Of a stretch of 64,000 nucleotides of DNA, positions 1 through 64,000 are shown piece by piece (the stretch's first letter is position 1; every line of letters begins with the position of its first letter). The notes under the pieces were generated by a model. The model searched no databases. It was not told where the DNA came from and was given only the letters and a program-made list of their open reading frames with translations. The DNA comes from Chroococcus sp. FPU101. GTDB lineage: Bacteria > Cyanobacteriota > Cyanobacteriia > Cyanobacteriales > Microcystaceae. The stretch spans positions 1 through 64,000 of the forward strand of contig NZ_BLJI01000011.1 of assembly GCF_017312365.1 (NCBI RefSeq), read 5' to 3'. The translations under genes and the position numbers were made by a program.

Positions 1-1
1 A

Positions 2-196
2 CAATTCGCAACTTGGTATCATGACTTACGTGAAGCAGTATTTTTATCCGATACGGTTTATGTGATGAGTTCTCGTCCCAGTTCCATTATTTATAAGGTG
101 AAAATTGAATTACCGCGTCCTAGAACGTTGGACATGGAATTATCTGATGATTTTAACCACTATTTCTCGAATATTCGTCGTCACATTCAGCACTAG
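2..196 (+). CDS. ABC transporter ATP-binding protein, C-terminal fragment (SsuB/TauB/nitrate type)
   Basis: The reading frame is open from the window edge to a TAG at 194-196, giving about 64 residues. It contains an H-loop histidine followed by LREAVFLSDTVYVMSSRP, the typical end of ATPases from the nitrate/sulfonate/bicarbonate importer family, then a short basic tail. The residues just before the H-loop histidine (FATWYHD) differ from the usual VTHD. The permease gene starts 8 bp downstream, so the two form one operon that energises uptake of a small solute. The substrate cannot be told from this fragment; the start lies outside the window. Confidence 0.75.
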   Translation, partial: QFATWYHDLREAVFLSDTVYVMSSRPSSIIYKVKIELPRPRTLDMELSDDFNHYFSNIRRHIQH

Positions 197-204
197 ATCA
201 AAAA

Positions 205-966
205 ATGAATAAGTTTATTAAATCAAAAACAGCTAGTTTTGTTTTACCATTTTTAGCAACACTTCTTTTATTTGTAGTCTGGGAATTACTCGTAATCATT
301 TTTAAGATTCCTGCTTTTAATCTTCCCTCTCCCACAAATATGATAGGTGCTTTGTTTTCCTATCGAGAACAGATTTTAATCAACTCATTTCGGACACTTT
401 GGACAACCTTATTAGGATTCGTTTTAGCGGTTGGTGTCGGGGTCGCTTTAGGCTTTCTCATCGGTTATTCAAGACTTGCATATCTCACGCTTTATCCGTT
501 ATTGGTGGCATTTAATACCATTCCTAAAGCTGCGATCGTTCCTTTGATGGCGATTTGGTTCGGTGCAAATGCAATTCCTGCAACATTAACTGCTTTTTTA
601 TTGGCTTTTTTCCCGATCGCGGTCAATACTGCATTAGGATTAGATACAGTAGAACCTGAGATGAAAGACGTGTTACATTCGATGGGTGCATCCGAAATCG
701 AAATCTTTCAGAAAGTCGGCTGGCCACATACATTACCTTATGTTTTTGCATCCCTTAAAATTGCTGTTTCTTTGTGTTTTATTGGTGCTGTAATTTCCGA
801 ATCTGTTGCCTCAAATGCGGGTCTAGGTTACTTAATTGTACAAGCAACTGCTAACTTTGATATTCCTCTTGCTTTTGCTGCTTTATTAGTGTTAGCCATC
901 ATGGGGGTTTTGCTGTACGGTTTCTTTGTATTAATCGAGAAAAAAGTTATTTACTGGGTACGCTAA
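205..966 (+). CDS. ABC transporter permease (SsuC/TauC/ThiX-like)
   Basis: This 253-residue inner-membrane permease of the binding-protein-dependent transport family has about six hydrophobic segments, starting near residues 12-34. The cytoplasmic coupling loop (EAA-type) lies near residues 150-178 with the family-typical GAS element in HSMGASEIEIFQKV. It follows the ATPase tail after 8 bp and is closed by an intrinsic terminator, so it is the last gene of the operon. The family imports nitrate, sulfonates, taurine or thiamine/riboflavin precursors. Without the binding protein, which is not in the window, the substrate stays open. Length is normal for the family. Confidence 0.85.
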   Translation: MNKFIKSKTASFVLPFLATLLLFVVWELLVIIFKIPAFNLPSPTNMIGALFSYREQILINSFRTLWTTLLGFVLAVGVGVALGFLIGYSRLAYLTLYPLLVAFNTIPKAAIVPLMAIWFGANAIPATLTAFLLAFFPIAVNTALGLDTVEPEMKDVLHSMGASEIEIFQKVGWPHTLPYVFASLKIAVSLCFIGAVISESVASNAGLGYLIVQATANFDIPLAFAALLVLAIMGVLLYGFFVLIEKKVIYWVR

Positions 967-989
967 TGAGTAAGTATGTATGTTTTAGT

Positions 990-1015
990 AGATGGGCATT
1001 GCTCATCTTTTTTTT
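990..1015 (+). terminator. Intrinsic terminator after the ABC permease
   Basis: An 8-bp stem (AGATGGGC with GCTCATCT, one G-T wobble, loop of about three bases) runs directly into eight T residues. It begins 24 bp after the permease stop codon. Confidence 0.85.
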
Positions 1016-1102
1016 AGATGACAAAATCCGCAGATATCGGTAGTAAACGATTTTGGTCTGTCACGCCTAACCTAAATATATCAGATATGGTATAAATTAG
1101 AG

Positions 1103-1444
1103 ATGAACGAAACGGATAAATCTTTGGTGTGGTTGCATGGTGAAGTCAAAACACCTCCTTTTAGCCAAGAAGCACGGATAGAAGCAGGAGTTTTGCTCAG
1201 ACGATTGCAGCAAGGCGAAAACTTAGAGCTACCCTACTCAAGACCTATGCCTAGTATTGGAGCGCGATGTCATGAACTGCGGATTCGAGATGCTCAAAAG
1301 AATTGGAGAATTATCTACCGTATTGATGAAGATGCGATTTTAATTCTTGAGGTGTTTAACAAAACGACGAGAGCAACACCCATCAGCGTTATTGATACGT
1401 GCCAAAAACGCCTAAGCAAGTATGATCAAGACACACAGGATTAA
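1103..1444 (+). CDS. HigB/RelE-superfamily toxin (phage-derived Gp49-like)
   Basis: This 113-residue protein resembles the Gp49-like (HigB-type) branch of the RelE/ParE toxin superfamily, ribosome-dependent mRNA interferases or related toxins. Visible hallmarks are the basic core CHELRIRDAQKNWRIIYRID near residues 56-75 and the hydrophobic strand ILILEVFNKTT after it. The antitoxin gene follows 4 bp after the stop, in the toxin-first order typical of HigBA. A TATAAAT element at 1091-1097, just 6 bp before the start, looks like a -10 box, suggesting a very short or absent leader. The neighbourhood is a decayed accessory patch. Toxicity is inferred from family membership only. Confidence 0.8.
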   Translation: MNETDKSLVWLHGEVKTPPFSQEARIEAGVLLRRLQQGENLELPYSRPMPSIGARCHELRIRDAQKNWRIIYRIDEDAILILEVFNKTTRATPISVIDTCQKRLSKYDQDTQD

Positions 1445-1448
1445 ATCT

Positions 1449-1763
1449 ATGAAAGAAGCTAAAAGAAAAAAATTGGAAGACAAAGGCTGGAAAGTTGGAA
1501 CGGTTTCAGAATTTCTAGACCTTACTCCAGAGGAAACAACGCTTATTGAAATTAAACTTGCACTCAGCCGTCATCTTAAAGAACGGCGACAAAAATCAAT
1601 GACTCAAACAGAATTAGCAGACAAATTACACTCAAGCCAACCCCGAATTGTTAAAGTTGAAAATGGTGATGCTTCAGTTTCTATTGAATTAATCATTCGA
1701 GCGATGTTAGCCACAGGCGCAACTCCTCAAGAAATCGGGCAAGTTATTGCACAAGTGGGCTAG
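1449..1763 (+). CDS. HigA-like antitoxin, XRE-family HTH
   Basis: The product is 104 residues from the ATG at 1449. The frame is open further upstream, but that ATG sits 4 bp behind the toxin stop, as expected for a translationally coupled pair. A helix-turn-helix of the XRE/Cro type is visible around MTQTELADKLHSSQPRIVKV, followed by NGDASVSIELIIRAMLATGA. These proteins bind and neutralise the cognate toxin and repress the shared promoter. The 3' end overlaps the start of an Rpn-nuclease remnant, so the pair sits directly against degraded sequence. Assignment is by motif and gene order. Confidence 0.8.
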   Translation: MKEAKRKKLEDKGWKVGTVSEFLDLTPEETTLIEIKLALSRHLKERRQKSMTQTELADKLHSSQPRIVKVENGDASVSIELIIRAMLATGATPQEIGQVIAQVG

Positions 1764-2160
1764 AACTCAAACACTCACAGGGCAACAACTGCGACGTGAT
1801 GAGACTCTAAACAAGTTAGAACCATTACTTGCATTTTTTGCTACCTTTGTGTTAGGTAGCGAATTAGTACGACAAATGATAAGGTGGGATATGGCAGTAT
1901 TACGAGAATCACCCTGGTATAACGAGATTTTAGAAGAAGGCATAGAAATCGGAATTCAACGAGGTATTCAACAGAGCATTCGGCAAGAAGTTTTGTCTGG
2001 TATTGAACTAGGTTTAGATCTCAAGTTTGGTGATGCGGGACTTCAACTAATGCCAGAAATTCGATAAACTCAAGATGTAGAAATTCTCAAAAGAGTTCGC
2101 GAATCTTTGAGAACTGTTAAAACATTAGATGAACTCCGTCAAGTTTATCAAAATTGCTAA
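1747..2160 (+). pseudogene. Rpn-family nuclease (PD-(D/E)XK) C-terminal remnant
   Basis: The frame reads LRRDETLNKLEPLLAFF, then RWDMAVLRESPWYNEIL and a helical glutamine-rich segment, all typical of the C-terminal half of cyanobacterial Rpn/PD-(D/E)XK putative transposase proteins. The N-terminal nuclease domain is missing. An in-frame TAA at 2065-2067 interrupts the protein; the same frame resumes and ends naturally with LRTVKTLDELRQVYQNC and a stop at 2158-2160. The fragment is therefore both 5'-truncated and carrying a nonsense codon. Its 5' edge overlaps the antitoxin's 3' end, which suggests the toxin-antitoxin pair and the nuclease were brought together by a rearrangement. Confidence 0.7.
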
Positions 2161-2244
2161 GTTTGTGATTTACCTATACAGAGCTACTCTAGGCAAACTC
2201 CTTTATACTTTAACTACAGCCCTTAATACAGCGTTGCTCGAAGA

Positions 2245-2769
2245 TTATTTAAAGTTGTTAGCAGCACAAGCCTTTAATCCTTTCAAAACAACATCTGGTC
2301 TTCTTGCCATATATAGTGCTTCAAGATCAGTTCGTGATTGTTCAACTGGATAAGAGCGAAGTACTTTTAAATAGTCATTAAGATAACTTGGAGAACCAAC
2401 TATAGCTATAAAAACTTGATGACTAAGCTCGGACAAAGCAGTTATTTCTTTATTTTCTAATCCATCAATACAATCTTGTACAGTGCGCCAACTCTCATGA
2501 GCCAATGTATCAATATACTCTTTTGAATCTTTGTTTGAGCCGCGACAAAGTGTCATTGCATTCTTAACAGGGCTATAAAAACCATATAAAGTTTTTCCTG
2601 ATTCTGACTTACAAAATTCATGATAAAATGAAACACCGATTTTAGAAAGTGCCATTTGAAATTGATTGACAAGCAACGAATCTTTAGTAGATAGTTTGGG
2701 TAAACCTGACTCGCTTAAATATGTTAAATCTTCACAACTACCGTCAGAAAGAATAGCATAGCTAATCAT
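2245..2769 (-). CDS. Metallopeptidase-like hypothetical protein with degenerate HExxH
   Basis: This 174-residue protein has no confidently recognised domain. Near the middle it carries THSLAHE-like sequence ending LAHESWRTVQDC, which resembles the zinc-binding HExxH helix of gluzincin peptidases except that the second histidine is arginine (CGC, one transition from CAC). A downstream acidic helix (LEALYMARRPDVVLKGLKAC) could hold the third ligand. From memory, cyanobacterial relatives read HE-A/S-WHVVQDC at this place; this needs a search. If that is right, this copy has lost one metal ligand and is probably not an active peptidase. It lies between degraded mobile genes and runs against its neighbours. 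Confidence 0.5.
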   Translation of the reverse strand: MISYAILSDGSCEDLTYLSESGLPKLSTKDSLLVNQFQMALSKIGVSFYHEFCKSESGKTLYGFYSPVKNAMTLCRGSNKDSKEYIDTLAHESWRTVQDCIDGLENKEITALSELSHQVFIAIVGSPSYLNDYLKVLRSYPVEQSRTDLEALYMARRPDVVLKGLKACAANNFK

Positions 2770-2803
2770 ATTACAAGGCTCATGAATATTTTTGGAATTG
2801 AGG

Positions 2804-2816
2804 TTATACTAAATCC
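2804..2816 (+). repeat. Left inverted repeat of IS630-family remnant
   Basis: TTATACTAAATCC matches the reverse complement of 3859-3871 (TAATACCAAATCC) at 11 of 13 positions. The two copies bracket the transposase remnant, with 30 bp between this repeat and the first possible start codon. Confidence 0.5.
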
Positions 2817-2846
2817 GCAAAGCGGAACCCCCTTATCTGATAGACT

Positions 2847-3851
2847 GTGAAAATGGGAAGAAAAGCACATTTGGAAAATCATCTATCGAGTGAACAACTA
2901 AAAGAGCGTTATCGACAGACCTTAGATAAGGTGGAGCCAAGACGTTGGCACTTACTGTGGTTAGTGAGCGAGAAATGGAAAATCAAAGAAGCCGCAGCAG
3001 TAGGGTATAACTACGATTACGCCCTGGAAGTAGTCAAAGCGTATAACGAACAAGGAGAAGAGGCTATCAGAAATAAACCGAGGGTGAGCCAGAAAAAATC
3101 ACTTAAAGCTCTACTCAACGAGGCGCAACTCGAAGAACTTAAGGAAAGCTTGAAGCATCCACCAGTTGACAAAGGAATCTGGATAGGGCCAAAAGTAGCC
3201 CACTGGATAGCCGAAAAAATTGGGAGAGAAAAAGTTTGGCCGCAGAGGGGGTGGGATTACCGTTCAAAAGTTTCGTTACTCTCTCAAAGTTCCGAGACCG
3301 AAACACCAGAAGGGCAATAAAGAGGAGCACGAACAATTCAAACAAGAACTACCAAAACGAATTAAGGAACTACAAAGACAATATTCCACTGCTCAAATCG
3401 AAGTTTGGTCATTTGACGAACATCGATTAGGACTTCTTCCCTATCCTACGCTTCCGTTTGGACACCGCGAGGAGAAAGACCCATCGCTACTGTCAATCAT
3501 CGTTGCTTTGTGGCTCTATCTTTACAGTTTCGTTCATCCCAAAACGGGTCAGACTGAATGGTTCATCGTTCCTTTGAGTCAATGTGGATTGGTTCAATTT
3601 AGTTCTCCAATCTTTTGCACTAGCCGTAGGAGCAGGAAGAGACAAAATTATTCTCTTGATTCTAGATCGTGCTGGTTGGCATATGAGCGCAAAAGTCACC
3701 TTACCCGAAGGCTTAATTTTTGAGCCTTTCACAACGTTGCCAAATTCTTACACAGATGCAAACTCAAATTCAAGCTTTGACTAACTATTATTGGTGGCCT
3801 GATCCAGAGGCTTTAGAAACTGACTCAAGCTTATCTGTATACAATGGGTAA
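2847..3851 (+). pseudogene. IS630-family transposase, frameshifted and internally deleted
   Basis: The N-terminal helix-turn-helix part (RRWHLLWLVSEKWKIKEAA) is intact to WPQRGWDY at about 3255. The frame then shifts by one to give RYSLKVPRPKHQKGNKEE and the first catalytic Asp in WSFDEHRLGL. Around 3440-3510 a second pair of shifts moves the SVWTPRGERPIATVNHR segment into another frame. At about 3575 the frame moves again to VDWFNLVLQSFALAVGAGRD and the second Asp in ILDRAGWH. After IFEP near 3725 roughly 40-45 codons are deleted, removing the third catalytic residue. The C-terminus resumes as LSQRCQILTQMQTQIQALTN and stops at 3849-3851. The element cannot transpose by itself. Confidence 0.85.
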
Positions 3852-3858
3852 TAAGTTA

Positions 3859-3871
3859 GGATTTGGTATTA
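3859..3871 (-). repeat. Right inverted repeat of IS630-family remnant
   Basis: GGATTTGGTATTA is the near-perfect inverted partner of 2804-2816 and lies 7 bp beyond the transposase stop. The TA target duplication expected for this family is not unambiguous. Confidence 0.5.
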
Positions 3872-4066
3872 TTAGAATCCGATTCAGCATTTGCTACTGT
3901 AGATATTACAAATGTTGATGCAGCCGTCACCAATAAAGAAGCTAACTTGCAGAAAGATTTCATTTTTAAGAAAAAAACTTATTTTTATTTATTATTTCTG
4001 CTTTTGGCTAATTATATCATTTTGCAAAAGTCATGCTAGACTTAGTTAAAAAGTATAAAGAAAGAA
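3872..4066. other. Spacer between two IS630 remnants
   Basis: A forward frame through 3885-4035 reads DSAFATVDITNVDAAVTNKEANLQKDF and then a hydrophobic stretch, without a start codon. It may be the tail of a disrupted gene, but I cannot name it. No other signal was seen. Confidence 0.3.
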
Positions 4067-4552
4067 ATGACTGGGATACCCAAAATTGAAATAGTCGAAA
4101 CAGCCGAAGAACTCAGAGATTTGATGAAACGGCAAAAATCAGAGTTAGGGTATGCTAAAGTTCAAGCTCTCTACTTATTGAAGATAGAAGTAGATGAATT
4201 CTCTGATTTAAATACTCAATGCTTTGCCCTATTTTTAGAGCTTTTCAGCTGGAACTATTCCGAGGAAATCCAGATTTTACAACTGAATAATGCTTCCAGT
4301 CATACCACTAAGAATTTAGTCGTGCCAGACAACATTATTCTTCTTTTTCAGCCGCCTTACACTCCCGAAGTCAATCCAATCGAAAGATTATGGGAACATC
4401 TCAAAAGCTTCTTAAAATGGAGAAACTTTGAAAATCTCGATAAGCTAAGAGATGCAGTCAGCCAAATTTTGGCAAAATTTAATAAAGATATTATTCAATC
4501 CTTGATAGGATGGGACTTTATTCTTAATGCCTTATCTCTCTCAGGTATTTAG
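4067..4552 (+). pseudogene. Internally deleted IS630-family transposase with an intact short ORF
   Basis: The 161-residue ORF joins a normal transposase N-terminus (about residues 1-44, ending LYLLKIEVDE) to a normal C-terminal half (from about residue 45, FSWNYSEEIQ onward). The middle of a roughly 350-residue protein is missing, and with it the first catalytic Asp. The second catalytic Asp, normally LQLDNASSHT, reads LQLNNASSHT here. The third acidic residue survives in EVNPIERLWEHL. The junction preserves the reading frame, so a full start-to-stop protein remains although it cannot catalyse transposition. No convincing terminal repeats were found. It is a different IS630 subtype from the one at 2.8-3.9 kb. 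Confidence 0.75.
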
Positions 4553-4736
4553 AAAATTGGTATTAGACAGTGATTAGCATCACTACTATAATGTGATTTA
4601 AGTTTTGCTACTTTTGTTATATTATTGGATGTTGTAGTGCGTTCACAAAGCTAGTAGTTATGCCTAACATTGCCTACAGCACATATTGAGTTATTACGAG
4701 GAATATTTATAATAAAACCCATTTAGAAAATTAGCC
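4553..4736. other. Intergenic region, no recognised feature
   Basis: AT-rich sequence between the transposase remnant and a possible small ORF. No hairpin with a T-tract, tRNA or conserved coding segment was seen. Confidence 0.3.
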
Positions 4737-4871
4737 ATGAGTTTAAAAACCTTAAATGGAACAGAATTAACCAAAATTTTAACAATTGCTCAAAATGGTG
4801 AAACAAAACTTAAGGAAATGAGTGATTATGCTACAAAGATGGCTGAAAAATGGAGAGTTAAAACGCTTAAT
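4737..4871 (+). CDS. Possible 44-residue small protein
   Basis: An ATG-initiated frame encodes 44 residues (MSLKTLNGTELTKIL... ending MAEKWRVKNA) with a balanced, helix-compatible composition. No homologue is recognised. It runs towards the BtuF-like gene, which lies on the other strand, ending 15 bp short of that gene's stop. It may be a real small gene or a leftover from the accessory patch; there is no strong ribosome binding site (GAGG at 4699 is too far upstream). Confidence 0.3.
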
Positions 4872-4885
4872 AAAAACGATATAGT

Positions 4886-5806
4886 TTAGCTAAAAACTTC
4901 CCACGCTTTCCCGTGATAGCCAAACGCGAATAGTTCAGGATGTAGGATCTCGGCTAAGATTTCTAGAGAATCAACTAAACGAGGCCCTGGACGATTAAAA
5001 TAGGCATTACCATCTGTGAGATAAACTTTATTTTGTTGAACGGCTTGTAAATTTTTCCAGTCTGAATGATTTTTTAAAACTTGTGCTTCTTGATGAGTTC
5101 TTTCTAAATCAAAACCGCAAGGCATAATAATAATTACATCAGGATTAGCTTTTAATAATTCATCCCAATTAATATAGGGTGAATATTGTCCCGATGATCC
5201 TAAAACCGATTTTCCCCCTGCCATTTCGATTAATTCTGGTATCCAGTTTCCAGCACCCATCAATGGTTCTATCCATTCTAAAGCAACAACACTAGGCTGA
5301 TTTTTTTCTAAAATGTTTTTTGTTTTAGAGGTAATAGATTCTATTCTTTTGTCTAATTCTTGTAAAGTATTCTGATAAGGTACATCTAATGCTTGAGCAA
5401 CTCGTTTAATATCATCCCAAACTTCATCTAGTAAGTTTGGTTGTAAGGAAATGATTTCGGGATGACTGGATACTAAAGAGTCTACGGCTTTTTTGACATC
5501 AGGAAAACTCACCGCGCACACGTCACATTGATCTTGCGTAATAATATGAGTCGGTTGTAATTTTTCGATGATTTCTGTTTCAATTTGATAGATGCTCAGT
5601 GCTGATTGTATGAGAGACTGAACATCTGTATCAATTTGAAGACTCGATCGCTGTGTGTTAAGTTTAGCTGATGTGCAAACGGGTAAGCTTTGCACTTCTA
5701 AAGGATAGTCGCATTCATGGGAACGCCCCACTAAATGCTCAGTTAGTCCTAAAGCGTAAATGATTTCCGTTGCACTGGGTAAAAGGGTGATGATTTTAGG
5801 ATTCAT
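4886..5806 (-). CDS. btuF: Cobalamin-binding ABC substrate-binding-type protein (BtuF-like)
   Basis: This 306-residue protein belongs to the BtuF/periplasmic helical-backbone binding family. The N-terminal strand and loop read IITLLPSATEIIYALG, followed by GRSHECDYP, and later TQDQCDVCAVS, LEWIEPLMGAGNWIPELIEMAGG and RPGPRLVDSLEILAEILHPE, all typical of cyanobacterial cobalamin-binding proteins. No signal peptide or lipobox is present, so the protein may act in the cytoplasm or be exported in an unrecognised way. It begins directly next to the stop of the DUF2949 gene and is the last gene of a three-gene operon. A role in vitamin B12 or cobinamide capture fits cbiMNQO, cobD and cobQ elsewhere in the window. 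Confidence 0.75.
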   Translation of the reverse strand: MNPKIITLLPSATEIIYALGLTEHLVGRSHECDYPLEVQSLPVCTSAKLNTQRSSLQIDTDVQSLIQSALSIYQIETEIIEKLQPTHIITQDQCDVCAVSFPDVKKAVDSLVSSHPEIISLQPNLLDEVWDDIKRVAQALDVPYQNTLQELDKRIESITSKTKNILEKNQPSVVALEWIEPLMGAGNWIPELIEMAGGKSVLGSSGQYSPYINWDELLKANPDVIIIMPCGFDLERTHQEAQVLKNHSDWKNLQAVQQNKVYLTDGNAYFNRPGPRLVDSLEILAEILHPELFAFGYHGKAWEVFS

Positions 5807-5986
5807 CTATGCTGTCTCCAGCACATCAAATATTTGATCGAGTTGCTGAAGATTGACCATTCCATATTGCCACAGAATCATCGGTAGTTGGTTTGGTGCT
5901 TGCTTAATTTGTCGCAAAGCAAAGCCAATTTGTTCGGTGGTTAGTCCTAAGTCTTGCTGCAAAAATAAAAATAAGGTTTCACTCAT
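5807..5986 (-). CDS. DUF2949 family protein
   Basis: A 59-residue ORF encodes MSETLFLFLQQDLGL, then IGFALRQIKQAPNQLPMILW and QYGMVNLQQLDQIFDVLE. This matches the small cyanobacteria-specific DUF2949 family, a single helical domain of unknown function that recalls winged-helix or antitoxin-like folds. The start codon overlaps the stop of the upstream small membrane protein (ATGA) and the stop abuts the start of the BtuF-like gene. Such tight packing implies translational coupling across all three genes. No biochemical role is known to me. Confidence 0.75.
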   Translation of the reverse strand: MSETLFLFLQQDLGLTTEQIGFALRQIKQAPNQLPMILWQYGMVNLQQLDQIFDVLETA

Positions 5987-6138
5987 TTTAGATAATTTCC
6001 ATTTATATAATTAGAGGTTTTGTGATCACGAATTGGTACTGGAATGAATTCTGATGCGGTCTGTTCTTGAGAATAGTATTTTTGTACGCATAGAATGATC
6101 GCAATTAATGTAACTACGAATGTGTATATTAAAAGCAT
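5983..6138 (-). CDS. Small single-pass membrane protein (possibly Psb35-like)
   Basis: The 51-residue ORF opens with one hydrophobic helix (LLIYTFVVTLIAIILCV, about residues 2-18), followed by a polar tail containing FIPVPIRDHK. The layout of an N-terminal membrane helix plus a short tail with a PVP/R motif resembles small cyanobacterial thylakoid proteins such as the photosystem II assembly factor Psb35. I recall that resemblance only loosely, so it stays a suggestion. Its stop overlaps the start of the DUF2949 gene by an ATGA junction, and it is the first gene of the operon leading to the BtuF-like gene. Confidence 0.5.
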   Translation of the reverse strand: MLLIYTFVVTLIAIILCVQKYYSQEQTASEFIPVPIRDHKTSNYINGNYLK

Positions 6139-6291
6139 TTTGGTTATTCTCCCAATTTTTGTAAACTTATGTAAAGAATTCTAATGTTTCTGAAACAAAT
6201 TTGCAACCATCTTAGGGAAGATACCTGAGTCTTTCGTTCATACCACCATAATCGGGAATCGTGAAGAACTAGGATAGATCAATTGTTTGTG
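6139..6291. other. Upstream region of the small-protein/DUF2949/btuF operon
   Basis: This stretch holds the promoter of the minus-strand operon and no recognisable ORF. I see no cobalamin riboswitch here, in contrast to the cbiM leader. Confidence 0.4.
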
Positions 6292-6317
6292 AAAAAACCC
6301 TAGCCCGAAAGCCAGGG
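6292..6317 (-). terminator. Intrinsic terminator for the DUF2231 gene
   Basis: On the minus strand, a hairpin with arms CCCTGGC and GCTAGGG (one mismatch) is followed by a run of T. It starts about 40 bp after the DUF2231 stop codon. Confidence 0.6.
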
Positions 6318-6358
6318 AGAAAAAGACGCTAAAATTCTTAAAGCTTGATGCAACTTTC

Positions 6359-6880
6359 TTAAGGTCTGCTGTTTGGCCCATTACCAATGACAGCGACTTT
6401 GTGCCGATAAATTAATTCAGCACCAAACCACCCAGTAACCCCTAAAAGAGTGCCAACAACTAAGGAGATAAGTAACCCTACTGGTACGATCGCACCCTCT
6501 ACGTTATTCCATCTTAGAATTAAATTAATTAAAGAAAGCACAATAGCCGCAATATTGCCGATGAGGTGTATCCATCCTGCACTATGTTGTCTGACGCGCT
6601 CAATTCTTAAAAAATCAGCTAAACCTGTTGCTGCTGCGACTAAACTTGTTACTACACCAGCAAGAATTAACCAATATGAGCCTTTAGCCCAGAAAAGATC
6701 ACCTGTTAACCAGTATGCTAAATCAGTGACTAAAGCTCCAGTTAAAAAAGCAATTGGAAAGGTAACAATCAGTGGATGAAGTGGATGTTTTGCGATCGCT
6801 ACTGTGCTAGGTACACCACTATCGAGAAACTCTCTTTCATCACTTTCAACAATGGGGGGAATATTAGGTGTTTGTGTCAT
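6359..6880 (-). CDS. DUF2231 membrane protein
   Basis: The 173-residue protein has a short polar N-terminus and then KHPLHPLIVTFPIAF (residues 31-45), the signature opening of DUF2231 proteins, followed by four hydrophobic helices. The histidines in HPLHP and the later RQHSAGWIHL are conserved features of the family and could bind a metal or haem, but the function is unknown. It is a single gene followed by its own terminator. There is no clear operon partner, as the next gene (RluA-type synthase) is 247 bp upstream on the same strand. Confidence 0.8.
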   Translation of the reverse strand: MTQTPNIPPIVESDEREFLDSGVPSTVAIAKHPLHPLIVTFPIAFLTGALVTDLAYWLTGDLFWAKGSYWLILAGVVTSLVAAATGLADFLRIERVRQHSAGWIHLIGNIAAIVLSLINLILRWNNVEGAIVPVGLLISLVVGTLLGVTGWFGAELIYRHKVAVIGNGPNSRP

Positions 6881-7127
6881 AATTTTGTATCTAAGATTTT
6901 TATAATTCCTACATCATGGCTTAATTAACAAGTTCTTTTGTCTCTTTAGCTCATAGAAAAAAGCACATAAAACAACTACTTAACTTTTGTTTTCATTGCC
7001 TTAGAAGTTAATCTAGCAATAACAGTCTAAAATAAAAACTTCCTTTTTAAGTATTTAAACATCGTAAAAATCTATCGCAAGAAGACAAAAATAATATCTT
7101 TAGACAGATGCAAAATTTAAAGGTATG

Positions 7128-8738
7128 CTAAGTAACACGAATTAAAATTTTAAAAGGGGTTTGTGATTTTAAATGTAAAATTTGATGCGTTTGAGGATGT
7201 TCAAACTTTAATTCTCTTGCGTATAAATGTAAACGGCTAGATGTTGTAGAATCACCGTAAAGCCGATCGCCTAAAATTGGACATCCTAGCCCTTTTGCAT
7301 CAGCCGAATGTACTCTAATTTGATGAGTGCGTCCCGTCAATGGATAAAATTCAATACGAGTATATTGTTCATCTCTACTCATCACTTTAAAATGAGTTAC
7401 ACTGATTTTTCCTTTTTCAAAATCTACGATTTGATAAGGGCGATGTTCAGGATTTCCCCATAATGGTAACTCGATGACTCCCTCATTTTCTTTCACTGAA
7501 CCTACCAGTAACGCTTCATAAACTTTATAGATTTTTCGCTCTTGAAATAGTTTACTCAACTGGCGATAAATTAGCATATTTCGAGCTAATAGTAAAATAC
7601 CTGATGTGTCTAAATCTAAACGATGTACTGCTATTAATTCAGGAAAACCTTGTTTTAATCGATTTAGTACACTATCTTGATTATCTCGATAACGTCCTGG
7701 TACTGATAATAATCCTGATGGTTTCTCTACTGCAATTAACCATTCATCCTCATAAATTATTTTTACTTCAATTTCTTTTTTAAGAGTTTCTTTTCTGTTT
7801 ATAGAATGGTGAAGATTAGAGTTAGGTAAACCTGATAATAAAAAACCCATTAATGGCTGACAGCGTTCAACACAAGCACCATAAAACTCACCCTGTATTT
7901 TATCTAGATTTGATTCACCCCACCAAAATTCTGCCATTGTAAGAGGTTTTAATCTCTGTGTTGCTGCATAGTGTAATAGTTTTGGGGCGCAACAATCCCC
8001 CGTTCCTGTTGGTAAAAACCCTTGACTCATCAATTCTTCTAAAGATTTAGTTTGCCCTAAAAAATTAGTCAGAGAATACGCGGAATACATCTGAGTTTGT
8101 AGTCTACGCGAAAGGATTTTACGTTGTTGTTTGAGTTCGTGTATTCGTGTATCTGCTTGTGTGATGACTTCTTGTAGTGGTTTTAAAGCGTTATCTCGTT
8201 CGTGTTTAAGTTTTTTTCGTTCTATTCCGTCTAACTGACTTTGTTGATCGAATATTTTAGAATCAGTAGGATGATTTTGACGCTGTTGGTGACGTTCTTG
8301 TTTTCGTTGCTGATGGAGTAAGATTAACTTTTGTAAACGTGTCACATATTCTTGGTTTAGTGTTTCATATTGCTGGCGTTCGGGTAGAGTTTGTAAAGTA
8401 AGCAGTTCTTGTTTAATCTCATCTAAAATACTTAGTGTGCGACCTGCTTCTAAAGCAACTTGTTCTCGCCCTGGAATCGGTGGCACCCAATCTTCTACAA
8501 TAGAATGACCATTGAGTAATCCTGAGAACGCTTTGAGGATCTTTTTTTCACCTGAAGGCGTTTCTACTAACAGTACGCCATACATTTTACCTTCACAGGA
8601 ATAACGTTCATCGGTGGCGAGATCTTGCATGAGACGAAATGCGATCGCTTCTACTTCGGTTGTACGTGGTAATCTAAGTAAAGCCCTAGTTTGCGGACAT
8701 ATTCCCTCATACCAATAGGTGACAACATCATTTAGCAT
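7128..8738 (-). CDS. RluA-family pseudouridine synthase with long N-terminal extension
   Basis: The C-terminal 210 residues form an RluA-type pseudouridine synthase: IIYEDEWLIAVEKPSGLLSVPG near residue 330, then the catalytic motif HRLDLDTSGILLLAR near residue 370 with the nucleophilic Asp, and the RTHQIRVH motif near residue 475. The first 320 residues are unlike the S4 domain of most relatives; they include a strongly helical Gln/Arg/Lys-rich segment (about 115-215) likely to form a coiled coil. It modifies uridines in rRNA or tRNA; the target cannot be assigned. The protein is 536 residues, far longer than plain RluA enzymes. It is transcribed divergently from the aldo/keto reductase. Confidence 0.85.
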   Translation of the reverse strand: MLNDVVTYWYEGICPQTRALLRLPRTTEVEAIAFRLMQDLATDERYSCEGKMYGVLLVETPSGEKKILKAFSGLLNGHSIVEDWVPPIPGREQVALEAGRTLSILDEIKQELLTLQTLPERQQYETLNQEYVTRLQKLILLHQQRKQERHQQRQNHPTDSKIFDQQSQLDGIERKKLKHERDNALKPLQEVITQADTRIHELKQQRKILSRRLQTQMYSAYSLTNFLGQTKSLEELMSQGFLPTGTGDCCAPKLLHYAATQRLKPLTMAEFWWGESNLDKIQGEFYGACVERCQPLMGFLLSGLPNSNLHHSINRKETLKKEIEVKIIYEDEWLIAVEKPSGLLSVPGRYRDNQDSVLNRLKQGFPELIAVHRLDLDTSGILLLARNMLIYRQLSKLFQERKIYKVYEALLVGSVKENEGVIELPLWGNPEHRPYQIVDFEKGKISVTHFKVMSRDEQYTRIEFYPLTGRTHQIRVHSADAKGLGCPILGDRLYGDSTTSSRLHLYARELKFEHPQTHQILHLKSQTPFKILIRVT

Positions 8739-8816
8739 GACTTTTTTATGATTGTCTTGTGTCTACCTCTAAGCTATCCTTAGCGCATTAGTATTTACAC
8801 TTATAACAAAAAAAAT

Positions 8817-9797
8817 ATGCAAACTAGCCAATCTATTTATCTTCCTATTATGGGATGCGGTACTTGGGCGTGGGGAAACCGACTATTGTGGGGATATGAT
8901 CAAAGTATGGATAGCCAGTTACAGGATGTTTTTAACCTGTGTGTCAGTAAGGGTGTAACCTTATTTGATACGGGTGATTCTTATGGTACTGGTAAATTAA
9001 ACGGACAAAGTGAGAAACTGTTAGGACAATTTTCTCATGATTATTCTGGTGTCAATCAAGATAAAATCTGTATTGCGACAAAACTCGCTGCTTATCCTTG
9101 GCGACTCACTAGACAGTCGATGGTGAAGGCGTGTCAAGCTTCGGCGAAACGGTTAGGTAGAAATGTTGATTTAGTACAAATGCACTGGTCTACGGCGAAT
9201 TATGCACCTTGGCAGGAAGAAAGATTATTAGATGGTCTAGCAGATTTATATGAACAGGGTTTAGTCAAAGGTGTCGGTTTATCCAATTATGGGACAAAAC
9301 GACTCAAATACGTTCATGAAAAATTGTCTAAACGCGGTGTTCCCATTACAACATTACAGGTTCAGTATTCTTTGCTGTCTACCTATCCTGTAACAGAATT
9401 GGGATTAAAAGATGTTTGCGATGAATTAGGAATTAAACTAATTGCTTATAGTCCTTTAGCTTTAGGAATACTGACAGGAAAATATGGACAAAATAAACCT
9501 TTACCTAATGGAATACGCGGGTTATTATTTCGGCAACTTTTACCCAAAATTCAACCGCTTTTAGACTGCGTAAGAGAAATAGCCTTATCTCGACATAAAA
9601 CTCATTCTCAAGTCGCGCTTAACTGGTGTATTTGTAAAGGGACATTGCCGATACCTGGGGCAAAAACTGTAATACAAGCACGAGAAAATATTGGGGCGTT
9701 AGGTTGGTCTTTGAGTGATGGGGAAATTACAGAACTTGATCGTATTGCTGCTAGTTTAGAAAAGAAAATGGTACAAAATATCTTTCAAACTCGTTAA
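8817..9797 (+). CDS. Aldo/keto reductase
   Basis: This 326-residue protein is an NAD(P)H-dependent aldo/keto reductase with a TIM-barrel fold. The motif LFDTGDSYGTG holds the catalytic Asp and Tyr near residues 50-57. The Lys equivalent is in ATKLAAYPW, the His in LVQMHWS, and the barrel also shows GLVKGVGLSNYG and AYSPLALGILTGKY. The C-terminal cofactor-binding part reads PIPGAKTVIQARENIGALGW. The substrate is unknown. The gene converges with the sugar dehydrogenase gene with only 3 bp between stops and has no obvious terminator in the gap. Confidence 0.9.
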   Translation: MQTSQSIYLPIMGCGTWAWGNRLLWGYDQSMDSQLQDVFNLCVSKGVTLFDTGDSYGTGKLNGQSEKLLGQFSHDYSGVNQDKICIATKLAAYPWRLTRQSMVKACQASAKRLGRNVDLVQMHWSTANYAPWQEERLLDGLADLYEQGLVKGVGLSNYGTKRLKYVHEKLSKRGVPITTLQVQYSLLSTYPVTELGLKDVCDELGIKLIAYSPLALGILTGKYGQNKPLPNGIRGLLFRQLLPKIQPLLDCVREIALSRHKTHSQVALNWCICKGTLPIPGAKTVIQARENIGALGWSLSDGEITELDRIAASLEKKMVQNIFQTR

Positions 9798-9800
9798 AAA

Positions 9801-10450
9801 TTATCTTCCTTCGGTGCGACCATACAGGATATAGTCTTCAAAACCACTACTTAAAATATTATTCTGAACCGCATTAGCAACATCAGGATATTGAGTTAGA
9901 TATTCATTTTCATTAAATATACTGCTAGGATTGCGTCTTTCTGATTGTCCAAAAAGAATATAGTGATCAAATCCACTGGCAAATTGACCAGAATTAACTG
10001 CAACAGCTACATCGAGATACTGTTGAAGATAATAGGCTTCATTGTAAAGTGATAATGTGGGTAATCTATTTTCAGCCTCACCATATTTGATATAGTGTTC
10101 AAAACCACTTTGCAAACCGCCTTGTATTACCACATTCGCCACATCTGGATTATTGTTTAAATAAGATTGTTCATTAAACTGTTCACTAGGATTTCTTGCC
10201 TCGTTTTGACCAAAATACAGATAATGCTCAAAACCACTGCTAATTTGATGATTTGTTACTGCATTAGCTACATCAGGATTTTGGGATAGATAAAAAGTTT
10301 CATTGTAAAGAATACTCGGATTACGCCCTTCATATTGACCAAAATTGATAAAATGCTCATAACCACTAGCAATTAATCCATTATTAACGGCCGCTTTAAC
10401 ATCAGGATAGAGATTGAGATAATAAGTATCATCATACAAATTAGCGATCG
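9801..10450 (-). repeat. Five protein-level tandem repeats (about 43 residues each)
   Basis: The coding sequence for the dehydrogenase's C-terminus contains five diverged units, recognisable by repeated versions of TCAAAACCACT or similar (SGFEHY codons) about every 130 bp. The nucleotide copies have drifted, so the repetition is old and held at protein level. Confidence 0.8.
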
Positions 10451-11675
10451 GTATATTAGCAATTTCAACAGGAGTATAATTAATTGTCCCCGCAAACCCT
10501 GACTGTGCGAGTTTTTCATAGGAAAAAAAGTCTACAATGGCACTCGGATTAATAACCGTTGCTTCAATCCTAAAAATATCACCATCAAGACTAACAATAT
10601 ATAAATTTCCTAGCGTATCTTGACCAAATGATGCTATGTCAGTAATTGTTCCCGTATCAGGTGTTAATTCCGCAGTACGATCGCGTTGTTCTTGAATGGT
10701 TATACCATCATAGCGAAATGACCAAATCTTGTTTGTAACAAAATCACCAAAAAAATAAGTTCCTTGAAGTTCGCTAACAGAACCGCGATAAACATAACCA
10801 CCAATCACAGAAAAACCTGTAGGATGTTCATACTGATAGATCGGATCAACTAAATTAGCTGGTGGGTTATTAATATTATTTAGGCTTCCTTCTCGCAGAT
10901 TCCAGCCATAATTTTCGCCACCTGAACTAGAATGAGATTGGAAGTTAATTTCTTCCCATGTATTCTGACCCACATCACCAATATAAAGATCACCTGTCAG
11001 TTGATCAAAACTAGAACGCCAAGGGTTACGGAGTCCATAAACCCAAATTTCGTTACTAAAAGGATTATTAGCGGGAATTGTATAATTACGGTTAGCTTCA
11101 TTGGGAAAAGCATCGGCATTCACGTCAATTCGCAATATTTTGCCCAATAGATTATCCGTTATATCCTGCGAGTTATCCGAAAAACTGGGTATTCCTGGTT
11201 GATAACCTGAACCCCCACCATCTCCAGAAGCAATATATAGATAGCCATCCGAACCAAAATCCATCCAACCCCCATTATGATTTTGTGCGGGTTGGTTAAA
11301 AGTTAAAATAGTGCGGGCTGTATTCGCATTGGCAATGTTAGGATCAGAACTAACTTGATATTCTACTATTTTGGTTTGACCTGCATTTTCCCCACCAGGC
11401 GCAGTATAGTTGATGTAAAATTTGCCATTATTTTGATAGTCTGGAGGAAACGCTAAACCGAGTAATCCTTGTTCAAAACCTGCTGCTAGTAAGTCATCAT
11501 CATCAAGGTTTAGAAATGGTGTGCTTAAAACAGTATTCGTGTTTAAATCAAGAATTTTAATTTCACCTGTTTTTTGCTCAACAATAAACAGTCTTCTGGG
11601 ATCATTAGGAGGTGCAACAACAAATAAGGGGCGATCTAATCCTGTTACAATACGTTGAGTGCTTAGTTCTATCAT
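9801..11675 (-). CDS. Glucose/sorbosone dehydrogenase-type beta-propeller with five C-terminal repeats
   Basis: Residues 1-375 form a PQQ-dependent sugar dehydrogenase-like six-bladed propeller with family motifs FEQGLLGLAFPPDY, VYGLRNPWRSSFD, LYIGDVGQNTWEEIN and GGENYGWNLREG. Residues from about 410 to the end (624) are five tandem units of about 43 residues with the pattern YL..YPDV..AV..G...SG..HY..FG..E.R.P. Similar NPDV repeats occur on secreted cyanobacterial proteins beside calcium-binding domains. No signal peptide is visible, so export, if any, would be non-classical, possibly type I. The start codon overlaps the end of the upstream oxidoreductase gene by 4 bp, so the two genes are probably translated together. 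Confidence 0.85.
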   Translation of the reverse strand: MIELSTQRIVTGLDRPLFVVAPPNDPRRLFIVEQKTGEIKILDLNTNTVLSTPFLNLDDDDLLAAGFEQGLLGLAFPPDYQNNGKFYINYTAPGGENAGQTKIVEYQVSSDPNIANANTARTILTFNQPAQNHNGGWMDFGSDGYLYIASGDGGGSGYQPGIPSFSDNSQDITDNLLGKILRIDVNADAFPNEANRNYTIPANNPFSNEIWVYGLRNPWRSSFDQLTGDLYIGDVGQNTWEEINFQSHSSSGGENYGWNLREGSLNNINNPPANLVDPIYQYEHPTGFSVIGGYVYRGSVSELQGTYFFGDFVTNKIWSFRYDGITIQEQRDRTAELTPDTGTITDIASFGQDTLGNLYIVSLDGDIFRIEATVINPSAIVDFFSYEKLAQSGFAGTINYTPVEIANIPIANLYDDTYYLNLYPDVKAAVNNGLIASGYEHFINFGQYEGRNPSILYNETFYLSQNPDVANAVTNHQISSGFEHYLYFGQNEARNPSEQFNEQSYLNNNPDVANVVIQGGLQSGFEHYIKYGEAENRLPTLSLYNEAYYLQQYLDVAVAVNSGQFASGFDHYILFGQSERRNPSSIFNENEYLTQYPDVANAVQNNILSSGFEDYILYGRTEGR

Positions 11676-12760
11676 ATTGCTCCAATCATTTCTTTTATGA
11701 TCTGTGCAGTAGCGGGAGCCAATAAAACCCCATTTCGATAATGACCCGTTGCTAAAAGTACATTATCATAAAAGTCTAAGGGTTTAATGACAGGTGCCGC
11801 TTGTCCAACTGGACGTGGGCGTTTTCCTGACCAAGTTTTAATAATTTCACCCTTTTTTAGTTCGGGACAAAATGCGATCGCTTGTTCTTTCACCCATTCT
11901 AATAAATTTGCATTCGCTTCATCACTAAATTCTACGGTTGCCCCAATCCAATATTCTCCAGATCCCAAGGGTACAATATGGACATCATCCCCTGTCATCA
12001 CGGGTTGAAAGGCTACATTTCCCATCGTCTGAGGTAGTTTGAGATGAATCGCTTGCCCTAACACGGGTTGAATGTCTACGGTTTGCGCTAAAGATGTGGT
12101 TAGTAATTTTGAATCAATTCCTCCCGAAACAATCACCCAATCTGCATCAAATATACCCCTATCCGTCTGAATTTGACTACAATGGCTATTATTATCGTTA
12201 TTTAGCGGTTTTATAGTAAAATTTTGAACTTTTTGACCAAAAATACAGTTAACCCCCTTGATTGAGGCTCCAGTGATCAGGGCTTGGGTTAAAAGAGTAG
12301 GATGCACTTGACGATCGCTCTTGGAATAAAGCGCACCTAAGATTTGATCGTTTTGAACTTGCGGACAATGTTTTAATAATTCTTCAGTTGTCCACAGTTC
12401 TAAATGCCAACCTTGGGTATGACGAATCTTAACTAATGTTTGCCACTTATCTAAATCATCTTGAGTCAAACCTAACATCACTATCCCTTGACGATTATAG
12501 GGAATTGTTTGACCCGTTAGTGATTCTAATTCAGAGATTAGCGTTTCGTAGCGTTTTAAGCTATTTTCCCGCAGTTTCCAAGCGCGTCCTTTTACTTTTT
12601 GGCTAATTGCTCCCATTAATACACCAAGTGCGGCACCTGTTGAACCTGAAGCACTTTGATGTTGTTCGATGAGAGTAATGTCTAAATGAGCGCTCGTACT
12701 GAGTTCATAGGCGATCATCGCGCCGACGATTCCACCGCCAATAATAACAATTTTGGTCAT
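11672..12760 (-). CDS. FAD-dependent amino-acid oxidase/dehydrogenase (ThiO/DadA-like)
   Basis: The 362-residue protein starts with a dinucleotide-binding motif IVIIGGGIVGAMIAYELS and the FAD-anchoring acidic residue in LIEQH. The DAO-family substrate-domain motifs follow (SGSTGAALGVLMG, NRQGIVML, DRQVHPTLLTQAL), with the C-terminal FAD loop GHYRNGVLLAPATAQII. The family oxidises glycine or D-amino acids, and ThiO makes the glycine imine for thiazole synthesis. A dedicated thiamine role is not proven: no thiG is fused or adjacent. It overlaps the downstream sugar dehydrogenase by 4 bp. It lies just downstream of a strong terminator that isolates it from psbQ. Confidence 0.8.
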   Translation of the reverse strand: MTKIVIIGGGIVGAMIAYELSTSAHLDITLIEQHQSASGSTGAALGVLMGAISQKVKGRAWKLRENSLKRYETLISELESLTGQTIPYNRQGIVMLGLTQDDLDKWQTLVKIRHTQGWHLELWTTEELLKHCPQVQNDQILGALYSKSDRQVHPTLLTQALITGASIKGVNCIFGQKVQNFTIKPLNNDNNSHCSQIQTDRGIFDADWVIVSGGIDSKLLTTSLAQTVDIQPVLGQAIHLKLPQTMGNVAFQPVMTGDDVHIVPLGSGEYWIGATVEFSDEANANLLEWVKEQAIAFCPELKKGEIIKTWSGKRPRPVGQAAPVIKPLDFYDNVLLATGHYRNGVLLAPATAQIIKEMIGAI

Positions 12761-12801
12761 AAAAAAAACAAATAATAAGGGCTTCTATACCTTACTATTT
12801 G
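12761..12801 (-). terminator. Intrinsic terminator after psbQ
   Basis: On the minus strand CAAATAGTAAGG pairs with CCTTATTATTTG (12 bp, one G-T wobble) and is followed by eight T. It lies 20-60 bp after the psbQ stop and ends at the start of the oxidoreductase gene, so psbQ transcription should stop here. Confidence 0.85.
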
Positions 12802-12820
12802 TCTTTTGATTATCCTATGA

Positions 12821-13273
12821 CTAGCTATTAGCCGTTGGAAGTAAATTTAGGAAACTATCAAAGTCTTTGAGGGCTTCTTTAAATTGAGTGTAGGCTAAAT
12901 CAGCATTCTTATCTTTAGCAGCAGCGTCAATCCGTTCAAAATGACCAAACACCTCTTTTGCTAAATCAGCCGCTTTTTCTTGATCCTTGGGTAGAAGACT
13001 ACGAGAAAGATTAAGCATTTGTAATCTTAACCCTCCCAAGGGCCCGTGAATATAGGTACGTGTATCTACCCAATTCTTTTTAGCAATCAAGTCAGCAACG
13101 ATCGCCATTTTTTCCCGTGCTTCAGTGATTGGAGTAATATAAACTTGCAATTGCTCAATTTTCTCAGGGGTATAAGTTGGAGGAACTTTGACTTCTGGAG
13201 ATCCACCACAGCTTACGAGAAAGGTGGTTATTAAGACCAAAACTAAAGTTAAAATCGACCGAAAACGTAGCAT
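12821..13273 (-). CDS. psbQ: Photosystem II lipoprotein PsbQ (CyanoQ)
   Basis: The product is 150 residues from the ATG at 13273; a longer frame starts at 13309, but the shorter start places the signal sequence at the N-terminus. Residues 1-21 are a lipoprotein signal with lipobox LVSC before the mature CGGSPEVKVPP. The rest is a four-helix-bundle protein with YTPEKIEQLQVYITPITEAREKM, typical of cyanobacterial PsbQ. It is anchored on the lumenal side of thylakoids and stabilises the oxygen-evolving complex with PsbO and PsbP. It is monocistronic, with a strong terminator behind it. Confidence 0.9.
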   Translation of the reverse strand: MLRFRSILTLVLVLITTFLVSCGGSPEVKVPPTYTPEKIEQLQVYITPITEAREKMAIVADLIAKKNWVDTRTYIHGPLGGLRLQMLNLSRSLLPKDQEKAADLAKEVFGHFERIDAAAKDKNADLAYTQFKEALKDFDSFLNLLPTANS

Positions 13274-13429
13274 CACTGTATGGTAACTCTTTAAGGTATT
13301 CAATGTCATTATTGATTGTCTCAGGAATTCGTCACTTTTTGACCGATCAAGATTGAAAAAATTTAGCTGATTACAATGGATATTGTTGCGAAACCTGTTG
13401 GCTAAAAAATTTCTGGTGTACTAAGTATA

Positions 13430-14047
13430 ATGGCTTATCAAAATAAATTAATTATCTTCACCCGCTATCCCGAACCAGGTAAAACTAAAACCCGTTTAAT
13501 TCCTATTTTGGGTGAAGAGGGTGCATCAAACCTACACCGTCAACTGACTGAAGCAACCTTTAAGATGATTCAACCTTTGATTAATAATGATTTTCTCTCG
13601 CTAAAAATTTGTTTTACGGGTGGAAATCAAGAATTAATGGAAAATTGGTTAGGGAAAGATTTAAGTTATCAAAATCAGTATGGAGAAGGATTGGGCGATC
13701 GCATGAAATTCGCTTTTGAAACGGAATTCCGTGATAGGATGACTCAAGTGGTGATCATTGGTACAGATTGTCTTGAACTCAACGAAAATATCATCCGACA
13801 GGCGTTTGAATCATTAGCTAAATCTGATTTAGTTTTAGGCCCTGCACAAGATGGGGGTTATTATTTGATTGGTCTTAAAAAAGTCTATGCCGAGTTATTG
13901 ACCGATATTGCTTGGGGAACCGATACCGTTAAGAAAAGAACATTAGAAATTGCTCACAACTTAAATTTAAAAACCTTTTTACTACCGATGCTCCAAGATC
14001 TTGATCGTCCCGAAGATCTACAACAATATTACACAAAAAACAATTAA
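13430..14047 (+). CDS. TIGR04282-type glycosyltransferase (DUF2064)
   Basis: This 205-residue protein of the DUF2064 group adopts a nucleotide-diphospho-sugar transferase fold. Seen motifs are FTRYPEPGKTKTRL at residues 10-23, QYGEGLGDRMKFAFE, the metal-binding-like VVIIGTDCLELNE, LVLGPAQDGGYYLIGL and WGTDTVKKRTLE, all standard for the family. Members in arsenosugar clusters are thought to glycosylate; others lie outside such clusters, as here, so the substrate is uncertain. Its stop overlaps the stop of the convergent 2H phosphoesterase gene by 4 bp. Confidence 0.85.
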   Translation: MAYQNKLIIFTRYPEPGKTKTRLIPILGEEGASNLHRQLTEATFKMIQPLINNDFLSLKICFTGGNQELMENWLGKDLSYQNQYGEGLGDRMKFAFETEFRDRMTQVVIIGTDCLELNENIIRQAFESLAKSDLVLGPAQDGGYYLIGLKKVYAELLTDIAWGTDTVKKRTLEIAHNLNLKTFLLPMLQDLDRPEDLQQYYTKNN

Positions 14048-14601
14048 ATCGATTTAAAATCATACTCCTCTAAAACGTTCCATTTACCATTTTTAGAGAT
14101 TAATAAACTAAGTTGCTCAACTACAAACTCTTCATGGAATGATTGATGAGAGAATTCTGACCATGCTCTGGTAAAATTATCTTTAGTTAAATCTCTAAAA
14201 CCGACGGTTAGATGAGGTGCAAAGGGACGATTTTTAGAAGGTTGATGAATAATGCCTAAATGAGCCTCCAAAAAATTCATTAAATCATGTTGTATCTTTA
14301 ACAATTCAGGCGTTTTCATAACATTAATATAAATAACTCTTGGCTTAAATGCACCAAATCCATCGAGTATCATGGGAATTGGAGCATAATTTTGTACAAA
14401 GCTTTGTAAAAGTTGCGTAAGGTTTTGTAAATTCTCTTCTCTCCATTCAAAAGGAGGTTGTAATGTAATATGAGGAGGAGATTTTTGAGCCGCCCGACTT
14501 TGATAAAACGTGGCAAAATGTTCTTTTATTTCATGAGCAGCTTGTTGTACTGTCTTAGGTGGTAACAAAGCAATAAAAAATAAGTTTTGATTCGATTTCA
14601 T
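14044..14601 (-). CDS. 2H phosphoesterase / 2'-5' RNA ligase family (LigT-like)
   Basis: The 185-residue protein bears the two HxT/S motifs of the 2H superfamily: PPHITLQPPFEW near residue 43 and FAPHLTVGFRD near residue 127. These histidines form the active site for cyclic-phosphate hydrolysis or 2'-5' ligation of RNA ends. The length is normal. It is convergent with the glycosyltransferase gene (4-bp overlap) and divergent from the YciI gene. The physiological RNA or nucleotide substrate is unknown, as for most bacterial relatives. Confidence 0.85.
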   Translation of the reverse strand: MKSNQNLFFIALLPPKTVQQAAHEIKEHFATFYQSRAAQKSPPHITLQPPFEWREENLQNLTQLLQSFVQNYAPIPMILDGFGAFKPRVIYINVMKTPELLKIQHDLMNFLEAHLGIIHQPSKNRPFAPHLTVGFRDLTKDNFTRAWSEFSHQSFHEEFVVEQLSLLISKNGKWNVLEEYDFKSI

Positions 14602-14641
14602 TGATATTTTGTTTTACTTTAGTTGACTTATTGATTAAAAT

Positions 14642-14908
14642 ATGCCTTGGTTTGTCAAAATAGAAAAAGGAATTGTTGATAAAAAAACCTTTGATCAATA
14701 TGTGCCAGCCCATAAAGCCTATGTCCATGATCTGATCGCAAAAGGACATCACGCAAAAACAGGTTATTGGCAAGAATTTGGCGGCGGAATGCTACTTTTT
14801 ACAGCCAATTCGCTACAAGAAGCTAAAACAATTGTCGCACATGATCCCCTAATTCAAAATCATTGTGTGGAATACGAGTTACATGAGTGGCATATTGTTG
14901 TTGAATAA
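14642..14908 (+). CDS. YciI-family protein
   Basis: An 88-residue protein with the dimeric alpha/beta-barrel (ferredoxin-like) YciI fold. The motif HKAYVHDLIAKGHHAKTG contains the conserved His, and GGGMLLFTANSLQEAKTIVAHDPL the typical second half with its acidic D-P pair. Members are often muconolactone-isomerase-like or of unknown function. It stands alone between two minus-strand genes and ends 7 bp before the stop of the fructosamine kinase-like gene. Confidence 0.85.
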   Translation: MPWFVKIEKGIVDKKTFDQYVPAHKAYVHDLIAKGHHAKTGYWQEFGGGMLLFTANSLQEAKTIVAHDPLIQNHCVEYELHEWHIVVE

Positions 14909-14915
14909 TTTTATT

Positions 14916-15785
14916 CTATCTTTTCGCTAAAATCTGCTGTAACATTTGATTTGCTTGGGTACCATAGCCCCCACCAAACAAATTAAAATGATTGAGAATG
15001 TGATACAGATTATAAAGAGTTTTACGACGTTGATAGCCATCACTTAGGGGAAAAACTTGATTGTAGCCTCGATAAAATGCGGCAGGAAAACCCCCGAATA
15101 ATTCAGTCATTGCTAAATCGACTTCACGATCGCCATAATAAGTAGCAGGATCTAAAATGACGGGTTCTCCTGTTATTGTAACGGCTGCATTTCCAGACCA
15201 TAAATCACCATGAACTAAAGACGGTTGCGGATGATGGTTACTTAAAGACTCAAGAACCGCAGGAAGGACTAAACTTTCGCTTGGAAAGCCTCCCCCGCGT
15301 TTTTTCGCTAATCTTAACTGATAGCCGATGCGATACTCAGTAAAAAAATCAGCCCACTGGTCTGTCCAAGTGTTAATTTGAGGGGTTGAACCAATTGTAT
15401 TATTACATTCCCAACCAAATTTAGACACTCCCCCCACCTGATGTAAGGCGGCTAATTTGCGCCCCATTTCTTCCCAAGAAGTGTTATCACCACGTCCAAA
15501 TTCCAACCATTCTAAAACCAAAAAGCTAGAACTATCACTCAGCCCCCAACAAACAGGCTGAGGTACCCGTATCGTGTGAGTCGCTGACATTTGCTGTAGT
15601 CCAGAAGCTTCTGCTGTGAACATCGCCAGTTGTGCCGCGCTGTTGATTTTGACAAAGTACGTTTGTTCTAGATTTGATACTGCGTAACCTTGATTAATAC
15701 AGCCACCACTCACAGGACGAGTTTTTTCAATTTGAAAAGATTTCCCCGTCGCTTGTGTAATTTGTTCAGCAATTTGATTCCACAT
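14916..15785 (-). CDS. Fructosamine kinase family protein
   Basis: The product is 289 residues from the ATG at 15785; a TTG at 15803 is also in frame but lies inside the upstream terminator. The protein kinase-like fold is clear: catalytic loop PSLVHGDLWSGNAAV near residue 190, metal-binding ILDPATYYGDREVDLAMTELFGG, and an N-terminal G-rich SGGCINQGYAV nucleotide loop. These kinases phosphorylate the sugar of glycated proteins (ribulosamines or fructosamines) and so start deglycation. It is located downstream of an Ala/Lys-rich protein gene but separated from it by a terminator. Confidence 0.88.
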   Translation of the reverse strand: MWNQIAEQITQATGKSFQIEKTRPVSGGCINQGYAVSNLEQTYFVKINSAAQLAMFTAEASGLQQMSATHTIRVPQPVCWGLSDSSSFLVLEWLEFGRGDNTSWEEMGRKLAALHQVGGVSKFGWECNNTIGSTPQINTWTDQWADFFTEYRIGYQLRLAKKRGGGFPSESLVLPAVLESLSNHHPQPSLVHGDLWSGNAAVTITGEPVILDPATYYGDREVDLAMTELFGGFPAAFYRGYNQVFPLSDGYQRRKTLYNLYHILNHFNLFGGGYGTQANQMLQQILAKR

Positions 15786-15801
15786 TGATTTTAATGTAGT
15801 C

Positions 15802-15830
15802 AAAAAAAGGGTAGGAATAAACCCACCCTT
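15802..15830 (-). terminator. Intrinsic terminator after the Ala/Lys-rich protein gene
   Basis: On the minus strand AAGGGTGGG pairs with CCTACCCTT (9 bp, one wobble; loop TTTATT) and is followed by seven T. It lies 10 bp after the stop at 15840. Confidence 0.85.
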
Positions 15831-15839
15831 AATATTTAT

Positions 15840-16328
15840 TTAGCCTTTTTTGCTTGGAACTTTGGCTTGTCGTGCCATTTCCTTGAAAGTATTTAAACTA
15901 GGGCCAGGTGTGCGACGGGACATCGTAGAGGCTACCGTAGACTTACTTGCAAAAGCGACCTCAGTTGGGTCAACTTTTCCGTTTTGGCTAACGGTTGGTG
16001 CGGGTTTAGTTTCAGCAACGGGTTTAGCCTCTGCTGCGGGTTTACCTTTTTTATCTTTGATTGAGGTTTTCTTTTCTTTTGCTTTAGGTGCAGCTTTTTC
16101 AGCTTTAGCGTTGTTAACAGCTTTAGCCGCCTTGGCTTCTACAGCTTTTACTGCTTTTGCTGGTGCATCGGCTTTTGAGTCAACAACTTGGCTAATAGTG
16201 TCGGTCGTTTTCTCAATAGCTTTTTCTGCTTGTTCTACTGCTTGCCCTACTACATTTGACGCGTCTTCTTTAAGTTCTCGAAAAAATTTATCTCTTTTAC
16301 CAAATAGTCCTTTTAACTTTTCTAACAT
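15840..16328 (-). CDS. Ala/Lys-rich low-complexity protein
   Basis: The product is 162 residues from the ATG at 16328 (a longer frame starts at 16352). The first 25 residues, MLEKLKGLFGKRDKFF, look amphipathic. Residues 30-120 are an Ala/Lys/Glu/Pro-rich, likely disordered or helical region resembling histone H1 or LEA tails. The end holds a conserved-looking RRTPGPSLNTFKEMARQAK. I recognise this layout as common in cyanobacterial hypothetical proteins but know no function. DNA binding or membrane-surface association are possible readings of the charge pattern. A strong terminator follows it. Confidence 0.65.
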   Translation of the reverse strand: MLEKLKGLFGKRDKFFRELKEDASNVVGQAVEQAEKAIEKTTDTISQVVDSKADAPAKAVKAVEAKAAKAVNNAKAEKAAPKAKEKKTSIKDKKGKPAAEAKPVAETKPAPTVSQNGKVDPTEVAFASKSTVASTMSRRTPGPSLNTFKEMARQAKVPSKKG

Positions 16329-16498
16329 TGAAGTTGACTCCGAATACAACAATAATTAGGAACAATGGATATAAAATATCTGTCACTTGCTGACCAAAAA
16401 TGGACTTTCTTTAAAGGCAGATATTCAACAATTGATTTGATGAAAGATAAAGTAACGATTTGTTACAGTCTTTTTCAACAATCCTTAACGAAAGTTAA

Positions 16499-16522
16499 CT
16501 CTTTTTCCAAAAGGGAAAAGAG
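16499..16522 (+). other. Hairpin CTCTTTTTCC/GGGAAAAGAG
   Basis: A 10-bp stem (one T-G wobble) with loop AAAA lies about 30 bp before the larger structured RNA candidate. It lacks an immediate T-run, so it is not a standard terminator on the forward strand; it may be an upstream element of the same transcript. Confidence 0.4.
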
Positions 16523-16551
16523 AGCTAAACGGAAAAAATATTTTTATTTGA

Positions 16552-16651
16552 CTTTCACTCGTGGAAATCGAGTTAGCCGCAGGCACTGCCTTTGTAAGGC
16601 AGTGTATCGGCTGACCTTTTCTATACATTAGCGGTCTTAGGCCCGTGAAAG
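16552..16651 (+). ncRNA. Candidate structured noncoding RNA
   Basis: A closing stem CTTTCAC (16552-16558) with GTGAAAG (16645-16651) encloses a long hairpin: GTTAGCCG (16572-16579) pairs with CGGCTGAC (16608-16615) and, inside it, GCACTGCC (16583-16590) with GGCAGTGT (16598-16605), loop TTTGTAA. That gives 16 bp in the hairpin with one small internal loop, plus a possible ACTCG/CGAGT stem at its 5' side. It is more G+C-rich than its surroundings. I could not match it to 6S, SRP, RNase P, tmRNA, a group II domain V or a common riboswitch. Strand is a guess based on the downstream gene 320 bp away. Confidence 0.4.
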
Positions 16652-16971
16652 CAAGTGATTACCTTATATATTCCCCGTATTAGATCAAGCCAGATGGCAA
16701 TCACTTTGACAATTCATTGTAATAAATTTTAATGTTGTCACGTCAGATGACTAACTTTACCCTATTTTAAGTCAACAAACTTCACACTATTAAGTTATGT
16801 AAAAAAAGCGAAATTACATTCTCATCTAGGGATCTCTTAAATAAAGGATAAAGTCATTTTTGTTATTGCTTAATGACTTTTGTCCAAAAAAAGACTAGAA
16901 TGTAAAAATAGATACAGATTTTTTAAAAGTTTTATCTGCAAAAAACACGTTTAAGATCAGACTAAGGAGAG

Positions 16972-17370
16972 ATGACAATGAAATTATCTTATCGGGGTGT
17001 CCATTATGAGCAAGTTCCCCTAGCCCTCGATATAAATGAGGGAGAGATTGGCGGAAAATATCGGGGACAAGACTGGAAATATCATTACCCTCGTCACATA
17101 CCCCAACTACAGCCGAAGCTCTATCGTCAGTATCGCGGAGTCGCTTATAGTAGCCGTCCTAATTTGGCAACCGAAACAGCTACACTAACTTGTTCAATAC
17201 CTAATACTCAATCTATTGCTATTGTCAGTGATGAAGTGAGTCAAGTTCATCTAGAGACAATTCGTCGTCGTTTAGAACGTCGTTTAGAAATTGCCTTAGC
17301 GAAAGGGGATACGGAATTAGTTCATTTACTCCAACAAGAATCCCAAGCCCTGAAACTGCCGTTTATTTAA
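16972..17370 (+). CDS. DUF4278 domain protein
   Basis: The 132-residue protein opens with MKLSYRGVHYEQVPLALDI and GKYRGQDW, the hallmark of cyanobacterial DUF4278, then YRQYRGVAYSS. The second half ends in a Arg/Glu-rich helix (LETIRRRLERRLEIALAKGD) predicted to be helical. A good ribosome binding site AAGGAGAG lies just before the first ATG; a second in-frame ATG two codons later (ATGACAATG) is equally possible. Function is unknown. It converges with the gene at 17372, with one base between stops. Confidence 0.8.
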   Translation: MTMKLSYRGVHYEQVPLALDINEGEIGGKYRGQDWKYHYPRHIPQLQPKLYRQYRGVAYSSRPNLATETATLTCSIPNTQSIAIVSDEVSQVHLETIRRRLERRLEIALAKGDTELVHLLQQESQALKLPFI

Positions 17371-17371
17371 C

Positions 17372-19285
17372 TTAATTTTGCGGATTAGTTTCATCTAGAT
17401 TTAGACGATTACTTTCTTCATTCGTTGGCTCAACCAGTGGCAGTGGTTCTAATGAACGTTTCCAGATTTTAACTTGAGATTGTGCTGCACTGTAAGCGGC
17501 ACTTTCTGAAGGAATGCGTCGTGCGATCGTAATGGCTTCGTTATATTCAGCAAGATTTGCTTTTTCAGAAGCCAGAGCTAATAATTGGTAACTCCAACGA
17601 TCAATAGATTCCATCCTTTGAGTATTGACATCAGTTGCCGAGGGGATATTTTGAGCGATATTAAGCGCACGACTTAAAGCTTCGAGAGTGCGAGTTTGGG
17701 CGATCGCTTCAGCTTGTTGTAAGTCTTTTTGAGCTTGTACTTCTTGCTGCCAACGTCTAACATTAGAACGGGTTTCGGAATAAAGAACGCGCCCCCGTCG
17801 AATTTGTTGGGCGACTTGAATGGCTGCGACATAATCTCTAACATTAGCCAAAGAAACCGCTTGATCTAAAATCGGTTGATCTTCTTGCCTTTCGATAGTT
17901 TCTTGCCAACGACGGATCTCTCCTCTAGCTTCTTGATACAATGCCCGAGAAGAACCAATTGTGCTAGCTTGAGCGATCGCTGTTTGTAGTGCCTCGATAT
18001 CGCCTTTCACCGCAATTTCTCTAGCTTGATTTAAAATCGGCTGATCTTCAATCACCTGTATTTGACGAGTCCATCGGCGAATCTCTCCTAGTGCTTCTTG
18101 ATAGCGTGGATGCCCTGCGGCAATTAGTTTTACTTGCTCTATCGCATCATTTAAGTTTTGAACATCACCAACTTGCGCTTTTTCTCTCGCTTGAGTCAGT
18201 TTAGTAACATCTTCTACTTCGAGGTTCCAACGCTGGATCATCTGCTGTGAGAGAGCATAAAAACGGCTTTTAGGCTCGATTTGTTCCGCCGAAAGGATTG
18301 CTGCCTGTAAACCTTCAACTGTACCAAAATCGGAATTAATGCCCGCATTTGCGATCGCTTCCCATTCCTCTACTTCTTTTTCTAGGGTTAAACTTTCTGG
18401 AATTTGACGAGCCACATCTTTAAGATCTTGCCATTGCTCTTTTTGAGCTAAATTGTTGGCGTATTCAATCAGTGTATCTTTAACTTTACTTAATAAATTC
18501 TTTGCTTCTTGATAGGCATAACTTTCAGGCTTAATTTTTTCCGCTTCAGAGATGGCTTTGAGCCAATTTTCTACACCCCCACGTTTATAGAGAGCAAATG
18601 CTTTATCAAGTTGACTACTTTCTTCACGAGCTAGATAAATTTTTTGGACTGCTTGATTATACTTAACCGTTGCCCAATAATCATTCCCAAGATTCAGTAA
18701 TTGTACTGCCAAACGAAAAGCATAATTCCAATTCGATTGACGCAGATTCGTTTCAATGTCAGTTAGGGTTTGTTCGCCCTCACGCCAAATTGACTCCCAT
18801 TTTTGAATTCTTGCTTCTACAAGTTGATAGGCTTTAGCTTTCTGTGGAATTTTTTTGACTGTAGCGATCGCGTTTTCAATTCTTCCTGCTTGAAATTCTT
18901 TTTCCGCTAAATCTAAGATTTGTTCAGCCCAATCTTCTACATATTGATCGACTTGGGGACGCAATGGGTGATCTTTTGGTAGGGCTTCGACGAGTGCGAT
19001 CGCTTTAAGTAAACTTTCAGTGGTTTTCTTATCTGCTTCAAGTTGAGCGCAGTAAAGACGTTTTGAAGCTGAAGCAACAATCCAGATGATTTTAGGACAA
19101 CTAGAACCCGCAGAGGGCTGTAACAATAGGGACGTTGCCGTAAAACCAATTGTTCCAGATAAAACAACTAGAATCATTGCCCCTATCGGTAAAGATATTT
19201 TTGATTGCATCTGTTCTAAAAATTGTGTTGCTTTGTTTTGTAGCTTACCACTCGCTCTGACGATGGATTGAGATGCGCTCCTCAT
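17372..19285 (-). CDS. Membrane-anchored helical-repeat protein
   Basis: This 637-residue protein has one transmembrane segment (LPIGAMILVVLSGTIGFTATSLLL, about residues 33-56). A long helical region follows with repeated units of about 65 residues carrying IRRWTRQIQ, IRRWQETIE and VRRWQQEVQ preceded by YQEA or YSET. The units look like TPR or related solenoid hairpins. Cyanobacterial relatives are often labelled chromosome segregation ATPase, but no Walker motif is visible here, so I do not use that name. The C-terminal repeats probably form an extracytoplasmic or cytoplasmic scaffold. No operon partner is evident. Confidence 0.65.
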   Translation of the reverse strand: MRSASQSIVRASGKLQNKATQFLEQMQSKISLPIGAMILVVLSGTIGFTATSLLLQPSAGSSCPKIIWIVASASKRLYCAQLEADKKTTESLLKAIALVEALPKDHPLRPQVDQYVEDWAEQILDLAEKEFQAGRIENAIATVKKIPQKAKAYQLVEARIQKWESIWREGEQTLTDIETNLRQSNWNYAFRLAVQLLNLGNDYWATVKYNQAVQKIYLAREESSQLDKAFALYKRGGVENWLKAISEAEKIKPESYAYQEAKNLLSKVKDTLIEYANNLAQKEQWQDLKDVARQIPESLTLEKEVEEWEAIANAGINSDFGTVEGLQAAILSAEQIEPKSRFYALSQQMIQRWNLEVEDVTKLTQAREKAQVGDVQNLNDAIEQVKLIAAGHPRYQEALGEIRRWTRQIQVIEDQPILNQAREIAVKGDIEALQTAIAQASTIGSSRALYQEARGEIRRWQETIERQEDQPILDQAVSLANVRDYVAAIQVAQQIRRGRVLYSETRSNVRRWQQEVQAQKDLQQAEAIAQTRTLEALSRALNIAQNIPSATDVNTQRMESIDRWSYQLLALASEKANLAEYNEAITIARRIPSESAAYSAAQSQVKIWKRSLEPLPLVEPTNEESNRLNLDETNPQN

Positions 19286-19634
19286 CTTGATTTGTCCCCA
19301 TAGTTCACTTCATCTGTTTTCTGATTGTCCCTTAAAGCTTCCACTGATTTTAGCCTAATCGTTTTGATTTTACACACTATAATGTGCCAAAATTTTGATT
19401 TAGTCTATATTTTCGGCTGTGAATGATTGATGATTGACACGATCAACGTCAAGTTTTTGATTTCAAAGACAATTATTTAGCTGTATTTCCCGATTTTAGC
19501 TATCATACCATCATTATTACAACATTACTTCTTCTAACTCTCTAAAACATGAAAAACTGATTTAGACCAAAGGATATTTCTTGATATACTAGGAAAAGTG
19601 TCTTTTGGTCAGTTCGTTTTAACTTAATAAATCT
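19286..19634. promoter_or_regulatory. Divergent intergenic region with promoter candidate for the parvulin gene
   Basis: TTAGAC (19562-19567) and TATACT (19585-19590) with 17-bp spacing form a plausible sigma-70-type promoter for the downstream gene. An inverted repeat GACCAAAG (19565-19572)/CTTTTGGTC (19612-19620) flanks the -10 box. The rest of this 349-bp stretch is AT-rich without recognised elements. Confidence 0.45.
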
Positions 19635-20390
19635 ATGAGTTCAGAAGCCTTTTTAACGTTTGGAGAACAACCTTTATCCTTAAAGGAAGCTCTTAATTAT
19701 TTGCAAGATGCAGGAAAGCTACAGAATTTCATCATAGATGTTTTACGCCAATATCTTTTAGAACAAGCCATAGAAACTCGAACAGATTTAAAAGTTAGTC
19801 CAGCTTTAACTGAACAGGCGATTATTGATTTTCGTCTACAAAACCAACTCACTGAACCACAAAAATTTCAACAATGGTTAGTAAGTCAAGGGATTGATTA
19901 TGATACGTTTCATAAACGAATTAGTTATAATTTCAAACTAGAAGCTCTCAAAAATACGATCGCTGCACCGAAATTACAAGAATATTTTATCGAACGAAAA
20001 TTAGGTTTAGATCGAGTTGTTTTATCACGAATTATTGTCGATCAGCAAGACTTAGCCGAAGAATTGCGCAGTCAAATTGAAGAAGGTACCGCTTTTGAAG
20101 AATTAGCTCAAGAATATTCCCTTTCAGAAGATCGGATTTTTAAAGGAATGATGGGTTTAGTGAGTCGTGCTGCTATGCCAGATCAACTTAGAATAGCAGT
20201 TGATAAAGCAAAAGAAGGAGATATCATTGGCCCTATGGAATTTGAAGAAAAATGGGCATTATTTCGAGTTGAAAAGTTTCAAAGTGCTTCATTAGAAGAT
20301 AAACAAATTCAACAGATGTTACAAAATGAATTGTTTGAGCAGTGGATGACCGATCAGTTAAGAGAAACACCGATTAAATTACAGGTTTAG
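19635..20390 (+). CDS. Parvulin-type peptidyl-prolyl isomerase
   Basis: This 251-residue protein has a SurA-like helical N-terminus (about 1-130) and a PpiC/parvulin domain (about 130-235). The domain shows VLSRIIVDQQDLAEELRSQI, EEGTAFEELAQEYSLSED, GMMGLVSRAAMPDQL and GPMEFEEKWALFRVE. No signal peptide is present, so it should be cytoplasmic. In other cyanobacteria similar isomerases sit beside type I secretion (HlyB/HlyD) genes, but none lies here. It overlaps the 3' end of cbiO by 17 bp on the opposite strand. Confidence 0.88.
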   Translation: MSSEAFLTFGEQPLSLKEALNYLQDAGKLQNFIIDVLRQYLLEQAIETRTDLKVSPALTEQAIIDFRLQNQLTEPQKFQQWLVSQGIDYDTFHKRISYNFKLEALKNTIAAPKLQEYFIERKLGLDRVVLSRIIVDQQDLAEELRSQIEEGTAFEELAQEYSLSEDRIFKGMMGLVSRAAMPDQLRIAVDKAKEGDIIGPMEFEEKWALFRVEKFQSASLEDKQIQQMLQNELFEQWMTDQLRETPIKLQV

Positions 20391-21222
20391 ATTTTAATTT
20401 CTGTAAAATTTTATTTCGGATTTTCTCAATTTCTTGTTTTGCTGTTGATGTGCGTTCTATTTCATCTAGCAGAGATAATAATTCAAATCCTAATGGTACA
20501 CCTAATTGTAAGGAATCTAAGATTTCATGTTGTTGAAAAACTTCTTGAGGGGTTCCTTCTAAAATCAGTTTACCTTGATCTAAAACAAAAATCCAATCAG
20601 CCCAACTATTCACCCATTCTAAATCATGAGTTGCTATTAATAGTGTTGTACCATTTTCATGAATAGTGTTTAAGTTTTGAGTAAGCTGACGAGTATGGAG
20701 AGGATCAAGATAAGCTGTTGGTTCATCCAATATTAATAATTCAGGTTCTAAAACCATCACATCGGCAAGAGAAACTCGCTTTTTTTGTCCTAAACTTAAC
20801 TGATGAATAGGACGTTTAGCTAGTGAAATTAAATCAAATTCTGTTAAAGCTTGCTCAACTTTCTGAGAGATAATTGGCTCTGAAAAATCTAAATTACACA
20901 AACCGTAAGAAATATCTTCTTCAACCGTTAATGCGATCAATTGTTGTTCTGGGTTTTGAAAGACTAATCCGACTTTTTGTCGATGTTGGGTAAGAGAAAG
21001 ACGATCATAAGTTAATTGTTTTCCTTGCCAAAAAATTCTTCCTTTTTGAGGTTTATATAAACTATTGGCTAAAAGAAATAATGTTGTTTTTCCACAACCA
21101 TTTTGACCAATAACCGCACATCTTTTACCAATTGGAATGCGAAGAGTAAGCCCTTGAATTGCAGTTTGGCTTGTCCCTGGATAAATGTAATCTACATTAA
21201 CGAATTCTAAAAGCCAAGTCAT
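20374..21222 (-). CDS. cbiO: Cobalt ECF transporter ATP-binding protein CbiO
   Basis: A 282-residue ABC ATPase with Walker A GQNGCGKTTLF near residue 38, Q-loop VFQNPEQQL, signature LSLGQKKRVSLADVM, Walker B LLILDEPTAYLDP and the switch histidine in IATHDLEWV. The sequence of a separate C-terminal extension and the gene order identify it as the energising subunit of the cobalt energy-coupling factor importer. It is the last gene of the riboswitch-controlled operon and its start lies 26 bp inside the end of cbiQ. Its 3' end overlaps the convergent parvulin gene. Confidence 0.92.
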   Translation of the reverse strand: MTWLLEFVNVDYIYPGTSQTAIQGLTLRIPIGKRCAVIGQNGCGKTTLFLLANSLYKPQKGRIFWQGKQLTYDRLSLTQHRQKVGLVFQNPEQQLIALTVEEDISYGLCNLDFSEPIISQKVEQALTEFDLISLAKRPIHQLSLGQKKRVSLADVMVLEPELLILDEPTAYLDPLHTRQLTQNLNTIHENGTTLLIATHDLEWVNSWADWIFVLDQGKLILEGTPQEVFQQHEILDSLQLGVPLGFELLSLLDEIERTSTAKQEIEKIRNKILQKLKSKPVI

Positions 21223-22003
21223 TTATACTCAAAATTATTAACATAAAACATCCTAAAATTCCCTCAAATAAATATCGTTTAGGTAAATAATACTTTTGTG
21301 ATGACCAAACTCTAAATTCTCCATTAAAGCCACGTGCTGCTGTCGAAAGAACAAATTTTCGGTAGTATTCCATCGTTTTTTGAAAAAGTTGGCTAATCAA
21401 TAAACTCAGGCTATAAAACCAGCGTTTTTTAGTACGATAACCATTCCGTGATTGTTGAGCAACCCAGAGTTCACTAGCCGTAGATAGCAAGATAAAAATA
21501 AAGCGGTACATCAACAACATTAATTCAGTTAAAATAACAGGGCAACCGATACGACGTAATACCTGTAATGTCTCGGTAAAGGGTGTGGTAAACAAAACAA
21601 AATACAAACATGAAACCGTAGCAAGGGTACGAGCCAAAATTAATATTGCTTGTGTTAAACCCAGATGACTCAGATAAAAATAAGATGAGCCTAAAGTGAT
21701 GCCAAAATAAGTATCGGTTTGAATTAAATTGCGTTCAGTTATCGCTACAACTGAAATGACTAAAGCAGGAAGACTGGTTAACCAAAAGCCAATTGCCACA
21801 CTAAATAAACTGAAATAAATATGACTCGGAATACGGGCATAAACCAACGTCCAAACACTCATCCATAAGGCGATCGCAATTTGTACCCCAGACGGCGCAA
21901 TTAAGGCAATCATCAACACCACCAAAGCAAATAACAGCTTATAATCTGGAGGTAATCGCCTTAAGTGATTATTGTGAGATAGGTTATCAATCCATAAGTG
22001 CAT
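21197..22003 (-). CDS. cbiQ: Cobalt ECF transporter transmembrane protein CbiQ
   Basis: The 268-residue membrane protein has about five hydrophobic helices and the cytoplasmic coupling motifs of ECF T-components: VLRRIGCPVILTELMLLMYRF, and AARGFNGEFR near the C-terminus, the second Ala-Arg-Gly box. It couples CbiO hydrolysis to transport by CbiM/CbiN. It begins 5 bp after the cbiN stop and overlaps the cbiO start. Confidence 0.9.
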   Translation of the reverse strand: MHLWIDNLSHNNHLRRLPPDYKLLFALVVLMIALIAPSGVQIAIALWMSVWTLVYARIPSHIYFSLFSVAIGFWLTSLPALVISVVAITERNLIQTDTYFGITLGSSYFYLSHLGLTQAILILARTLATVSCLYFVLFTTPFTETLQVLRRIGCPVILTELMLLMYRFIFILLSTASELWVAQQSRNGYRTKKRWFYSLSLLISQLFQKTMEYYRKFVLSTAARGFNGEFRVWSSQKYYLPKRYLFEGILGCFMLIILSINDLAFRIR

Positions 22004-22008
22004 AAATA

Positions 22009-22308
22009 CTACTCTTTGGGCGGATTGTTTTGTGATCTTCCTTTGTATAATCCGATCACATAGCCAATGATACCCGCGCCGAGTGCTGCTTGTGAAGCAA
22101 ACAAAAGGCTTTCAATTTCACTACTAGCAGGCTCAAAAAAGGGTTGAAACCAAGGTTTATAGGTGGGGTAAAGGTCTTGAATGGCTGCTTCTGCTTGCCC
22201 ATCAGATCCCCCATATTCGCCACGAACAAAAACAAGGGGAATAACGGCTAGGGTGATGACGGCGATCACAAGTAACCAATTTTGTCGGGCTAATGAAGAT
22301 TTATTCAT
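22009..22308 (-). CDS. cbiN: Cobalt transport accessory protein CbiN
   Basis: A 99-residue protein with two hydrophobic helices (about 10-27 and 68-86) separated by an extracytoplasmic loop containing GGSDGQAEAAIQDLYPTYKPW and FEPASSEIESLLFASQAALGA, the defining pattern of CbiN. It stimulates metal transfer through CbiM. It follows cbiM by 1 bp and is 5 bp before cbiQ. Confidence 0.92.
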   Translation of the reverse strand: MNKSSLARQNWLLVIAVITLAVIPLVFVRGEYGGSDGQAEAAIQDLYPTYKPWFQPFFEPASSEIESLLFASQAALGAGIIGYVIGLYKGRSQNNPPKE

Positions 22309-22309
22309 C

Positions 22310-23056
22310 TTAATTTCTGATTAACTTCAATTTTATTAAGTCTTCTCGGTTATAGGTTTGTAACCAGTTCCACACCAGTACAGTAAGCAAACCTTCACTA
22401 ATGGCTAAAGGAATTTGAGTAATCGCAAAAATCCCTGCAAACTTCAAAAAAGCACCCCCTACACCGCCAGAGGCCGCAGGAAAGGCTAATGCTAATTGAA
22501 ATGAAGTCGTGACGTAGGTCAATAAATTCTCTAAAGCGGATGCTAGGAAAATCGCAAGTTTTTGATTTCCTGTTGAGAGCATTAAATGATAAATTCCATA
22601 CGCGACAAAAGGCCCGACAATTGCCATTGAAAATAAATTCGCCCCAAGGGTTGTTAAACCGCCATGTGCTAGTAACAAAGCTTGGAACAAAAGTACTAAA
22701 CCACCTAATACCGTCATCACCGAAGGGCCGAATAAAATCGCACCAAGTCCCGTACCTGTGGGATGGGAGCAACTACCTGTAACGGAGGGAATTTTTAATG
22801 CCGATAGAACAAAGGTAAACGCCCCACACAGAGCAAGTAGTAATTTGAGTTCGGGATACTGTTGAGTAATACGAATCAGCGATCGTAAACCCAATAAAAA
22901 AAAGGGTAAGGCAAGTATCCACCAAAAAACAGCCCACTGAACAGGTAAAAAACCCTCACCAATGTGCATTGCATAAGCAGGAGTTGCCGCCCCAACAACA
23001 AGATAAAAACTTAGCCCTGTCATAGCGACAAGACTGAATATTTTGTGTTTTTTCAT
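22310..23056 (-). CDS. cbiM: Cobalt ECF transporter S component CbiM
   Basis: The product is 248 residues from the ATG at 23056; a longer frame from 23104 runs into the leader. It begins with a signal-like helix ending GAATPAYA and then [17 protein letters not shown]. In CbiM/NikM proteins the free Met-His at the start of the mature chain helps bind the metal, so cleavage after AYA would expose it. Further family motifs are [22 protein letters not shown] and [12 protein letters not shown] with a metal-site His, and six to seven helices. It is the first gene behind a cobalamin riboswitch, so expression should fall when B12 is plentiful. Confidence 0.92.
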
Positions 23057-23148
23057 TGTGATGTACTCCTTACACAACAGAAAAGTAAGGCAGTACTGGC
23101 GCAAATAACAAGAAATCTGATTGCATCCGTACCTCGCAGACTTAGTAA

Positions 23149-23273
23149 TAGGTTGGCGGGCATTCTGACTGAGAATAATTGCTTACTCTTTCACAGTTGC
23201 GGGACAGCGTTGGATTCTCACCAATCTTTCCCCGTTTCCTCTAGCGGCTGCTCCCCACTAGAACCAACTTTAA
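23149..23273 (-). promoter_or_regulatory. Cobalamin riboswitch upstream of cbiM
   Basis: On the minus strand the leader reads AAGTTGGTTCTAGTGGGG, GCAGCCGCTAGAGGAAACGG, GGTGAGAATCCAACGCTGTC, CCGCAACTGTGAAAG and the B12 box AGTCAGAATGCCCGCC (23155-23170), closing with CCAACCT pairing back to AAGTTGG. This is the full conserved core of the AdoCbl-type cobalamin riboswitch. It ends about 90 bp before the cbiM start, leaving room for an expression platform that controls transcription or translation of the cobalt importer. Confidence 0.95.
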
Positions 23274-23313
23274 TGTAATGCTAAGTCTATCATTAACTGG
23301 TCTTAAGTTTGAC

Positions 23314-24357
23314 TCAGACTAATGCTGGCGTTTTTTCCATTTGCGATGAATATTGCCCTAAACTCGCTGCACTATTGCACTTTGCTCGATGTAATAAGAG
23401 TTGTTGAGCATTAGCAATATTATCATCATTGCCACGCCAATAATCTAAAGCGGGTTGTTGAATAGCACGTGCATAAGAAAAAGTAATCGGCCATGGACAT
23501 AGTGACTTGTATTTGATATTCATCAGATTAAGATGTTCTGAAGCTTGTTCGATTGTTTGTCCACCCGACAGAAAAGCCACCCCCGCGACGGTTGCTGGAA
23601 CATTTTTCAGTAAACACTCAACTGTTTGATCTGCGACTTGTTCGACGGTTGCTTGAGTTGGACTATTTAGACCAGAGATGACCATACTGGGTTTTAAGAG
23701 CATTTGGTCATAAACAATCCCTTGTCGATAAAGTTGCTCAAAAACCGTGTGTAGCGTTTCATCTGTCACTGCATAACATCTTTCTATCGTGTGATCCCCA
23801 TCGATGAGGACTTCGGGTTCGACAATCGGAACTAAACCCCCTTCAATACATAATGCTGCATAACGGGCGAGAGCGTGAGCATTAGCCTCTAAACAAGCGC
23901 GACTTGGTATATCTTGCCCAATTGTAATAACAGCCCGCCATTTCGCAAATCTGGCACCCATTTCATAGTATTCGGCAATGCGATCGCGTAATTTATCTAA
24001 TCCTTCTGTTACCATCTCATTCGGATGTCCTGCTAGTGGTTTGGCACCTGCATCGACTTTAATTCCGATGATGATCCCCGCATCGTTCATGATTTGGGTA
24101 AATGGAACGCCAGCGCGACTGGTTTGGCGGATGGTTTCGTCAAAAAGAATAGCACCACTAATATATTCACCTAGATTCGGTGTTGTTAGGATAAGTTCTC
24201 GATAAGTTTGACGTTTTTCGATAGTGGTTGGAATCCCTAACTTTTCAAATCGTTTGTTACAAGTCGCATGGCTTTCATCCATCGCTAGGATGCCTTTGCC
24301 AGATCTGACCAACGCTTTAGCCGTCGCGTTCAATTCTTGAGCATATGTGTTAGACAT
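23314..24357 (-). CDS. fda: Class I fructose-bisphosphate aldolase
   Basis: The product is 347 residues from the ATG at 24357 (an in-frame longer start at 24414 adds 19 residues). It is a clear class I aldolase: GKGILAMDESHATCNKRFEKLGI near residue 25, IGIKVDAGAKPLAGHP, ARFAKWRAVI, GLVPIVEPEVLIDGDH and YDQMLLKPSMVISG with the Schiff-base Lys, then AGVAFLSGGQTIEQASEHLN. It interconverts fructose-1,6-bisphosphate with the triose phosphates in glycolysis and the Calvin cycle. Cyanobacteria usually also have a class II enzyme. It lies 257 bp upstream of cbiM and is not obviously linked to it. Confidence 0.93.
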   Translation of the reverse strand: MSNTYAQELNATAKALVRSGKGILAMDESHATCNKRFEKLGIPTTIEKRQTYRELILTTPNLGEYISGAILFDETIRQTSRAGVPFTQIMNDAGIIIGIKVDAGAKPLAGHPNEMVTEGLDKLRDRIAEYYEMGARFAKWRAVITIGQDIPSRACLEANAHALARYAALCIEGGLVPIVEPEVLIDGDHTIERCYAVTDETLHTVFEQLYRQGIVYDQMLLKPSMVISGLNSPTQATVEQVADQTVECLLKNVPATVAGVAFLSGGQTIEQASEHLNLMNIKYKSLCPWPITFSYARAIQQPALDYWRGNDDNIANAQQLLLHRAKCNSAASLGQYSSQMEKTPALV

Positions 24358-24852
24358 AGTTCTTAGCTCCCGATGGGTTGGTTGTCTTTCTATTTTATTG
24401 CATATTATTTGCAATTAGAATTCAGAGTTGCTATATTACTTTAAGAAAGCTTTGTCTCCGAACTGGGTAAGTTTTCAACCCTCTTAAATTAATGCTAGAA
24501 AACTTTTCAGACTAATGGGTAAAATAATGAAGAAAAAATCTAACAGGATTATATCCGAAAACTATTTAGGCAAAATATCTGGGATATTGCGCGATCGTTG
24601 GTCAGAAACTCAGCAAGCGATACAACACAAAAATAGAGAAGAAAAGTTATTTCACTAATATTTGAGCTAATTACAGAAGTTGAACAAGCGACCAGTCTGA
24701 GTCAGCTTAACTAGAATAAAAATACTTATGACTTGCGACATATATACAAAACTTTTTTTGAGGTCAGTTATTTTTTAGTAAAATTATCAACCTATACAGG
24801 GGCTAGATAATGTTACAGTTTTTTTGGAACTGTATCTAAAATTTACTACCTA
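24358..24852. other. Intergenic region with a possible small ORF
   Basis: This 495-bp stretch contains the divergent promoters of the aldolase and methyltransferase genes. Besides the ORF listed separately no RNA, repeat or terminator was recognised. A HIP1-like CGCGATCG lies inside that ORF. Confidence 0.4.
24527..24658 (+). CDS. Possible 43-residue small protein
   Basis: An ATG frame encodes MKKKSNRIISENYLGKISGIL and then RDRWSETQQAIQHKNREEKL before a stop. The chain is strongly basic and amphipathic. No homologue or ribosome binding site is recognised, so it may be spurious. Confidence 0.25.
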   Translation: MKKKSNRIISENYLGKISGILRDRWSETQQAIQHKNREEKLFH

Positions 24853-24861
24853 GTGTTTTTA

Positions 24862-25728
24862 ATGCCAAAGACAAAAGCCATCAATATCTCACCCGAAACC
24901 CGCTACCAAAACGCTGCAATCAATTACTATTTAGCACTGACCAATTCATCCTATCTTCACTATGGCTATTGGGAACCCTTACCGACTTCTATTGATGATC
25001 TTACGATCGCAAAGCTACGAATTGCTCAGGAAGCTTATACCGCCAAGCTATTAGATTTCATTCCCAAAACCGTTACCACCATACTCGATGTTGGTTGTGG
25101 CATGGGAGGAAACGCGGCGTATTTACTTGAGCGTGGCTTTGCAGTTGAAGGACTAGCACCCGATCCACTTCAACAGGAGCAGTTTTTAAAACGGACTAAC
25201 GGTCAGTCTATCTTTCATTTAACAACATTTGAAGCTTTTAAAACAACTAGCTGTTACGATCTAATTCTCTTGAGCGAAAGTAGTCAGTATATTGCTCCAG
25301 TTGACATTGCTCAGTCTGCTTTGTCATTGCTGAATTCTGGGGGTTATCTGCTGATTGCTGATATGATGCGTCATGATGCTAACTATAAAGAAGGTATTTT
25401 TTCTAATTGTCATGTGATTACGGAACTTCAAACAGCCTTAGAGGAAGCGGGATTTATTTCTGTAAGAACGGAAGATATTTCACTTCAAATCGCGCCAACT
25501 ATTGATTTATGTGTTGATCATTTTCAACGATTTGGGGTGAGTACTTTTACTTACGTTGGTGACTTGATTGCGATCGCGGTTCCGCCCTTATACAAACTCT
25601 TACGTTGGGTTTATTCTCGTTGGGGACAACATTTAGTACTTGAAGGATTAAATTCACGTCAAATTTTTGAGAAGCATCTATGTTATCAAATTCAACTTTG
25701 GCAGTTACCCAAATCCGATCAATCATAA
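24862..25728 (+). CDS. Class I SAM-dependent methyltransferase
   Basis: From the ATG at 24862 (GTG at 24853 is an alternative) the protein is 288 residues. The SAM-binding motif ILDVGCGMGGNAAYLLERG lies near residue 75, with post-I acidic GLAPDPL and motif IV-like YDLILLSESSQYI. The N-terminal LHYGYWEPLP resembles the opening of cyclopropane-fatty-acid-synthase/tocopherol-type methyltransferases. The substrate is unknown. The C-terminus (AVPPLYKLLRWVYSRWGQHLV) has an amphipathic helical region that could touch membranes. It is monocistronic, with 200 bp before the next gene. Confidence 0.82.
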   Translation: MPKTKAINISPETRYQNAAINYYLALTNSSYLHYGYWEPLPTSIDDLTIAKLRIAQEAYTAKLLDFIPKTVTTILDVGCGMGGNAAYLLERGFAVEGLAPDPLQQEQFLKRTNGQSIFHLTTFEAFKTTSCYDLILLSESSQYIAPVDIAQSALSLLNSGGYLLIADMMRHDANYKEGIFSNCHVITELQTALEEAGFISVRTEDISLQIAPTIDLCVDHFQRFGVSTFTYVGDLIAIAVPPLYKLLRWVYSRWGQHLVLEGLNSRQIFEKHLCYQIQLWQLPKSDQS

Positions 25729-25928
25729 AATAATTTTTGCCAAGTCTTCTAGATAAATCCTGAATATTGGCTATTCCCTACTAGCTTATTGAAATAATGT
25801 AGGGATTTGAGCACCAAATCCATTCAAAAAGATGGTTTGGTTCATTTAAAAGAGTTCTATTCATTTTAATTTGGTATCATTTATTTTTGGGTTGATAATA
25901 AAGTTAATTTTTCACAAAAACACTTTCT

Positions 25929-26393
25929 ATGATCTCTCATCTAGAAATTAAAATAGTAGCTTATACCGAAGCCATAGAATCAATAAAAAATATTCGTTAT
26001 CAAGTGTTTCAGATTGAACAAGCGGTTGCTGCTGAATTGGAATTTGATGGATTAGATGAAAGTGCAATTCATCTTTTAGCTTATTTTGATAACAAACCTA
26101 TAGGAACAGCAAGAATTAGACAAATTGATCCCGAAACCGCTAAGATTGAAAGATTAGCTGTTTTGTCTGATGTTCGTGGTTTAGGAATTGGCACAACATT
26201 AATGGAAACTGCTTTAGAGTTAATTTCTAGGAACAAAAATACTCAAAAAGTTGTCGTCAATGCTCAAGTATATATTAAAAGCCTTTATAAGAACTTAGGA
26301 TTTCAAGCGGTTGGTACGCCATTTGATGAAGCAGGGATTCAACATATTAAAATGATTAAAAATCTAAAAAGTCATGCGCTCAATGAAGGATAA
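25929..26393 (+). CDS. GNAT-family N-acetyltransferase
   Basis: The 154-residue protein shows the GNAT core: ARIRQIDPETAKIERLAVLSD, the acetyl-CoA loop VRGLGIGTTLMETALE (residues 80-95), then VVVNAQVYIKSLYKNLGFQAVGTPFDEAGIQHIKM. It resembles the ElaA/YjcF branch. Substrate unknown. Its last 20 bases overlap the start of the glycosyltransferase gene, so the two are likely translationally coupled. Confidence 0.87.
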   Translation: MISHLEIKIVAYTEAIESIKNIRYQVFQIEQAVAAELEFDGLDESAIHLLAYFDNKPIGTARIRQIDPETAKIERLAVLSDVRGLGIGTTLMETALELISRNKNTQKVVVNAQVYIKSLYKNLGFQAVGTPFDEAGIQHIKMIKNLKSHALNEG

Positions 26394-28845
26394 AAAAGAA
26401 CTAGACTACAAGCAAGGGTTAATCTTTCTTGGAATTATTTGGCTAATTGGTGCATTAATTGATCAGATCTGGTTTTCTCTTGATCGGAGTATACCAGCAT
26501 GGGATCAAGCGGATTATCTAAATGGAGTTGTTAATTATTGGGAAATCCTACAACAACCTAATTGGTTAAGTAGTGAATGGTGGCGACAATTTTGGTTAAT
26601 TTCGCCAAAAATTCCTCCTTTACATTATGTTTTAACTTCTCCTTTTTTTACCTTATTTGGAGTAAGTGTAGATTCAGCCGCTCTAATTATGTTGTTCTAT
26701 AGTGCTATTCTTTTAGTTTCAGTCTATAGTTTAGGTATTATTCTATTTAATGTTTCGGTAAGTTTATGGGCAGCGATTCTTTGTTTATTTATACCAGGTT
26801 TATATTATTACAGATTAGAATTTTTATTAGATTTTCCTTTAGCATCTGTTGTTACTGGTAGTTTTTGCTTACTGACTTTGTGGCATTTTTCCCATAAATT
26901 AAGTTGGTTAAAAGCGGTTTTATTTGGTCTTTCTTTTGGTTTAGCTTTTTTAGTTAAACAAACCACATTATTTTTTATCTTTATTCCAATTGTATATTTA
27001 TTTTTTGTCCATTTTATACACAAAAAATGGCTGAGATTAAGTCAGTTAGTTATTAGCTTATTAATCTCCACACTAATCGTTTTTCCTTGGTTTCGTACCA
27101 ATTGGTTACTAATGTTAACCTCTGGAAAAAGAGCGACTGTTGATTCTGCTCTTATTGAAGGTGATCCCGCACTTAATACTATCGATGCTTGGACATACTA
27201 CTTTAAAGTTTTACCTTATTTTCTCTCTTGGGTTTTACTCTTAGTTCCCATCGTTGGCTTTTTAATGGCTTGGTTTTATTGGAAGAAAAAACAACAAGTT
27301 TCTCCCAGTTCTAAATGGTTTTGGCTTGTTCTATTTTTAGTGGGTGGCTATTTATTAAATTCTTTAAATATCAATAAAGATGCGCGTTATATTTTACCGC
27401 TTCTTCCGACTTTATCTATTATATTAGCAGTGGGTTTACTGTCTTGGCGAGGTCGTTGGTCAAAGATAATTCGCTCTCTCACCGTAGGACTAGGTGCGGT
27501 TTTAATGCTGTTTAATATGTTTCCTATTGGGGGTGATGCAGTGGCTAATATTTTGAGTCCAAAAATGCAGCATCATCCTTATGTTGGCGAACCTTGGCAT
27601 CATGAAGAAGTGATACAAGAAATTATTGAAAATTCTCCCTATTTACAGACAACTTTAGGGGTACTTCCTTCTACCCCTCAACTTAATCAGCATACCTTTT
27701 CATTTTATGGAGGTAAATATAAATCACAAGTATCAGGAAGACAAGTCGGAGTCAGAGAAAAAGAAGTAGAACAAGATGCGCGCTCGCTTGACTGGTTTAT
27801 TACCAAAAGTGGCGATCAAGGTTCAATTCCAGACGCACAAAAACTAATTGTTAAACGAGTTGAACAAAGGAGCGATTTTAAACTACAGCAACAATGGGCA
27901 TTACCCGATCAAAGTAACTTATTTCTATATACTAAACAATATCCATCTGTAATCGTTTCTCCTTCTGAGACAGCAACCAATTTAGTTAAATTAGAGGATG
28001 TTATTACCCCACAAATTGTACCACCCAATCAACCGATACCTATCACCTATAAATGGACAGGTTCTTGGGAACAATTACAAAATGGTATTGTTTTATTAAC
28101 TTGGCAAAAAGACGGAACTAGATCATTTTGGATACATGATCATGGTATTGGGATGGGAAGACTGCGTAAAGATGCTTTAAAACCAGTTGATTCTCAAAAA
28201 AGTTATGAAGTCATTGAAAGAACAGCCATGTTAGCCGATGGAAATTTAGAAGCAGGAAACTATACTCTAAAAGCAATTTATCTAAATCGAAAAACTAAAG
28301 AAACCTATGAAATTGCTGTACCACCAATTACTATTCAAATTAATCCATTAGCACCGATAATTCCTGCACCTGAGTTAGATTTAGTCACACAATTAAGAAT
28401 ACTTTCTTCGGGTTTAGCACAAGGGATGACAGGACTTGAGCCAATTTTTAAACAAACCGCTAGAATCAATCAATACGATGCCAATCAGGATTATCTGGTA
28501 CAAGCCGATACAGCTTTTTCGGAACGACTCAGAAATAATGAGCAGGGTAACCGTCTTCAGTGGTCTTATGCGCTTGCTCTATCGAATGTTCTACAACAAG
28601 ATGTACAAGGTGCGATCGCAGCCATTAAACAAGTCATTGAAATTGCGCCAAATAATCCTTATAACTATGCTTATCTAGCTTTTGTTTATTTGTATGACTG
28701 GAACCCTCATGAAGCTGAAAAACCTCTTTCTACCGCCAGAACACTCGATCCAAATATTCCCGAACTAAAAACCCTCAGTGGTGTAGCTGCACTGATGCAA
28801 GGCAATTTAATCAAAGCTTGGACAATTCTCAAAGAAGAAATATGA
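26374..28845 (+). CDS. ArnT/PMT-like membrane glycosyltransferase with C-terminal TPR-like segment
   Basis: An 823-residue protein. Residues 18-390 contain about ten to eleven transmembrane helices, with the GT39-type loop SIPAWDQADYLNGVVNYWE near residue 38 carrying the likely catalytic Asp. Conserved KDARYILPLLPTLSIILA occurs near residue 335. A large soluble region follows and the end (about 700-823) looks like tetratricopeptide pairs (QGAIAAIKQVIEIAPNNPYN, LAFVYLYDW). Family members transfer sugars from polyprenyl-phosphate donors to proteins or lipids. The start at 26374 overlaps the GNAT gene; ATG 26383 is also possible. The stop overlaps the start of the transglutaminase-like gene. Confidence 0.8.
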   Translation: MRSMKDKKELDYKQGLIFLGIIWLIGALIDQIWFSLDRSIPAWDQADYLNGVVNYWEILQQPNWLSSEWWRQFWLISPKIPPLHYVLTSPFFTLFGVSVDSAALIMLFYSAILLVSVYSLGIILFNVSVSLWAAILCLFIPGLYYYRLEFLLDFPLASVVTGSFCLLTLWHFSHKLSWLKAVLFGLSFGLAFLVKQTTLFFIFIPIVYLFFVHFIHKKWLRLSQLVISLLISTLIVFPWFRTNWLLMLTSGKRATVDSALIEGDPALNTIDAWTYYFKVLPYFLSWVLLLVPIVGFLMAWFYWKKKQQVSPSSKWFWLVLFLVGGYLLNSLNINKDARYILPLLPTLSIILAVGLLSWRGRWSKIIRSLTVGLGAVLMLFNMFPIGGDAVANILSPKMQHHPYVGEPWHHEEVIQEIIENSPYLQTTLGVLPSTPQLNQHTFSFYGGKYKSQVSGRQVGVREKEVEQDARSLDWFITKSGDQGSIPDAQKLIVKRVEQRSDFKLQQQWALPDQSNLFLYTKQYPSVIVSPSETATNLVKLEDVITPQIVPPNQPIPITYKWTGSWEQLQNGIVLLTWQKDGTRSFWIHDHGIGMGRLRKDALKPVDSQKSYEVIERTAMLADGNLEAGNYTLKAIYLNRKTKETYEIAVPPITIQINPLAPIIPAPELDLVTQLRILSSGLAQGMTGLEPIFKQTARINQYDANQDYLVQADTAFSERLRNNEQGNRLQWSYALALSNVLQQDVQGAIAAIKQVIEIAPNNPYNYAYLAFVYLYDWNPHEAEKPLSTARTLDPNIPELKTLSGVAALMQGNLIKAWTILKEEI

Positions 28846-29675
28846 AATTTAAAGTAGGTTGTGAACTTAGTTATTCAGTGAGCAGTGATAGTATTTTTCT
28901 CTTTAATATTGCTCCAGTGAGAAATAACCATCAAACGATTCTAGAAGAAAATTTAATCATTACTCCCACTCTTCCCCATGAAGATTATGAACTTCCTCAT
29001 TTTAATAGTCAGTACATTCGTATTCAATGTCCCGCAGGAGAATTAGCAATCTCTTATCAAGCAACCGTTGAATCTTTTCCGATGCAAGTAGATCCAGAAC
29101 TACTTTACGAAGTACCACCCGCTAAATTACCCATCGAAACCCTACCCTATCTTAATCCGTCGCGCTACTGTCAATCCGATCGCCTATCTCGTCTGACACA
29201 ATATGAATTCGGAAACTTAGTTCCTGGATATTCTAGAGTAACGGCAATTTGTAATTGGATCTATGAAAATGTCGCCTATCTATCGGGTACTACAGATGCT
29301 CAAACCTCCGCATTTGATACCGTCACCGAAAGAGCAGGAGTCTGTCGAGATTTTGCACATTTAGGAATTGCATTTTGTCGTGCCTTAAATATTCCAGCGC
29401 GTTTTGTGTCAAATTATTCCTATGGACTATATCCCCCAGACTTTCATGCTATTTTTGAGGCTTATTTAGGCGATCGCTGGTATCTCTTTGATCCGACTCG
29501 ACTCGCACCTATTGAGGGTTTAATTCGCATCGGAGCAGGTAGAGACGCAGCAGACGCAGCATTTGCAACGATCTGGGGTTCTGCATTACTCAAAACGATG
29601 AATGTGTATGCAGACTGTCTTGATCCCCAACCTCCCACACACACCACAAAAGCGATCGCTAGTACCTCTACTTAA
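28842..29675 (+). CDS. Transglutaminase-like domain protein
   Basis: The product is 277 residues from the ATG at 28842, which overlaps the glycosyltransferase stop by an ATGA junction. The N-terminal part is a beta-rich region (about 1-130), then the transglutaminase core: Cys in AGVCRDFAHLGIAFCRAL near residue 166, His in PDFHAIFEAYLGDRWYLF and Asp in the following FDPTRLAP. This is the Cys-His-Asp triad of the transglutaminase/protease-like superfamily. Bacterial members may act as proteases or amidases; the substrate is unknown. Overlap with the upstream gene suggests common expression. Confidence 0.88.
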   Translation: MKFKVGCELSYSVSSDSIFLFNIAPVRNNHQTILEENLIITPTLPHEDYELPHFNSQYIRIQCPAGELAISYQATVESFPMQVDPELLYEVPPAKLPIETLPYLNPSRYCQSDRLSRLTQYEFGNLVPGYSRVTAICNWIYENVAYLSGTTDAQTSAFDTVTERAGVCRDFAHLGIAFCRALNIPARFVSNYSYGLYPPDFHAIFEAYLGDRWYLFDPTRLAPIEGLIRIGAGRDAADAAFATIWGSALLKTMNVYADCLDPQPPTHTTKAIASTST

Positions 29676-29864
29676 AATCTAAATAGATTGTACTTATGGG
29701 TATTGATTTTTAGTGAAAATCTTTTTAGCCTAAACTTGTAAATTCTTTTTCAATGAATCAATTTTGAGTCAGACCTTAAACGTAACAGACTACAAAATTA
29801 TCGTCAATAACGGCTCAAGATGATTCAAAATGAAAAAGGAGAAATACCAAAGGAGCAAGCGCAA

Positions 29865-30707
29865 ATGCTGGCATACATCCTCTCAATCGTCGTTGCTGTC
29901 TTAAGTTTAATTATATTTGGCCTCGCTTTCTTTGCCCCATCGCTGCATCGTCGGGATGATTTTCTGTGGAGTGGAGTCGGATTATTTTATGCTTTGGTTT
30001 TGTGGTTGTGTGCTTCCCAGATCACAGGAGCCGTTTTATTAGGTCAAATGGCGGCTACAATTATGTTGCTCGCTTTGGGTTGGCAAACGCTAAAATTTAG
30101 AGACGCGATCGCACATCCAGATAAAGGAATTGATTTATCTTTTTCAGTTATTGATTCAATTGAGCGTTTCTTAGGTTCCTCTAAGAGTCCCAAAATGGCA
30201 CAGCCTTCTACCGTAATCCATTCTGAAGAAGCTCCCATTACTGAAACCCTATCCTCGGTACAAGCAGAAGTCGCTGAAAAAGTCTCCGAGGTTGCCTCTG
30301 CTGTTGAAGAGACAGTATCTTCTTTTGTCGAAGAGAACAAACTGGATGAAAAAGCGGCAGAAGTGAAATCAGGAGTTCAAGAAGTTGTAGCAGATGCCAA
30401 AGCAGCAACTTCTACTAAAGAGGGTTTTTCGATTAAAAAATTCCTGAATTTCCGCAAAAAAACCGTTAAACCTGCACCGATCGTTCAACAAACAACGCTT
30501 GACAACATTGATGATTTTGAGATGGCAGTGGAACAACTCGAACCAACCACAGTCATCGTACCCGAACCCATCGCACCCGAACCGATTGCACCCGAACCCA
30601 CAGTCGAGCGATTTGTGCCGAGTGACTGGGTTCAATCACCTTTAGATCCAGAAAGCGAGATTAGTTCATCATCCCCAATGCAACCTGAAGAACAAAAGCC
30701 AGATTAA
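29865..30707 (+). CDS. ycf66: Ycf66 family protein
   Basis: From the ATG at 29865 the protein is 280 residues. That start is preferred over the upstream in-frame ATG at 29820 because AAAGGAG sits 9 bases before it. The N-terminal 65 residues carry the Ycf66 signature MLAYILSIVVAVLSLIIFGL, SLHRRDDFLWSGVGLFYALV and LALGWQTLKFRDAI with two or three membrane helices. The rest is a long acidic, Ala/Val-rich, probably disordered tail with repeated PIAPEP motifs. The family is conserved in cyanobacteria and some plastids; its function is not established. The LapA-like and aroK genes follow on the same strand. Confidence 0.9.
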   Translation: MLAYILSIVVAVLSLIIFGLAFFAPSLHRRDDFLWSGVGLFYALVLWLCASQITGAVLLGQMAATIMLLALGWQTLKFRDAIAHPDKGIDLSFSVIDSIERFLGSSKSPKMAQPSTVIHSEEAPITETLSSVQAEVAEKVSEVASAVEETVSSFVEENKLDEKAAEVKSGVQEVVADAKAATSTKEGFSIKKFLNFRKKTVKPAPIVQQTTLDNIDDFEMAVEQLEPTTVIVPEPIAPEPIAPEPTVERFVPSDWVQSPLDPESEISSSSPMQPEEQKPD

Positions 30708-30753
30708 AAAAAGCTTTTTGTAGAATTAAGATATAAAGATAGTTAGGAAAACA

Positions 30754-31584
30754 ATGCGATTAATCATTTTCTTGCTGTTGTTGGCTGTGCTTGGGGTTTT
30801 TGTCGTCTCAAATTTGCAACCTGTAACCTTGGTCTTTTTTGGCGGCAGCATGATCGCAAAACTTCCTCTATCGATCTGGATTATCATTTTTACGGGTCTT
30901 GGATTAGTCGGAAGTCTCGTCATCCAATTATTATCTAATCTTTTTCGTCCCAGTCGCGCTAGAGTCGAATCCTTTAAACCCTCCCCGTCACCTCGTCCGA
31001 TCAATCCTGTAGAACCCAAACGACAAGAACCCGTCTATCGTTCTACATCTAATGCACAAGATTGGAATCGTTCTAGCTATCAATCTATTCCCAGAGATGA
31101 ACTTGATGACTGGGATATTGAATCACCCCCCGCACAAACTACCCCCATTCGAGATATTCGTACTGAACGCATTAGAGAACAAGAACGCATCGCCTACACA
31201 GCACCTTCATTTGTTCGAGAGCCCAACGAACCTATTAAAGAAGAAAAACCGCTACAAGAATTAGAAAACACCCTCACACAGCCCATCAATGAAACTTTAA
31301 AAGAGCTAAAAGAAGATCTAAATTTCAGGAAAAAACCGACTAATGAGGAACAGGAGCAACCCGAAGAATCAATCAATTACGAAGTTCCTCAATCACCGCA
31401 AAATGTATCACGCAGTGGTTCGGTTTATTCCTATACTTATCGTGAATCAACCAAATCTCAAGCAAAATCAGGTGAAAGGGTTTATGATGCTGATTTTAGA
31501 GTGATTAGACCACCCAATCGAGATGAGTCTGATAATCTTAACCAAGATCCTAAAAATAATGATGATGATGAAGATTGGGTCTAA
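30754..31584 (+). CDS. LapA/DUF1049 domain membrane protein
   Basis: The 276-residue protein has two membrane helices (about 1-20 and 38-65) in the DUF1049 pattern: LAVLGVFVVSNLQPVTLVFF, then KLPLSIWIIIFTGLGLVGSL. In E. coli the similar LapA takes part in lipopolysaccharide assembly. After residue 70 the chain is hydrophilic, rich in Pro, Glu, Arg and Gln, and likely disordered. It follows ycf66 by 46 bp and is followed by aroK, an arrangement I believe is common in cyanobacteria. Confidence 0.83.
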   Translation: MRLIIFLLLLAVLGVFVVSNLQPVTLVFFGGSMIAKLPLSIWIIIFTGLGLVGSLVIQLLSNLFRPSRARVESFKPSPSPRPINPVEPKRQEPVYRSTSNAQDWNRSSYQSIPRDELDDWDIESPPAQTTPIRDIRTERIREQERIAYTAPSFVREPNEPIKEEKPLQELENTLTQPINETLKELKEDLNFRKKPTNEEQEQPEESINYEVPQSPQNVSRSGSVYSYTYRESTKSQAKSGERVYDADFRVIRPPNRDESDNLNQDPKNNDDDEDWV

Positions 31585-31654
31585 CAACATCTAAAAACAT
31601 TGTCATTAAAACACGCAATTATTTATAATCTGTCTTTTGTGCGGAGAATAACCA

Positions 31655-32224
31655 ATGACAGATTTACTTAGAGGGCTTAGTATTTTTCTCGTCGGCATGA
31701 TGGGAACGGGTAAAACAACAGTCGGACAGATTTTAGCCAAACAACTGAACTATCGTTTTTTTGATACAGATGTTCTAATTGAACGAGTTACACAACAAAG
31801 TATTTCAGAGATTTTTGCAGAACAAGGAGAAGATGAGTTTAGGGACATCGAATCTCAAATCTTGATGCAAGTCTGTGCTTATACAAAAAGCGTTGTGGCA
31901 ACGGGGGGAGGTAGCGTCATTCATCGGATGAATTGGAGTTATTTACGTCATGGCTTAGTGATTTGGTTAGATGTACCAATTAATGTACTGATTGAACGCT
32001 TATCAACCGATATCACTCGCCCATTACTACAAGAATCCGATCTCAAACACAAGCTTGAGACTTTAATGGAACAGAGACGATCGCTATATGCTGAGGCAGA
32101 TCTACACATTTCTATAGAAAACGCCCAAACCCCCGAAGAAATTGTAAATCAAATTGTAACTACCCTTCCTACGGTAATTTTACCTAAAATCGAATCTTAT
32201 TTAGATTTTAGTGCCGAAAACTAG
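31655..32224 (+). CDS. aroK: Shikimate kinase
   Basis: The 189-residue enzyme has the P-loop GMMGTGKTTVGQILAKQL (residues 13-30), the shikimate-binding FFDTDVLIERV and EFRDIESQIL, the Walker B-like glycine motif VVATGGGSVI and the LID region ERLSTDITRPLL. It phosphorylates shikimate in aromatic amino-acid biosynthesis. The length is normal. GGAGAATAACC lies before the start, with GGAG 9-12 bases upstream of the ATG. Confidence 0.95.
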   Translation: MTDLLRGLSIFLVGMMGTGKTTVGQILAKQLNYRFFDTDVLIERVTQQSISEIFAEQGEDEFRDIESQILMQVCAYTKSVVATGGGSVIHRMNWSYLRHGLVIWLDVPINVLIERLSTDITRPLLQESDLKHKLETLMEQRRSLYAEADLHISIENAQTPEEIVNQIVTTLPTVILPKIESYLDFSAEN

Positions 32225-32547
32225 AATTAAAACAACATATTTAGACTTAATCTCTAGATTGCTATGTTTTACTAAGTTTTACGTTAATTATCTATTTTTT
32301 ATAATTAAATTGTTAATTGGTTTTAAGTAATTTAAAGTTAAAAAATTGATGAAATCTACATAAATTAAAGGTTTGCGTGTTCCTTTATAGCCAATTTGAG
32401 CTTAGAATAAGGCAGTGAAACAACTAGCCCGTCAAGATTTCAGCCACTTCTTGGACGAAAACTGACAGGAAAATTATCTTAGCTCATTGATCACTTAGTG
32501 ATCATCAGTAAAAAAACGCGAAAAATAGCATAATAAGGAGATTTCGC
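32225..32547. promoter_or_regulatory. Upstream region of the HU gene with a 17-bp palindrome
   Basis: The region is AT-rich. At 32488-32504 it holds TGATCACT-T-AGTGATCA, a perfect 8-bp inverted repeat around one base, 43 bp before the HU start codon; it could be an operator or a leader hairpin. A good ribosome binding site AAGGAG follows at 32535-32540. No terminator for aroK was seen. Confidence 0.45.
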
Positions 32548-32825
32548 ATGAATAAAGGTGAATTAGTCGATCAAATTGCTCAAAAAGCTATGGTTACTAA
32601 AAAGCAAGCTGATGCAGTTCTCACAGCAGCAATCGAAGCAATTATGGAAGCTGTATCTACGATGATAAAGTAACTTTAGTCGGTTTTGGTTCCTTTGAAG
32701 CCAGAGAACGCAAAGCCAGAGAAGGACGGAACCCTAAAACTAATGAAAAAATGGTGATTCCTGCCACTAAAGTTCCTGCTTTTTCGGCTGGTAAACTTTT
32801 TAAAGATAAAGTCGCACCAAAATAA
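32548..32825 (+). pseudogene. hup: HU-family nucleoid protein gene with a one-base deletion
   Basis: The frame from 32548 encodes MNKGELVDQIAQKAMVTKKQ, then [17 protein letters not shown], and stops at 32671-32673. The continuation lies in the next frame: [51 protein letters not shown]. One missing base at about 32657-32660 explains the break; restoring one A gives a normal 92-residue HU protein. HU is a main nucleoid protein and usually needed in cyanobacteria. Either another copy exists, or this is a sequencing or assembly error. Ribosome binding site AAGGAG is optimal, as for a well-expressed gene. Confidence 0.9.
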
Positions 32826-32851
32826 TTGATGGCGATTTAGTAATTATTGAT

Positions 32852-33904
32852 TTGACTAGACCACTTCACGGAGGTAATCTAGCCTGGGCAGCTATGATAG
32901 CAGGCTGTCCAGAATCTTTAATTACTGACTTTTCTGCTAGTATTAATCCTTTAGGGCCGCCTAAAAGTGCGATCGCAGCGATTCAATCTCATCTATCGAC
33001 GATCAAGCATTATCCCGATCCCAATTACACCCAATTACGTTCTGTTTTAGCCCAAGAACATGATTTATCCCCCGATTGGATTTTAGCGGGTAATGGAGTC
33101 GCTGAATTACTGACTTGGGTTGGACGTGATTTAGCCCAAAAAGAGACAACTTACATACTGAGTCCTGCTTTTGGAGACTATAGCAGGGCGTTAAAAGCTT
33201 TTAGTGCATCCGTTCAATTGATTCCTTTAGATATCGATCAAGGAAATTGGGAAATCACATCATCAAATCTCGATCAATGTGGCTTACTCTTGAATAATCC
33301 CCATAATCCGACAGGACATTTATTCTCACAAGCCCAAATTTTCCCTTATTTAGATAGTTTTGGCTTAGTGGTGATAGATGAGGCGTTTATGGACTTTCTA
33401 CCCCCACAACAGCAAGAAAGTCTAATTGAGTATGTACAAGATTATCCAAATTTAATAATATTACGCTCACTAACTAAATTTTATAGCTTACCCGGTCTGA
33501 GGATTGGTTATGCGATCGCTCATCCAGATTGTTTAAAAAGATGGCAGCAATGGCGCGATCCTTGGTCAATCAATAGTTTAGCCGATGTTGTTGCTCAAAC
33601 TGTGATACAAGATCGAGACTTTCAACAGTTAACATGGGATTGGTTGTTACCCGCTAGAAAGACATTATTTCAAAATTTAGTAAATATCTCAGGATTAAAA
33701 CCGATTTTAGGCAAAGCGAATTATCTATTAGTGAAAACCGATTTAGCTAGTTCTCAACTTCAAGAAATACTATTAAAACAGCATCAGATTTTAATTCGAG
33801 ATTGCTTGAGTTTTGCTGAATTAAGCGATGCTTATTTTCGGATTGCGGTTCGTTCACCCGACGAAAACGAACGTTTAGTTAAAGCGTTATCTGCATCTCT
33901 TTAA
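32852..33904 (+). CDS. cobD: Threonine-phosphate decarboxylase CobD
   Basis: The 350-residue pyridoxal-phosphate enzyme of the aminotransferase I/II fold begins with RPLHGGNLAWAA and DFSASINPLGPP, typical of CobD. It continues with AGNGVAELL, NNPHNPTG, VVIDEAFMDF and the Lys loop RSLTKFYSLPGLRIGYAIAHPD. It makes (R)-1-amino-2-propanol phosphate for the nucleotide-loop arm of cobalamin. The first possible start is a TTG at 32852, 26 bp after the HU gene. It converges with the MFS gene (4-bp overlap). Confidence 0.88.
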   Translation: MTRPLHGGNLAWAAMIAGCPESLITDFSASINPLGPPKSAIAAIQSHLSTIKHYPDPNYTQLRSVLAQEHDLSPDWILAGNGVAELLTWVGRDLAQKETTYILSPAFGDYSRALKAFSASVQLIPLDIDQGNWEITSSNLDQCGLLLNNPHNPTGHLFSQAQIFPYLDSFGLVVIDEAFMDFLPPQQQESLIEYVQDYPNLIILRSLTKFYSLPGLRIGYAIAHPDCLKRWQQWRDPWSINSLADVVAQTVIQDRDFQQLTWDWLLPARKTLFQNLVNISGLKPILGKANYLLVKTDLASSQLQEILLKQHQILIRDCLSFAELSDAYFRIAVRSPDENERLVKALSASL

Positions 33905-35136
33905 GTTGAAGACTTCGGCATCATTTTTTCTAAAAACGAAAATATCACTAAACAAAAACAAACACTTAAACCTACGATTAACCAATAACTTTTAATGACT
34001 AGAGGAGATTGATCTAAAATAAAACCACCAATTAAGGGGCCGATAAAATAACCGATTGCCCAACATTGAGCATTAATCGAAAAATAAATCCCTAATAAAT
34101 TGGCTGGTGCAATTTCAGCCACTAAAGAAGATGCTGAGGGTGTATAAGAAACGGTCGCAATCGCTAGAATCCCTAATCCAATAATTGCCAAAATTAGAGG
34201 CGAAGTTGCTAGAATTCCAGTTAACCAAATTACACTAAAACCAAGTCCCCAAAATAATAAAGAAAACCGTAAGGCGTTGATGCGATTGAAACGATTCAAG
34301 AAACGAGCGATCGGTAATTGACTAATCGCCATACTAACGATATACCAACTAAATAAAGCACTGATAATAGCGGCGGTGAAACCTCCATCTGATGTAAAGT
34401 TTTTGAAATAAAGTGGTAAAGTCGTTTGGAGTTGTGCTAAATAAGTTGTAAAAAAAATATTAGCGATAAAATATAATCTAAGACGAGAATCTTTAAAAGC
34501 TATTTGCCAACCTTTAAGGATGGGAATAGATTCTTTTTCTAATCGTTTTGGTTCTTTAATCGTAAAATAAATCAACAAGAAAAAGAGCAGGAAAGAAACA
34601 CTATCAATGATAAACAATAACCGATAATTTTGTGAGGTAGTAATAATTATCCCCCCTAACATTACACCCAGACTTAACCCTAAACTATCAGCTAAACGAG
34701 TCATTGCAAACGCTTCATTTCTTTGCTCACCTGTCGTTAGATCAGCAACCATTGTTTCATTTGCGGGCCAATATAACCCCATGCCAAAACCCATTAATAA
34801 ATTTCCGAACACTAATGAAGAAAAATTATGAGAAAAAGCTAAAATGAGATCAGCGATTGCAGAAATTAATGCCGATGAAAGTAAAGTTTTCCGTCTTCCC
34901 CAATGAGGTGAATCAGATAAAGATCCGCCTAAAAAGCGTCCAACCACACCAGAAACAGAAGCACTTCCTAAAGCAATTCCAACTAAGGTAGAAGATAAAC
35001 CAACTTCATTGACGAAAAAAATAGGCGTATAGAATAAAATAAAACCTGTTCCGACTTCTGATAAAAATCGCCCCATCGCAAGAAGCCAAATTGCATAAGG
35101 TAAACGAGGAAAAGAAAAAAATGAGCGCAATTTCAT
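33901..35136 (-). CDS. MFS transporter
   Basis: A 411-residue protein with about twelve hydrophobic helices and the MFS signatures GRFLGGSLSDSPHWGRRKT near residue 65 (A-motif loop), GFGMGLYWPANETMVADLT near 115 and the second-half SQLPIARFLNRFNRINALR. The overall sequence suggests an exporter of the DHA type, but the substrate cannot be assigned. It converges with cobD (overlap of 4 bp) and diverges from the acyltransferase gene, whose promoter must lie in the short shared gap. Confidence 0.87.
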   Translation of the reverse strand: MKLRSFFSFPRLPYAIWLLAMGRFLSEVGTGFILFYTPIFFVNEVGLSSTLVGIALGSASVSGVVGRFLGGSLSDSPHWGRRKTLLSSALISAIADLILAFSHNFSSLVFGNLLMGFGMGLYWPANETMVADLTTGEQRNEAFAMTRLADSLGLSLGVMLGGIIITTSQNYRLLFIIDSVSFLLFFLLIYFTIKEPKRLEKESIPILKGWQIAFKDSRLRLYFIANIFFTTYLAQLQTTLPLYFKNFTSDGGFTAAIISALFSWYIVSMAISQLPIARFLNRFNRINALRFSLLFWGLGFSVIWLTGILATSPLILAIIGLGILAIATVSYTPSASSLVAEIAPANLLGIYFSINAQCWAIGYFIGPLIGGFILDQSPLVIKSYWLIVGLSVCFCLVIFSFLEKMMPKSST

Positions 35137-35225
35137 TAAAATAAAACTAAATTTTGATAAAACGAATTCATTTAGCTACTAAAATTATAAAAAAATTAAA
35201 TAATAAAAACATCTTTTATCAAGTA

Positions 35226-36602
35226 ATGAATCAAAAATATAGACACGCGCAGCCTCCCTTAGAATTTATTTCCCCAATGTTAAATCCTTGGGTATTAAAA
35301 GGATCTCAAATCATTCTCCCATTTTGGTTACAGACACAAACCGAAGTAGGAGAGATTAATTGTCAAGGTGTTGAGACATTAGTAGAGTGTTATCAGCAAT
35401 TTCAAGAAAAGAAAATTCGCTTTTTGATGGCATTTCGTCATCCTAATATTAATGATCCCTATTGTTTAGCCTATTTATGGTGGCGCATTATCCCGCAAGT
35501 CGCAAAACAAAAGAAAATTCCTTTAAAAAAGCCAATTCATGCTCATTTTATGTACGATCGTGGGATTCCTATTTGGGCAGGGGAAAAGGTAGGATGGCTG
35601 TATTCTCGCTTGGGTGGCACTTCGATTCAACGGGGTAAAATGGATTTAATGGGATTAAGATCAGCGCGTCATCTTTTTACTGATGGTGAATTTCCCTTAG
35701 CTGCTTCTCCCGAAGGTGCAACCAATGGGCATAATGAGATCATTAGTCCTTTAGAACCAGGACTCTCTCAACTGAGTTTCTGGTGTGTCGAAGATTTACA
35801 AAAAGCTAAACGCACTGAGTCAGTGTTAATCGTTCCCATCGGCATCCAGTATCATTATTTCACACCGCCTTGGGAAAAAATATCGAATCTCCTAAGCCAA
35901 CTCGAAACCGAAAGCGGGTTAACTCCACCCAGTCAACCGAGTCTAAATGAAACTGTTTTATATCAAAGACTTTATCAACTAGCAGAATATTTATTAAAAA
36001 CCATTGAAGAATTCTATCGAGACTTTTATCATAAAACGATTCCCCAACTCGATACACAAACGATTAATAACCCGAATTTAGCGTTAGGAATTCGACTACA
36101 AAATTTACTCAATACTGCTTTAAGTGTATCTGAAGACTATTTTAATTTAGAACCAACAGGGAATGTTATTGATCGCTGTCGTCGCATTGAACAAGCAGGA
36201 TGGGATTATATTTATCGACTCGAATTAAAACCCACACATCCCTTATCTATTGTAGAACGAGGATTAGCCGATCGCGTTGCCGAAGAAGCCGAGTTAATGA
36301 TGTGGCATATGAGAATTGTTGAAAGTTTTGTAGCAGTAACGGGTTATTATGTCAAGGAAAAACTGATTGCTGAACGCTTTGCCGAAACAACCTTATTATT
36401 ATGGGATTTAGTCGCCCGAATTAAAGGGGAAAGTTCTTTTTTCCGTCCCCAATTGGGTAAACAAACCGTACAAATTACCATTGGTGAACCGATTTCAGTA
36501 AGCGATCGTGCTTTAGATTATAAGAAAAATCGTCGTCATGCTGTTGCTTCTTTAACACAAGATTTACAGACTGCTTTAGATCGTTTAATTATTCGGGATT
36601 AG
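35226..36602 (+). CDS. PlsC-type acyltransferase family protein
   Basis: From the ATG at 35226 the protein is 458 residues; an in-frame TTG at 35154 would add 24. The acyltransferase motif block I appears as FRHPNINDPY (H-X4-D) near residue 78 and block III-like SPEGATNGHNE near residue 165. The C-terminal half is unusually long for PlsC and probably a separate helical domain. Members acylate glycerol-phosphate-type lipids at the membrane. Its 3' end overlaps a small convergent gene by 14 bp. Confidence 0.8.
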   Translation: MNQKYRHAQPPLEFISPMLNPWVLKGSQIILPFWLQTQTEVGEINCQGVETLVECYQQFQEKKIRFLMAFRHPNINDPYCLAYLWWRIIPQVAKQKKIPLKKPIHAHFMYDRGIPIWAGEKVGWLYSRLGGTSIQRGKMDLMGLRSARHLFTDGEFPLAASPEGATNGHNEIISPLEPGLSQLSFWCVEDLQKAKRTESVLIVPIGIQYHYFTPPWEKISNLLSQLETESGLTPPSQPSLNETVLYQRLYQLAEYLLKTIEEFYRDFYHKTIPQLDTQTINNPNLALGIRLQNLLNTALSVSEDYFNLEPTGNVIDRCRRIEQAGWDYIYRLELKPTHPLSIVERGLADRVAEEAELMMWHMRIVESFVAVTGYYVKEKLIAERFAETTLLLWDLVARIKGESSFFRPQLGKQTVQITIGEPISVSDRALDYKKNRRHAVASLTQDLQTALDRLIIRD

Positions 36603-36804
36603 TCAAGTTGTTGATAAAAAGCTTTGGTGTACCATACAGATAATGATCGTGTTCACTAGACCAATCTAGAGGCGCATCAACTGTTCCCGTCAATTTTTCT
36701 ACAACATTCCAAGCATCTAAAGTTTTTTCGATTTTTTCTTTTACTGTATTTTGAGCTTTGACTAATTTTGCTAGTTTTTGTCTGCGTGTATTATTATGAT
36801 CCAT
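36589..36804 (-). CDS. Small hypothetical protein (71 residues)
   Basis: The ORF encodes a basic helical first part (RRQKLAKLVKAQNTVKEKIE) and a conserved-looking end LDWSSEHDHYLYGTPKLFI. No family is recognised. The 3' end overlaps the acyltransferase gene tail by 14 bp and the agmatinase gene lies upstream on the same strand only as a neighbour, with its stop about 75 bp away. Composition and codon use look coding, so I keep it as probable. Confidence 0.55.
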   Translation of the reverse strand: MDHNNTRRQKLAKLVKAQNTVKEKIEKTLDAWNVVEKLTGTVDAPLDWSSEHDHYLYGTPKLFINNLTNPE

Positions 36805-36878
36805 TGTTATAATTTTGAAGTTATTAGATAATATTTCTAAATAATAGGTGAGTTTGGCCTATCTCACCTATCATCATT

Positions 36879-37775
36879 TTATTTAAAGCGATATCCAATT
36901 AACTTATAGATTAACTTGGCTGTTGTAAATTCAGATACCACAGAATCGACTATTGGGGCAAGTTCCATCACATCACATCCGATCACATGATGGGTTTCAC
37001 AGACGCGCCGTAAAAATTTCAGGGTATCATACCAATTTAAGCCGCCTGGTTCGGGGGTACCGACTCCTGGGATTAAAGTGGGATCGATGCCATCAACATC
37101 AATGGTAATAAAAACTTTTTCCGTTTTAATCTGTGCGATCGCTTTTTCGACCCAATCTGGATCATAAGCTGTATTTCTCGCCCAAACCACAGGAATTTGT
37201 TTTTCTTTAATTAAGGATGCTTCTTCAGAACAAATCGCACGAATTCCAACAGGAAGTGTCGGTAAACCCATTTCTATAACGCGACGCATCACACAAGCAT
37301 GATTATGTAACGAGTCTTCGTACTCATAACGCATATCCCCATGTGCGTCAATTTGAATCACGGTAAAGGGTTCGTTTAATGCTTCTAGATACGCTTTGAC
37401 AACACCTGTAGTAATCGCGTGTTCTCCCCCAACGGCTACCACAAACTTATCATCAGCAATCAGTCTCGCTACGGTTGCGGTGGTTTCCTCTAACATTTCT
37501 TCGGCAGTTAGAGAAGGGTTACGGCGCGTATCAGCAATCGAATCATGAGTATAGATACCCAATTCTACACAGGTTTCTTGCTCTAACTCTTCATCATACG
37601 CTTCTAACTGTTGTGAAGCATCTAGAAAAGCATCAGGCCCATTTTCACACCCTTTGCGATAGGTTGTGGTCGCTTCATAGGGAATCGGTAAAATAACGAC
37701 TTTTGCAGTTTCATAGGGTGTAATCGCTTCTGAACCAAGAAACTGTAAAACTTCTGTTTGAGATTGTACTAACAT
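36879..37775 (-). CDS. speB: Agmatinase
   Basis: The 298-residue ureohydrolase has all binuclear manganese-site motifs: GGEHAIT near residue 121, IDAHGDMRYEYEDSLHNHA near 146, and FITIDVDGIDPTLIPGVGTPEPGG near 225. It hydrolyses agmatine to putrescine and urea in polyamine synthesis. Cyanobacterial relatives are normally this length. A DUF2288 gene follows upstream on the same strand, 29 bp before the start. Confidence 0.92.
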   Translation of the reverse strand: MLVQSQTEVLQFLGSEAITPYETAKVVILPIPYEATTTYRKGCENGPDAFLDASQQLEAYDEELEQETCVELGIYTHDSIADTRRNPSLTAEEMLEETTATVARLIADDKFVVAVGGEHAITTGVVKAYLEALNEPFTVIQIDAHGDMRYEYEDSLHNHACVMRRVIEMGLPTLPVGIRAICSEEASLIKEKQIPVVWARNTAYDPDWVEKAIAQIKTEKVFITIDVDGIDPTLIPGVGTPEPGGLNWYDTLKFLRRVCETHHVIGCDVMELAPIVDSVVSEFTTAKLIYKLIGYRFK

Positions 37776-37804
37776 TAACGGCGTGTCCCAAAGATATCTA
37801 TTTT

Positions 37805-38110
37805 CTATTCTAATTCAGAGGCATTAGCAGACTGAACAAGCACAAACGGCTGTACAATCAAAGTGCTAAATTGTCTTTCTGGAGTACTATTCCAGTCGCT
37901 TAATTGTTTAGGAGTCGGTTTATGTATCAGATTTTGGCTAATCCAATTTTGGACTAAATTAACTTGATCAGTGGCGATCGCTTCTCCAACTTTTAGCAGA
38001 TTGAGTGAAGCATTAACCACAATTAAAACATCGCGTTGAGCATGGGAAATCAGATCACGCCATTCAACATCAGCTAATTCTTGTTTTAGCTGGTTTTTTA
38101 TCTCTGACAT
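37805..38110 (-). CDS. DUF2288 family protein
   Basis: The 101-residue protein has LKQELADVEWRDLISHAQRD, VLIVVNASLNLLKVGEAIA and VQNWISQNLIHKPTPKQLS, the core pattern of DUF2288. Function unknown. It is probably cotranscribed with speB, as the two are 29 bp apart on the same strand. Confidence 0.8.
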   Translation of the reverse strand: MSEIKNQLKQELADVEWRDLISHAQRDVLIVVNASLNLLKVGEAIATDQVNLVQNWISQNLIHKPTPKQLSDWNSTPERQFSTLIVQPFVLVQSANASELE

Positions 38111-38162
38111 TTGGTAAAAAAAGGGTAACTTTATTTATACTACAATGCACGGAGTTTTACCA

Positions 38163-38366
38163 ATGGCTCTTAAACTGCAATACGATCAGATTAACTGGAA
38201 TGATCCCGAACTAATTGCGGCTTTAACGAAATATCGTGAAACCATTGATGCAGCTTCTCCGATCATGACAGGAATTAAGCAAACGTTTTCTACTGAAGAA
38301 ATAGAAGCCAGACAAAAAGCCTTTTTTCAGCTTTTAGAGAAATATAAGGTAGGTACAGCTACTTAA
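38163..38366 (+). CDS. Small hypothetical protein (67 residues)
   Basis: From the ATG at 38163 it reads MALKLQYDQINWNDPELIAA and then YRETIDAASPIMTGIKQTF and EEIEARQKAFFQLLEKYK. An earlier ATG at 38145 adds six residues. The sequence is acidic and helical; I do not recognise the family. It is divergent from DUF2288 and stands just upstream of the IS982 insertion. Confidence 0.6.
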   Translation: MALKLQYDQINWNDPELIAALTKYRETIDAASPIMTGIKQTFSTEEIEARQKAFFQLLEKYKVGTAT

Positions 38367-38485
38367 AAATTGTACTTTTATTATAGTACATATTTATGTA
38401 ACGATTGTCTAGTCTTTCTACTTGGTGCTTAAACGTGCCTTAAGTCAAGGAAAGCAGGTAGTTTGAAATAGCCGATCATATGAAT

Positions 38486-38517
38486 AGTCCCCTAGAGGTC
38501 AGAACTCTAAAGGGACT
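38486..38517 (+). other. Hairpin before the IS982 element
   Basis: AGTCCC and TAGAG (38486-38497) pair with CTCTA and GGGACT (38505-38517), an 11-bp stem with a small bulge, followed by AGAAAAATCTTT. The T-run is poor, so it is only a weak terminator candidate for the 67-residue gene. Confidence 0.4.
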
Positions 38518-38537
38518 AGAAAAATCTTTAACTTAAT

Positions 38538-39538
38538 TAACCTGAGTTTTGGATAAGAGGATAGCCAAAAGTCGAGAAATTAGAGAAAATGCTCTCTCTA
38601 AGCAAAAATGAAGAATGAGAGAGCGAAAAATGTTTGAATCAATCATAACGGAGATGTTTGTTAAAATCGATGATTTCTGTACCAACTTTGAACCTAAGTG
38701 GCAGAAAAGCTGATTGCAAGAGGGCAAAAAAACTAGAAATCGAGCAGGACAATTATGCTTATCCGAAAAACTCACCATCATCATTGTTTTTCAAGCATCG
38801 GGATTTCGCACCTTTAAAAGTTACTACCAATTTATACAGCACTATCATCGCGCCTGTTTTCCCAACTTAGTCAGTTACAATCGTTTTGTCCAAATCATGC
38901 CGAGAACTTTCATCCCGTTATGTGCCTATCTTCTCTCCCGTCGGGGTCAAGTAACAGGAATTAGTTTCATCGACTCAACCAAAATCTCAGTCTGCCACAA
39001 TCGTCGAATCAACCGTCATCGAGTTTTGCGGGGGTTGGCACAACGAGGCAAGACTTCCATTGACTGGTTTTTCGGCTTTAAAGTACATCTAATCGTGAAT
39101 GATTGTGGTGAGTTGTTGGCTTTCCATATCACTCCAGGGAATGTCGATGACCGAAAACCTGTCCCTCAAATGGTTAAAGGACTATCGGGCAAACTTTTCG
39201 GTGATCGTGGCTATCTTTCACAATCTCTGTTCGAGCAACTTTTTCAAAGAGGAATTGAATTGTTCACCACCTGTCGAAGCAACATGAAGCCTCGGCTACT
39301 TAAACTTTACGATAAACTTTTGCTCCGAAAACGGGCTTTGAGCGAAACCATTAATGACCAGTTGAAAAATCAAACTCAGCTTGAACATACTCGTCATCGT
39401 AGTCCTATTAATTTCATGATTAATTTGGTTGCTGCTTTGGTCGCTTATACTCATCAACCTAAAAAACCTTCCCTTGATTTATCTAATTTTGAATTAAATT
39501 TACTTTCTGATCTTCATGCTTAAACAAAACTCAGGTTA
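38538..39538 (+). mobile_element. IS982-family insertion sequence
   Basis: Terminal inverted repeats TAACCTGAGTTTTG at 38538-38551 and CAAAACTCAGGTTA at 39525-39538 are perfect over 14 bp and bracket the transposase. The element is about 1.0 kb, the usual size for IS982. No clear target-site duplication could be identified. It carries an interrupted transposase gene, and the repeats remain perfect, so inactivation looks recent. Confidence 0.88.
38630..39523 (+). pseudogene. IS982 transposase with in-frame stop at codon 28
   Basis: The frame from 38630 begins MFESIITEMFVKIDDFC and hits TGA at 38711-38713 (after WQKS). The same frame then continues without a break, LQEGKKTRNRAGQLCLSEKL to the natural stop. 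The DDE residues are intact in SFIDSTKI, LFGDRGYLSQS and LSETINDQLKN. The TGA probably replaced an arginine codon (CGA or AGA) in a Lys/Arg-rich segment. The TTG right after the stop could restart translation and give about 269 residues, so partial activity cannot be excluded. Confidence 0.87.
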
Positions 39539-39555
39539 TTTAGGAGTTTAGCAAA

Positions 39556-39849
39556 ATGACCACAGTTACGGAAGGTGATTTAAAACGATTAGAAGATCTT
39601 ATTAACAATCGGTTTAGCGAGTTAGACCGAAAAATAGATAGTGTTGACAAGAAACTAGATGTTTATATCGCTAAAACGGATGAGCAGTTAAGGGGCATTG
39701 TAAAACGACTCGATGACACAAATAAACGAATTGATGATACAAATACCCGTCTCAACACGATTACCTTTGGGATTTTTAGCGTTGTTGGGGTTTTTGCCGC
39801 AGGAATCCTAGCGATCATGGCTAAAATTGTCTTTTTTCCAAACCCTTAA
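39556..39849 (+). CDS. Small coiled-coil protein with a C-terminal membrane helix
   Basis: A 97-residue protein. Residues 5-65 form a heptad-like coiled coil (LKRLEDLINNRFSELDRKID, VKRLDDTNKRIDDTNTRLN) and residues 68-91 a hydrophobic helix (ITFGIFSVVGVFAAGILAIM). The layout resembles holin-accessory or XhlA-like proteins and many cyanobacterial hypothetical proteins. Function unknown. It lies directly behind the IS982 element. Confidence 0.6.
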   Translation: MTTVTEGDLKRLEDLINNRFSELDRKIDSVDKKLDVYIAKTDEQLRGIVKRLDDTNKRIDDTNTRLNTITFGIFSVVGVFAAGILAIMAKIVFFPNP

Positions 39850-39870
39850 CCGTAGTAAAATCGATTAGTA

Positions 39871-39926
39871 CAGTAGAGGTAAATAGAAAATTGATAGAAG
39901 TATCTATTTAAAAATCATCTCTACTG
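39871..39926 (+). terminator. Long hairpin between the coiled-coil gene and ftsH2
   Basis: CAGTAGAG (39871-39878) pairs with CTCTACTG (39919-39926) and AAATAG (39881-39886) with CTATTT (39904-39909). The stem is long and lies between two convergent genes. There is little T-run directly behind, so it is only a candidate terminator. Confidence 0.45.
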
Positions 39927-39965
39927 CTTACAGGATAAGAGTTAGATAGAACAAAAGAGCGTTAG

Positions 39966-39997
39966 AAAAAAATCAGGGCTTGACAATCAAACCCCGA
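39966..39997 (-). terminator. Intrinsic terminator after ftsH2
   Basis: On the minus strand GGGGTTTG pairs with CAAGCCCT (six of eight pairs) over a short loop and is followed by seven T residues, 25 bp after the ftsH2 stop. Confidence 0.6.
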
Positions 39998-40020
39998 TAA
40001 TTTATCGATTAACTATTTAA

Positions 40021-41907
40021 TTACAACTGAGGGACAAACTGTTCTTTTTCAGGAACATGAGTGTATTCAGCCACAATTTGACGAAATTCCTCGCCGTTGA
40101 TCGTTTCTCTTTCAATCAATAGATCCACTAAACGATCGATTACCTCACGATTTTCGCGCATAATTTGTTTAGCGATTTGATGAGCGTGTTCAACAATGCC
40201 TCTGACTTGATCATCAATGCGTGTTGCTACCTTTTCGGAATATTCAACACGGTTCATCAAACCACCGCCTAAAAAGACTTCTCCACCAGGGCTTTCTAGA
40301 GACAAGGGGCCAAGATCACTCATGCCAAAACGAGTTACCATCTGACGCGCCATTTCAGCAACCTGTTGTAAGTCGCCACCTGCACCTGTGGTCACTTCAT
40401 CATAACCAAAGATTTCTTCTTCGGCAGCACGTCCACCCAAAGCACCACTAATTCTAGCCAAGAGTTGCGCTTTAGTGGTAAGTCCTTGTTCTTCATTGGG
40501 AGTAAACCATGTTAAACCCTGTGCTTGTCCTCTGGGGATCAGAGTAACTTTTTGGACGGGATCATGATCTTTAAGTAATGTGCCGACGATCGCATGACCC
40601 ACTTCATGATAGGCAATTAACCGCTTACTCTTACTATCAACAAGGGGGGTTCCTTCCATCCCTGCGACAACGCGATCAACTGCATCATCTACTTCTAACA
40701 TGGTGATCGCTTCTTTACGACGACGCGCTGTTAAAATTGCCGCTTCGTTCATTAAGTTCGCTAAGTCTGCACCACTAAAACCGGGGGTACGACGAGCGAT
40801 CGCTTCAATAGAAACTTCTGGGGCTAATTTTTTGTTACGAGCGTGAACATCTAGAATACCAATACGACCTTTAAAGTCTGGCGCATCGACGATCACTTGA
40901 CGGTCAAAACGACCTGGACGCATTAAAGCAGAGTCGAGGACATCAGGGCGGTTGGTTGCTGCAATAATAATGATTCCAGTATTGCCTTCAAAACCATCCA
41001 TTTCGGTCAGTAACTGGTTTAGGGTTTGTTCCCGTTCATCGTTACCACCACCGATACCCGCACCCCGTTGACGACCTACTGCGTCAATTTCATCGATAAA
41101 GATCAAACAGGGGGCATTTTCTTTCGCTTTTTTAAATAGGTCACGGACGCGAGAAGCACCAACCCCGACAAACATTTCGACGAACTCAGAACCAGAGATA
41201 CTAAAGAAAGGTACTCCCGCTTCACCTGCGATCGCTTTGGCTAACAGTGTTTTACCTGTCCCTGGGGGCCCAACTAGGAGAACACCTTTAGGAATTTTGG
41301 CACCAACTGCGGTAAAGCGTTCGGGTTGTTTAAGAAAGGTTACAACTTCTTGTAATTCTTCTTTTGCTTCATCAATTCCTGCTACATCATCAAAAGTAAT
41401 TCCCGTTTTTGCTTCCATCTGGAAACGGGCGCGAGATTTACCAAAACTCATCGCTTGACCAGGGCCACCAGGGATATTACTTGAGCGACGGAATAGGAAA
41501 AAGAGAGCCGCAATTAGGAGAAATGGGAAGATTAGATTACCTAATAAGCCCCATATTGCGCCATCATTGCGAAGGGGATGAATATCAAAACTAATGTTTG
41601 AATCTCTTAATTTAGCAATTAAATCTGGAGAATTTGAAGGGAGATCGACTCTTAGACGTTGGATACGATTTTCGAGTTCTGGATCAACCGCTTGGACAAT
41701 GGCTGTTCTGCCACTCTCATATAAATCAACGCTGATGACTCGGTTAGTATCTAAATATTCTAGAAAACGTCCGTAAGTCATGCGGGTACTAGCAGTATTA
41801 TTACCGATCGTTGAAGTCGCCGTTGCGAAAGTCCCTTGCCAAAGGAAAAATCCGATAAACAAGATAGGTAATATCCAAAGTAGTACAGTTCGCCAAGAAA
41901 TTTTCAT
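40021..41907 (-). CDS. ftsH2: ATP-dependent zinc metalloprotease FtsH (FtsH2-type)
   Basis: The 628-residue protein has two membrane helices (about 7-27 and 122-140) around a lumenal/periplasmic domain. A AAA+ module follows with Walker [15 protein letters not shown] near residue 212, Walker [14 protein letters not shown] and the [24 protein letters not shown]. The C-terminal peptidase has HEVGH near residue 433. The N-terminus [14 protein letters not shown] and the C-terminal EKEQFVPQL match the Synechocystis Slr0228 (FtsH2) type, which with FtsH3 degrades damaged D1 protein of photosystem II. It is a single gene with a terminator. Confidence 0.93.
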
Positions 41908-42350
41908 GTTTTTTTAGGTATCTCTCTTGTAAAAGCAAATTTTAGTTCGCTATCTTATCTTGCTACTTTTGTCAATGCTAGTAGCACAGTTAAAGCCGAT
42001 TTGTTATCAACAGCTTTTGTATCTTAATTAAATTTAACGTAATTCTCAGTTTTCTTGCAATAGCCTATTCCTAAAGGATTTGATGAAAAAGCCGAACCAT
42101 TAAGAAAAAGTCAATTTTGAATGTCACTCTGTAGTGATACGATAGAACTCGATTTTAAGGATCAAAGGAAACAATCTTTGACTTGCTTTTGTCTATAAAC
42201 ATGACTGTTTAAGTCTTTAAACCGCCGTGCTAGAAGGAATAAGAGTTTAAGGTTAATTTTATTTGAATTTTCAGACACTATGGCTTATATTTGTTTAGAA
42301 GATTGAAAAATCCTCTCTTTTGATGGCTCAGTATTTTTGTCGACTAACTT
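41908..42350. promoter_or_regulatory. Divergent promoter region of ftsH2 and the DUF3370 gene
   Basis: This 443-bp AT-rich stretch shows no coding sequence on either strand. A short inverted repeat TCACT-CTGT-AGTGA around 42124-42137 is the only palindromic element seen. Leader sequences for both genes must lie here. Confidence 0.4.
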
Positions 42351-43769
42351 GTGACTGTTGACTTGTCTGTTATGTTACCGTTTATCCCCCCCTCTCTGAT
42401 TGCCCAAGCGACAGCAACCGTAGCCCCCATCGAACAACGATTTATTACCCAGTCCCAAGAAATTCGGACTTTACCAGGGCGACTCAATGATGTTTTGGTT
42501 TTTAATAGCAACAGTCCAGAAGTGATTCATCATGAAGGAATATTGCTTTCTACTTTTCCCCAAACTGGGAAACAATTTCCTAACGCTCATCTTAACCAAC
42601 CGCTACAAGGTCGCTTTGATATTTTTACGCATCATATTGCTCGTCCTTCTAGTAGCAAACGGCCTCTTTATCAAGGATTACTGATTCATAACCCCACTTC
42701 AAAACCGATCATCGTTCGAGTTTTACAAGCGGTCAGCTATTTGAATTCTACAGATGCACCTTTTATTGAACTACCTCCTCTAGTAGAAGATCCAGTGGGT
42801 CGGTTTTATTCAGGCCCTGGCTCTAGATTAATGAGTGATATTCTCAGAAGAAGAAATCAACCTCAATTTCCAAGTCAGATCATTATCGGGCCACATCAAA
42901 GCCAGATGTTATTTACCCTACTAATTCCTAATCGTAGCGCACGCTCGACCTTAATGCGTGTTGATAGCAGTGGCCCTGTTTATCTGGCTAATATGGCTTT
43001 GTCAGCAATGGTAGAAATTCCCAAAAATCATAAACCCAAACCCCATGACAAAGATCGCAATATTACTCCATCTGTCCTCTTGCGTGGGCCAACTATTGAA
43101 GAATGGAAAAAGGTATTAATTAAAGGAAAACTGGTCAGTCCAAGAGATTTAGTTCCAACCCCTCCCGAACGGTTTGGGCGTGATGAACAAGATAAAATTT
43201 ATGGTCGTGTCGCGGGTATTTCGGTTGGTTCGGAATGGTTTGCCAGAGTCACCGATCAACCAAAAACCTCTCATTTAACAATTCCCAAAAAAGGAAAAGC
43301 TCTTTCTTATCCTTTAAGTACGGTTACAGCCGCAACATTTGGTACGAAACAAGTTCAAAGCGCACCGATGTTAGTTCGCTATCCTGATACGGCATATCAA
43401 GCACATGGGAATTATGGGGTACACTACAATTTAACTTTCCCTTTGTATAACCCTTCTGATCGACCTCAAACCATTTCTGTATCTTTGCAAACACCCGTTA
43501 TTGATGATCGATACAGCGATCGGTTATTCTTCGTAGAACCAGCACAAGGTCAAGTATTTTTCCGAGGTACGGTACGAGTCGCTTATCGAGATGCGGGAAG
43601 TTTATCGAATACTCGCTATTTTCACCTAGTGCAACGGCGCGGTCAACAAGGTGAATCTTTATTAAAAATAGAAATTCCAGCGAGATCCATCCGAGAGGTT
43701 AATCTTGATTTTCTTTATCCTCCTGATGCGACACCGCCCCAAGTTTTAACTATACAATCCCTAGAGTAG
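42351..43769 (+). CDS. DUF3370 domain protein
   Basis: The 472-residue protein is of the cyanobacterial DUF3370 family: VAPIEQRFITQSQEIRTLPG near the N-terminus, NSNSPEVIHHEGILLSTF, GRFDIFTHHIA, LYQGLLIHNPTSKPI and SRLMSDILRRRNQ, then VHYNLTFPLYNPSDRPQTIS. These look like a beta-rich, secreted or surface protein. The start is uncertain (GTG 42351 or ATG 42372); the short hydrophobic stretch MLPFIPPSLIAQA could be a weak export signal. Function unknown. Confidence 0.82.
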   Translation: MTVDLSVMLPFIPPSLIAQATATVAPIEQRFITQSQEIRTLPGRLNDVLVFNSNSPEVIHHEGILLSTFPQTGKQFPNAHLNQPLQGRFDIFTHHIARPSSSKRPLYQGLLIHNPTSKPIIVRVLQAVSYLNSTDAPFIELPPLVEDPVGRFYSGPGSRLMSDILRRRNQPQFPSQIIIGPHQSQMLFTLLIPNRSARSTLMRVDSSGPVYLANMALSAMVEIPKNHKPKPHDKDRNITPSVLLRGPTIEEWKKVLIKGKLVSPRDLVPTPPERFGRDEQDKIYGRVAGISVGSEWFARVTDQPKTSHLTIPKKGKALSYPLSTVTAATFGTKQVQSAPMLVRYPDTAYQAHGNYGVHYNLTFPLYNPSDRPQTISVSLQTPVIDDRYSDRLFFVEPAQGQVFFRGTVRVAYRDAGSLSNTRYFHLVQRRGQQGESLLKIEIPARSIREVNLDFLYPPDATPPQVLTIQSLE

Positions 43770-43952
43770 CGAAAGCGGCGAGTTTTCTTTTTGAATCTAT
43801 CTATAAATAGATTTTTTTTGAGAGTATCATCAATCTCTGTATACAGAGTAAATTTTTAATTGAGATTTAAAATGTAGCTATCAATACAGACAAAATAGAT
43901 AGTAGACTTTTTTGTCTTGTTTTTTCCAAAATGGATGATTAGCACAATATCT

Positions 43953-44198
43953 ATGAGACCTTACTGGCAACTTTACAAAAAATTAGAAGGCTTACCCGAA
44001 GCAACCCCCGAACCCGTAGCGGAACCAGAGTTAACCTTACCTTTGCGACAAGCGTGGAAACTGTTGATCGATTTATTAACTCAAGAGTTAGTCTATGAGC
44101 AACAAATCGAATTTTTAGAACGATGTTTAAAGCATGATTTGATGAATAGCAATAAATCTAGCAACTTTTGGGTAAAATTTGGTAAATTGTTGGATTAA
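43953..44198 (+). CDS. Small hypothetical protein (81 residues)
   Basis: From the ATG at 43953 the chain reads MRPYWQLYKKLEGLPEATPE, a Pro/Glu linker and LRQAWKLLIDLLTQELVYEQ, ending in a helical part. An earlier in-frame start exists but adds an unlikely hydrophobic tail. No family recognised. It converges with the PsiE-like gene, 14 bp between stops. Confidence 0.55.
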   Translation: MRPYWQLYKKLEGLPEATPEPVAEPELTLPLRQAWKLLIDLLTQELVYEQQIEFLERCLKHDLMNSNKSSNFWVKFGKLLD

Positions 44199-44212
44199 TT
44201 TGAATTAAGTCA

Positions 44213-44680
44213 CTATTCTTTAGTATTTTTGATTTGTTTCACTAACCAATAACAAACCGTAAGACTCGCGATGACAAAACCTAAAGCAGCTAAGTCGTTA
44301 CCTGTATATTTAGTAGTATCAAAAATAATAATTTTTCGAGCAACTGCAATAATGGCAGTAACAATGACTAATTCAACGTGAAAAACATTTTTTTTTAAAT
44401 AAGCAGTAATATTATCCAAAAGTTCTAAAGCAATTAGAATATTGAGAAATAAGCCAAAAACTTCTATTAAAGTTCTATTAAAAAATCCGATGGGTTCTGT
44501 TCGCCAAATATCTTGATATAAAATTATAATTAAATCAATTAAAGCAATTAAAATCACAAATAGTAACACTATGGTTAATATTTTAGCTGTGATTTTTTCA
44601 TAACGATGAACAACTTCAAGAAACTTGTCATCTTGAAAAGACTCTTGCAAACGCTTAAAAAAATTACTAGATTTTTTCAT
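44213..44680 (-). CDS. PsiE-family membrane protein
   Basis: The 155-residue protein has four membrane helices with the PsiE pattern: EVFGLFLNILIALELLDNIT near residue 75, HVELVIVTAIIAVARKIIIF near 101 and ALGFVIASLTVCYWLVKQI near the end. PsiE is phosphate-starvation-inducible in E. coli, with unknown function. Whether phosphate regulates it here is not shown; no obvious Pho box was seen upstream. Confidence 0.85.
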   Translation of the reverse strand: MKKSSNFFKRLQESFQDDKFLEVVHRYEKITAKILTIVLLFVILIALIDLIIILYQDIWRTEPIGFFNRTLIEVFGLFLNILIALELLDNITAYLKKNVFHVELVIVTAIIAVARKIIIFDTTKYTGNDLAALGFVIASLTVCYWLVKQIKNTKE

Positions 44681-44793
44681 GTGATAGGGTTTAGTCTATG
44701 ATTTATTAAAAATTTAGCCTGTTTGAAGAATAAGCCGAACCTTAAAAAATCATGTCATAAAACTGTTACATCTGGCAACTCAAAAAATAAGTA

Positions 44794-45486
44794 TTAACTG
44801 ATTTGATTAGCGACTAATAAATCTTTAATTACCTTTTCTGCCATAATGGCTAATTGATCTAATTCTTCTTTTAATTTATCTGCTTGTTTTTTGTAGTAAA
44901 CCTTGCGCGTTAAAGCTTCTCTTGCTAAATCTTCGCGATTTTGCTCTATGGCTTTTTTCGCCACTTGATTCCATGCTTCTTTTTCTTTAAGTGCGGTTGT
45001 ATACTGAGGTTGTAGGTCATCCCAAACCACTTTAATATCGCCTAAAGCACTTTGTAATAAAGTTTTGGCATTACTCGGATCAGCACCCACTAAAGCCTCT
45101 TTTAAAGGTTCGTATAAGCCAACGGTTTTAAGATGAGCAATAACTGGGATAAAATCTTTAATTTGGACACTTTCGCTAATTCCAGTTTTACACCAAGTCG
45201 CAAAATGTTCACAATTATTAAATAATAAATTATATTTTCGTTCACTCAAACGACTTTCGGCACGAGACACTACTATATCTGGAATAAAACAAAAACCATT
45301 TTTATATTCAACAACATATACTGAATTACCACGAGAAAAAGTCTCAAAAGTAGTTCGTTCAACAATTTCACTTGGTTTACGATAATGAATCACCGTTCCA
45401 TCACCACAATCAATACCATGATGTTGATAAACACCTTTCAAATTCATAAACTCTCGATAAACGTAAATTTGATCGCCACGTGCCAT
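44794..45486 (-). CDS. LRAT-domain (lecithin retinol acyltransferase-like) protein
   Basis: Residues 1-130 form an LRAT/NlpC-P60-type fold. MARGDQIYVYREFMNLKGVY precedes YQHHGIDCGDGTVIHYR with the catalytic His, and LLFNNCEHFATWCKTG near residue 108 holds the nucleophilic Cys. The later part (135-230) is helical and coiled-coil-like. Family members act as acyltransferases, phospholipases or thiol proteases. Bacterial members are of uncertain substrate and some lie in toxin or lipid contexts. The next gene upstream is the exported superoxide dismutase, 25 bp away, so the two may be cotranscribed. Confidence 0.82.
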   Translation of the reverse strand: MARGDQIYVYREFMNLKGVYQHHGIDCGDGTVIHYRKPSEIVERTTFETFSRGNSVYVVEYKNGFCFIPDIVVSRAESRLSERKYNLLFNNCEHFATWCKTGISESVQIKDFIPVIAHLKTVGLYEPLKEALVGADPSNAKTLLQSALGDIKVVWDDLQPQYTTALKEKEAWNQVAKKAIEQNREDLAREALTRKVYYKKQADKLKEELDQLAIMAEKVIKDLLVANQIS

Positions 45487-45511
45487 AAAAATTCCTTATA
45501 ATAACTTATTT

Positions 45512-46240
45512 TCAAGCCTTAGCTGCCAGAAAACGTCGATTAATTTCTTCCCAATTTAGAACATTCCACCACTGCTTTAAATATTCTCCTCGATTATTGC
45601 GATATTTGAGATAATAAGCGTGTTCCCAAACATCATTACCCATAATCGGCTTTAGTCCTTGCATGATGGGGCTATCTTGATTCGATAGATTAATTATTTT
45701 TAGTGTGCCACTTTTATCTAAAACTAGCCATGCCCAACCACTGCCAAAAACTTTAGCACCAGCATTGTTAAAATTGGTTTTAAACGTTTCAAAACTCCCA
45801 AATTCTTTTTGAATTGCTTGTGCTATTTTACCTTGGGGCGTTCCTCCCCCATTAGGTTTCATAATCTCCCAAAATATTTTATGATTGATATATCCTCCAC
45901 CATTATTGCGAACCGTCTGGCGAATATCAGCAGGTAAAGTATCTAAACCCTGCAAAAGTTTATTAATTGATTGATCTTTTAAATCGGGATATTTATTGAT
46001 TGCTGCATTAAGATTTTTGACATAAGCGGCGTGGTGTTTATCATGATGAAAACGCATCGTTTCTTCATCAATATAAGGCTCTAGTGCATTATAAGCATAG
46101 GGAAGTGGCGGTAATTTAAAAGATTCATCTTGTGCTTGGGTGGTTGTTTGGGCAAGCGTTGGATCAGATAAAGCTTTGATCGCAGTTGCGGCGGTTAGTG
46201 TTCCACATAAAATTAAAAAATGACGACGGTTAATAGCCAT
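45512..46240 (-). CDS. Exported Fe/Mn superoxide dismutase
   Basis: The product is 242 residues from the ATG at 46240 (in-frame M at 46267 is less likely). It starts with a twin-arginine-type signal, [20 protein letters not shown], ending at TLAQ. The mature enzyme has the metal ligands in [29 protein letters not shown] and [13 protein letters not shown]; the sequence [10 protein letters not shown] fits the Mn-type cyanobacterial enzymes. The usual GGH before the second ligand reads GGY here, a non-ligand change. It removes superoxide in the periplasm or lumen. Confidence 0.9.
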
Positions 46241-46344
46241 AACTTTTGATATACCTGCAAATAACATTTAATATTATAAATTTTAGAGGAATAGGGACGT
46301 AACTTTCTTTGGCTAGATTGACTCGCACTTGACTAAAAAAAATA

Positions 46345-47262
46345 ATGAAACTGCAAAAACTTTTCCTAATGAGTTTAGGGTCACTTTTGCTCTTAGGTGG
46401 TGTCGGTTACTGGTATGTTTTTGTAGAAGGTGCGCCTCAATTCGACCCTCCTGCCATCAATGAAGCGGGAACGGGAATGACCTTTCAACTTCAAGACTTT
46501 CAAAGTCTGGCGATGGGACAAACTCGACAATATGGTTTAGTCCTACCACCCGATTATGACAAAAATCCTCAAAAACGTTATCCCGTCATCTTCTTCCTAC
46601 ACGGTGGACACGATGATGGGCGGGCCTGGGTCGATAAATATGGTCTAATTCCAGTCCTTCATCAACTCCATCAAAGTGGAAAACTGCCGCCATCGACTAT
46701 CATTACTCCAGATGGCAATGATTTAAGAGGTTCGAGTCCGTTATAGGATTCTGATTATTATGATGGGCCCAATGGCAAAATCGGAACGCTGATCGGCTCA
46801 GAATTGGTACAAATAGTCAAGTCTCGTTATCGAACTTTAGAACAACCTGAATTTTGGGCAATGGGTGGCGTTTCTTCGGGAGGTTGAGGCGCGTTAAATA
46901 TTGGTCTGCGACATTTAGATAATTTTTGTGTTTTCTTTAGCCATAGCGGCTATTTTACCGATGATAGTGGTGCCGCCAATAGTCCTCAAACGTTTATTTC
47001 ACAAATTCCACCGCCCGAAAGAGCGTGTTTAAGAGTTTATCTGGATGCGGGCCAAGCTGATGTTAATTTTTTGGCATCAACCCAACAGTTTCATCAAAAA
47101 TTAAATCAATTCAACATTCCAAATCAATTTCATGCGTTCCTTAGTGGACATGGTTTATCGGGGCCTGATTATGGTTGGAATTATTTTCATAAACATTCGG
47201 TAGATTCTTTATCTTATGTGGGTCAACAATTTCAAAAAGCCTATCAACTATTAAAAAAATAA
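46345..47262 (+). pseudogene. Alpha/beta-hydrolase esterase with two in-frame stops
   Basis: The continuous frame encodes an N-terminal hydrophobic signal (LFLMSLGSLLLLGGVGYWYV), then YGLVLPPDYDKNPQKRYPVIFFLHGGHDD of the esterase-D-like family, the nucleophile elbow MGGVSSGG and SHSGYFTDDSG. It is interrupted by TAG at 46744-46746 after GSSPL and TGA near 46885-46887 within SSGG*GALNIG. Both positions are probably tryptophan or similar codons changed by single G-to-A transitions. The frame continues to a natural stop at 47260-47262. Two independent nonsense mutations make this a likely pseudogene rather than an error. Confidence 0.88.
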
Positions 47263-47378
47263 GTCATTCTCTACTCTAAAAAATAACCTTCCTGACAAAT
47301 CTTTGTCATCCGTCTGTCATTCCTCTGACACAAGAGACAGTTAAGCTGAATTCAAGTTAGGTGTTAGGAGAAAAAATT

Positions 47379-47603
47379 ATGGTTCAATCAGCAATGAGAC
47401 ATTCTCTAGAAGTTCTCAGGGAAGAAGCGAGACAGTTAGTATTACAAGGATATATACACCGTCATCAACCGATTTATATTCTCAGTTGCTATCTTCCTCC
47501 ACAGATCTGGACTTGTTTAGAATATGTTTTAGAAGAACATAATTTTTTATTACGCGATCGTATTGATGATCTGATTAATCAAGAGCGATGGGATAACGAT
47601 TAA
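47379..47603 (+). CDS. Small hypothetical protein (74 residues)
   Basis: From the ATG at 47379 it reads MVQSAMRHSLEVLREEARQL and QPIYILSCYLPPQIWTCLEYV, then LLRDRIDDLI. AGGAGAAAAA lies before it. I do not recognise the family; the composition looks coding and resembles small cyanobacterial proteins. The TTGTCATCC-N-GTCTGTCATTCC stretch upstream holds imperfect direct repeats. Confidence 0.55.
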   Translation: MVQSAMRHSLEVLREEARQLVLQGYIHRHQPIYILSCYLPPQIWTCLEYVLEEHNFLLRDRIDDLINQERWDND

Positions 47604-47655
47604 TTCATCTCATTCTAGGCATTGGTAAAATAGATTCAAACCTCAGATCAAATCA

Positions 47656-47875
47656 ATGTCTGTTATTCCAGAAAATAACGATTTACTCAGTGGAGAATGT
47701 TTCTTTCTCCGCAAATGAGTCGGTTTACACGTTTTTAAAGAGAAATTTCACCCCCAATGGCAGCCCAGATATATCATCTATTCAGGTGTAGCTAGTGAGC
47801 GCAGATGTGGTAGTGGCATTAGTTAGAGCAGATTCAGGCGATCGACTATTAGATTATTTCAAACCTAGTTCATAA
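47656..47875 (+). pseudogene. Remnant of a DUF2156/MprF-type lysyltransferase C-terminus
   Basis: The frame from 47656 gives MSVIPENNDLLSGECFFLRK, a TGA, then VGLHVFKEKFHPQWQPRYII; after a frame change it gives ADVVVALVRADSG. The KEKF-PQWQPRY pattern resembles the end of DUF2156 phosphatidylglycerol lysyltransferase-like proteins. The bulk of the gene is missing and the residue carries a stop and a frameshift. The identification rests on one short motif. Confidence 0.5.
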
Positions 47876-48081
47876 GTATTTAAACTTAGCTCTTTAGCAA
47901 TAACAACACTTTTTTTTGTTAAAGTGCCTAAAATTCCTAGCGTGTTTTTTTGAGCTTCAGATAAGATAAAAACACATTTTACTTAAACATTTTTGTAGCC
48001 AAAATAACGAGCAAATCATCAGCCGATGGTTCGCTAATTTCCTATTCAATTCATTTGTTTTCATCAATAGGAGGATGTTTC
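47876..48081. other. Intergenic region before the PEP-CTERM gene
   Basis: AT-rich sequence with T-runs near 47909-47916 and 47947-47953; it may hold the promoter of the PEP-CTERM gene. AGGAGG at 48069-48074 is a strong ribosome binding site for the ATG at 48082. No other feature seen. Confidence 0.4.
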
Positions 48082-48960
48082 ATGGATAGTCAAACCAAAC
48101 TCAATATTTTTCAATTACTGACAATTGCTGGCATTTTTAGTGTTAGCTTGCCCTCACAAGCTGCTACGATAGAATTTCGTGGAACTGGGAGCAATGCAGC
48201 CACAGCGTTTACCAATTATCAAACCGCTATTGGTGGAGTAAATAATGGTGCGGCTTCTGGTTCACAGGGGAGTGGTTTTCGGACAATAAACTGGGATGGT
48301 GTACCGCTAGATGGTTCGGGTGCGGGTGCAGGGATAGAAACAATTGTCTCTAATAAAGTTGTTACAATTCCAGATGATCTCTTCCTCAATCGTGGCACAC
48401 TGTACGATGAAGAATATGTCGTTAGTGGCGATGGTTTTGAAAGTGTAAATTCAGGTGTAGCGGGTCAATTTCCGCCGTTTAGTCCTAATAATATCTTTGC
48501 CCATTTTGGCGAGGATAATAACGAAATTGATCAAAGCTTTACGATTCCAGGGAGTTTTCAACAAGCAGGTACACGGGGTTTTGGGGCGATTTTTCTTGAT
48601 GTCGAGTTAGCGAACACCAGTTTTATTGAATATTTTAGTGGCTCAAGGAGTTTAGGTAAGTTTTTTGTTGATCCTGCAAATAGTGGCGAACCTTCTTTTT
48701 TGGGCGTATTATTTGATGATCCAATTGTTACCAGTGTTGAATTAAACTTAGGTAATAATACGATCTTTGATCTCCAAGGTAATACCATTATTTCAGGCCC
48801 CGCCGATGATCCCCTCAATGGTATAGATCTAGTAGCGGTTGATGATTTTGTTTACGCTGAACCGGTAGCCGTCAATGTTCCAGAACCCTCATTATTAACG
48901 GCAATTGCTGTTTTAGGAGGGTTAGGAATATCAACTTTATTAAAACGGCAAAAACTATAA
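48082..48960 (+). CDS. PEP-CTERM sorting domain protein
   Basis: The product is 292 residues from the ATG at 48082, chosen for the AGGAGG seven bases upstream. It has an N-terminal signal (LLTIAGIFSVSLPSQA) and a C-terminal VPEPSLLTAIAVLGGLGISTLLKR: the PEP motif, a membrane helix and a basic end. In other bacteria such proteins are processed by exosortase; none is present in the window. The middle is beta-rich, with Gly/Asn/Asp. It may be a surface or matrix protein. Its 3' end overlaps the Tab2-like gene by 6 bp. Confidence 0.88.
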   Translation: MDSQTKLNIFQLLTIAGIFSVSLPSQAATIEFRGTGSNAATAFTNYQTAIGGVNNGAASGSQGSGFRTINWDGVPLDGSGAGAGIETIVSNKVVTIPDDLFLNRGTLYDEEYVVSGDGFESVNSGVAGQFPPFSPNNIFAHFGEDNNEIDQSFTIPGSFQQAGTRGFGAIFLDVELANTSFIEYFSGSRSLGKFFVDPANSGEPSFLGVLFDDPIVTSVELNLGNNTIFDLQGNTIISGPADDPLNGIDLVAVDDFVYAEPVAVNVPEPSLLTAIAVLGGLGISTLLKRQKL

Positions 48961-49830
48961 TTTCTCTTCCTTAAGTAGCCAAAAACCTGCAAAAGATTCG
49001 GACTCTTGTTTAGATTGAATGGCCAAAAAATGTACTTTTTGAGCCTTTTCTTTTTTGGCTTCAAATCCTTTGGCTTCTGATATAGTTTTTGCATCCAATA
49101 CCGTCGCTAAAATCCAACTGTCACTAGAACCTGTTTCTAAACGTACAATTGGACGAGAACCTGATTCAAACTGGAGATAAGCTAATTCTAATCCAGACAT
49201 CCAAGCCGCTAGAGGTAAGGCGCGAGATGAATAGACAATAATTCCAGGTATGGGGGTATCGGGTGTGAGTTCAGTAATTGAGAGGGGAAACGCTTCACCA
49301 AAAGCAATATCCCATTCTTCCATATCTGCAAATGCCGACGCTTCTAAATTGACAAACGCCCATTTATCACCCCTATCGACTCTAACCGCATCTGGAAGTG
49401 GAATCGCTGCTAGAGGTGGATATTGTACAGATAGAGACTTAGCCGAATTTTCATCATAGCCTGGTTGTTCAGGATAAAACGTTTGATTTCTCTGCTCAAG
49501 CCAAGCATTTAAGGCATAAGTCCGACGGCTAGGGGCTGCGGTAATTCCTAAATCTTCACACGCTTTGAGAATCATATTATTCATCTGACGGCGGAAAAAA
49601 CGAATCTTTCTCGGTGTTTCACCCGCTTGAGTAATTGCTTTTCCGATGGCTTCTTGTAACCAAATAGAATTAACAGTTTTATTTGAGCAAAATTCGGAAT
49701 ATTTAAACAGAGTTTCGGGTTTTTGAGTAATTTCTGTAGGAGATTCGCAGATTAAGACTTCCCATAATTTCTTTTTTTCATCATCTAAAACAGGACGTGA
49801 ATAGTAATCTAATTCCCAAATTTTCCCCAT
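48955..49830 (-). CDS. Tab2/Atab2-family RNA-binding protein (DUF1092)
   Basis: The 291-residue protein matches the cyanobacterial and plant family (Tab2/Atab2): MGKIWELDYYSRPVLDDEKKK at the start, KIRFFRRQMNNMILKACEDL near residue 95, LPDAVRVDRGDKWAFVNLEA near 147 and the C-terminal FAGFWLL. In algae and plants, homologues act on translation of photosystem I and II mRNAs. A similar role here is inferred, not shown. The gene ends 6 bp inside the PEP-CTERM gene's tail. Confidence 0.88.
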   Translation of the reverse strand: MGKIWELDYYSRPVLDDEKKKLWEVLICESPTEITQKPETLFKYSEFCSNKTVNSIWLQEAIGKAITQAGETPRKIRFFRRQMNNMILKACEDLGITAAPSRRTYALNAWLEQRNQTFYPEQPGYDENSAKSLSVQYPPLAAIPLPDAVRVDRGDKWAFVNLEASAFADMEEWDIAFGEAFPLSITELTPDTPIPGIIVYSSRALPLAAWMSGLELAYLQFESGSRPIVRLETGSSDSWILATVLDAKTISEAKGFEAKKEKAQKVHFLAIQSKQESESFAGFWLLKEEKL

Positions 49831-49895
49831 ATTTTTGAGTAGCCTATTTATTTAATACGATGCGCTTTAATCATTGAGCCATTATTCATTATAAA

Positions 49896-50924
49896 TTAAT
49901 CGGGTTGCTCATGGCTTACTGTTTCTTGTTGTCCCACCACTTCCCGTACTCGGTAGATGGGTCGTTTTTGTGATTCATGATAGGTTCGCATTCCCAATTC
50001 AGCCAATAAACCAAAACTAAAGAGTTGAATACCCGTCATAAATAAAAGTACCGCTAAAATTAGTAAAGGACGATCGCCAATTTCTGCACCGAAAAATAGT
50101 TTAATAAAAGTTAAATAGATTCCTAAAATCATTCCCAAAAAAGTCGCAAATAGCCCAAATAATCCGAAAATGTGCATCGGACGGGTTAAAAACTTTTTAA
50201 TAAAAAAGATGGTAAATAAATCCATTAACACTCGAAAAGTTCGTCCTAAACCATATTTACTTTGACCATAGCGACGGGCATGATGTTGTACTGGAAGTTC
50301 AGCGATTTTTGCCCCTTCAATATAAGCTAATGCGGGGAGAAAACGGTGTAATTCTCCATATAGATTTAAGTCAGCTACAACTTCAGCGCGATAAGCTTTT
50401 AGTGAGCATCCATAATCATGTAATTTAACACCCGTGACTTGTCCGATTAACCAATTAGCAATTTTAGAAGGAAGTAACCGTTTAACCTTATCATCTTGAC
50501 GATTTTTGCGCCAACCACTAACTAAATCATAACCCTCATATAGCTTATTAATCAGTTTTGGGATGTCTTGTGGATCATTTTGTAAATCCCCATCTAGAGT
50601 AATAATAATTTGTCCTTTGGCGTGTTTAAATCCTGCGGCTATGGCTGGCGTTTGACCATAATTTCGCCGTAGAATAATCGCTTTTAAATCAGAACGCGAG
50701 TGAGCAAGATTTGTTAAAAGTTGACTTGAGCCATCAGTTGAGCCATCATCAACGCAGATAATTTCATAATTATATTGCTCTGATTGTAGTGTGGTGGCAA
50801 TAGTATCAATTAATTTAGGAAGACTTTCAAATTCATTATAAATAGGAACAACGATCGATAAAAATAAATCAGATTTTTGCCATGAGTGATTTGATATTAA
50901 ATGAGTCGAAACCGAAGAAGACAT
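49896..50924 (-). CDS. GT2 polyprenyl-phosphate glycosyltransferase
   Basis: A 342-residue GT2 enzyme: LSIVVPIYNEFESLPKLID near residue 22, VDDGSTDGSSQLL near 61, TLDGDLQNDPQDIPKLI near 113 with the DXD-like acidic pair, and YGQSKYGLGRTFRVLMDLFTI near 218. Two C-terminal membrane helices (about 240-310) anchor it. This pattern resembles ArnC/GtrB/dolichol-phosphate-mannose synthases that load a sugar on a polyprenyl-phosphate. It may supply donors for an ArnT-like enzyme such as that at 26.4 kb, but they are not linked. Confidence 0.9.
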   Translation of the reverse strand: MSSSVSTHLISNHSWQKSDLFLSIVVPIYNEFESLPKLIDTIATTLQSEQYNYEIICVDDGSTDGSSQLLTNLAHSRSDLKAIILRRNYGQTPAIAAGFKHAKGQIIITLDGDLQNDPQDIPKLINKLYEGYDLVSGWRKNRQDDKVKRLLPSKIANWLIGQVTGVKLHDYGCSLKAYRAEVVADLNLYGELHRFLPALAYIEGAKIAELPVQHHARRYGQSKYGLGRTFRVLMDLFTIFFIKKFLTRPMHIFGLFGLFATFLGMILGIYLTFIKLFFGAEIGDRPLLILAVLLFMTGIQLFSFGLLAELGMRTYHESQKRPIYRVREVVGQQETVSHEQPD

Positions 50925-51121
50925 AAAAAAAAGAATAAAAATTTAATTTTAGGTTATCACATTAGGGAGACAAGCCCTTTTGATTTTAAATAGTCACTAA
51001 TGTAGACCGATGCCAGCGTTACTCTCGTTCCCCAAGTCAACGTATATATTTATATCTGTTCTTGGCTCAGGCGACTAAATTTCCTACAATAAGAAAGAAA
51101 AGTGTTATTTTTGGGTAAACC

Positions 51122-51583
51122 ATGACGAAAACGGTTGCCGAAGTGATGACCCCTAACCCAATCACGGTAACGCCTCAGACCTCACTACAAGAGGCAATTC
51201 AAGTTATCGCGGAAAAAAAAATTAGTGGGTTGCCTGTTGTTGATGATTCAAATAAATTAGTCGGTGTCATCTCCGAAACAGATTTGATGTGGCAAGAGAC
51301 GGGAATTGACCCACCACCTTATATTATGTTTCTTGATAGTGTCATCTATTTACAAAATCCGAATCGTCATGAAAAGCTAGTACATAAGGTTTTAGGACAA
51401 ACTGTCGGGGAAGTTATGACTAATAAACCCATAACAGTCAAACCCTCTCAAACCATAAGAGAAGCGGCACAGTTAATGACTGATCACAAAATTGGCCGTA
51501 TTTTAGTAACAGATGATACAGATGAAAAAGTCATTGGTATCATTACTCGTGGTGATATTATTCGGGCGATGGCTGCTACTTAA
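51122..51583 (+). CDS. Two-CBS-domain protein
   Basis: The 153-residue protein consists of two CBS domains: VAEVMTPNPITVTPQTSL, GVISETDLMWQ, then VGEVMTNKPITVKPSQTI, GRILVTDD and IITRGDIIRAMAAT. Such Bateman modules bind adenine nucleotides and act as regulators of partner proteins. A stand-alone module of this size is common in cyanobacteria. No partner is evident. Confidence 0.92.
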   Translation: MTKTVAEVMTPNPITVTPQTSLQEAIQVIAEKKISGLPVVDDSNKLVGVISETDLMWQETGIDPPPYIMFLDSVIYLQNPNRHEKLVHKVLGQTVGEVMTNKPITVKPSQTIREAAQLMTDHKIGRILVTDDTDEKVIGIITRGDIIRAMAAT

Positions 51584-51682
51584 AATTATGGGAGGGTCAC
51601 GCCATCAAGTTTAAATGTTATTGGTTTGACCTTCCTGAGAAATTAAAATGCTGTCACAGCATGAGTTAGGCTAGTTAAATAT

Positions 51683-52126
51683 ATGACCTTAATCGCTCTA
51701 AAAACCCTGTATGAGCAAGACTATAACTTGTGGTTAAAAACAACTGTTCATTTGTTACGGGAAAACAAGCTAGATCAAATTGATTACGACAATTTAATCG
51801 AAGAATTAGAAGGCATGGGGAGAAGCGACAAAAGAGCTTTGAAAAGTAATTTAGAACAACTCCTAATGCACCTTCTTAAATGGCAGTATCAATCGAATAA
51901 ACGAACAGGAAGTTGGGAGCGTTTTATTAAAGAACATCGTAACCGAGTATTAGATACATTAGAAGATAGTCCCAGTATTAAACCCTACTTAAATGAAATA
52001 TTTAATAAGTGTTATCAAAATGCTAGAGATTATGCAGTATCAGAAACAGGTTTATCTTTAGCAACTTTTCCTAACATTTGTCCTTTTACGATTCAGCAGA
52101 TTTTAGATACAGGATTTTTTTGGTGA
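51683..52126 (+). CDS. DUF29 family protein
   Basis: The 147-residue protein contains LYEQDYNLWLKTTVHLLREN, then DYDNLIEELEGMGRSDKRAL and LEQLLMHLLKWQYQSNKRTG, all typical of DUF29, a helical family abundant in cyanobacteria and of unknown function. It stands between the CBS protein and the convergent methyltransferase, 17 bp between stops. Confidence 0.92.
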   Translation: MTLIALKTLYEQDYNLWLKTTVHLLRENKLDQIDYDNLIEELEGMGRSDKRALKSNLEQLLMHLLKWQYQSNKRTGSWERFIKEHRNRVLDTLEDSPSIKPYLNEIFNKCYQNARDYAVSETGLSLATFPNICPFTIQQILDTGFFW

Positions 52127-52143
52127 TAATCACTAAATAATTC

Positions 52144-52989
52144 TTACTTTCTACCACACAAAACCCCAAAGCGAACTAAACCCCGTTCATAGCCTTGACT
52201 CATTAATCCTAATGCTAATGCCCCTTGAATCGTTGTCCAACCACTCTTGAGTAAATTTGTAATGACTTTAAAATCAAAAGCAGATTCGATAACAACATCC
52301 CAAAAAGGAGCCACCGCAGTAGACCAATCATCGGCGATAATATTTTTAAACCCGCAATTAGATGCGATCGCTTCATACTCTGGTAAAGAAATCACATAAG
52401 GTAAATAATAAACTCGATAAATCTCTTCTAAATGCCGTTTCTCATCTGCGGTTAAATCACTTGCTAGAGAATTAGTTGGACGATGACACCAAGTCGCAAA
52501 AATAAAAACTCCACCTGGTTTAAGCACACGGTAACACTCCTCTAAAAACCGTGTCTTATCTGCCATGTGTTCCCCACTTTCTAATGACCACACCAAATCA
52601 TAAGAATTGTCTGCAAAGGGCATATTTAGGGCATCAGCCACTTGAAAAGAAACATTTCCTTCTAAAAAAGCATTTATCGCTCTTTCGTTGGCTCTAGCGG
52701 CTTGTACGGGTGATAGGGTGATCCCAGTTGCAGTAGCGTTAAATTTTTCGGCGAGATAAAGCGTACTACCGCCTATTCCACAGCCGACATCTAAAATATT
52801 GCTTGCTGTTTTAATTTGAGCAAAGCTAAGAAGTTCTTCAATGAGGTTAATTTGGGCTTGTCGTCGATTTAGTTTATGTGTACCACCCCTACCATAATAG
52901 CCATGGTGCATATGTTCGCCCCAAACCTGTTCCCAAAGTTGACTAGAAGCGTCATAAAATTGAGCAATACCGTCATTGAGTGATGTCAT
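52144..52989 (-). CDS. Tocopherol methyltransferase-like SAM enzyme
   Basis: The 281-residue enzyme has the N-terminal WGEHMHHGYYGRGGTHKLNR motif, the SAM-binding ILDVGCGIGGSTLYLAE near residue 64 and LVWSLESGEHMADK, with VLKPGGVFIFATWCHRP. The combination is characteristic of gamma-tocopherol/MPBQ-type methyltransferases (Synechocystis Slr0089). It would methylate gamma- to alpha-tocopherol or a related quinone. The assignment within the family is probable but not certain. Confidence 0.83.
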   Translation of the reverse strand: MTSLNDGIAQFYDASSQLWEQVWGEHMHHGYYGRGGTHKLNRRQAQINLIEELLSFAQIKTASNILDVGCGIGGSTLYLAEKFNATATGITLSPVQAARANERAINAFLEGNVSFQVADALNMPFADNSYDLVWSLESGEHMADKTRFLEECYRVLKPGGVFIFATWCHRPTNSLASDLTADEKRHLEEIYRVYYLPYVISLPEYEAIASNCGFKNIIADDWSTAVAPFWDVVIESAFDFKVITNLLKSGWTTIQGALALGLMSQGYERGLVRFGVLCGRK

Positions 52990-53201
52990 AGCTTAGACTG
53001 AGGATAAAGATAAATCAGTTAGCTATTTTAACAGACTCGCTCAAGTTAAAAACACGTCAATATTATGAGAAACTCTAAGAAATGTCTTAAGATTTCTGAG
53101 ATTCGATGGATAAACCATGCACAATAAAGAGAATACTTAGTGTTTAATGAGTTAGTAACAATCAAAAAAAAGATGTACGCTGTTTTATTTATTGATTTTT
53201 A

Positions 53202-55505
53202 TTGTTAGACCCTGTTGTCTTAACTATATTGTTGGTGATTCTCCATTGGCTAAATCAAATTCAAGCGTCAGAACGAATCAAAGTAGGTAAAAAAGCGTTT
53301 CTGTTAAGTCGTCTGGCTCAGAAAGGCTATCCAGTTTTTTCAGGTTTTGTCGTTAATACGACTACGTTTCAGGCTTTTTTAGAAAAGTTAGAAGATTTTA
53401 AATCATTACTTGCTGATTTTCCACAAACTTCTTTATATCTCGATATTCATAACCCCAAAGCATTACAGTTAATTGCTCAAAATAGTCGTCATGCTATTTT
53501 AGATACTCAACTATCTTCAGACGAATTAACTACTATTGTAGAGGCAGCCAAGCAATTAAACTCTAATACTTTAATTTTTCGGTCTTCTCTTTCTCTACCA
53601 TCTACTTCAGCAAAGTATCCATCTGGGTTACTTTCTTCTCAAGTGTGCTGGAATCAACTAGAATCGATTGAATTAACTCTAAAAACAATCTGGTCAGAAT
53701 TATTTAGTGCAAAAAGTTTATTTTATTGGCAACGTTTAGGAATTCCTTTAGAAAAAGTCAATTTAGCGATTTTAGTTCAACCCCTAAACAATGTTACAGC
53801 TACAGGAAAAATCTTAATTCAGCCTCATTTAATGCAAATACAAGCGACTTGGGGACTCGGTTATAGTTTATTAAAGGGTGATGTTTCTCCAGATCTTTAT
53901 GAGGTAGATTCTCAAACGGGAAGAATTATCCGAAAACAATTAGGAGTTAAATATTGTGCTTACCAAGTACCAACTCAATTTGATAAAAATGAATCTGATT
54001 TATTAAAACTCAACTCATTAAGTTTAGAAAAGCAGGAAAGCTACTGTTTAAATGATGATTTCTTAGCTCATTTATTTCAAATGGTGCGGAATTTATGGTT
54101 AGAAAATCCCACAGTAACTGGAATTGACTGGAGTTTAATCACCGAGCAGTCACCTCAGTTTTACATCACAAAAGTTCAATTTAATCAATTATCTTCTCTT
54201 TCAGAAAATTCTGATAATTCCTCAACTTCTATGATTAGTCAAGGTTTAGGAGCTTCATCTGGAATCGTCACTGCACCAATTTTAATTATTTTAGAAATTC
54301 CGACAGATTTAAAACGAGAAATGTCAGGTTCAATTCTGATTACCCGTGAAATAACTTCGGCTTGGCTACCCTTATTAAAACAAGCATCTGGTTTAATTTT
54401 AGAACAAGGAAGTATGACGAGTCATGGCGCAATTATAGCTAGAGAATTAGGCATCCCCGCAATTGTTGGTATTCCAAATGCCACTCAGTTATTTACATCA
54501 GGTGAGACAGTTGTTTTAGATGGTAATACGGGCAAAATTCATCGAGGAAAAGCATTGCAAGTACCAGTTACACCCCAGAAAAATAATATTAATCCTGATG
54601 CAGAATCGATTAATTATCCAATTATTACTCAATTAATGGTTAATATCAGTCAAAAAAAATCAATTGAGAAAACGATGGATAAACCCATAGATGGAATCGG
54701 ATTACTACGCTCGGAATGGCTATTATCTGAATGGTTCACCAAACATTCTTTAGAAAATCTTTTAGAATTATCTTTTCAAGAACAATTACTGACAGAATTA
54801 ATAGAATTAATTGAGCCATTTGTCCAAGCATTTCATCCAAAACCCGTGTTTTATCGTACTTTTGATAGTTTAGAAAAAACAACATTAGGAAAACGGGGTA
54901 CCTATAATTATCTTCAAAATCCGATTTTATTTGATTTAGAACTACAAGCTATTCAACATCTACAAAAACAAGGCTATTACAACATTAAATTGATTTTACC
55001 TTTTGTGCGAAGTGTTGAAGAATTTCGTTTTTGTCAACAGCGTATTATACAAACAGGTCTAACTCAATTTCCCTTATTTCAAATTTGGATGATGGCAGAA
55101 GTTCCATCGGTTCTTTTTTTGCTTCCCGAATATGTTAAAGCAGGTGTACAAGGAATTGCAATTGGTAGTAATGATTTAACACAACTACTACTCGGAATTG
55201 AGCGAGAAGATTCACAATTGAGTCAACACTATAACGCGTATCATCCCGCGATGCAAATGGCATTTAAACAACTAATTCAACAAACAAAAATGTTAAAGAT
55301 TCCCTGTTCAATGTGTGGTCAGGCTGTTGTACAATATCCTGAATTAATTGATTCTTTGGTGGAATGGGGAATTACAGCGATTTCGGTTGAACCTGAATCT
55401 GTACCTATAGTCTATCAAGCGATCGCAAAGGGTGAATATCGATTGTATTTAGAAGTTGCTCGACAGAATCGTAATCCAATCAACTACCATACAGGATCAG
55501 AATAA
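53202..55505 (+). CDS. Divergent phosphoenolpyruvate synthase-like enzyme
   Basis: A 767-residue protein with the three-part plan of PEP synthase: an N-terminal ATP-grasp-like domain (about 25-330), the phosphohistidine domain with GSMTSHGAIIARELGIPAIVG near residue 405, and a C-terminal TIM-barrel-like domain with GIGLLRSEWLL, AIGSNDLTQLLLGIERED and CSMCGQ. In the N-terminal domain the usual RSSA-EDLPEASFAGQ reads FRSSLSLPSTSAKYPSGLLSSQ, so nucleotide binding may be altered. Start is uncertain (TTG 53202). Whether it makes PEP from pyruvate is therefore open. Its 3' end overlaps the ferredoxin gene by 22 bp. Confidence 0.78.
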   Translation: MLDPVVLTILLVILHWLNQIQASERIKVGKKAFLLSRLAQKGYPVFSGFVVNTTTFQAFLEKLEDFKSLLADFPQTSLYLDIHNPKALQLIAQNSRHAILDTQLSSDELTTIVEAAKQLNSNTLIFRSSLSLPSTSAKYPSGLLSSQVCWNQLESIELTLKTIWSELFSAKSLFYWQRLGIPLEKVNLAILVQPLNNVTATGKILIQPHLMQIQATWGLGYSLLKGDVSPDLYEVDSQTGRIIRKQLGVKYCAYQVPTQFDKNESDLLKLNSLSLEKQESYCLNDDFLAHLFQMVRNLWLENPTVTGIDWSLITEQSPQFYITKVQFNQLSSLSENSDNSSTSMISQGLGASSGIVTAPILIILEIPTDLKREMSGSILITREITSAWLPLLKQASGLILEQGSMTSHGAIIARELGIPAIVGIPNATQLFTSGETVVLDGNTGKIHRGKALQVPVTPQKNNINPDAESINYPIITQLMVNISQKKSIEKTMDKPIDGIGLLRSEWLLSEWFTKHSLENLLELSFQEQLLTELIELIEPFVQAFHPKPVFYRTFDSLEKTTLGKRGTYNYLQNPILFDLELQAIQHLQKQGYYNIKLILPFVRSVEEFRFCQQRIIQTGLTQFPLFQIWMMAEVPSVLFLLPEYVKAGVQGIAIGSNDLTQLLLGIEREDSQLSQHYNAYHPAMQMAFKQLIQQTKMLKIPCSMCGQAVVQYPELIDSLVEWGITAISVEPESVPIVYQAIAKGEYRLYLEVARQNRNPINYHTGSE

Positions 55506-55723
55506 AGATGGATGGTGAGTGATGAAGTGTCAAAAGGAACTGCACTAATACAACAACAGATCGGCGTACCATCCTCTAATTCTACTTCACACGCATGACA
55601 AGAACCCATTAAACACCCAGTCGGAATAAAAACCCCTGCTTTTTCTGCCACCGCTAATAAAGGTTCTCCTGGTTGGGCTTCAATGGTAATATCATCAGGT
55701 AAAAAATGAACTTGTACAGCCAT
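55484..55723 (-). CDS. 2Fe-2S ferredoxin-like protein
   Basis: The 79-residue protein has LAVAEKAGVFIPTGCLMGSC, HACEVELEDG and PICCCISAVP: Cys 37, 42 and 45 in the plant-type CX4CX2C loop and a fourth ligand among Cys 56-58, a run of three cysteines. The spacing to the last Cys is shorter than in photosynthetic ferredoxins and fits the domain found in many reductases. It lies 7 bp downstream of cobQ on the same strand, so it is probably cotranscribed. Its 3' end overlaps the PEP synthase-like gene. Confidence 0.82.
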   Translation of the reverse strand: MAVQVHFLPDDITIEAQPGEPLLAVAEKAGVFIPTGCLMGSCHACEVELEDGTPICCCISAVPFDTSSLTIHLYSDPVW

Positions 55724-55730
55724 AATGATT

Positions 55731-57206
55731 TTACTGTGGTAAAACTGAACTTAAGTTAACATACTGCTCAACGAGATCAGCTAAATCATTGATCATGATT
55801 TCTCGTTGTTCGCGATAATTTGCTATTCCAGTGGGTAAGGAATTCAAACCGCGTCGATTTCGCAAGTTATTTAACCAAGTCCGTCGCCAAGGCCCATTAT
55901 CAAAGACACCATGAAGATAACATCCCCAAATTGTTTGAGACTCATTGACTATCCCCAAACTAGCATCATCGAACAAAGATAAAAACTGTTCTTTGGTATA
56001 ATTCATCACTTTGCTTACTCCTTGATGAATCTCATAACCCTTGACAGGTAAACCTTTCTGGGGAAAAATCGAAGACACCTGACGAGTTCGAGTGATTTTG
56101 TCGGCTGTAATCGTCGTCGTCAAAGGTAGTACATTTAAACCACGATATTCTGAGTCTTGTCCTTCAAGATGATGGGGGTCTAAAACCTGTTGTCCTAGCA
56201 TTTGATAGCCTCCACAAATGCCTAAAATTACACCACCTGCGGCGATATAATCTTTTAATTGTGCTGCCATCCCGCTTTCATGTAATGCTTTTAAATCAGA
56301 AATCGTGGTTTTAGTTCCAGGTAAAATGACTGCATCAGGATAACCTAAATCATCTTTTAAATCGACGTATTTCATCGCTACCGTTGCTTCTGCATCGAGG
56401 GGATCAAAATCAGTAAAGTTAGAAATGCGTGGGTTACGGATAATACTAATCTTGATTTCAGTTTGTGTTTTTTTGGAACGATATTCCACTAAAGATAAAG
56501 AGTCTTCGGCAGGTAAACTTAAATCTGTCCAAGGAATCACCCCCACGACTGGAATACCTGTATAACTTTCTAGCCAAGTAATTCCCGAATCTAATAGCGA
56601 TCGTTGTCCTCTAAACTTATTAATAATAATCCCTTTAATCAAGGCTCGTTCTTCGGGTTCGAGTAGTGCTAGTGTACCAACTACGTGAGCAAATGCGCCA
56701 CCTCGGTCAATATCTACTACTAATAGCGTCGCGGCATTTAGATATTTAGCAACCCGCATATTAGTCAAATCTCGGTGTTTGAGATTAATTTCGGCTGGAC
56801 TTCCCGCCCCTTCACAAACCACTAGATCAAATTCGATGGCTAAACGCTGTAGGGATGAAGTGATCGCTTGCCACCCTAAATCAAAGTATTTCTCATAATA
56901 ATCGGCTGCATTGGTAACTCCTATTGCTTTCCCTTGGATAATCACCTGAGAGGTCATATTTCCTTGGGGTTTGAGCAAAATCGGATTCATTTCGACTCTA
57001 GGCGTAATTCCAGCGGCCCAAGATTGAACCGCTTGAGCATAGCCCATTTCTCCTCCAGATGGCGTGACATAGGCATTTAAAGCCATATTCTGTCCTTTAA
57101 AGGGGGTCACTTGCCAGCCACGACGGGAAAGAATACGACAAATAGCGGTGGTTAAAAATGATTTTCCAGCGTGGGAAGTCGTACCCACGACCATGATAGC
57201 TTTCAT
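55731..57206 (-). CDS. cobQ: Cobyric acid synthase CobQ
   Basis: The 491-residue enzyme starts with IMVVGTTSHAGKSFLTTAIC and TPFKGQNMALNAYVTPSGG, which form the ATP-binding part. The glutaminase domain has GVILGICGGYQMLG with the nucleophilic Cys near residue 335 and WGCYLHGVFDN with the His. It amidates four carboxyl groups of adenosylcobyrinate in cobalamin synthesis. A ferredoxin-like gene follows after 7 bp. Together with cbiMNQO, cobD and btuF-like this supports B12 synthesis or salvage. Confidence 0.95.
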   Translation of the reverse strand: MKAIMVVGTTSHAGKSFLTTAICRILSRRGWQVTPFKGQNMALNAYVTPSGGEMGYAQAVQSWAAGITPRVEMNPILLKPQGNMTSQVIIQGKAIGVTNAADYYEKYFDLGWQAITSSLQRLAIEFDLVVCEGAGSPAEINLKHRDLTNMRVAKYLNAATLLVVDIDRGGAFAHVVGTLALLEPEERALIKGIIINKFRGQRSLLDSGITWLESYTGIPVVGVIPWTDLSLPAEDSLSLVEYRSKKTQTEIKISIIRNPRISNFTDFDPLDAEATVAMKYVDLKDDLGYPDAVILPGTKTTISDLKALHESGMAAQLKDYIAAGGVILGICGGYQMLGQQVLDPHHLEGQDSEYRGLNVLPLTTTITADKITRTRQVSSIFPQKGLPVKGYEIHQGVSKVMNYTKEQFLSLFDDASLGIVNESQTIWGCYLHGVFDNGPWRRTWLNNLRNRRGLNSLPTGIANYREQREIMINDLADLVEQYVNLSSVLPQ

Positions 57207-57259
57207 TTAATATATTTATTTTTTATAATGTTTTATTTTTAAGTTTTCCCAAAATCACT

Positions 57260-57670
57260 CTAGAACGAAAAGGAAAACCAACGATTGATACTATTAATTA
57301 CAGAATCCCAAAAGGTCGGTTTAGGAAAATTCCCGCCCTGATTTTCCCATTTTTCCACGAGTTGCCGTCCTAGTGGCGTTAGACGAAAACTATCTGTAAT
57401 TCCTTGTCCATCCACTTCGCGTCGTAGTAATCCCACATTGATTAACCAGAGTAGATTGCGTTCTGTCCACAGTTCGGCTAACGGTTTTTTAGTATAACCT
57501 TTTTCTATTCCAGATTGTCCCGTCATCATGGGTAAAGGAATACTTTCATTTCGCATTACTGCAAACAAAGGAAGCAAAAAAGGAGAACAAGACAATGCCC
57601 GTTCAGCGCGTTTTAGGGTTGCATCGGAATAGGTAACAGATTGTTCTTTAGGAGTGGATGAGGTGATCAT
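57260..57670 (-). CDS. Npun_F0494-family hypothetical protein
   Basis: The 136-residue protein reads TYSDATLKRAERALSCSPFL, GYTKKPLAELWTERNLLWLI and GLLRREVDGQGITDSFRLTP, which I recall as the Npun_F0494 family of cyanobacteria. It looks like a small winged-helix-type domain; function unknown. It lies 54 bp upstream of cobQ on the same strand and could be in the same transcript. Confidence 0.72.
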   Translation of the reverse strand: MITSSTPKEQSVTYSDATLKRAERALSCSPFLLPLFAVMRNESIPLPMMTGQSGIEKGYTKKPLAELWTERNLLWLINVGLLRREVDGQGITDSFRLTPLGRQLVEKWENQGGNFPKPTFWDSVINSINRWFSFSF

Positions 57671-57769
57671 TGTTCGGTTTTTGCCAGATTTTGGGCTTGT
57701 ATATAAACTATTGTAAAGTTTATGATCAATTATGATCGACCTTTATTCAATCTAAGGAACTAAGAAGCT

Positions 57770-58204
57770 ATGGCTTTAGCAGTTGGAACAGTGGCACCGA
57801 ACTTTACAACCATTGATGATGAAGGAAAAACCGTTTCTTTATCGGATTTCAAAGGAAAAGTCGTTGTTATGTACTTTTATCCTAAAGATGATACACCTGG
57901 TTGCACGAAACAAGCCCAAAGCTTCCGCGACAACTACGAGCAGTATCAAAATCAGGAAATGGTAGTATTAGGGGTAAGTATGGATGATGAAGCCTCTCAC
58001 AAAGCTTTTAAAGAAAAGTATGGTTTACCTTTTCAATTATTAGTTGATAAAGATGGCAAAATAACTCAAGCCTATGATGTATCGGGTGGTGGATACGCCA
58101 AACGGGTTACTTATATCATCGATGCTGAAGGAAACATCTCCTATGTCGATGATAAAATTAACACCGCAACCCACGCAGAAGATCTTCTAAAAGTGGTTAG
58201 ATAG
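57770..58204 (+). CDS. bcp: Peroxiredoxin Q/BCP (one-Cys type)
   Basis: The 144-residue protein has DFKGKVVVMYFYPKDDTPGC near residue 28, with the peroxidatic Cys in TPGCTKQAQSFRDNY. Many BCPs carry a second, resolving Cys five residues later; here that position is Gln, so this is a one-Cys variant. The rest (LGVSMDDEASHKAFKEKYGL, GYAKRVTYIIDAEG) is typical. It reduces peroxides with a thiol partner. Confidence 0.92.
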   Translation: MALAVGTVAPNFTTIDDEGKTVSLSDFKGKVVVMYFYPKDDTPGCTKQAQSFRDNYEQYQNQEMVVLGVSMDDEASHKAFKEKYGLPFQLLVDKDGKITQAYDVSGGGYAKRVTYIIDAEGNISYVDDKINTATHAEDLLKVVR

Positions 58205-58250
58205 TTTTAAATAATTGACCTCACCAAACGCCCTCACTACCGCCCCCTAG

Positions 58251-58271
58251 CCCCCTCCTAAGAGGAGGGGG
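58251..58271. terminator. GC-rich hairpin between convergent genes
   Basis: CCCCCTCCT (58251-58259) pairs perfectly with AGGAGGGGG (58263-58271) over a 3-base loop, in the context CGCCCCCTAGCCCCCTCCTAAG. This cyanobacterial short repeat type is widespread. It lies between bcp and the DUF3891 gene and could stop transcripts from both, although no good T-run follows. Confidence 0.6.
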
Positions 58272-58319
58272 AACTATAAGGACTCTATTTTATATTGGGG
58301 GCTTTAAATTCAGATGATT

Positions 58320-59060
58320 TTATGAAGCTTTCTCGTCTTTAACAAAAGTCCATTCAAATAGCTGGCGAGGAGCTTCTTTGAGAGCTTTAACTAAACTATT
58401 ATTATCTTTAAATGCAACTTGTGAAAGGGAAGAGTATTCTACATTCACGGTAAAGCGATCGTTGTCAAAACACCAAGGGGTAACATTAATCAAACCGTTT
58501 TTTAATTGTTTAATGTCGTAACGTTGTCCATCGTGTGCTTTACTAATTTCTAAGAAGCGTTCATCTTCAGGTAGTTCTTGCTGACAAAGTATTAGAGAAA
58601 GACGATCGCACCATTGTAGAAAATCATACGCTGAATCTGCATCTTCTTGGCTAATTCCTAATTCTTTAAGCCATTCTTTTTGATTTGCCAATTGAGCTTC
58701 TAAAAATTGATCAGCCTTTTTATCGGTTCCTTTAGAATCCTTATTTAGCCGATAAAGGTGCATTGAAGTTAATAATGCTACCCAACGTCCCCGATATAAA
58801 GCACGTTCGATATGTTTTGTCAAGCGATCATAGGCTGGATCTTCATCAAGCGTAAAATCCCTTGGCGCACCCGCTTCAGTTATGATATTTTCTTCCCATT
58901 CCCGTTCTAAATCATCGTGATGGGAAATCGCGGCAATTGTTTCATATAATCTTGGGGGTGCGTCTTTTCTGCGCCATTGTCCAGCAAGTTGAGCCGCGAG
59001 TAAAGCATGAGCGCGATGATAAATAACGTCCCATCCAGTCTTAGTCGGGTTAACAATCAC
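58320..59060 (-). CDS. DUF3891 family protein
   Basis: The 246-residue protein shows VIYHRAHALLAAQLAGQWRR near the start, then ISHHDDLEREWEENII and RALYRGRWVALLTSMHLYRL, typical of DUF3891. Several conserved His/Asp residues hint at an HD-like metal-binding helical fold. Function unknown. It is followed by the GC-rich hairpin. Confidence 0.85.
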   Translation of the reverse strand: MIVNPTKTGWDVIYHRAHALLAAQLAGQWRRKDAPPRLYETIAAISHHDDLEREWEENIITEAGAPRDFTLDEDPAYDRLTKHIERALYRGRWVALLTSMHLYRLNKDSKGTDKKADQFLEAQLANQKEWLKELGISQEDADSAYDFLQWCDRLSLILCQQELPEDERFLEISKAHDGQRYDIKQLKNGLINVTPWCFDNDRFTVNVEYSSLSQVAFKDNNSLVKALKEAPRQLFEWTFVKDEKAS

Positions 59061-59378
59061 TCTGAAAGCCTCCTGTTAATTTTTGGGCTATAGACAATTA
59101 AAGTTATCATCGTTTTTCTATCGTCAGATTGAGTCTTTTATTCATAAAATAGTTTACGGCGATTTACCCTAAAATCTAAACTATCTCAAGAAGGATGTCA
59201 AAATACTCGTTACTATGGCATTGAAGAAAGATTTTATTTTTTCACGTTTCTATATTCGATAAAATGGAATTAATTTTTAATATTAATTATGTTGAAAAAA
59301 ATGTTTAATTTAAAACTTTTATAAAATATTTTGATACAATACTCATTAAATTAATTGTTTTTGTTTTTAATAAAAACC
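59061..59378. other. Intergenic region before the Uma2 pseudogene
   Basis: 318 bp, very AT-rich between 59220 and 59340. No hairpin, ORF or repeat was recognised; it should hold the promoter of the DUF3891 gene at its left end. Confidence 0.4.
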
Positions 59379-60051
59379 ATGGTAACCGCTCCTCAAAAAG
59401 ACATTTTTTACCCTAGTTCTGATGGTGAACCTTTGGCCGAATCTTATTCACATCTTACCGTAATTCTAATGACCGAAGCCGTCTTGAAACAATATCTATC
59501 AGGTCATCAAGCAACCGTTTTAGCTAATCAATTTATGTACTATGCCCAAGGTTATCACGTTTGCGGGTTGCCCCTGATGTCATGGTCATTTTTGATGTTC
59601 CACCAGGTGGCAGAGATAATTATAAAATTTGGGAAGAAGGACAAGTCCCTAAAGTGATTTTTGAAATGACCTCACAAGGGACTAAAAACCAAGACCTAGA
59701 GTTTAAAAAACATTGTATGAACAATTAGGAGTGTATAAATACTGGCTTTTCGCTCCTAGAGGAGAATGGTGGATCAAAGAACAATTAAAAGGCTATCGCT
59801 TAGATGAAGATAGCTATAGAGTCATTACCGATGCTCGTAGTGAACCGTTACAGATACGATTAGTGATTGAAGGAGAATTAATTAGCTTCTACCCTGAAGA
59901 TAATGGAGAAAAATTGCTAATTCCTGATGAGTTAGCCGAAGCATTAGACCAAGAGACAACGGCAAGACTGGATGCAGAGGCAAGACTGGAAGAAACACAA
60001 CAAAGATTAGCAGATACAGAAACCCTCTTGCAACAATATCGAGAACAATAA
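59379..60051 (+). pseudogene. Uma2-family (DUF820) nuclease with two frameshifts
   Basis: The frame from ATG 59379 encodes MVTAPQKDIFYPSSDGEPLA and ANQFMYYAQGY; a one-base deletion near 59559 shifts the rest (VAPDVMVIFDVPPGGRDNYK, IWEEGQVPKVIFEMTSQGT) into the next frame. A second indel in the A-run near 59706-59712 shifts again into YEQLGVYKYWLFAPRGEWWI to the end, which closes with a short coiled coil. Restoring both gives a standard Uma2-type PD-(D/E)XK protein of about 225 residues. This family is abundant in cyanobacteria and often degraded. Confidence 0.88.
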
Positions 60052-60196
60052 AGGCGAGTTACCAAACCCATAAAAGAGAGGGAACTGGTTTAAAAGACGG
60101 GATGTCAGGGGAGAAAATGCAGTAACAAGAAACTGTAAACTGTATTCCATTGTCTTGTTAAAATCTAAACTCTAGAAAATATAGTAAGAAAACACT

Positions 60197-61516
60197 ATGA
60201 GTCATCCATCTCAAGAACGATTTTTTAAATTACCTTTCACAATCGTAGTTAGTGCGATCGCGGCTGGCCTTTTCGCTCAAGCTTGTACCAGTGGCACCAA
60301 TACAACCACCACTAGCACTAATACGACTCAAACCGCCGCCTCAGACGCAGGGCTTAAATTAGGTTCACTTCTACCTGTAACTGGAGATCTTTCGGCGGTT
60401 GGTCAAAATATGCCCGAAGCAGTAACACTAGCAGTTGATACGATTAATGCTTGTGGAGGGGTCAACGGCAAACCTGTTACTCTAGTCAAAGAAGATGATC
60501 AAACAGATCCAGCAGCAGGGGCATCCGCAATGACTAAACTTGCAGAAGTGGATAAAGTGGCGGGTGTCGTAGGTTCATTTGCCAGTAGCGTTTCTACGGC
60601 AGCCGTTGATATCGCAGTACGGGATCAAGTTGTGTTAATTTCACCCGGTAGTACCAGCCCTGTTTTTACAAATCAAGCCAAAAAAGGTGAATTTAAAGGA
60701 TTTTGGGCCAGAACCGCTCCGCCAGATACCTATCAGGCACAAGCATTAGCCACTTTAGCTCATGAAAAAGGCTTTAAAAATGTCGCAACGGTTGTCATTA
60801 ATAATGATTATGGGGTAGGGTTTGAACAAGAATTTGTTAAAGCTTTTGAAAAACTCGGCGGGAATATTGTAGATAAAGATAAACCTGTGCGTTATGATCC
60901 CAAAGCAGCAACCTTTGATAGCGAAGCAAGTGCCGCTTTTAATAATAAACCTGATGCAGTAGCCGCCGTTCTCTATTCTGAAACTGGCAGTTTACTCATT
61001 CAGTCTGCTTACAAACAAGGTTTACTCAAAGGTGTTACTCTGCTTTTAACCGATGGGGTTCAAACAGAAGAATTTACAAAAGCAGTGGGCAAAACTCAAG
61101 ATCAAAAATCGATTGTTAGTGGTGCATTAGGAACGGTTCCAGGGGCAGATGGAAAAGCTTTAGCCGCTTTCACCACATTATGGAAAGATAAAACAGGTAA
61201 GGAGATCACCGCTTATGTTCCCCATACTTGGGATGCCGCCGTTTTGTTGATGTTAGCCGCAGAAGCAGCAAAGGCAAATACGGGTGTAGGGATACAAAGT
61301 AAACTCAGAGATGTTGCTAATGCACCTGGAATAGAAGTGAGTGATGCTTGTGAAGCGATCGCACTTGTTAAAAAAGGTGAAGATATTAACTATCAAGGTG
61401 CTAGTGGTAATGTTGATATTGATGAAAACGGGGATGTTTTCGGTAGCTATGATGTTTGGACAGTTAAAGATGATGGTTCAATAAAAACGATTGATCAAGT
61501 GACTCCAAGTCGATAA
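60197..61516 (+). CDS. ABC transporter substrate-binding lipoprotein, branched-chain amino-acid type
   Basis: The 439-residue protein has a lipoprotein signal ending AAGLFAQAC (Cys at about residue 30) and a Ser/Thr/Asn-rich linker. The Leu/Ile/Val-binding fold follows: LGSLLPVTGDLSAVGQNMPE, INACGGVNGKPVTLVKEDDQ, GVVGSFASSVSTA and DAVAAVLYSETGSLLIQSAY. In cyanobacteria NatB is of this type and feeds the N-I neutral amino-acid importer. No permease or ATPase gene lies beside it here. It is followed by overlapping hairpins. Confidence 0.9.
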   Translation: MSHPSQERFFKLPFTIVVSAIAAGLFAQACTSGTNTTTTSTNTTQTAASDAGLKLGSLLPVTGDLSAVGQNMPEAVTLAVDTINACGGVNGKPVTLVKEDDQTDPAAGASAMTKLAEVDKVAGVVGSFASSVSTAAVDIAVRDQVVLISPGSTSPVFTNQAKKGEFKGFWARTAPPDTYQAQALATLAHEKGFKNVATVVINNDYGVGFEQEFVKAFEKLGGNIVDKDKPVRYDPKAATFDSEASAAFNNKPDAVAAVLYSETGSLLIQSAYKQGLLKGVTLLLTDGVQTEEFTKAVGKTQDQKSIVSGALGTVPGADGKALAAFTTLWKDKTGKEITAYVPHTWDAAVLLMLAAEAAKANTGVGIQSKLRDVANAPGIEVSDACEAIALVKKGEDINYQGASGNVDIDENGDVFGSYDVWTVKDDGSIKTIDQVTPSR

Positions 61517-61535
61517 TTAACTAAGGGTAGAAAGA

Positions 61536-61595
61536 CCAAACCCCTACAATTATTATTTTTTGTGCATTTGTAGGGGCTTGGTTGCCAAGCCCTTT
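61536..61595. terminator. Bidirectional terminator region with alternative hairpins
   Basis: ACCAAACCCCTACAA (about 61535-61549) pairs with TTGTAGGGGCTTGGT (61568-61582, one mismatch). The right arm overlaps a second perfect hairpin GGGCTTGG (61574-61581) and CCAAGCCC (61585-61592), followed by TTT. The two hairpins exclude each other. They lie between convergent genes. Confidence 0.65.
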
Positions 61596-61607
61596 AAACC
61601 TAAAATT

Positions 61608-62537
61608 TTAAATAATGTGTCCCATCAATTCATCAGTAGTCCATTCTAGGGTATCGCCGATCGCTTCTCCATTATGATAAGCAGCAAGAAGGATTTCAGC
61701 CGTTTTCCCCCATGCGATCGCACCACTCGCATCCAAAGAAATCGCCCCAAGATCTCGGTTATTCTCTAATGATTCTTTCATTGATCGTTCCATTGCTTCG
61801 GGTAAAGAAAGCCCATCTGTTACACGAATAACGATACGAGTCGCTAAGGCTTCTTCTACAATATCTTCACCAATACCCGTACAACTAACACCTGCATATT
61901 TATTCGCATAATTTCCCGCAACTGTCGCAGAATCACTCACTCTGCCGATGCGTTCTAAACCTTTACCACCTGTAGACGTTCCAGCCGCAATTCTACCAGA
62001 GCGATCTAGGGCAACCACCCCAATTGTACCGCGTCGATCTTCACTCGCTCTTGCATACAAACGTGCTGTTTTACGTTCAAAATTATTTTTACGTTCTAAG
62101 ATCCATTCTTCAACCCGAAAGTCGATAATCGGATCATATAATGGGATCTCCAGTTCTCTGGTGAGTTCTGCTGCACCCACATCAGAGAAAGTGCGATCGT
62201 CTTGTTCTTGTAAAAATTTTGTGATGTGGATTGGGTTTTTAATTCGTGAAACATTAATCACTCCGCTAAACCGTTGTCTATCACCATCCATCAATGACGC
62301 ACTCATCCGTACTTGTCCGTCAGACTGCAATACTGAACCTGTACCCGCATTAAATCGCGGATCGTTCTCTAATAACTCACAGCCTAAAAGTACCGCATCT
62401 ACCGCACTTTTTCCACTTTCTAATAAATCATAGACTTCTTTAATCACAATATGAAGTGACTCACGAACTTGGATTAAGCCGCCTTTATCTTCTAAGGTAC
62501 TGGCTCCGCCGTGAATAATTAGTTTAGGTGTCGTCAT
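61608..62537 (-). CDS. Isoaspartyl peptidase / plant-type L-asparaginase
   Basis: The 309-residue Ntn-hydrolase is autocleaved at the Thr in RRGTIGVVALDRSG near residue 177, preceded by the SEDRRG linker. The N-terminal IIHGGASTLEDKGG and DAVLLGCELLENDPRFNAGTG and the later AAGTSTGGKGLERIGRVSDS belong to the family. It hydrolyses isoaspartyl dipeptides and asparagine. It is convergent with the amino-acid binding protein gene. The next upstream gene (molybdopterin oxidoreductase) lies 62 bp away on the same strand. Confidence 0.92.
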   Translation of the reverse strand: MTTPKLIIHGGASTLEDKGGLIQVRESLHIVIKEVYDLLESGKSAVDAVLLGCELLENDPRFNAGTGSVLQSDGQVRMSASLMDGDRQRFSGVINVSRIKNPIHITKFLQEQDDRTFSDVGAAELTRELEIPLYDPIIDFRVEEWILERKNNFERKTARLYARASEDRRGTIGVVALDRSGRIAAGTSTGGKGLERIGRVSDSATVAGNYANKYAGVSCTGIGEDIVEEALATRIVIRVTDGLSLPEAMERSMKESLENNRDLGAISLDASGAIAWGKTAEILLAAYHNGEAIGDTLEWTTDELMGHII

Positions 62538-62599
62538 TTTTTTAGGGGTTCAGCTTTAAATATTACCAAACCCTCTATTATAACACATAATTTTAGATT

Positions 62600-64000
62600 T
62601 TACGCATAAACAAATACTGGAACTCGTTTATAGGCGGGAGTACCTGATCGTTTTTCGACTTTGGGATGAAAAATCACATTGACTTCAGGATAGAACATTA
62701 AGGCGGCTCCTTGGCGGACTGCACCATAAATCACTTCTACGTCTTCCATCTTGCCAACATTGCCTTGTACCGTCACTTTTTGATGTTCGGCTAAACCGAT
62801 ACTTTCTGCATCGATACGGTTCATCAAAATACAATTACGATGAGGCATTCCCCGATATTGATCCCCAATTTTATAAACAACGGTGTTATGTTGAGAATAA
62901 CTACGCCCTGTCATTAAAGCAAGTACGATACCTTGTTGAGTTTCAGGAATACCAAATTCTTCTTTTTTGGGTAAAGATAAATTCGGTAGCGGTGTGACAA
63001 ACATTTTCGCTTTACCAGATGGTGTTTGAAATTTCGGTTCAGTTAAAATACGACCGCCAATGGTAAATTCTTCTTTAGTATCATCAATCGTACCTATCTT
63101 TTCATAACCAGGGATGGTTTGCGCGATTAATTGGCGAATATATCGAGTATCTTGTAATTTACGCCAGTTAACGGGGTATTCTCCATGTAGTCGATGGGCA
63201 AGTTCAGTCAAAAATCTAACTTCTGGAATAACATCAACATCTTTGAGATGGGTTTCACCTTCATCATTGAGGCGTACAAAATTATTACCCGATTCGACGG
63301 TTGTTTTATAAGGATTTTCAAACCGGTTCAGTACAGGGATAACAATGGTATTGTGTTTGGCTAACCCGTGAAAATGTCCTATGTTAGGTTTGGTGGCTAG
63401 ATAAATAATCGTTTCAATCTTGCCTAAAGCCCGTTTTGCTCCATTAGAATCAGGGTTTGCACCGTATAAATTGCCTCCTACACAAATGAGAGTATCGACT
63501 TTCCCCGCATCGGCTGCTTCAATTAAAGAACTGGTTTCGTAACCTTGTACACGACTCAGAGAACGTCCTAAAAGCTTTTCTAGGGCTTCTTGAATCTCTT
63601 TTTTTAGCTTGACGGTAACACCCATTGAACCGAAACCCTGTACGTTAGAATGGCCTCTTACAGGCATCACTCCCGCCCCTTCTTTGCCGACATTACCTGT
63701 TATGAGTGCAGTATTGGCGATGCTGTATACATTGTCTACACCGTTATCATGTTGGGTGAGTCCCATTGCCCAAGCAAACACGACACGAGGTGATGTACCA
63801 ATCATTGTAGCTGCGGCTTCTATTTCTTCTTTTGAAACACCACAGATACTTGTAATGGTTTCCCAAGAAGTTGTTTTAGCCTGTTCTAGAATGGCTTCCC
63901 AGTCTTCGGTATGTGCTTGTAAATAATCTAGTTTAATTAAATTTTGTTCGATAAGGGATTTTTGGATACCGACAAACAGGGCGGTATCACTCCCTGGAAT
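62600..64000 (-). CDS. Molybdopterin oxidoreductase alpha subunit (FdhF/YdeP-type), truncated by the window edge
   Basis: The frame is open from the window end to a stop at 62600-62602, about 466 residues of the C-terminal part. It shows VVFAWAMGLTQHDNGVDNVY, GKEGAGVMPVRGHSNVQGFG, TLICVGGNLYGANPDSNGAK and the C-terminal molydopterin-dinucleotide-binding TGRSYSQHNTVVYKIGDQYR. The pattern is that of the FdhF/YdeP family of bis-MGD enzymes. The substrate is unknown and the first half, including any iron-sulfur site, lies outside the window. Confidence 0.88.
   Translation of the reverse strand: MPGSDTALFVGIQKSLIEQNLIKLDYLQAHTEDWEAILEQAKTTSWETITSICGVSKEEIEAAATMIGTSPRVVFAWAMGLTQHDNGVDNVYSIANTALITGNVGKEGAGVMPVRGHSNVQGFGSMGVTVKLKKEIQEALEKLLGRSLSRVQGYETSSLIEAADAGKVDTLICVGGNLYGANPDSNGAKRALGKIETIIYLATKPNIGHFHGLAKHNTIVIPVLNRFENPYKTTVESGNNFVRLNDEGETHLKDVDVIPEVRFLTELAHRLHGEYPVNWRKLQDTRYIRQLIAQTIPGYEKIGTIDDTKEEFTIGGRILTEPKFQTPSGKAKMFVTPLPNLSLPKKEEFGIPETQQGIVLALMTGRSYSQHNTVVYKIGDQYRGMPHRNCILMNRIDAESIGLAEHQKVTVQGNVGKMEDVEVIYGAVRQGAALMFYPEVNVIFHPKVEKRSGTPAYKRVPVFVYA

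Follow-up and report, generated by a model that had tools for sequence, protein, structure and literature searches.

Very small mobile repeats are reportedly known from Nostoc, where Elhai in 2008 is said to have described SDR elements of 21-27 nt with compensated secondary structure and nesting. In IS200/IS605 elements, a guide at the foot of a hairpin pairs with two tetranucleotides, one adjoining the left end and the other closing the right end, as outlined in the available part of one account (PMC6006769), and the target is chosen via base pairing according to excerpts of another (PMC5934647). Non-autonomous IS200/IS605 derivatives of the PATE type insert 3' of a short target that is not duplicated, and combine a hairpin with guide-like pairing with the cut sites. 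The double-foot REPs of TnpAREP (RAYT) subclass 2.4 are, in the accessible sections on them, cyanobacterial short palindromes with complementary feet, copies of which lie inside reading frames (PMC6006769). The palindromic elements of Rickettsia (RPEs), given as about 150 bp (PMC10969869), also lie in frame inside protein genes (PMC10969869, PMC3733652; both available in part).

The element described here was found in a window of 64,000 nucleotides (the whole stretch of DNA analysed) from Chroococcus sp. FPU101. It belongs to a family of miniature insertion elements that sit directly 3' of AC, have two hairpins and are scattered in one cyanobacterial order, and it is filed under a known kind, the miniature palindromic mobile repeats. 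It resembles the double-foot REPs in being a short cyanobacterial palindrome with complementary feet and copies inside reading frames. However, the foot of these REPs is GT[AG]G, while that of the element is mostly GTCA or GTGA, and the element has a second, 5' hairpin closed by the target, which the consulted part of the REP account does not describe (PMC6006769). With up to 23 matches in one genome the element is, as expected of a REP, a dispersed hairpin of 21-65 nt in many copies; copies flanking a RAYT gene were not found at the RAYT and Y1 loci searched. It was not filed as a REP because the GT[AG]G tag was tested and is carried by only one of 68 copies. With the PATE-type derivatives it shares the insertion behind a short target without duplication and the hairpin with guide-like pairing, but it appears to use one guide for both ends, in a unit of 45-57 nt. 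The SDR elements, as reported, are likewise very small cyanobacterial repeats with compensated structure and nesting, but at their reported size they are shorter than the element (about 45-57 nt). The RPEs, to judge from the available text, differ in host, sequence and size; the CGTC tag of the REP-like RPEs is absent from the element, whose copies are in Cyanobacteria and whose target and empty sites are defined. No description of the family was found in searches of the literature on cyanobacterial small dispersed repeats, repeated elements, RAYT/REP and in-frame palindromes, with the REP consensus figures (PMC3733652) and the SDR sequences standing outside the comparison, and the exact consensus strings occur solely in six unrelated papers.

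The window locus and its empty site

The initial annotation had drawn attention to a strongly structured patch, explained by no listed gene and matched to none of the common RNAs and riboswitches considered, in which an upstream hairpin, a closing stem and a two-part hairpin with an internal loop were read as a candidate structured RNA. The patch itself is real. The region 16499-16671 folds at -62 kcal/mol, compared with -37.38 +/- 4.41 kcal/mol for 200 shuffles (z -5.58, no shuffle as low), and all three structures are present, the two-part hairpin (hairpin 2 in Table 1) having 8 + 10 bp and a 3x2 internal loop. No listed gene accounts for the patch, which lies between a minus-strand ORF (15840-16352) and a DUF4278 ORF whose start (16972) is 357 bp downstream of the element. 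An 88-aa ORF crossing the element (16365-16631) was taken as chance because it has no Pfam match and the insertion is absent in the sister genome. The Rfam search of the patch gave no family at either gathering or relaxed thresholds: at the former, nothing in the window lies over the element, and at the latter the gap has matches far under threshold, none of them credible over the element. Neither a tRNA or tmRNA in the window nor a terminator in 16300-17000 was detected. The sole Rfam match in the window is a cobalamin riboswitch elsewhere (23138-23283, minus strand, 48.9 bits), upstream of what reads from the ORFs as a cobalt-transport-like gene set (20374-23104).

Table 1. Features at the locus, numbered from the first letter of the window
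Feature	Position	Strand	Remarks
Upstream hairpin	16499-16522	+	CTCTTTTTCC-aaaa-GGGAAAAGAG; host sequence, outside the element; altered, weaker form in sister genome G001
Closing stem, 5' arm CTTTCAC	16552-16558	+	host sequence, outside the element; present in element-free G001
Host target TCAC	16555-16558	+	5' of the insertion; retained in the G001 empty site TTTCAC-CTT (hyphen at the joint)
Hairpin 1	16557-16573	+	host AC + TCG, loop TGGAAAT, CGA + GT
Inserted element, 57 bp	16559-16615	+	empty site in G001; matches of models R1/R2 at 16562-16614
Shared GT	16572-16573	+	can pair with target AC, closing hairpin 1, or with terminal AC, closing hairpin 2; putative guide
Hairpin 2	16572-16615	+	outer stem GTTAGCCG/CGGCTGAC, internal loop, inner stem 16583-16592/16596-16605; fold and covariation (37 copies)
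Closing stem, 3' arm GTGAAAG	16645-16651	+	host sequence, outside the element; present in G001

The reading as one RNA belonging to this locus did not hold. A DNA search of 58 related genomes gave matches in three, the genome itself (G000), G001 of the same genus, and G003. In G001, the sister genome, both flanks match at adjacent positions and the middle is absent, TTTGACTTTCACCTTCTATA being aligned with TTTGACTTTCAC, the 57 bp and CTTTTCTATA in the window. The closing stem and the upstream hairpin are both host sequence outside the insertion, and the upstream hairpin forms in both genomes (-12.4 kcal/mol vs -9.1 kcal/mol in G001). The z-score of the fold is -4.9 for the filled region, -0.8 when the element is excised, -0.06 for the sister genome and -5.2 for the element alone. 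The non-random fold signal is the insertion; once this is removed, the host closing stem is unremarkable. The element starts after the target AC and ends with, and includes, a terminal AC; the AC can be assigned to either side, and there is no target duplication beyond this AC. One genome pair alone is not sufficient to tell gain from loss, but loss from the sister is unlikely because of the other copies. In the window, the insertion lies in a divergent intergenic region and is probably old, carried there as a neutral passenger.

Anatomy and covariation of the copies

The length is 53 or 54 nt in 58 of 74 copies, and typically about 45-57 nt. There are two hairpins per copy with one shared GT; in IS200/IS605 each end has a subterminal hairpin with a guide of its own. 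Across copies hairpin 1 reads AC-CGC-GGAAG/T-GCG-GT, its AC coming from the host target, and hairpin 2 reads GTCATCG-CAGG-CACTGCC-loop-GGCAGTG-TAC-CGATGAC. All three inner pairs of hairpin 1 are formed in 57 of 61 copies, by five stem types of which CGC/GCG accounts for 49; pairing was one of the criteria for the boundaries used in this count, which does not include 12 irregular loci. The outer stem of hairpin 2 is variable (GTGAACG/CGTTCAC, GTCACAGG/CCTGTGAC, GTCGCAG/CTGCGAC and others). Its 5' foot in 68 copies is GTCA in 44, GTGA in 12, GTCG in six, GTTA in three, GTGG in one and something else in two, and neither GTAG nor CGTC was seen in any of them. A smaller subtype (L104, L180, L182) has just GAA from the target to the GT.

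The copies vary in sequence yet retain the two hairpins. Over 37 copies the covariation score is 0.526, compared with 0.154 +/- 0.016 in shuffles (0 of 500 as high) and at most 0.109 in slid controls; 95.6% of the cells are paired, and changes on both sides are found in 10 of 13 pairs (6.9 in shuffles). The number of further pair types is unexceptional (20 vs 17.4 in shuffles, 45/500). Kinship among the copies inflates these shuffle tests, and the 37 rows of the alignment (A3) were fitted to a model built from six of the same rows. Of the 38 loci entered, L154 fell under the threshold. Near-identical copies of genome G052 (L021, L024, L027, L033, L036, L039, L114-L116), truncated, weak or altered copies (L018, L105, L106, L120, L121) and chance pattern hits had been excluded. 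The compensatory changes in relatives that the initial annotation had set as a test are present, but they are supplied by dispersed copies, the orthologous site in the sister genome being empty.

In two G052 copies (L120, L121) hairpin 2 has turned into a perfect palindrome, once by each arm, and in a third (L118) the loop of hairpin 1 is inverted. Such changes are as expected from template switching within hairpins.

Dispersal, target sites and copies inside genes

Other places with the core CAGGCACTGCC...GGCAGTGTACCG were found in G000, G001 and G003 by the same DNA search. Model R1, built from six copies (alignment A2), matched in 8 of 78 relatives, with 12 matches in G000, nine in G001, 23 in G052, three in G017 and one each in G002, G003, G043 and G050. 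Model R2, built from 37 copies, matched in 41 of 291 genomes of the order, corresponding to 20 of 122 genera; in a sample of 244 genomes of the phylum it matched in 5, each belonging to the window's order. Copy numbers from the R2 scans are lower bounds (20 and 23 candidates scored per genome). The copies have unrelated flanks, and G052 contains near-identical ones. Full copies also occur in Calothrix parasitica NIES-267, a Pleurocapsa MAG and a Chroococcidiopsidaceae MAG. A pattern scan of named genomes gave 31 stretches, 11 of them cyanobacterial. The three cyanobacterial loci given to R2 scored 70-77 bits, and the 20 other stretches, scoring at most 17.1 bits (E 0.12), were regarded as chance. 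There were no exact pattern matches in viral contigs and no match in phages, and among plasmids one record matched with one query and none with another.

When the copies are delimited by the model, independently of pairing, 60 of 65 have the dinucleotide AC directly before them (background 5.0%, p 4e-72). Position -4 is T in 56/65; TGAC precedes 36/65, and most copies stand behind either TGAC or TTAC. G follows the element in none of the 65 and in one of a further set of 30, which was picked by a pattern that contains AC. Excluded from the 65 were the window copy and L013 (shifted register), L032 (ortholog of L037), L036 (contig end), irregular or GAA-type copies (L017, L104, L106, L119, L180, L182) and duplicate sites (L044, L161). 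Copies of the GTGA type are mostly behind TGAC or TTAC and not TCAC, the third target letter thus being independent of the guide.

For a further 12 copies, from G000 and G001, the corresponding site was sought in the other genome of the genus. Two have exact empty sites (L034, L040) and three near-exact ones with changes at the joint (L011, L019, L020). The sites of L025 and L030 are contiguous but diverged, L023 is a diverged copy common to both genomes, L029, L102 and L107 have no counterpart, and L038 has a 29-base match elsewhere only. No readable empty site shows a duplication beyond AC, the shared AC formally permitting one of 2 bp. L032 and L037 are a shared copy inside an ORF.

When the flanks are rejoined, nine of 74 copies prove to lie within an ORF of at least 100 aa that runs across the joint. 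Their length is divisible by three in eight of the nine, compared with 29 of the 65 others (one-sided Fisher p 0.014; in the script the boundaries of 11 copies were set by hand). Seven are read through in frame with no stop (L102, L108, L119, L171, L172, L174, L177), and the ORFs of L018 and L117, which are broken by the insertion, look like chance ORFs. Judged by eye rather than by a search, the host genes of L102 and L119 are presumably sulfurtransferase-like and HypF-like. The pattern fits survival of in-frame insertions, by analogy with the RPEs as the available part of that account presents them (PMC10969869).

Other small repeats are found in and around the copies. A second hairpin repeat, CTTGCTCCGTCC...GGGCGGTGCG, is nested in the element loop in L273 and L255 (2503-2629) and is solitary elsewhere (L260, L262, L270), also in the window's own genome (L260, G000:C8:108962-109007). 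A third dispersed repeat of about 28 nt, GTGATGCGAAGCGAATCCTTTAGGGCTT, stands alone or beside the second (L263, L268, L277, L285 and others). In long forms of the element the outer ends are kept and the loop of hairpin 2 contains further hairpin repeats; these forms measure 102-104 nt in L309, L310, L312, L315, L326 and L332 and 223-302 nt in L299, L322 and L330. The long-form copy L256 (G052:C12:138-264) is identical in 127/127 positions to L255 on a Chondrocystis plasmid (AP018284.1), and since the flanks are also very similar the two are a shared region and no independent insertion. The plasmid form was rejected as a parent RNA and is read as a copy whose loop has taken up other small repeats. 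There are also solo 5' hairpins without hairpin 2, mostly CGCGGAAKGCGGTSA directly behind TGAC (L286, L297, L305, L351, L356, L359, L365, L370, L374, L375). They are either remnants or an even smaller unit, and the letters SA in them were fixed by the search pattern and need not mark the true edge.

Mode of movement and rival explanations

We put the probability that the patch is a dispersed, once-mobile palindromic element, and not a non-coding RNA of the window locus, at about 0.95. As to how it moved, we lean slightly towards a non-autonomous single-strand-DNA transposon family of the IS200/IS605-REP type. The enzyme would be a Y1 (HUH) transposase acting in trans; having bound hairpin 2, it would cleave 3' of AC at each end of the element. 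Both cuts would be guided by the shared GT at the base of hairpin 2, which would close hairpin 1 by pairing with the target AC and hairpin 2 by pairing with the terminal AC. Excision would then rejoin TNAC with the right flank, and the freed piece could reinsert behind another TNAC. This proposal is weakened because the Y1/RAYT loci searched yielded no transposase gene that carries the element and the third target letter is independent of the guide.

The Y1 transposase (PF01797) is present in all seven other element-bearing genomes and in all 14 copy-rich genomes searched, and was not detected in G000 despite its 12 copies. Y1 genes are common, and their co-occurrence with the element is therefore no evidence of partnership. 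No convincing model match was found in 30, 14, 55 and 25 Y1/RAYT loci, with two weak matches each among the 14 and the 55; these are overlapping sets with about 3 kb per locus that in the copy-rich genomes cover a subset of the Y1 genes listed. Weak matches at L126 (10.1 bits with R1, 18.3 bits with R2) and L192 (13.9 bits) were rejected on reading; L129 gave 10.9 bits. A larger element enclosing a gene was not seen among 90 left-end loci, which represent 76 distinct sites. Here the distance to the complementary right arm was taken and the first 150 bases were read if irregular, some loci stopping at contig ends. Genuine right arms lie at distances of up to 302 bases, the intervening sequence containing other repeats, and arm matches at 545, 1329, 1816 and 2070 bases were discarded, being of 7 bases with the rest of the arm absent. 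No HUH-like motif was found in ORFs of at least 90 aa within about 3 kb of ten solo left ends. No autonomous relative that has these ends together with a Y1 gene was seen, but its absence is not established since the genomes are drafts and part of the loci were covered.

A narrower form of the transposon reading, which we hold tentatively, is that of a minimal single-guide, single-strand transposon of 45-57 nt in which the same GT alternates between target AC and terminal AC. Two mutually exclusive hairpins would define both cuts, and some cyanobacterial enzyme would mobilise the element in trans. If so, few DNA elements that move precisely would be as small, and it would have been retained repeatedly as an in-frame protein insert.

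The main rivals are RNA-mediated spread and a divergent REP family. According to the first, which we consider unlikely, the repeat moved via a small hairpin RNA copied back at AC-ended sites, a kind of spread said to have been suggested for the cyanobacterial SDR repeats. The preservation of structure by compensatory change, the small size and the nesting of other tiny repeats in the loop speak for it, but the precise target and the missing duplication fit the single-strand-DNA route as well, and DNA and RNA hairpins are indistinguishable from the present results.

The second, rather less probable still, takes the copies as single hairpins that have an altered tetranucleotide at the foot and are moved by a RAYT; hairpin 1 would be incidental. 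The size and the bulged hairpin are REP-like, cyanobacterial double-foot REPs end in the complementary feet GT[AG]G/C[TC]AC (PMC6006769, as excerpted), in-frame intragenic REPs are known from what is available of another paper (PMC3733652), and several element-bearing genomes have RAYT-type genes. Against this stand the feet themselves, with GTAG in 0/68 and GTGG in 1/68 copies, and the lack of any RAYT match in G000 and of any model match at the RAYT loci searched. Subclass-2.4-like RAYTs were rejected as partners, 9 of 10 inspected loci having GTAG hairpins of their own, which agrees with the published account (PMC6006769), and L234 none that is clear; so was the RAYT of G052 at C73, which has other repeats. 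This RAYT-like gene (L078, G052:C73:22076-22612) carries the repeats GCGAGCATCTTGCTC in its flanks and in its own reading frame.

That the structure is a cis-regulatory RNA or sRNA of the window locus, such as a 5' leader of the DUF4278 ORF, is highly improbable, though a role gained after insertion is conceivable: the strong fold and the position 357 bp upstream of the ORF start are outweighed by its absence at the same place in the sister genome despite conserved flanks, by the same structure at unrelated loci and inside genes, and by the lack of a terminator-like site. An integron attC site, considered for the bottom-strand GT at both junctions, was rejected, as the attC core requires GTT and the targets do not keep it.

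A strong orphan structured-RNA signal with genuine covariation can thus be a dispersed insertion element, and covariation among non-orthologous copies should therefore not be read as a non-coding RNA. The dispersed element adds a case of in-frame insertion of very small elements into protein genes, and with a cyanobacterial family whose ends, target and empty sites are defined, the movement of very small repeats becomes directly testable.
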